Origin: a virus
Virus record (IMG/VR): IMGVR_UViG_3300007276_000388
Coordinates: 1-20,977 of that record
Reading direction: 5' to 3' (one strand)
DNA: 20,977 bases
How positions within the stretch are numbered: position 1 is the first letter of the stretch; every line of letters starts with the position of its first letter. The position numbers and the translations under genes are program-made. Below the pieces are notes generated by a model. The model saw nothing but the letters and a program-made list of their open reading frames with translations, was not told where the DNA came from and ran no database searches. Positions 1-20,977 of the stretch are shown in pieces.

Positions 1-41
1 CCGTGCTAGGCTTCCGGCTCCGAAACATGAAAGGGAAAAAG

Positions 42-266
42 ATGAAATACTTCTATGCAACTTTGATTGTGCTGGGGCTGGCTATAGCCGCGAACGCGAG
101 CGGCAAGCCTGCTGGCGTAGGCAAGGCCGATCACGTTGATGCGTGGCATGGCACTGGCGACAACCATCAGGGCAACAACTCGCCGGGTGATACAGCGTCT
201 GATCGTCACAACTTTGACGACGCAGCCGCTGGCGGCTCTGGCAAGAACCCACCTGCTGACGAGTAG
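42..266 (+). CDS. Small secreted protein, function unknown
   Basis: This is a 74-residue protein I do not recognise. It opens with MKYFYATLIVLGLAIAANA, a typical signal peptide: one Lys, a hydrophobic core of about 14 residues, and an A-N-A site before SGKP. The mature part is only about 55 residues, hydrophilic and rich in Gly, Asp, Asn and His (DHVDAWHGTGDNHQGNN), with no cysteine, so it looks disordered or metal-binding rather than enzymatic. The start at 42 is preferred because GGG at 33-35 sits six bases upstream; GTG 3 and ATG 27 are in frame but would bury the signal peptide. A strong terminator follows at once, so it ends a transcription unit. Its role (periplasmic effector, exclusion factor or host-derived gene) cannot be told from sequence. 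Confidence 0.6.
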   Translation: MKYFYATLIVLGLAIAANASGKPAGVGKADHVDAWHGTGDNHQGNNSPGDTASDRHNFDDAAAGGSGKNPPADE

Positions 267-281
267 CCTCAGGCTAAGATT

Positions 282-316
282 GGCCCCACTTCGGTGGGGT
301 CTTTCTTTTCTCTTTC
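282..316 (+). terminator. Rho-independent terminator with TTCG tetraloop
   Basis: The arms CCCCAC (284-289) and GTGGGG (294-299) form a perfect 6-bp stem closed by the stable TTCG loop. The stem extends by a G-T wobble (283/300) and a G-C pair (282/301). A pyrimidine tract with many T follows (302-316). This is the best transcription stop in the window. It lies 15 bases after the small secreted protein gene, so that gene and the downstream virion operon are probably transcribed separately. Confidence 0.85.
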
Positions 317-341
317 TAAAAAGTTTCATGAGACTTATACT
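313..341 (+). promoter_or_regulatory. Weak candidate promoter for the virion operon
   Basis: Because a terminator lies just upstream, the genes from 435 onward need a promoter between about 313 and 434. The best sigma70-like match is TATACT at 336-341 (5 of 6 to TATAAT), with a poor -35 TTTCTA at 313-318 (3 of 6) and 17-base spacing. The surrounding DNA is AT-rich. A phage-specific promoter or read-through past the terminator would explain the layout equally well. Confidence 0.2.
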
Positions 342-434
342 GACGGCGAGCAGCATCAGAGGCATGCCGACTGGGACGCTCACCCAGACGCTACACAGAC
401 TGTGTGCCTAAACCTTGTGTAGAAGGAACACGAA

Positions 435-644
435 ATGAGTAAGACCACTTTTTCCGGTCCAGTAAATCTTGGAACATTTGCAGTCGCAGACCTCCCAGCA
501 GCAGCAAGCCACACTGGCTGCGTGGCGTTTGCTTCAGACGCGCTGATCGCATCTGAGACAACGGGCAACGGAACTGGCAATCTTGTATTCTCCAATGGCA
601 CCATCTGGGTTCGTGTGGATACGGGCGTAGTAACTGGCGCATAA
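435..644 (+). CDS. Small phage virion-associated protein
   Basis: This 69-residue protein begins MSKTTFSGPV. Its C-terminal half has the pattern seen in short beta domains of phage virion proteins: GCVAFASDALI, then a Gly/Thr-rich turn, then LVFSNGTIWVRVDTG. The residues NGTIWVRV resemble the ending 'display value, then W' motif of many small phage decoration or fibre-base proteins. It is a complete gene with a ribosome site (AAGGA around 423-427) seven bases before ATG, and it is followed 10 bases later by the next small virion gene. It has no signal peptide, membrane segment or enzymatic motif. A role as a capsid decoration or structural accessory protein is inferred from the pattern and location only. 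Confidence 0.6.
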   Translation: MSKTTFSGPVNLGTFAVADLPAAASHTGCVAFASDALIASETTGNGTGNLVFSNGTIWVRVDTGVVTGA

Positions 645-654
645 GGAATGACCA

Positions 655-933
655 ATGAACTCGGATGTAAAATCTACGAGGGTCGCTGCTAGTGGTGCTA
701 TCTTCGCTGGCCCCGGTCGAGTGAAGAAAATTTGCTACCTTGCTGGCGCTGTTGCTGGAACACTCAGCATCCGCGACGGCGGTGGCTCAGGTGCAATCCT
801 TGCAACGGTTGATACTCCAGCCGACGCAACTGCAGCGAACACAGTTGAGATACCAGAAAATGGCTTGCGATGCGAAACCAGCGTTTACGTTGAGTTCGAT
901 CAGGCTGTAGCAGTCACTGTGTTCTACGGCTAA
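655..933 (+). CDS. Small beta-rich phage structural protein
   Basis: This 92-residue protein starts MNSDVKSTRVAASGAIFAGPGRVKK and ends with the beta-strand VAVTVFYG. I remember this arrangement from small conserved proteins in marine phage structural regions: V-K-S-T-R at the start, a central D-G-G-G-S-G turn, a strand before 'DTP', and a final VTVFYG. Their function is not established. Alternating hydrophobic residues predict a single beta-sandwich, suiting a capsid decoration or head-fibre protein. The ribosome site AAGGA (643-647) lies seven bases before this ATG; ATG 648 is out of frame. One cysteine pair (Cys27 and Cys73) is present. The gene continues the run of small virion genes. Confidence 0.65.
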   Translation: MNSDVKSTRVAASGAIFAGPGRVKKICYLAGAVAGTLSIRDGGGSGAILATVDTPADATAANTVEIPENGLRCETSVYVEFDQAVAVTVFYG

Positions 934-956
934 TTTAAGCCAAGAAAAGGATGAAG

Positions 957-1238
957 ATGATGAACCGAAGCAATATGTCGAAGCAGATGAGTGGCGGCGC
1001 TGGCCGCGCAAAGGGAACCGCAATGGCGGCTGACAAGTCCGCTGGGCGCTCGTCCGCTGCAGCAGGCGCAGGCAAGCGTGTGCAGGCCCGTACAGGCGCT
1101 GACAAGGGCATGGCAATGGCTGCCCAGAAGTCTGCTGGCCGAGGCTCTGACATGGGCCAGAAGATGCGTGGATATGCCAAGGGCGGCAGCATTGACGGCA
1201 TCGCTCAGCGTGGCAAGACCCGCGGGAAGATGTGCTGA
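957..1238 (+). CDS. Short basic Ala/Gly/Lys-rich protein with YAKGG tail
   Basis: This protein of about 93 residues is strongly basic, rich in Ala, Gly, Lys, Arg and Met, and likely disordered. It contains an internal duplication, GTAMAADKSAGRSS and GMAMAAQKSAGRGS, 31 residues apart. The C-terminus GYAKGGSIDGIAQRGKTRG is a tail I associate with small basic proteins of marine phages. The YAKGG core recurs in two larger virion proteins downstream. Its charge suggests contact with packaged DNA or with acidic partners, but this is inference. ATG 957 is chosen over ATG 951 because AGG at 948-950 would touch 951 and is six bases from 957; ATG 960 is also possible. The stop lies three bases before the next gene. 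Confidence 0.65.
   Translation: MMNRSNMSKQMSGGAGRAKGTAMAADKSAGRSSAAAGAGKRVQARTGADKGMAMAAQKSAGRGSDMGQKMRGYAKGGSIDGIAQRGKTRGKMC
1014..1148 (+). repeat. Internal duplication in the basic protein gene
   Basis: Bases 1014-1055 and 1107-1148 encode GTAMAADKSAGRSS and GMAMAAQKSAGRGS, 10 of 14 residues identical and 93 bases apart. The DNA copies have drifted, so the duplication is old. The Ala/Lys/Arg-rich unit probably defines the basic module of this protein. Confidence 0.6.
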
Positions 1239-1241
1239 TAG

Positions 1242-1910
1242 ATGGCAGTTGTAACACCAGACCTGTCGGAACTTTTTGAGGAAGCCTTTGAACGGGCCGG
1301 TCTCACGATGCGGTCTGGCTACGATCTAAAGACGGTGCGCCGAAGCCTCAACCTTCTTCAGCTTGAGTGGCAGAACCGTGGCCTGAACCTCTTCACGGTA
1401 GACAGCGGCACCCTCGCCTTGACGGCGGGGACTGCGTCTTACACGATGCCAGCGGACACGATTGATCTGATTGAGCATCAACTGCGTACAGGCACCGGAA
1501 CCAACCAAACAGATTACAACATGCGTCGGGCATCTGTCTCGACGTATGCGAAGCAGACAAACAAAAACTCTCAGGGCAGGCCGACCATGATTTACGTGGA
1601 TCGGCAGGCAAGTCAGGTTGATCTCTATCTCTGGCCAACCCCAGACAGCAGCACATATTCCATTGCTTACCACAGGCTGAAAGGAATTGACGGGCTTGTG
1701 AAGGGCATCGCTGGAAGCGCTGACATCCCTCCTCGCTTTGTTCCGGCGCTTGTCTCCGGGCTGGCCTACCACGTAGCGATGAAGAAGCCTGAGGCGCGGC
1801 AAATGATCCCCGTCCTCAAGCAGGAATATGAGCAGCAGTACAAGCTTGCGGCTGAAGAGGATCAAGACAGTTCATCTTGGATCATCAGCATGAGGGCAAA
1901 CACACCATGA
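1242..1910 (+). CDS. Head-tail joining protein, P22 gp4-like
   Basis: This 222-residue protein has the layout I know from the phage head-tail joining / packaged-DNA stabilisation family related to P22 gp4. An N-terminal helix (LSELFEEAFERAGLTMRSGY) is followed by a helical pair with SLNLLQLEWQNRGLNLFTVD, where the W-x-N-R-G segment is the family hallmark. Next come a beta segment TASYTMPADTIDL, the stretch QGRPTMIYVDRQ, VDLYLWPTPDS, and a C-terminal helical region (PPRFVPALVSGLAYHVAMKK). In P22, gp4 sits under the portal ring, stops leakage of DNA and forms the platform for tail assembly. The protein is complete and longer than P22 gp4 (166 residues), as is usual for the marine relatives. The following gene starts inside its stop codon (ATGA at 1907-1910). 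The assignment rests on remembered motifs. Confidence 0.75.
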   Translation: MAVVTPDLSELFEEAFERAGLTMRSGYDLKTVRRSLNLLQLEWQNRGLNLFTVDSGTLALTAGTASYTMPADTIDLIEHQLRTGTGTNQTDYNMRRASVSTYAKQTNKNSQGRPTMIYVDRQASQVDLYLWPTPDSSTYSIAYHRLKGIDGLVKGIAGSADIPPRFVPALVSGLAYHVAMKKPEARQMIPVLKQEYEQQYKLAAEEDQDSSSWIISMRANTP

Positions 1911-2758
1911 GCAGAGTTCTTTCCCTCCCACAGGCCGTGATGGATTATCGCCTCATTCAGGCGATGAACGAAATCCGCGGGAACTACAATGACGTTGTGG
2001 ATGTTATCTCCAAGGCGAAATCCCTAAACAAATTCGGAACAAACACAACCGTTGGAACTGACTACGAGACAGTGGCGCAGTTTCAGGGCGCGGTTGGGAA
2101 CGAAACCTTTGTTTCCACAAACCTGATCGACAGCGTGGTTTCGACCAGCGGCAGCGACACGCAGACGATACGAATAGAGGGCCACACCATTGACGGGTCC
2201 GGCAACCTGACGTTTGCCGGACAGGATGTAACGCTGACAGGAACGACCGAGGCGACACTTTCAACCCCGCTGGCGCGATGCAACCGGATGTTTATAAAGG
2301 CGTCCGGCACGTTCAACAGCCCACAGGCTGCGGCGGTCGGGACAATTAGCGCCTACGACAACACGGACGGCGTAGCGTCGGGCGTTCCCAATACGGCTGC
2401 GGCGACCAAGTGCATAATTGCGCCAACATTCGTGCAGTCGGAAAAATGCGCCACGTCGATCAGCGCGACAGATTATTGGCTTGTTACCGATGTTGAGGTT
2501 GGCATAGGTGACGCAGGCGGCTCGGCCAACCGTGTGACGTTCAGGATTGAGGCCCGTGACATTGTTAACGGGGGCGTTTGGCGTCCATTCGGGCGCAACA
2601 TTGTTGTCAACATAGGGCAGAACGGCGTGGCTTTTAGGTTCGAGCCTCTAGCCATCGTTCCCAAAAACCACGATGTTCGCGTTGTTGCGAAATCAAACAC
2701 AAGCACGGCAGAAGTTTTCGCTGAAATTCAGGGCTACTTGGCGCAGGTGATCGGATGA
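1907..2758 (+). CDS. Beta-rich phage structural protein (NKFGxNT family)
   Basis: This 283-residue protein has a helical start (QAVMDYRLIQAMNEIRGNYN) and then LNKFGTNTTVGTDYETVAQF. I remember that signature from a conserved marine phage structural family of unknown precise role. The rest is beta-rich: TQTIRIEGHTIDGSGN, VTLTGTTEATLSTP, FIKASGTF, VGTISAYDNTDGVASG, then YWLVTDVEVGIG and VTFRIEARDI. It ends with a strand-rich region carrying W and F. I infer a capsid or tail surface protein. ATG 1907 is chosen because it overlaps the previous stop as ATGA and has GAGGG at 1892-1896; the in-frame ATG 1877 would overlap that gene by 34 bases. No enzymatic motif is seen. Confidence 0.7.
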   Translation: MSRVLSLPQAVMDYRLIQAMNEIRGNYNDVVDVISKAKSLNKFGTNTTVGTDYETVAQFQGAVGNETFVSTNLIDSVVSTSGSDTQTIRIEGHTIDGSGNLTFAGQDVTLTGTTEATLSTPLARCNRMFIKASGTFNSPQAAAVGTISAYDNTDGVASGVPNTAAATKCIIAPTFVQSEKCATSISATDYWLVTDVEVGIGDAGGSANRVTFRIEARDIVNGGVWRPFGRNIVVNIGQNGVAFRFEPLAIVPKNHDVRVVAKSNTSTAEVFAEIQGYLAQVIG

Positions 2759-3060
2759 GCGCATTTGCAAAGGGCAAGAGGGCTTTTGGGTTCTGTGACA
2801 GAACGGGCTTCCGGTATCCGCTCAAGGACTTGGTCTACGAGATTGATAACGGGGTGCCGAACGGTCTGCGCGTCGGCAAGGATGTGGTTGATCCAGATCA
2901 TCCACAGAACCATCTTGACCGCGCAAGGACTGACGATCCTCAGTCGCTTGATGATCCGCGGCCAGACACAACAATCGAAAGTCTGTTTGGTTGGACGCCT
3001 GTCGGCAACTCAGCGAACTATCTCCAAGCGCTTACAGGTAGAGTTGGGGTCATCGTATGA
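2755..3060 (+). CDS. Conserved small phage protein, virion-associated
   Basis: This 101-residue protein has the core GFCDRTGFRYPLKDLVYEID, followed by GLRVGKDVVDPDHPQNHLDR. That layout (C-D-R-T/S-G-F, then Y-P-x-x-x-L, then V-x-x-x-D-x-x-x-x-H-P-Q) is familiar to me from small proteins encoded beside adaptor genes in marine podo- and myoviruses. A biochemical role is not known to me. Only one Cys is present, so it is not a classical zinc ribbon. The C-terminal part ESLFGWTPVGNSANYL may be a peptide that inserts into a neighbour. Both ends overlap neighbours by ATGA (2755-2758 and 3057-3060), which suggests tight co-translation with the adaptor downstream. Confidence 0.65.
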   Translation: MSAFAKGKRAFGFCDRTGFRYPLKDLVYEIDNGVPNGLRVGKDVVDPDHPQNHLDRARTDDPQSLDDPRPDTTIESLFGWTPVGNSANYLQALTGRVGVIV

Positions 3061-3683
3061 ACTACGCAGAACTGACGCAGCAACTTCAGGACAACCTTGA
3101 GACGGACGAGACGACATTTGTTGCGAACATCCCGAACTTTGTGCTGCGCGCTGAAGAGAATATTTTCCGCAGCGTCTATGTCCCGGAACTGCGCAGGAAT
3201 GCGTCAGGCACATTCACTGGCTCTGCCCGCTACTTGAGCAAGCCGAGCGATTACCTTTCCACCATTTCCGTATCCGTCAATGATGGGACTGATGAAGAGA
3301 TGATGCAGATGAAGGATATCAGCTTCATTTACGAGGCTTATCCGCAGAACGTAGAGGGCGTCCCAAAATACTATGCCCACTTCAATGATGACTGCTTCAT
3401 TGTCGGGCCTACCCCTGACAGCGGGTACGCGGCCACGATCCATTATTACTACGACCCCCCAAGCATTGTCACGGCCAGCACGTCTTGGCTTGGCGACAAC
3501 GCTGAGGGCGCTTTGCTTTATGCCTCAATGGTTGAAGGGTATCTCTTCTTGAAGGGTGACCCTGACCTGATGCAGGAATACCGCGCAAGCTATAAGCAAG
3601 CCTTGGACAACCTGACGGCCCTTGGCATGGTGCGCATACGCCGCGATGAGTACCGTGAAGGCAACATCAGGGCGGAGGTATAA
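3057..3683 (+). CDS. Head-tail adaptor, SU10-adaptor-like
   Basis: This 208-residue protein matches the phage head-tail adaptor family typified by phage SU10. The order of elements is NYAELTQQLQDNLETDETTF, then ANIPNFVLRAEENIFRSVYV at residues 23-42, and RYLSKPSDYLSTISVSV. Next come EAYPQNVEGVPKYYAHFNDD, FIVGPTPDSGYAATIHYYYD (113-132) and SWLGDNAEGALLYASMVEGY (143-162). It ends in a long helix around DLMQEYRASYKQALDNLTAL. The adaptor forms a ring below the portal and links it to the tail. All core motifs are present and the length is normal. It starts inside the stop of the upstream gene and ends five bases before the next start. This is one of the most secure assignments here. Confidence 0.85.
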   Translation: MNYAELTQQLQDNLETDETTFVANIPNFVLRAEENIFRSVYVPELRRNASGTFTGSARYLSKPSDYLSTISVSVNDGTDEEMMQMKDISFIYEAYPQNVEGVPKYYAHFNDDCFIVGPTPDSGYAATIHYYYDPPSIVTASTSWLGDNAEGALLYASMVEGYLFLKGDPDLMQEYRASYKQALDNLTALGMVRIRRDEYREGNIRAEV

Positions 3684-3688
3684 GTTAC

Positions 3689-3970
3689 ATGGAACTTGCA
3701 AAAGACTTCAGCGTCAACGTCTACACGGCGGAGCCTAACCGGGGACACTCTCCTGAGCAGATGGCAGAGATGTGCGCGAACAGCATCATGCATGTTTCGA
3801 AGACGGCTCACCCTGTCATTCACGAACAAGCGACTCAGTTCAAAAGCAGGATGCAGTCAGTCATTCTGGAGTACATGAAGAAATCGGTTAATTCTGACCG
3901 CACAACTGTGTACAATGCGCTGAAAGATGCGGGACATCCTGATCTCGCAGAAGCAATAAGGAAGCTGTAA
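3689..3970 (+). CDS. Conserved small helical phage protein
   Basis: This 93-residue, mainly helical protein has the order HSPEQMAEMCANSIMHVSKT, AHPVIHEQATQFKSRMQSV, ILEYMKKSVNSDRTTVYNAL, KDAGHPDLAEAIRKL. The ending S-D-R-T-T-(V/L)-Y-N, then D-A-G-H-P-x-L-A-x-x-I-R-x-L, is a signature I recall in small proteins beside adaptor genes in marine phages. Function is unknown. Both structure prediction by eye and position suggest a virion assembly partner or scaffold rather than an enzyme. It lies five bases downstream of the adaptor, and its last bases contain the ribosome site (AAGGAAG 3958-3964) for the next gene. Confidence 0.65.
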   Translation: MELAKDFSVNVYTAEPNRGHSPEQMAEMCANSIMHVSKTAHPVIHEQATQFKSRMQSVILEYMKKSVNSDRTTVYNALKDAGHPDLAEAIRKL

Positions 3971-3971
3971 C

Positions 3972-4412
3972 GTGGCAATCTCACAGGCCCTCACAACATC
4001 TTTCAAGAGCGAACTCCTTGCGGCCCAGCACGATTTTGGGTCTGGCGGTCACACGTTTAAGATGGCCTTGTACACGTCCTCGGCTGTCCTGAATGCGACC
4101 ACGACTGATTACACGGCTACGGCTGAGGTTGTCGGCACTGCTTATACGGCTGGGGGAGCGGCCCTAACAAACAACGGCATCTCTTCGTCCGGCACCACAG
4201 CGCTGGTAGACTGGGCAGACGAGACGTGGAGTGGATCGACAGTCACCGCAAGGGGTGCGCTGATCTACAACACGACAACAGGCGGGGGCGCTGGCACGAC
4301 AGAAAGTGTTTTGGTTCTCGACTTTGGTACGGACAAGTCATCCAGCGCAAGCGACTTCACCGTTCAGTTCCCCGTGGCAGACGCCACAAACGCAATCATC
4401 CGTATCGCTTAG
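3972..4412 (+). CDS. Beta-sandwich phage structural protein
   Basis: This 146-residue protein starts with GTG (MAISQALTTSFKSELLAAQ). It follows a conserved phage/prophage pattern: HDFGSGGHTFKMALYTSSA, TTDYTATAEVVGTAYTAGG, an SSGTTALVDWADETWSGST strand, then ARGALIYNTTT and VLVLDFGTDKSSSASDFTVQ, ending in ATNAIIRIA. I know this family from many phage genomes as an uncharacterised virion-region protein. Thr/Ala/Gly-rich strands suggest one jelly-roll or Ig-like domain that could decorate head or tail. GTG is the only sensible start: AAGGAAG sits seven bases upstream and the first residues are family-like. AGGAGG for the next gene begins directly at its stop. Confidence 0.7.
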   Translation: MAISQALTTSFKSELLAAQHDFGSGGHTFKMALYTSSAVLNATTTDYTATAEVVGTAYTAGGAALTNNGISSSGTTALVDWADETWSGSTVTARGALIYNTTTGGGAGTTESVLVLDFGTDKSSSASDFTVQFPVADATNAIIRIA

Positions 4413-4425
4413 GAGGCGAATTAAA

Positions 4426-4800
4426 ATGGCATTTATCGCAGACATCGTATTCGACAGCGGCTTGTCGTACATCACAACCAACGCTGACCGCGTTGATATC
4501 TGCAGCGCAGAGCCGACAACCTACACGCTGGCGACCGTGACCAACACGCTTGGCAACGAGACCACGATTACCACGACTGGCCCTGTAGATGCAGACACAG
4601 GCAGTGGCCGCCGCGCAGTCATCGACGCCATCACGTCAGGTACTGTCACAGGCACAGGCACGGCAGACTCTTGGGGCGTCAGCTACGTCACAGGCACAGC
4701 ACTTCTCGCTGCTGGTCAGCTTACTGGCTCACAGGCTGTCACAAACGGCAACACCTTCACTCTTGATGCAATCTCCATCTACATCAGAGACGCCACCTAA
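4426..4800 (+). CDS. Small beta-rich phage structural protein
   Basis: This 124-residue protein begins MAFIADIVFDSGLSYITTNA. It has DRVDICSAEPTTYTLATVT, TVTGTGTADSWGVSYVTGTA and a final AVTNGNTFTLDAISIYIRDA. I recall this arrangement as a common partner of the gene just upstream in marine phages; function is unknown but it is probably a virion surface protein. ATG 4426 is chosen because a perfect AGGAGG (4411-4416) lies nine bases upstream. An in-frame upstream ATG at 4306 would sit deep in the previous gene. There are no charged clusters, membrane segments or catalytic motifs. The gene ends 24 bases before the membrane pair. Confidence 0.7.
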   Translation: MAFIADIVFDSGLSYITTNADRVDICSAEPTTYTLATVTNTLGNETTITTTGPVDADTGSGRRAVIDAITSGTVTGTGTADSWGVSYVTGTALLAAGQLTGSQAVTNGNTFTLDAISIYIRDAT

Positions 4801-4824
4801 TTTCTGGAGCGAGGTGGATGGTAG

Positions 4825-5031
4825 ATGACCGTTGAAGACGTTGAGTTTGCGTTACTCAAGAGGTCTGTAGAAGACCTTCGTGATAGAACGCGGCATTTGC
4901 AAGATGGGGTTGAAGAACTGCGCAAGCAGGATCAATCTCGTCTTCGCTCTGCTGTTGTCGCGCTTGGGGGCATCCTTATCGGCACAATGACTTACTTGTG
5001 GAACGTCTTTACAAAGGGGCATATCCCATGA
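4825..5031 (+). CDS. Small coiled-coil membrane protein, holin/XhlA-like
   Basis: This 68-residue protein has a charged heptad-like helix (LLKRSVEDLRDRTRHLQDGV) and one membrane segment (SAVVALGGILIGTMTYLWNV), ending FTKGHIP. A cytoplasmic coiled coil followed by one C-terminal membrane helix is the layout of XhlA-type proteins and some single-pass holins, which permeabilise the inner membrane at lysis. The ribosome site GAGGTGG (4811-4817) is seven bases from ATG. The next gene starts inside its stop (ATGA 5028-5031) and also encodes a membrane-anchored protein, so the two probably act together. No endolysin is in the window, and a role in membrane attachment of a virion or assembly factor remains possible. 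Confidence 0.55.
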   Translation: MTVEDVEFALLKRSVEDLRDRTRHLQDGVEELRKQDQSRLRSAVVALGGILIGTMTYLWNVFTKGHIP

Positions 5032-5462
5032 GTAAGTATTGGGGAATTGCTTTAACAACCCTCTCCGGGTCACTTGCGTCTCTTGGCATTGGTGCCTTGA
5101 TTTTCACGTTTGCGGTAGACACGAGGCCACCCTTGATTGGTCTCAGCATTACCCCGCTGAACTCACCAATCTTTGAGGGTACGCGCCTTATAGGGCATGC
5201 GATACGTGAGAAGGTTCGCGATGACTGCCCAATCGTATCGGTGCGCAAGGCCACTCATATGGATACTGGCAAGGAATACGCGCTTGCGGGTCAGATATGG
5301 AGCGGTGGAGAAACTGGATCGACATCCATTGACGTTGTGTACGCCACAGAAAATCTCGCTGCTGGACAATACGTCTTGGAATACAAGATAAATTATCTCT
5401 GCCCTTGGGGGCAAACCTTCAGGTATGACGGTAGCATGTTCTTCGCAGTGGAGAGTGCATAA
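5028..5462 (+). CDS. Membrane-anchored protein with outside beta domain
   Basis: This 144-residue protein has an N-terminal membrane anchor, YWGIALTTLSGSLASLGIGA followed by LIFTFAV. A domain of about 110 residues follows (DTRPPLIGLSITPLNSPIFE onward), predicted outside the membrane. Two cysteines, in DDCPIVSV and YLCPWGQTF, could form a disulfide, which supports a periplasmic location. The strand pattern suggests an Ig-like fold. I recall similar anchored beta domains with a Cys and a late C-P-W-G-like motif in marine phage genomes, with no proven function. ATG 5028 is favoured over 4998 because it forms the ATGA overlap and has a GGGG-containing ribosome site. It may assist lysis (spanin-like) or alter the envelope of the infected cell; neither is demonstrated. 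Confidence 0.55.
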   Translation: MSKYWGIALTTLSGSLASLGIGALIFTFAVDTRPPLIGLSITPLNSPIFEGTRLIGHAIREKVRDDCPIVSVRKATHMDTGKEYALAGQIWSGGETGSTSIDVVYATENLAAGQYVLEYKINYLCPWGQTFRYDGSMFFAVESA

Positions 5463-5480
5463 AGACGAAAAGAGGCAATC

Positions 5481-5810
5481 ATGCCAGACTGGCGCATATA
5501 CTACGACGATAAAAGCACCTTTGACAGCGACCAAGGTTCGCCTGAAGATGCTCCGTCGCAGGGTTTCATTTGTGCTGTTGGCTGGGATGAGACTGGCAAG
5601 CGGTACATCATGCATGGCTGGGACCACTATAACTGGGACGATGATGTCGATCAGTGGTGGGGAATGTCCTATACCGGACTGTTCGACAGGCTTCTGAGAA
5701 ACAAAGTTAAAGCCTACAAGATGGGCCGCACGGTCTGTCGTCGGGATTGGGAGGAACTTATGATCCTCGCCAACAACGATCCTGACTTCCCTATCGGGGG
5801 TAAGTCATGA
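5481..5810 (+). CDS. Conserved Trp-rich phage protein, unknown function
   Basis: This 109-residue acidic protein is rich in Trp, Tyr and Asp. It has the order DWRIYYDDKSTFDSDQGSPE, APSQGFICAVGWDETGKRYI, HGWDHYNWDDDVDQWWGMSY, TGLFDRLLRNKVKAYKMGRT and finally WEELMILANNDPDFPIGG. The parts 'W-x-I-Y-Y-x-D-x-S-T-F', 'P-E-D-A-P', 'Y-N-W-D-D…WWG' and 'DPDFP' form a signature I have seen repeatedly in marine phage genomes without an assigned role. It is complete, with GAGG about eight bases ahead of ATG and an ATGA overlap with the next gene. Position between membrane proteins and receptor-contact proteins does not settle whether it is in the virion. Confidence 0.65.
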   Translation: MPDWRIYYDDKSTFDSDQGSPEDAPSQGFICAVGWDETGKRYIMHGWDHYNWDDDVDQWWGMSYTGLFDRLLRNKVKAYKMGRTVCRRDWEELMILANNDPDFPIGGKS

Positions 5811-7204
5811 CTCACCAAGTAGCCGTATGGAACCAACAGACCTTTGCTTGGTACACAGATGCTGGCGGCGAAGGCACGAACCAGATCGGGACAACGGGTT
5901 CAAACCCAACGACCCTAGATACAAACACCCAGTACAGACTGCGTTACCTGATCCAAGAAACGGCTGGCTCCACTGTTGCTGAGACACCAGTTTTTGGCCT
6001 TGAGTTCCGCGTTGATGCTGCGGGCGGCACGTCCTTCGGGGCATGGACCGCCATTACCAGCGGCAATGCTGCCTTCACTGCTGTCTCCACGGCGAGCGTT
6101 ACGGACGGGGCCACCACGACGCAACAGATCGGCGCTGGCACATTCAACGATGGTGAGTTCAGCTACGTTGACGCTGGATCGACGGCACCAACAAACACCC
6201 TGACCGCGACAGGTGGCTCTGACGAGTACGAAGTCGAATGGGTCTTGGAGTTTGCTGCTGTCGGTGGGCAGAACTTTGAGTTCAGGGTTATATGGGATGA
6301 TGGCACTACGCCGCCTGCCACGGCGCTGGATACATACACTGCGACCACGCAGGTCAGTCCATCTGCTCCAGTAAACACCCTTCTTGCCGACAACGTATCT
6401 TCGGCTTCTGCGGTCTCATCCCCAGCGGCTGTCATAACGCGCATACTCGACGCAACAAATGTTCAGTCAGCGTCCACCGTCAGCACCACGGCAATACTGC
6501 AGACCCATATCCTCGACGCCACAAATGTCCAAAGCGCTTCCACCGTAAGCGATGCAGCGATTATTCAGACGCATATCATTGGCGCGGCAACGAGCGCTCA
6601 GTCTGCCAGTAATGTTTCCAATCCAACCCTTGTGGCAAACTCTGCTCTTGGCTCCGCTACTTCGGTCCAGAGTGCGTCCAATGTATCCTCTCCAGTAACT
6701 ACGCAGACATATGTCTTTACCGCTACAAATGTGCAGTCGGCATCTGCTGTCAGCACAACGGCTTTGTCACAAGACATTGAACGCTTGCCACCAGACGGGG
6801 ACGATGTTGTTGGAAGCTGGACGACCGACCTTGGCGGAAGCACAAACTTATTCCAGTCCATTGATGAAGACCCGTTCAATGACAGCGACTACGTGCAAAG
6901 CGAACTTAGCCCGCAGTCGAGCGTTGCCCGGTTTACCCTGACCAACCCAAGTGGCGCAGTTGACATCGCGTCAGACCACAAAGTTCAATACCGATACTAC
7001 AAGGAACTGGACGCTGCTGGTGTGCAGCAACTTGATCTTGTTGTGCGGCTCAAGCAGGGGGCATCAACAGTTGTCGCAACGTGGACCCACAGCAATATCA
7101 CAGGGACCGTGGTTCAGGCGGTCCAGACGCTCTCCGCTGGGCAGGTCAGTGCCATAACAAACTACGCAGACCTTCGCCTAGAATTTGACGCAAACGCGCC
7201 GTAG
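5807..7204 (+). CDS. Modular tail-region protein with six 22-residue repeats
   Basis: This 465-residue protein has three parts. Residues 1-190 form a beta-rich domain (TNTQYRLRYLIQETAGSTVA; VTDGATTTQQIGAGTFNDGE; EYEVEWVLEFAAVGGQNFEF) of a kind I recall in marine phage tail-region proteins. Residues 191-322 carry about six copies of the 22-residue V-Q-S-A-S-x-V-S repeat. Residues 323-465 resemble a carbohydrate-binding-like jelly roll (WTTDLGGSTNLFQSIDEDPF; LVVRLKQGASTVVATWTHSN; ITNYADLRLEFDA). Two sandwich domains bridged by a repeat linker fit a surface adhesin or fibre. It is the smaller partner of the giant repeat protein immediately downstream (9-base gap). The start forms ATGA with the previous stop. 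Role in host attachment is inference. Confidence 0.65.
   Translation: MTHQVAVWNQQTFAWYTDAGGEGTNQIGTTGSNPTTLDTNTQYRLRYLIQETAGSTVAETPVFGLEFRVDAAGGTSFGAWTAITSGNAAFTAVSTASVTDGATTTQQIGAGTFNDGEFSYVDAGSTAPTNTLTATGGSDEYEVEWVLEFAAVGGQNFEFRVIWDDGTTPPATALDTYTATTQVSPSAPVNTLLADNVSSASAVSSPAAVITRILDATNVQSASTVSTTAILQTHILDATNVQSASTVSDAAIIQTHIIGAATSAQSASNVSNPTLVANSALGSATSVQSASNVSSPVTTQTYVFTATNVQSASAVSTTALSQDIERLPPDGDDVVGSWTTDLGGSTNLFQSIDEDPFNDSDYVQSELSPQSSVARFTLTNPSGAVDIASDHKVQYRYYKELDAAGVQQLDLVVRLKQGASTVVATWTHSNITGTVVQAVQTLSAGQVSAITNYADLRLEFDANAP
6377..6772 (+). repeat. Six 22-residue VQSAS repeats in the smaller repeat protein
   Basis: Residues 191-322 contain six units with cores NVSSASAVS, NVQSASTVS, NVQSASTVS, SAQSASNVS, SVQSASNVS and NVQSASAVS, spaced 66 bases. 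The unit matches the array in the next gene, so both genes share a repeat family. The DNA of individual units has diverged at silent sites. Confidence 0.85.
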
Positions 7205-7213
7205 GAGGCATAA

Positions 7214-9934
7214 ATGGCCACCATCGGTTGGGGAAGATTAGGTTGGAGTGCAGGCCCTTGGAACAGCGGGCTGGAGACGCTCACTGTAACGGATGTTCAA
7301 AGCGCCTCTTCGGTCAGCACAAATGATCTTGTTGTTGTCAGGAACCTTGCCCCCACTGGTTCAGCGTCAGCTTCTTCCGTGTCTTCGCCAAGCATTGCGC
7401 AGACGCATAATCTCAGCGCCACCTCGGTGCAGAGTGCATCTAATGTCAGCGCGCCAGACCTCTCAGAAGAGAACACACTCACTGTAACGGATGTTCAAAG
7501 CGCCTCTTCGGTCAGCACAAATGATCTTGTTGTTGTCAGGAACCTGAACGCCACAAACGTCCAGTCAGCGTCTAGCGTTTCCACGAATGACCTTGGGCGC
7601 ATCATTAATGCAAACGCCACAAATGTTCAGAGCGCTTCGAATGTATCTTCCCCAGCCATAGAAATTGCCACGCGGGCTATTGTCACTTGGGCTGAGTTTA
7701 CTGCCAGAGTTGAAAGCGGAAACGCTTTACTCGCGGATGACGTTCAGTCTGCAAGCAACGTATCCACCAATGACCTTACGCAGACCCATGTCCTTGATGC
7801 GACGGATGTACAGTCAGCCTCTACCGTATCTTCGCCCGGAATTGCGGAGGAGAATGCGCTAACTGTTGTCAGCGTCCAGTCAGCTTCTGCTGTCAGCACC
7901 AACGACATTGCGCAGGTCCACGTTCTGGACGCCACAAATGTTCAGAGCGCCAGCGCTGTTTCCACAAACGATCTCACAGTTGAAGGGGCGCTAACCGCGG
8001 TCAACGTGCAGTCGGCATCGACCGTAAGCACGAACGATCTTTCAGAAGAGAATGCGCTGACAGTCACTGATGTTCAGTCGGCATCCTCCGTTTCAACAAA
8101 TGATCTCGCTCGCATCATCAATGCCAACGCGACGAATGTTCAGTCGGCTTCTGTTGTTTCGGCCCCAGCGCTTGAGGTTTTCTCAAACCTTGACGCGACA
8201 AACGTCCAGTCAGCCTCCGCTGTCAGTACCAACGATCTGGCACAAACCCACATCCTTGATGCAGCAAATGTGCAATCGGCATCAAACGTCAGCACGAACA
8301 GTCTGGCCGAGGAAAACGCATTAACAGCGAATGACGTGCAGTCAGCTTCGGCTGTATCGACAAATGACCTTGCTGAAAGCAACGTCCTGAACGCGACAGA
8401 CGTCCAGTCTGCCAGCGCGGTTTCTTCGTCTGCCATCGCACAAACGCACATACTGAACGCAACCAACGTACAGTCAGCCAGCGCAGTATCTTCACCAGCG
8501 CAAGCGACTGCGACGAGAGCCATCGTTACATGGGCTGAGTTCCAAGTTACCATTGCTGGAAGCGGCGTTGATGTTCTGAGTGCTGAAAACATTGAAACTG
8601 CTTCTGCCGTCTCTACGACAGCGATTGCACAAACCCATATCCTCGACGCTACAAACGTCGAAAGCGCAAGCAGCGTCACCACAAACGATCTGTCTGAAGA
8701 GAACACGCTCAACGCGACCAGCGTACAGTCCGCATCAAGCGTATCGACCAACGATCTCGTTCGAGTTGTAAATGCAGATGCGACAAATGTTCAGTCTGCC
8801 TCAGATGTAAGCGCACCAGTATTCGTTCAGCAGGGCGGCCTTTCTCCCGTCAATGTTGAGAGCGCATCTTTCGTATCGACAAATGATTTTGCTCAGACGC
8901 ACATTCTTGACGCGGTCAATGTTCAGTCGGCATCCACAATAAGTTCCCCGGAACTTTCTGAAGAAAACATTCTGGACGCTACGAACGTCCAATCGGCATC
9001 TTCGGTAAGCACCAATGAACTGACAGTTGTTGTCGCCCTTGATGCGGTCAACGTCCAGTCAGCTTCGGCAGTAACGACAAATAGCCTCTCTGAAGAGAAT
9101 GGCCTCACGGCAGCAGATGTTCAGTCTGCGTCCAGCGTCACCACCAATGACTTTGCTCAGACGCACATCCTGAACGCTACTGACGTACAGAGCGCAAGCA
9201 GCGTTACCACCAATACTTTGGTTCACATCGTCGGCCTGACATCCGTCAACGTATCGTCTGGCTCTGCGGTATCTGCCCCGGTTTTTGAGGAGACGTTCAC
9301 AGAACTCACCCCGACAAACGTGGAGAGCGCGTCAGAGACGTCTGTGAGCGCCATTGGGCAGGTTCACGCCCTGACGCCAGTAAACGTCGAGAGCGCCTCT
9401 GAGACGCCCTCTGTGGCCCTTAGCGAGGAGAACGCCCTAACCGTTACGGATGTGCAATCAGCTTCCGCTGTCAGCAGTCCGTCTGCAGTTCAGGTCGTCA
9501 GCTTCTCCGCGACCAACATCGAAAGCGCCAGCACCACAAAAACCGTTTCAATCGCTCAGGTCTACATCACGACGCCTGTCGGGGTGGAGAGTTCCTCTGA
9601 CGTATCGACCGCTGGGGTGGAGCGGATTTTCAATCTTACTGCGGCAAACGTAGAAAGCGCCTCAGAGGTTTCGACACCGTTCTTCGAGATACTGATCATC
9701 AAGCCGACCGGGGAGGAACTTACCGCTTCCGTTGGCTTCGTGAACGTGTGGGGTATCGTTCAGTGCGGACCTGACGCCGGATGGTCACAGGACGCGCCAT
9801 CGCAGAACCCCGGCTTCTCTGAGATAAGCGGCAGCCAAGCACCGGGCTGGAGCCAAGACGAGCCAAGCCAGTCTCCGGGATGGGGGCAGATTGACTGCAG
9901 TAACGATCCAGATTGGGATGAGGACGCAGCTTAA
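7214..9934 (+). CDS. Giant 22-residue-repeat fibre-like protein
   Basis: This 906-residue protein has a short Trp/Gly N-terminus (MATIGWGRLGWSAGPWNSG), about 35 tandem 22-residue units (residues 23-829), a short bridge, and four 11-residue Trp/Pro units (856-899). The unit core is (T/A)NVQSASxVS(T/S)(N/P), followed by Leu/Ile and a variable ending closed by Leu. Regular Val/Leu spacing with Ser/Ala/Thr between suggests stacked beta strands, i.e. a beta-solenoid or extended rod; this is inference. Two units (6 and 18) carry an inserted ATRAIVTWAEF module. Cysteine is absent until the C-terminal region (two Cys). A good ribosome site (AGGAGG) precedes ATG. Between the modular repeat gene and the tail fibre, it is most likely a long virion appendage or adhesin. 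Unlikely alternatives are a tape measure (too Ser/Thr-rich, not helical) or an ice-binding-like protein. Confidence 0.7.
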   Translation: MATIGWGRLGWSAGPWNSGLETLTVTDVQSASSVSTNDLVVVRNLAPTGSASASSVSSPSIAQTHNLSATSVQSASNVSAPDLSEENTLTVTDVQSASSVSTNDLVVVRNLNATNVQSASSVSTNDLGRIINANATNVQSASNVSSPAIEIATRAIVTWAEFTARVESGNALLADDVQSASNVSTNDLTQTHVLDATDVQSASTVSSPGIAEENALTVVSVQSASAVSTNDIAQVHVLDATNVQSASAVSTNDLTVEGALTAVNVQSASTVSTNDLSEENALTVTDVQSASSVSTNDLARIINANATNVQSASVVSAPALEVFSNLDATNVQSASAVSTNDLAQTHILDAANVQSASNVSTNSLAEENALTANDVQSASAVSTNDLAESNVLNATDVQSASAVSSSAIAQTHILNATNVQSASAVSSPAQATATRAIVTWAEFQVTIAGSGVDVLSAENIETASAVSTTAIAQTHILDATNVESASSVTTNDLSEENTLNATSVQSASSVSTNDLVRVVNADATNVQSASDVSAPVFVQQGGLSPVNVESASFVSTNDFAQTHILDAVNVQSASTISSPELSEENILDATNVQSASSVSTNELTVVVALDAVNVQSASAVTTNSLSEENGLTAADVQSASSVTTNDFAQTHILNATDVQSASSVTTNTLVHIVGLTSVNVSSGSAVSAPVFEETFTELTPTNVESASETSVSAIGQVHALTPVNVESASETPSVALSEENALTVTDVQSASAVSSPSAVQVVSFSATNIESASTTKTVSIAQVYITTPVGVESSSDVSTAGVERIFNLTAANVESASEVSTPFFEILIIKPTGEELTASVGFVNVWGIVQCGPDAGWSQDAPSQNPGFSEISGSQAPGWSQDEPSQSPGWGQIDCSNDPDWDEDAA
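7280..7347 (+). repeat. Exact 68-base duplication, first copy
   Basis: Bases 7280-7347 are identical to 7478-7545, an offset of 198 bases, i.e. exactly three repeat units. The match begins and ends at single-base differences. Against the otherwise silent-diverged array this marks a recent copying event. Confidence 0.9.
7478..7545 (+). repeat. Exact 68-base duplication, second copy
   Basis: This is the second identical copy of 7280-7347, encoding LTVTDVQSASSVSTNDL and a VVVRNL-type ending. It keeps the reading frame. Confidence 0.9.
7667..7730 (+). repeat. ATRAIVTWAEF insert module, copy 1
   Basis: An in-frame insert of about 18 residues follows unit 6 and begins ATRAIVTWAEFTARVE. It carries the only Trp type seen within the array. 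A second copy occurs 843 bases (281 codons) downstream. Confidence 0.7.
8510..8580 (+). repeat. ATRAIVTWAEF insert module, copy 2
   Basis: This second insert, after unit 18, begins ATRAIVTWAEFQVTIAG. The first eleven residues equal copy 1 while codons differ (CGG/AGA, GCT/GCC, ATT/ATC, GTC/GTT, ACT/ACA), so the duplication is old and the protein sequence constrained. Confidence 0.7.
9779..9910 (+). repeat. Four 11-residue Trp/Pro repeats at protein end
   Basis: Residues 856-899 read as GWSQDAPSQNP, GFSEISGSQAP, GWSQDEPSQSP and GWGQIDCSNDP. Each has an aromatic residue at position 2, Ser/Asn around position 8-9 and Pro at the end. This may be a capping or attachment segment of the fibre-like protein. 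Confidence 0.8.
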
Positions 9935-9941
9935 TCTTGTA

Positions 9942-10019
9942 ATGGAAATGCTCGAACAGTATGCTGCAAAAAAATCCTGCGCAATTTTGCTCATTGCGAC
10001 AACTCAGAACGCAGGCTGA
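9942..10019 (+). other. 104-base intergenic region with tiny frame and hairpin
   Basis: The space between the repeat gene and the tail fibre gene (9935-10038) is unusually long for this window. It holds a 25-codon frame (MEMLEQYAAKKSCAILLIAT…) with no evident ribosome site, so probably not a gene. It also holds a 6-bp hairpin, CGCAAT (9980-9985) with ATTGCG (9993-9998) around a 7-base loop, plus outer arms CCTGCG and CGCAGG. No T-run follows, so it is not a classical terminator. It could affect mRNA stability or fibre expression. Confidence 0.3.
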
Positions 10020-10038
10020 GATGATGGGATAAAACAAT

Positions 10039-11808
10039 ATGGCTTCAACATATTCACTCAACAATGGCATCGAACTCATTGGTGATGGCGAGCAGTCAGG
10101 CACTTGGGGCGATACCACAAATACCAACTGGAACCTTATTGATGAGTCCCTTGAGGGGCAACTCTCCAAGACTCTTGCATCAGCAGGAAGTTCCGGCTCT
10201 CCGAACACCTTGGTCATTAGCGATGGCGCAACGTCTGAAGGTCGTCACAGATATATCGACTTCGTTGACGGGGCTGATCTCGGCGCAACTGCATATGTTC
10301 GACTTGACCCAAACGATGCGGAGAAAATCTTCTACGTCAGAAACTCACTGACTAACGGTCGCAGCCTGATTTTGTTCCAAGGAACTTATAATGCCGCGAA
10401 CGACTACGTTTTGGCGAACGGGGCCACTGCTGTGGTCAAGTTTGATGGAGGCGGCGCTGGGGCAACGTGTACAGGCATTGGCCGCTTCCCAACAGATGCT
10501 GAAGCGGACGAACTTACGGTATATGCTGCAACGCCATTGACGCAGACTGAACTCGCGGAACTGCAAAACATTGGAGCGACAACGATCTCCGCGACTCAGT
10601 GGGGCTACCTTGGTGGCTTGACTGGAGCGCCGCCAGCAAGCGATGCTTTGGTCCCGGCTGATATCGGTGTAACCGTTCAAGCTTACATTGATGACCTTAG
10701 TAACATCGGAGCGACAACAATCAGTTCTGCCCAGTGGGGTTATCTTGGTGGTGCCGGGGCATATGCAGGAACGCTTCTTGGTACAACCACAGAGGCGAAC
10801 TTCAAGCAGACAGTCAACCTTGAGATTGGCACTGACGTTCAGGCGTACAGCGCAGACTTGGCGACCTACGTTGCCAACCCTCTTGCCGCCACTGAACTTG
10901 CGGAACTTCAAAACATCGGAGCGACCACGATCAGTGCTACCCAGTGGGGCTACCTCGGTGGGCTGGCGTCAGCACCATACGAGAGTGGGGACAACGTATC
11001 GTTTGGTACAATCTCCGCTACAGGTGTAGTGGACATTGCTGGCTCGCTTGCTCACACGGGCGACATTGACAACAGCCTCACCTTCACAACCGATGCACAA
11101 GTGTACCGTACTGGCGGCACCAATCGCTTCGACATTAACGACAGCGGAGTAAGGTTAGGTAACACTGGCGCGAGGGTCACAGCCATCCTCGACCAAGACA
11201 CTATGTCTTCCAACAGCGCCACAGCCCTAGCCACGCAGCAGTCTATTAAGGCTTACGCTGATGCATCCGCCGGTGCTATGGTCTTCATCGAAAGCCAAGA
11301 TGCGTCAAACACCGCAACCTTGGACTTCACAGGCTTTGATGCCACGAAATACGATGCGTATAAGTTTGTAGGTCAGGGGCTTGTCCCTATCCTTGAAACC
11401 ATCGGAAATGGGCTTCGTTCCAGAACAAGCACGAACGGCGGCTCTACTTATGACAGCACGACAGGTGATTACACATACGCAGGGAGATGGATGCCTTCCA
11501 CAGGAACACGGTTCGACATACAAGGCGAAAATGTCAGCGCGATCAACATTCTTGGCCAGAATGATGTTGGTTCAGATCCGGGCGAAGATGGTGTTGATTT
11601 TGTTATGCACGTCACAAACGCAGGAGTGGCAAAACAAACTCGCGCCGTTTGGGAGGCAAATTACACAAATTCTAGTGGGTACATGTGTTTTGTTGCTGCA
11701 GGTGGAGCGCGAAAAAGCTCTGCGGACGTTGATGCGATACAATTTTATTTCAGTTTAGACAACATCGCATCAGGCACCATCACAATGTACGGACTGAGAA
11801 ACAGCTAA
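10039..11808 (+). CDS. Tail fibre protein
   Basis: This 589-residue protein starts MASTYSLNNGIELIGDGEQS, then GTWGDTTNTNWNLIDESLEG. That N-terminal signature is typical of tail fibres in marine podoviruses and prophages and probably docks on the tail. A beta-rich shaft follows, with three copies of NIGATTISxxQWGYLGG around residues 171-310. A late segment (MSSNSATALATQQSIKAYAD) resembles the helical stalk before many fibre tips. The C-terminal domain (FIESQDASNTATLDFTGFDA … SGTITMYGLRNS) ends in the IT-x-YGL strand usual for receptor-binding jelly rolls. The fibre recognises the host surface. ATG 10039 has a GGGA element about nine bases ahead. Its stop overlaps the next start (TAATG). Confidence 0.85.
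   Translation: MASTYSLNNGIELIGDGEQSGTWGDTTNTNWNLIDESLEGQLSKTLASAGSSGSPNTLVISDGATSEGRHRYIDFVDGADLGATAYVRLDPNDAEKIFYVRNSLTNGRSLILFQGTYNAANDYVLANGATAVVKFDGGGAGATCTGIGRFPTDAEADELTVYAATPLTQTELAELQNIGATTISATQWGYLGGLTGAPPASDALVPADIGVTVQAYIDDLSNIGATTISSAQWGYLGGAGAYAGTLLGTTTEANFKQTVNLEIGTDVQAYSADLATYVANPLAATELAELQNIGATTISATQWGYLGGLASAPYESGDNVSFGTISATGVVDIAGSLAHTGDIDNSLTFTTDAQVYRTGGTNRFDINDSGVRLGNTGARVTAILDQDTMSSNSATALATQQSIKAYADASAGAMVFIESQDASNTATLDFTGFDATKYDAYKFVGQGLVPILETIGNGLRSRTSTNGGSTYDSTTGDYTYAGRWMPSTGTRFDIQGENVSAINILGQNDVGSDPGEDGVDFVMHVTNAGVAKQTRAVWEANYTNSSGYMCFVAAGGARKSSADVDAIQFYFSLDNIASGTITMYGLRNS
10549..10968 (+). repeat. Three WGYLGG repeats in the tail fibre shaft
   Basis: The core NIGATTIS-(A/S)-x-QWGYLGG is encoded near 10569-10617, 10702-10752 and 10912-10962. 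Copies 1 and 3 also share the lead-in TELAELQ. Spacing is uneven (133 and 210 bases). Repeats of this 'Q-W-G-Y-L-G-G' kind occur in shafts of phage fibres and probably mark repeating strands in the trimer. Confidence 0.8.
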
Positions 11809-12167
11809 TGTTTGAAATTCTGTTAGCCTTCAGTGATCACCAACTACAGGGAGACTGGACGGAAGTTCATCCCGGCGTTCGCTATGAAAGCACAGAATAT
11901 CCGATCATGGCTGCGTTCTTTCTGAACAGCGAAGGCAATCCAAGCCTAGCTGTTGGTTTCCTCGGTGACTATGCGCTGAGCGATACCATATCGGCTTTTG
12001 GTGAGATTGGCGGCGCAACGGGCTACAGCGGCGGCCCAGTCATACCGTTTGGCCGCGTTGGCTTTGAGTATAGCGATATGGGGCGGCTGTTTGTTGCTCC
12101 AGCAATGAATACGGATGGCGATGTCGGCACGGTTGTTGGTGTTGAACTTATCTTGGCGAGGTTTTGA
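11808..12167 (+). CDS. Small beta-rich protein encoded after tail fibre
   Basis: This 119-residue protein has alternating-hydrophobic strands and Gly-rich turns: SEGNPSLAVGFLGDYALSDT, ISAFGEIGGATGYSGGPVIP, FGRVGFEYSDMGRLFVAPAM, VGTVVGVELILARF. Strand pairs and a C-terminal Phe resemble a fragment of an outer-membrane beta barrel. I recall similar small 'NSEGxPS…TGYSGGPVIP' proteins beside marine phage fibre genes, with no proven function. There is no signal peptide, so it could be a fibre-tip accessory, a fibre chaperone or a receptor mimic; I cannot choose. It starts in the stop of the fibre gene (TAATG at 11806-11810) and ends directly before the tail hub gene, so it is co-expressed with both. 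Confidence 0.6.
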   Translation: MFEILLAFSDHQLQGDWTEVHPGVRYESTEYPIMAAFFLNSEGNPSLAVGFLGDYALSDTISAFGEIGGATGYSGGPVIPFGRVGFEYSDMGRLFVAPAMNTDGDVGTVVGVELILARF

Positions 12168-14033
12168 ATGTCTAAACTTGTCCCCATCAAGTTGACGCCG
12201 GGAATTAACAGGGAGCATACACGCTTTGCTGGTGAGGGCGGTTGGTATGATGGCGATAAGATCAGGTTCCGTCATGGCTTTCCAGAAAGCATAGGCGGCT
12301 GGTCGAGGCTCCTGAATGATACATTCCTCGGTACGTGTCGCTCCCTATACACATGGACCGTTCTCGCAGGGGACTTGCTTCTCGGCGTCGGCACTACGTG
12401 GAAATTTTACGCCCTGTACGGCGGCGCTTTTTACGACATCACCCCAATACGCACAACGACTGCGGCTGGAGATGTCACGTTTTCTGCGTCAAACGGGTCT
12501 AACATGCTGACGGTAACCGACAGCAATCACGGTGCCTTTCCAAACGACTTTGTTACTTTCTCCGGCGCGAGTAGTCTTGGTGGCTTGGTTACGGCTCCAG
12601 TCATGAACGCTGAGCATCAAATCGCAACGGTTACAGATGCCAATACCTACACCATTGAACTCAGCGTTACGGCCAACGGGTCAGACACTGGGAATGGTGG
12701 CGCGTCTGTCATCGGTGTTTATCAGGTCAATGTTGGCCTCGACACAGGACTGACAGGTACAGGCTGGAGCGCTGGTGCTTGGGGTGACGGCGGATGGGGG
12801 GAAGCTGCCCCATCAACTGCTGGTTCTCAAATATTGCGTATCTGGTCTCAGGATAACTTTGGCGAAGACCTGATCATTAACCCAGTGAACGGCGGCATCT
12901 ACTACTGGGATGTCAGCGGAGGCATCGGGACAGTTCGGGCGGTGCCTTTAAGCAGTCTTTCCGGCGCAAGCGATGCTCCATTGTTTGCAACGCAGACTAT
13001 GGTGTCTGACCAAGACCGACATGTAATTTGCCTTGGGTGTGACGCTGAAGATGATCCGGGTAATTCTGACCCTCTCCTCATCAGGTGGTCAGACCAAGAG
13101 AACGCCTCGGACTGGACAACGCGCACAACCAACACTGCTGGCAGCCTTAGACTGTCTCGTGGTGCTGAGATCGTTCGAGCCGTGCAGACCAAGCGAGAGA
13201 TTATAATCTTCACTGACCAGTCCATGCACTCAATGCAGTTCCTTGGGCCTCCATATACTTTTGGTATTCAGGAGATTTCATCATCGACTGAACTTATGTC
13301 TCGCATCTCCGTGACTACGGTGGACGATGGCTTGTTCTGGATGGCGAACGGAAAGTTCATGGTCTATGACGGCACAGTCCGTGAGATCGAGTGCGACGTG
13401 AAGAGTTACGTTTTCGATAACTTCAACATCGATGAGAGGCAGAAGGTCGTTGCCGGACACAACCTGAAATTCTCAGAAGTATGGTGGTGGTATCCAAGCA
13501 GCGGTGCCAGCGAGAATGACAGTTACGTTGTGTTCAATTACCTTGAAAGTATCTGGTATTTCGGGAGCATGGTGCGGACTGCATGGCATCCATCAGGATT
13601 GACAGACTATGCAATCGCCGCCGGGACTGACGGCTACTTGTACGAGCATGAAAAAGGTCTCAACGATGGGTCAAGTAACCCGGCTGTTTCCTTGCCATCG
13701 TATATTGAAAGCGCCACTTTCGATATTGCGGATGGAGATCAGTTCTTTTTTGCAAACCGCATCATTCCTGACGTCACGTTTGTAAATTCCACAGGCGATC
13801 CAATGGCAACGATGACGCTCAAGGCTCGGCGCTTTCCCGGCTCATCGTTTGACAACAGCGATGTGGCTGTAACATCTCAGACCGCCACTGTTCCAATAGA
13901 GCAATTTACGGAGCAACAGCACATCAGGCTGCGCGGCAGGTCTATGACTATGCGTGTGGATGCAGACGAACTGAATGTGCAGTGGCGTCTTGGCATTCCG
14001 CGTATCGGCATGAGAACGGACGGGAGGCGCTAA
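12168..14033 (+). CDS. Tail hub/nozzle protein, P22 gp10 / T7 gp12-like
   Basis: This 621-residue protein belongs to a large conserved phage family I recognise from marine podoviruses, usually matched to the tail accessory/nozzle class (P22 gp10, T7 gp12). Its signatures run in order: LTPGINREHTRFAGEGGWYD, GDKIRFRHGFPESIGGWSRL, a DVTFSASNGSNMLTVTDSNH insertion domain, NFGEDLIINPVNGGIYYWDV, MVSDQDRHVICLGC, LLIRWSDQENASDWT and HSMQFLGPPYTFGIQEIS. It ends with EVWWWYPSSGASENDSYVVF, ESIWYFGSM and a C-terminal strand domain ending RPRIG-like (GIPRIGMRTDGRR). The length is typical and no motif is missing. It probably forms the hexameric tube under the adaptor through which DNA leaves. The next gene starts inside its stop (TAATG). 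Confidence 0.85.
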   Translation: MSKLVPIKLTPGINREHTRFAGEGGWYDGDKIRFRHGFPESIGGWSRLLNDTFLGTCRSLYTWTVLAGDLLLGVGTTWKFYALYGGAFYDITPIRTTTAAGDVTFSASNGSNMLTVTDSNHGAFPNDFVTFSGASSLGGLVTAPVMNAEHQIATVTDANTYTIELSVTANGSDTGNGGASVIGVYQVNVGLDTGLTGTGWSAGAWGDGGWGEAAPSTAGSQILRIWSQDNFGEDLIINPVNGGIYYWDVSGGIGTVRAVPLSSLSGASDAPLFATQTMVSDQDRHVICLGCDAEDDPGNSDPLLIRWSDQENASDWTTRTTNTAGSLRLSRGAEIVRAVQTKREIIIFTDQSMHSMQFLGPPYTFGIQEISSSTELMSRISVTTVDDGLFWMANGKFMVYDGTVREIECDVKSYVFDNFNIDERQKVVAGHNLKFSEVWWWYPSSGASENDSYVVFNYLESIWYFGSMVRTAWHPSGLTDYAIAAGTDGYLYEHEKGLNDGSSNPAVSLPSYIESATFDIADGDQFFFANRIIPDVTFVNSTGDPMATMTLKARRFPGSSFDNSDVAVTSQTATVPIEQFTEQQHIRLRGRSMTMRVDADELNVQWRLGIPRIGMRTDGRR

Positions 14034-14335
14034 TGGCTTTGATCGGCCCATCCGGCATACCGTACTTTGGAAACCCGCCGCAGGAGTATAGTCAGCGCTT
14101 TATGACTGACCTTGTCCGTGCCTTTGCGCAGTTCGCCGCTCTTACAACGAACCCCGGTGAAATGAGGGGGACGAAGATTGTCCTCACAGACCTGCCTGAC
14201 GGAGATCAAGGTCTTGAAGCTGGCACCTTATACCGCGATGGAACCTCTGTAAAAATCGCATCGAACAACATTTCTGCCCCATCGACCGTAGCGCTTACGT
14301 CATCTCTTGGTGATGTCATTGTGCTGACGCCATAA
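14033..14335 (+). CDS. Small conserved phage virion protein after nozzle
   Basis: This 100-residue protein has LIGPSGIPYFGNPPQEYSQR, then a helix FMTDLVRAFAQFAALTTNPG. It then reads TKIVLTDLPDGDQGLEAGTL and YRDGTSVKIA. The motif 'GL-x-x-GTLY-x-DG-x-x-K-I' is frequent in small phage virion proteins and near the ends of fibre-associated proteins. ATG 14033 is favoured over in-frame ATG 13982 because it overlaps the previous stop and has GGAGG (14022-14026) upstream; the earlier start would overlap the nozzle gene by 52 bases. It may trim the tail tip or bind the nozzle; its role is not established. Confidence 0.65.
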   Translation: MALIGPSGIPYFGNPPQEYSQRFMTDLVRAFAQFAALTTNPGEMRGTKIVLTDLPDGDQGLEAGTLYRDGTSVKIASNNISAPSTVALTSSLGDVIVLTP

Positions 14336-14409
14336 AGTTCTATGGAACTTATGGTAAACAAAGCAAACTGAAGCTGCTACTATACATTGCAGCAACCTAA
14401 GGAATAGAC
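14335..14409 (+). promoter_or_regulatory. Short intergenic region with hairpins before internal-protein cassette
   Basis: This stretch separates the nozzle pair from the right-hand cassette. It holds AAGTTC (14335-14340) and GAACTT (14345-14350) around a TATG loop, and a weaker GCTGC / GCAGC pair around 14373-14395 whose loop contains TATACA (a poor -10 match, no good -35). No T-run is present. It may be an internal promoter or processing site; support is weak. AAGGA (14399-14403) is the ribosome site for the next gene. Confidence 0.25.
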
Positions 14410-15894
14410 ATGTTACCCTTTCTGTTTGGAATGTTGGCCCCGTCACTTCTCCCCGGCATGGCCCCTTGGCTGGCTGGTGGACTTGGCTCTCTGGCTGGCG
14501 ATGCACTTGATGGCGGTGACTTCAGTTTGGCAAGCGCGCTTCCCGGCGCTCTTGGTGGCGCTATGGTGGGAGACGGGGGTCTTGGAAGCCTGTTTGGTGG
14601 AGGCGCTACTGGCGCTACTGCCGCTGCCCAAGGCGCTCCCTTAGCCGCTCCCGGCGTGGCCGCGGCTTTGGGGTCACCCGCCGCTGCTGGCGGTGCTGCT
14701 GCTGCCACTGGGGCCAATGCCGCTGCTGGTGGTGCTGCTGCTGGTGGTGGTGGGTTGATGAGCATGCTCACCCCGACCAACGTAGCGCTCGGCGGTATGG
14801 CACTTGGCGCTCTGGGCGGCCCAACTGGCCCGGAGATTAAGCCACGCGAAAAGGTCTGGCGACCTGAGGCTCAGCCCCCCGGCGCTCCAACCGCTGGAAC
14901 ACCACCTGCTGGGTATATCCCCGGCATCAGTCCAGAGTGGGACTATGGCATTCAGCCAAACGTAGCGAGGGACAACCTTCTCAGGGACGCTGCTGGATAT
15001 GCTGAAGGTGGCGCTGTTGAGTCTGCGGCAGTCCTTCCTGATCCAATGACGCAATACCTGTCACGTCCGGCGTCTGCCCCACAGCAGATTGGTCAGGCGT
15101 CTCAAAACGCTCGTAATCTTCAAGCGCGCTACATGGCTGGGGAAGGCCCTCGTGGCATACGGCGTCAGGGCATCACGTCTATTGGCCCATCACAAATGCC
15201 TGACATCAGCCCGATCCAGAACCCATACTCCGACTACATGACTGGAGGGTCGTCTGATCTGAACGCACCTGCCCCGTTAAGTGGCTTGGCATCTTTGACA
15301 TCGCAGTATGGTGACAATGGAAGATCAGACGGTGGCAACTGGAGGGGTAGCGCTGCGGATCGACAGGCAAGGAGAGAAGGCGACAGGGCGCAAAGCCAGT
15401 ATGAAAGCCTTGGCGCGATCTACGCTGAAGGTGGAAAGGTCGCCACTCCCGGAATGGATGCCAGAACCACAGAGGTTCAGAACGCCATTGCTGCAATCAT
15501 GGGTGACCCAAACGTAGACCCGCAGCAGGCTATGGGCGCGCTCTACCAGAAGTTGCTTCAGCAGTATGGGCCGGAACAGGCCGATGCCATGATCAAGGAA
15601 CTCGTTGCTCAGGTACAGGGCAGTGGCCAAAGCCGCGCAATGCCTGAGGCTGGTGGGCCGGACGGAATGGCAGACGATATGCCAGCGATGGTCGATGGCG
15701 TTGAGCCAGCACGTATCAACAGCGGAGAGATGGTTATCTCGAAGCCTGACCTCTCAGCTATCGGTAGCGGTGATGCGGACAAGGGGATGGACAAGGTCAC
15801 CAACCTTCTTGAGCAGGTTCGTCAGGAACATTACGGACGCAAGGACCACCCTGAGCGTGTGAACTTTGAAGGCATGACGGCGGGGATGATGTGA
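14410..15894 (+). CDS. Ala/Gly-rich virion protein with YAEGG motifs
   Basis: This 494-residue protein has a hydrophobic Gly-rich N-terminus (MLPFLFGMLAPSLLPGMAPW, glycine-zipper-like). An Ala/Gly low-complexity region follows around residues 60-120, then a Pro-rich stretch (EAQPPGAPTAGTPPAGYIPG). YAEGG occurs at 197-201 and 338-342. The C-terminal end includes MPAMVDGVEPARINSGEMVI, then DKVTNLLEQVRQEHYG. The 'P-A-M-V-D-G-x-E-P-A-R-I-N-S-G-E-M-V-I' stretch resembles the 'PAxLSDGEFVI' motif common in internal or tail-associated proteins of marine phages. I infer an internal or tail-tip virion protein, possibly membrane-active at its N-terminus. AAGGA is six bases upstream of ATG. It overlaps the following GTG start by four bases. 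Confidence 0.65.
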   Translation: MLPFLFGMLAPSLLPGMAPWLAGGLGSLAGDALDGGDFSLASALPGALGGAMVGDGGLGSLFGGGATGATAAAQGAPLAAPGVAAALGSPAAAGGAAAATGANAAAGGAAAGGGGLMSMLTPTNVALGGMALGALGGPTGPEIKPREKVWRPEAQPPGAPTAGTPPAGYIPGISPEWDYGIQPNVARDNLLRDAAGYAEGGAVESAAVLPDPMTQYLSRPASAPQQIGQASQNARNLQARYMAGEGPRGIRRQGITSIGPSQMPDISPIQNPYSDYMTGGSSDLNAPAPLSGLASLTSQYGDNGRSDGGNWRGSAADRQARREGDRAQSQYESLGAIYAEGGKVATPGMDARTTEVQNAIAAIMGDPNVDPQQAMGALYQKLLQQYGPEQADAMIKELVAQVQGSGQSRAMPEAGGPDGMADDMPAMVDGVEPARINSGEMVISKPDLSAIGSGDADKGMDKVTNLLEQVRQEHYGRKDHPERVNFEGMTAGMM

Positions 15895-16313
15895 GAGTAA
15901 GCGCTGTACCATACGAAGTAGTGGACGTCCTTTGGGATGAAGCAAAAAGTCTTCTTGAGCCTGCGCTAAAATTTGCGAAGCGTCGTTTCACAATTGAAAG
16001 CGTCAAAGAGCATATTGACGGGCAGTATATTGCGTTGTGGGTTGCTATGGACGATGAGAACAAATTGAAGGCTGCAATAACTACGCGCGTTCAAGAATAT
16101 CCAAATGGCCGTGCGCTTGAGATGGATTGGATTGGCGGAGAAGAAATGGATAAGTGGTTCCCCCAGTTTCAAGAAAAACTTGAGGAATATGCTCGTTCAA
16201 TGAAGTGCGATTTTATGACTGGCCAAGGAAGAAAAGGCTGGAAGAAGATACTTCAGAATGCTGGCTGGCAAGAGGAGCATGTCTCCTTCAGGAAGGACTT
16301 GACTGATGAGTAA
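15891..16313 (+). CDS. GNAT-fold protein, T7 gp13-like internal protein
   Basis: This 140-residue protein looks like a compact GNAT fold. A helix is followed by QYIALWVAMDDENKLKAAIT (paired strands), RALEMDWIGGEEMDKWFPQF and a helix (EKLEEYARSMKCDFMTGQG). It ends with RKGWKKILQNAGWQEEHVSF. T7 gp13, also about 138 residues, has a similar GNAT-like pattern and lies just before internal core genes 14-16, as here. The acetyl-CoA loop Q/R-x-x-G-x-G/A is not clearly intact, so catalytic activity is doubtful. GTG 15891 is the only reasonable start; the first in-frame ATG would remove the first third. Bases 15901-16260 are about 45% G+C by my count, lower than its neighbours. ATG of the next gene lies within its last codons. 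Confidence 0.65.
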   Translation: MRVSAVPYEVVDVLWDEAKSLLEPALKFAKRRFTIESVKEHIDGQYIALWVAMDDENKLKAAITTRVQEYPNGRALEMDWIGGEEMDKWFPQFQEKLEEYARSMKCDFMTGQGRKGWKKILQNAGWQEEHVSFRKDLTDE

Positions 16314-17607
16314 GGGTAGCAGCGCTCCAACAGAGCAGACGGTAAGGCAGACATCACTGCCAGAGTATGCTGAACCATACATGACACGACTGATGGACCG
16401 TGCCGAGAGCGAAAGCCTCCGGGACTACCAGCCGTATGAAGGTCAGAGGTCCGCTGAGACGGCTCCTGAGACATGGCTTGCGCGAGACATGGTCATGGGG
16501 ATGCAGGGCATCCCCGGCCTTGAGGGCGCGTATGACGCGACAATGAGCGGGCTGTCTGGCGCTAATGACCTGATGAACTTTCAGACTGGCGACTACAGCC
16601 AGTACCAAGGTTCTCAATATGGATACAATGACCCCTCACAGTGGGGATTGAACACTGCGTCACAGTATGTCGATCCATCTCTCACAAACTTTGAGGGCGG
16701 CGAAGCAAACCAGTATGACTTCATGGACGTGAACAGGTTCACGCCAGCAGCCGCCAGCCGCTACATGTCACCGTACATGCAGAACGTGGTGGACGTTGAG
16801 AAGGATCAGGCGATGCTGGACTTCCAGCGCTCTCAGGCAAACCGAGACGCGCAGGCAGTTAACGCAGGAGCGTTTGGCGGCACCAGAGAAGGTGTCGTGC
16901 AGGGACTGGCATACGAAGACCTCGCCCGCCAGATGGGTGGCATCCAAGCGAGGGGCCAGCAGTCTGCGTATCAAGACGCACAGAATATGTTTGGCGAAGA
17001 CCGCGCAACCATCTTGGCTCGCGACAGTGAACGCGCTGGAGAGAACGCGCGGATTGATGACTATCGCCGCCAGATGATGGGCCTTGAGACAGACACCCGG
17101 CTTGGTGCATATGACCTCGCTGGACGCTTGTTTGGTGCAGACCGTGATGCATCCATGACAACCGATCAGGCTCGTGCCGCTGAACTCGCCCGCTACGAGG
17201 CAATGGGTCAGGGCGAAAGCCAGTTTGGTGGTGAGATGGACTTATCTCGCGAGCAGCTTATGGCAGACCTTCTTGGTCAGGGCGCTGGCATGAGTGCCGA
17301 CATTGGCAGCAACCTCCTGAACATGGGCGCTGCAGAGCGTCAGGCAATCCTTGAAGACGCACAACTGCGCGAGCAGATTGGCGCGGACATTGAGGGTACA
17401 CAGCAGGGCATTCTTGATGTCGGGTACGAAGACTACCTGCGTCAGCTTGCCTATCCAAAAGACCAGCTTAACATGTACAGTTCAATCATTCAGGGTATGG
17501 GCATTCAGCCTGATACAGCGCAGCAGATGTACATGGCCCGCAGTCCATATCAGGACGCAATCGGAGCAGGCATCTCGGCACTTGGCCTCTATAATGGACT
17601 TCAGTGA
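16306..17607 (+). CDS. Presumed internal/ejection protein, T7 gp14 position
   Basis: This 433-residue, mostly helical protein is one I recognise as a widespread marine phage virion protein. Its hallmark is SRYMSPYMQNVVDVEKDQAM (residues 151-170), then AVNAGAFGGTREGVVQG (184-200) and LARQMGGIQARGQQSAYQDA. Before the hallmark comes a Gln/Tyr/Trp-rich linker (YSQYQGSQYGYNDPSQWG); after it, long Ala/Gln/Arg/Glu helices. It ends with hydrophobic AIGAGISALGLYNGLQ. Helical, Gln-rich proteins in this slot correspond by gene order to T7 gp14, which enters the outer membrane during DNA ejection; that role is inferred, not shown. GGAAGG (16291-16296) is nine bases before ATG. It overlaps the gp13-like gene by eight bases. 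Confidence 0.75.
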   Translation: MSKGSSAPTEQTVRQTSLPEYAEPYMTRLMDRAESESLRDYQPYEGQRSAETAPETWLARDMVMGMQGIPGLEGAYDATMSGLSGANDLMNFQTGDYSQYQGSQYGYNDPSQWGLNTASQYVDPSLTNFEGGEANQYDFMDVNRFTPAAASRYMSPYMQNVVDVEKDQAMLDFQRSQANRDAQAVNAGAFGGTREGVVQGLAYEDLARQMGGIQARGQQSAYQDAQNMFGEDRATILARDSERAGENARIDDYRRQMMGLETDTRLGAYDLAGRLFGADRDASMTTDQARAAELARYEAMGQGESQFGGEMDLSREQLMADLLGQGAGMSADIGSNLLNMGAAERQAILEDAQLREQIGADIEGTQQGILDVGYEDYLRQLAYPKDQLNMYSSIIQGMGIQPDTAQQMYMARSPYQDAIGAGISALGLYNGLQ

Positions 17608-17609
17608 CA

Positions 17610-19670
17610 ATGGAAAACATCGCAGCAATCTCTGACGACCTAAAGAACTTCAGCATGCCGCAACTGATGAAGGCAATGCAGACAGCTTCAGCCCCGCAGT
17701 ATCTTGTCTTGAGTGAGATCACAGACCGGAAGAAGCGGCAGGCGATGGCCGGGGGTAACCCTCAGGATCAGGCGTCCGTGAAGGATCAGGTCATGCGGTC
17801 TGTCAACGCGGCAGGGATTGGCGCTCTGCCAGCACGTAACGCGATGAACGCACTGGCACCGAATGCGATGGCGATGAAATCTCAAAATGGTTCTATGGAA
17901 CCTACTGCGATGCAGTCGATCACCAACCGACCAACACCTATGGGCCAGCAGATGGGCCAGCAGCCGGGGCAGCAGATGGGCTACGCCAAGGGTGGCGAAG
18001 TAATGGGGTATGCCGAGAGCGGCGGCATTGGCCGGACGACAATGACTGCAGGCGAGAACATCAAAAACGATTACGAGGCGCTTCTGGCCTACCTTCGTTC
18101 CATTGGTCAGGCACCAGAGTATGGACCAGATGTTTCTGGGTATCAGCCACCTGCTGGGTTTGACCCACGCATGCAGGCGCAATCTGGAAGCGGAATAAAT
18201 TTCTCCACCAGTACACCACCTGATGCTGGGCTTCTTCCGGGGAGACTGCAACGCGCAGGTATGGGGCAGCTACCAAATGCAAGTGTTGGCCCTGAAGCGA
18301 TGTCACAGATGATCGACGGTCCAATGTCTGGCGTACCAACTGGCATTGGAGACGCAAGTCTTGAGTTGCCTGACAGGCTTATGGCTGGGCTGCGTGGCGG
18401 CGGTGGTTCAGACTGGACGCCTCGGCCAGACACTCCACCTCTAGGCTCTCCAACTGGCGGCATGCCAGTGATTGATCTGAGTGACGGCAGTCAACCTCCT
18501 CAGCCCCCTATGGGTGGTGATATTCTGTACCCCGGCGCAGGATTTGCTGGCGCTACGGATGACATGAGAGCGCCGCAATTGAACGCGATGGAAGAGCCGG
18601 GGGCTAATCAATCTGGAACTGGCAATAAAGCTGCCAGCTTCGGTGGGCCAATGCCGTGGTATATGGACCCTCAACAAACAGACCTTCGCGGATACCCGGT
18701 TAATTCCAGCATCCCTGATGATATGTACTACTCCCAACGAGCAGAGCAGCCTGATCCTGAGATGATCACGCCGTTCGACCCATTTGCCGTGGACGGTTGG
18801 GCAAAGGAGCCTGCCTCAGTTGGCCAAGAGCCAAAGCCTTCCGGTGGCGGTCTTTCATTCGGCCTTCCGCCAGCAGACACGGGCGCTTTGCCGCGTATGC
18901 CGGGAGACCCTGCGCTTTCATTTGGTGTCATAGACGAGCCAACCACAGACCCGGAGTCCTCCCCTCCGGGTGGAACCCAGCGTACATCCCCATCGCAAGG
19001 TGGCGCGGGTGGCGCTGGGTCTTCCCCTTCTGGCGGGATATTCGCAGAGTACGAAGGCATGCTTCGCCAGCGCATGGACGACATTACCAAAGGCGAGGAG
19101 CAGCAGAAGTGGCTTACCATCGCCAAGCTTGGCCTTGGTCTTATGGAGTCGAAAGCACCAACGCTCGGTATGGCTATGGGCGAGGCTGGCATGGCGGCGC
19201 TTGAAGACTATGAGGCGATGAAGGCCAACAACTCAGGCGAGATGTGGAAGCTTCAGGAGACCATGATGGGCCTCAAGCTGAAGCAGGCTGATGCTGTTGC
19301 CAAGGCGCGGGCGGCGGCTTCCGGCGGTGGCAGTGGCAGTGGCAGTGGCATCGGAGAAACTTCTTTGGAACTCAGCGCGGGTGAGGAGCGGTATAGAGAT
19401 GCATATCTTGAGCCGTACAACACAAAGATTAAAAATATTCAGGATGAAATTGCAATTCTTCTGGGCAATGAGTTGGGCGTGGTAGACGAGGATCGTGTCG
19501 CACAGCTTCGTCAAGAGATGGCAGCATCGCTTCAGGCCCGTGACGCCGCAAACTATGAGTTTACTATCAACAGGCGGCTTGGAACTGGTTACGATGCCAC
19601 TCAAGCGCCGACGCAGGCAGCACCGCCAATTGGAATTACGGGTCTCTCAATGGGTGTTCCAACCCAGTAG
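17610..19670 (+). CDS. Large presumed internal virion protein, T7 gp15 position
   Basis: This protein of about 686 residues has a helical start (MENIAAISDDLKNFSMPQLM), ASAPQYLVLSEITDRKKRQA, and VNAAGIGALPARNAMNALAP. Next come a Met/Gln repeat (MGQQMGQQPGQQMG) and the motif GYAKGGEVMGYAESGG. A long Pro/Gly-rich disordered middle follows, then the helical segment WLTIAKLGLGLMESKAPTLG with MAMGEAGMAALEDYEAMKAN. It finishes with a Ser/Gly linker (GSGSGSG) and a coiled helical C-terminus. I recall the '…LGLGLMESKxPxxxxxxGEAGxxALxxY' segment from large virion proteins of marine phages. By order it matches T7 gp15, an inner core protein that helps DNA cross the periplasm; this is inference. ATG 17610 is preferred; GTG 17604, overlapping the previous stop, adds two residues and is equally possible. 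Confidence 0.7.
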   Translation: MENIAAISDDLKNFSMPQLMKAMQTASAPQYLVLSEITDRKKRQAMAGGNPQDQASVKDQVMRSVNAAGIGALPARNAMNALAPNAMAMKSQNGSMEPTAMQSITNRPTPMGQQMGQQPGQQMGYAKGGEVMGYAESGGIGRTTMTAGENIKNDYEALLAYLRSIGQAPEYGPDVSGYQPPAGFDPRMQAQSGSGINFSTSTPPDAGLLPGRLQRAGMGQLPNASVGPEAMSQMIDGPMSGVPTGIGDASLELPDRLMAGLRGGGGSDWTPRPDTPPLGSPTGGMPVIDLSDGSQPPQPPMGGDILYPGAGFAGATDDMRAPQLNAMEEPGANQSGTGNKAASFGGPMPWYMDPQQTDLRGYPVNSSIPDDMYYSQRAEQPDPEMITPFDPFAVDGWAKEPASVGQEPKPSGGGLSFGLPPADTGALPRMPGDPALSFGVIDEPTTDPESSPPGGTQRTSPSQGGAGGAGSSPSGGIFAEYEGMLRQRMDDITKGEEQQKWLTIAKLGLGLMESKAPTLGMAMGEAGMAALEDYEAMKANNSGEMWKLQETMMGLKLKQADAVAKARAAASGGGSGSGSGIGETSLELSAGEERYRDAYLEPYNTKIKNIQDEIAILLGNELGVVDEDRVAQLRQEMAASLQARDAANYEFTINRRLGTGYDATQAPTQAAPPIGITGLSMGVPTQ

Positions 19671-19691
19671 ACCTCAAGGAGAAAACTGGGA

Positions 19692-20977
19692 ATGGGATAT
19701 CTTGTTGTAACAGACCCATCCACTGGACTGCCGACGACAGTCAAGATCAGCGGAGAGCAACCAACAGACACTGAGGCCCAGCGTATTAACGACTGGTATT
19801 CTTCACGCACACCTGCGCCTGCGCCTGCACCCGTTGCTGCGCCTGAAGATTTCAACCCACCCGGCACAGCCCTTGGTCGGTCGCTTCAGACTGGCATCGG
19901 CAGTGTTCAGGAAATGTTTGGCGAGACACTTGAGGGCATTGGGTTTGATGAAGCTGGCGGCAGCCTCATGGAAGCTGGGCAGGAGAGGCAAGAAAAGTAC
20001 GGTCAGTACGCGACAAGGCTTGCAGACGTAGAAGACATCGGATCGTTCGGCCTGTTCGCTGGGGAAACACTTGCATCACAAGTTCCGTACTATGCTCCGG
20101 TAATGGCTGGCGCATACGCTGGCGGTAAGCTTGGAGCCGCGGGCGGCGCAGCCTTTGGTCCCGCTGGGGCTGGACTTGGTGCGTTTCTGGGCGGTGTCAC
20201 AGGCGGCGCGATAGGCAGCTATCCGCTTTTGTACGGTGAGAACCGTGCTGAGCAAAGACGTGTGGACATAGAGAGCGGCAGGCCAGTAGAGATTGATGAC
20301 CGCGTTGCTGCTTTGAACGCTATTGGTAAGTCAGCCTTGGAAGGTCTTGGCGGTCGGTTGATTGGTTGGGGCATTAAGCCCCTTGCTAAAGGCACCGGAC
20401 TTTTAACCAGAGTTGTTGGCCGGGGTACTGCTGGTGCTTTGACTGAGGTGCCAACAGAACTTGGCCAAGAAGTCCTCACCATCATTCAGTCTGGCGAAGA
20501 CCCACTCGACCCTAAATTTAAAGAACGCTACTTAGAAATTGCAGCAGCCTCAGCGATCATGGGCGGTGCAATTGGTGGAGTTGGCGGAGCATTCAACACC
20601 GAACAAAATCCGGGTGGGACAGTAGGGACACCGCAAGAACAGCTTGCCGCTGACCTTATCCAAGAGGGACAGGAGACCGCAGACCGCGGGCAGTACGCCA
20701 AGGAAGTTGCGGCTGATCAGCCAACGGAAACACTGGATGACCTGAGGGCGCGTCAAGCGTCCGCTGTGAAGCAGGAGCAGTTGGACAGAGGCGTTGGAAC
20801 TGTAAGGACAGATGTTGCACCAGATGTTGCACCAGAGGTTGGGCCAGATGTCGCCACGCAAAGGGCAGCGATAGAGCAGGCAGACACTAACCTTCGGCAA
20901 AGTCAGCTTAGCGCCGTACAGGAACAACGCGCGGCCAAGGCGGCAGATGAACTCGCCAGAACAAAACGTGTAGAGGA
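19692..20977 (+). CDS. Large ejection/core protein, partial (T7 gp16 position)
   Basis: This gene is open from ATG 19692 to the window end (428 codons, no stop). It begins MGYLVVTDPSTGLPTTVKIS, then a Pro/Ala linker (TPAPAPAPVAAPEDF). A helical part (VQEMFGETLEGIGFDEAGGS) precedes a strong glycine-zipper segment at residues 139-175 (AGAYAGGKLGAAGGAAF, then AGLGAFLGGVTGGAIG). A second membrane-like segment is IMGGAIGGVGGA near 289-300. TEVPTELGQEVLTIIQSGED at 251-270 is a motif I associate with the giant internal 'polyvalent-type' virion proteins of marine phages. By order it corresponds to T7 gp16, which spans the inner membrane and may carry a muralytic domain; no such domain is visible in this part. 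AAGGAG lies about 11 bases upstream. The visible C-terminal part is charged and helical. Confidence 0.7.
   Translation, partial: MGYLVVTDPSTGLPTTVKISGEQPTDTEAQRINDWYSSRTPAPAPAPVAAPEDFNPPGTALGRSLQTGIGSVQEMFGETLEGIGFDEAGGSLMEAGQERQEKYGQYATRLADVEDIGSFGLFAGETLASQVPYYAPVMAGAYAGGKLGAAGGAAFGPAGAGLGAFLGGVTGGAIGSYPLLYGENRAEQRRVDIESGRPVEIDDRVAALNAIGKSALEGLGGRLIGWGIKPLAKGTGLLTRVVGRGTAGALTEVPTELGQEVLTIIQSGEDPLDPKFKERYLEIAAASAIMGGAIGGVGGAFNTEQNPGGTVGTPQEQLAADLIQEGQETADRGQYAKEVAADQPTETLDDLRARQASAVKQEQLDRGVGTVRTDVAPDVAPEVGPDVATQRAAIEQADTNLRQSQLSAVQEQRAAKAADELARTKRVE
20811..20855 (+). repeat. Short tandem DVAP repeat in last gene
   Basis: GATGTTGCACCA occurs twice in tandem (20811-20822 and 20823-20834), followed by degenerate copies, encoding DVAPDVAPEVGPDVA. 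It is in frame and probably a flexible linker; slippage could change its length. Confidence 0.75.

Follow-up and report, generated by a model that had tools for sequence, protein, structure and literature searches.

A 22-residue repeat protein encoded among virion-structure genes of a podovirus-like record is a candidate fibre shaft

RESULTS AND DISCUSSION

Gene organization of the window

The DNA analyzed, referred to here as the window, is a virus record of 20,977 bases taken over its whole length. Searches with Pfam and PHROG profiles identified genes for two SU10-type adaptors and for tail-fibre-type, stabilization-type and ejection-type proteins; the Pfam family SU10_adaptor matched two separate genes, at 1242-1910 and 3057-3683 (62 and 88.5 bits, respectively). 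Among cultured phages, the nearest versions of two window genes were found in HTVC027P, HTVC023P, the Roseobacter phages CRP-901/902 and DSL-LC04. The window represents a portion of the virion-structure block of a P22/SU10-like podovirus whose relatives include the pelagiphages HTVC027P and HTVC023P. The features discussed below are as follows.

3057..3683, + strand: SU10-type adaptor
4426..4800, + strand: small MAFIADIVFDSGL protein; most relatives have a similar gene 5' of the repeat gene (several match phrog_240)
5807..7204, + strand: ORF A, 465 aa, with two other domains flanking six repeat units (units at 6374-6775)
7214..9934, + strand: ORF B, repeat protein of 906 aa (from the ORF list and unit scan), with a GGAGG ribosome-binding site at 7204-7208
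7214..7273, + strand: N-terminal module of ORF B, MATIGWGRLGWSAGPWNSGL, common to the ortholog L012
7274..7669, + strand: repeat block 1 of ORF B, 6 units
7277..7347 (copy 1) and 7475-7545 (copy 2), + strand: near-identical 71-bp direct repeat in block 1 (blastn off-diagonal matches)
7670..7720, + strand: insert 1 of ORF B, TRAIVTWAEFTARVESG, 17 aa
7721..8512, + strand: repeat block 2 of ORF B, 12 units, equal in count to L012
8513..8569, + strand: insert 2 of ORF B, TRAIVTWAEFQVTIAGSGV, 19 aa
8570..9694, + strand: repeat block 3 of ORF B, 17 units with one additional residue after the 11th, equal in count to L012
9695..9931, + strand: C-terminal segment of ORF B, GEELTASVGFVNVWG followed by a repeated Trp/Gln/Pro-rich tail
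10039..11808, + strand: tail-fibre-type protein, the next gene downstream of ORF B
12168..14033, + strand: virion structural/stabilization-type protein (phrog_3287)

The ribosome-binding site of ORF B overlaps the stop codon of ORF A. Read-through from ORF A into ORF B was considered, the two sharing a frame, but was rejected as two stops and the ribosome-binding site intervene both in the window and in L012. The shorter array of ORF A had been missed in the original prediction; its six units follow an N-terminal domain and precede a C-terminal beta-type domain (GSWTTDLGGSTNLFQSIDE...). Downstream, the protein encoded at 10039-11808 has a repeated segment of its own, NIGATTISATQWGYLGG, in three copies by eye, and gp12 of phage OANV2, in the equivalent place, carries TAAELNILDGVT repeats. 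The 119-aa protein encoded at 11808-12167 resembles, by eye, a fragment of an outer-membrane beta-barrel.

The repeat array of ORF B

A position-specific scan detected 35 units of 22 residues in ORF B, arranged in blocks of 6, 12 and 17. This confirms the array of about 35 units originally predicted, the true span being 7274-9694, slightly off the 7280-9700 first given. Spacing between units was exactly 22 residues in 31 of 34 cases, the other three being 39, 41 and 23, and the self-identity of the protein at lag 22 was 0.41 (maximum of 0.14 in 1000 shuffles). The repeats had been described as near-perfect, which is true of the core alone, as almost never broken in length and as making up almost the entire protein. 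The array accounts for approximately 85% of ORF B (35 x 22 = 770 of 906 residues). The two long breaks in spacing are non-random, since inserts 1 and 2, which had not been recognized as related, are alike and of an RxIVTxAEF type (TRAIVTWAEF...). The core is near-invariant and follows the rule proposed: in a count that took in 42 candidate units from ORFs A and B, V8 occurred in 38, S10 in 40, A11 in 40 and S12 in 42, and further columns were V14 (37) and L/I/F19 (36). Across their full length, on the other hand, the units of ORF B average only 47% identity in protein, and their DNA copies 49%. A near-identical contig (L004, 99.97%) has the same array. ORF B combines the V-[QE]-S-A-S core, the hydrophobic residue 19 and the tandem arrangement that define the VQSAS/VESASE phage repeat (OANV2 gp11 type).

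The DNA identity at lag 66 was 0.52, 0.55 and 0.30 at the first, second and third codon positions, respectively, the last being near random. The core serines are encoded by TCN and AGY codons alike, with 21 and 13, respectively, at position 10 and 28 and 7 at position 12. Taken together, the near-random third positions and the mixed serine codons indicate that the array is old, has not expanded recently and is maintained through its protein sequence. The 71-bp copy in block 1 is the sole recent-looking event, the remaining array having diverged in DNA. The 22-residue repeat is therefore an old one that has been kept by selection on the protein, and the selected period put forward originally is upheld by the exact spacings and the lag-22 self-identity.

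Distribution of the repeat and related proteins

The repeat was found in OANV2 gp11 and in about 15 contigs of uncultivated phages, which have between 3 and 31 units each, and 160 of 200 spacings across the relatives were exactly 22. Wherever the neighbours were readable the repeat adjoined structural genes, those named including a P22-like portal, a P22-type coat protein and an SU10-type capsid protein; in most relatives the repeat gene was preceded by the same small 'INDEVFD' gene. Among 385 sampled alphaproteobacterial genomes the repeat was present in one, namely that used as the centre of the sampling. A bacterial source of the repeat was rejected on this count, and the three MAG contigs recovered could themselves be of phage origin. 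A search with the 22-residue profile, proposed in the original prediction, thus gave many phage matches and nearly none in bacterial genomes, in agreement with a phage origin. The similar VQSAS proteins mentioned there do exist and, as far as the records show, are not limited to phages of alphaproteobacteria.

Searches of Pfam, PHROG and PDB sequences with ORF B gave nothing convincing, and a weak Pfam match to Rhodanese (E 0.0065, under the family cutoff) was discarded. The profile of phrog_8501, labelled 'minor tail protein', matched the repeats of three relatives (L006, L023 and L042) and did not match ORF B itself at E 0.01.

OANV2 is a podovirus of Octadecabacter (PMC9239159). Its gp11 (Octadecabacter Antarctic DB virus 2, MW805364) resembles ORF B in having the 22-residue repeat, in nine units, and Trp-rich C-terminal repeats, and its gene immediately precedes a tail fibre gene. 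It differs in its fewer units and different N-terminal domain, and no RxIVTxAEF inserts were seen in it. The main text of PMC9239159 presents no proteomics of gp11. The protein (L003 7065-8591) consists of a beta-type domain, the nine repeats and a Trp-rich tail, and is annotated 'ribonuclease E', a name that looks wrong. Its Apolipoprotein match, which at 28.6 bits fell under the cutoff of 90, was taken as compositional.

The protein XAI95683 of Microcystis phage Mae-JY22 (L044 744-1421) shares the 22-residue period and aligns in register with ORF B (hhalign score of 26.4; best of 30 shuffles 18.4). On the other hand it is short (225 aa) and has HxH where the window has SxS. HxH pairs also lie 22 residues apart in the fibre of Alteromonas phage R22Y (L053, HxH protein frame from 5949). 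A link to iron binding through R22Y gp12 was rejected because, with HxH pairs 22 apart too, its repeat is a different one, HxHxIxDIxGL.

DSL-LC04 WJZ48131 and HTVC027P gp68 occupy the same gene slot as ORF B and share a WG-rich start. The C-terminus of WJZ48131 is homologous to that of ORF B (score 75; best of 200 shuffles 48), whereas that of gp68 scored no higher than its shuffles. The repeats of WJZ48131 have the same 22-residue period in another sequence, GVQATGxVGxVTV. Visual inspection suggested that the units of VQSAS and GVQAT type are homologous, but profile comparison did not support this, the hhalign probability being 0.1, under the best shuffled control.

Predicted fold of the repeat units

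The full-length alignment was too gapped for folding, and the AF2 models, from in-register unit alignments of 12 and 8 units, therefore cover the repeat units alone. The best pLDDT was 67.8 for 12 units and 70.9 for 8 units, and the five models of each job differed (pLDDT 48-71). Both models showed two strands per 22 residues over most of their length, together with several long fused strands. The top VIA-align match for both was CsgA (8c50), with Z of 23.4 over 261/264 residues and 15.8 over 176/176, the superpositions having an rmsd of 8.8 and 8.5 for the 12- and 8-unit models, respectively, from models of pLDDT 68-71. Other solenoids followed and then, lower, leucine-rich repeats; since solenoids and leucine-rich repeats score well together, Z reflects in part their common arrangement. 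Foldseek searches of the unit models against PDB and BFVD gave nothing significant.

CsgA is a beta-solenoid with two strands per repeat of 23 +/- 5 residues and N-$-Psi-$-Psi-$-Q motifs (PMC10192328). The ORF B models, of moderate confidence, resemble it in having two strands per repeat of similar length. By sequence, however, ORF B is not a curlin: no Pfam curlin match was obtained up to E 0.1, and the N-$-Psi-$-Psi-$-Q motifs are missing, the conserved columns being V8, S10, A11, S12 and V14. A two-strand-per-turn beta-solenoid in which every unit makes one turn has the best support and is likely, as modelled. The solenoid turn per unit proposed originally is backed by two AF2 monomer runs with two strands per 22 residues and CsgA ranked first, at moderate confidence and for the repeat units only.

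An acidic coat that is disordered and of low complexity, lacking any fixed fold, would suit the S/T/N/A-rich composition of ORF B, its net charge of -82 and the limited AF2 confidence. It is nevertheless very improbable, given the exact spacings across relatives, the alternation of hydrophobic positions within the unit (L3, A5, V8, V14 and L19) and the strands in both models.

Phage fibre shafts known so far are mostly intertwined trimers. The shaft of T4 gp34 is one of these, a triple beta-helix without a clear sequence motif (PMC5537660). ORF B might have the same fibre role with such a fold, three chains intertwining and a lone chain being unfolded, and a monomer pLDDT of 68-71 is what would be expected if partner chains were absent. 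An HxH unit variant exists as well, and HxH pairs in trimeric fibres bind iron (PMC11705849). We regard this as possible but less probable than a single-chain solenoid: the strict 22-residue rule of ORF B differs from the lack of a clear motif in T4 gp34, and both AF2 models and the CsgA match fit a single chain with two strands per turn. The choice bears on the 17 nm rod originally proposed, which agrees with 35 turns at about 0.48 nm and is valid for a single-chain solenoid only; intertwined chains would give a length > 17 nm.

Unit number in the ortholog L012

The ortholog of ORF B in the contig L012 has 817 residues, the same ends, both inserts and blocks of 2, 12 and 17 units. The first block therefore differs (2 units, against 6 in the window) while the counts of 12 and 17 are equal. 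Between L012 and the window, identity is 55% over those C-terminal parts of ORF A that were compared and 41% over the C-termini of ORF B. Units paired by position had 8.5 of 22 residues identical, compared with 7.8 for random pairing, the unit-by-unit signal having p 0.0016 over all columns and p 0.16 over the variable columns alone. On these comparisons, the counts of 12 and 17 have outlived most of the unit-specific sequence, and this equality of unit number in a diverged ortholog is the unexpected part of the present results. Scans by the N-terminus, ORF A and the inserts returned L012 and the duplicate contig as the only other carriers of the ORF B architecture.

Selected length and absent recombination would each explain the equal counts, and one ortholog cannot decide between them. 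The counts may well be unselected, with nearly even odds, if units diverged in DNA stop recombining and the count freezes. The mean DNA identity of 49% between units favours such freezing, as does the location of the sole near-identical 71-bp copy in the one block that differs (6 and 2 units). Against it, the unit identities between the window and L012 are almost shuffled (8.5 and 7.8), a pattern that plain divergence or exchange between units can produce and that does not settle the point. A more speculative proposal, which we consider improbable, is that the slot of ORF B holds a modular virion rod whose unit count sets its length: phages would swap VQSAS, GVQAT and HxH repeats and keep the 22-residue turn, and selection would fix 12 turns between the inserts and 17 from insert 2 to the tip, with the inserts presenting something at fixed heights. 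With equal 12 and 17 counts in two diverged orthologs, ORF B becomes a candidate molecular ruler whose divisions can be counted genetically.

ORF B as a candidate fibre shaft

The reading that we favour, with a probability of about 0.5, is that ORF B is the rigid, acidic beta-solenoid shaft of a podovirus virion fibre. It is suggested by the regular period and the codon-position identities, the two strands per 22 residues in both AF2 models and their CsgA match, the structural neighbours in the window and likewise in OANV2, the phrog_8501 label on the repeats of relatives, the equal counts in L012 and the near-absence of the repeat from bacterial genomes. We infer from these points that ORF B is present in the particle, and its fibre probably sits on the tail.

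Several relatives, on the other hand, speak against a tail fibre. In L007, L008, L009, L011, L019 and L026 the repeat gene is flanked by portal or small head-type genes on one side and by scaffold or capsid genes on the other (identities partly assigned), and in several relatives the small gene upstream has a match to phrog_240, 'head protein'. It is unlikely all the same that ORF B is a head fibre or decorates the capsid in place of being a tail part, as in the window, L012 and OANV2 the gene is flanked by tail adaptors and by tail fibre/stabilization genes, and the PHROG label for the repeat is minor tail protein.

In the favoured shaft, each unit would contribute two beta-strands, one around xHxLxA and one around SASxVSxx, and the chain would turn near the N/D-V step. 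Stacked as solenoid turns, the units would give a stiff rod that is strongly acidic and, for a single chain with one turn per unit, about 17 nm long; the RxIVTxAEF inserts may bulge from this rod, or serve as joints in it, at fixed heights. As to polarity, ORF B would be fixed to the particle by its GWGR...W start, and its Trp/Gln-rich end would form the tip or cap. In ORF A the two other domains would be separated by a shorter rod, and the same appendage as ORF B may include the fibre-type protein encoded at 10039.

Phage fibres with repeated shafts are already known, and this repeat recurs in many phages. Neither a Pfam family nor, by sequence, a solved structure matched the repeat of ORF B, and we found no paper on it; the family so far consists of unnamed genes and one PHROG label. 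These results suggest that the OANV2 'ribonuclease E' gene and the genes of hypothetical proteins with the same repeat encode virion fibre parts, which bears on their annotation. A regular acidic 22-residue solenoid, if the fold is correct, would be useful as a scaffold protein.

Elsewhere in the window, 12-bp tandem repeats occur within coding frames at 17940-17981 and 20809-20851.
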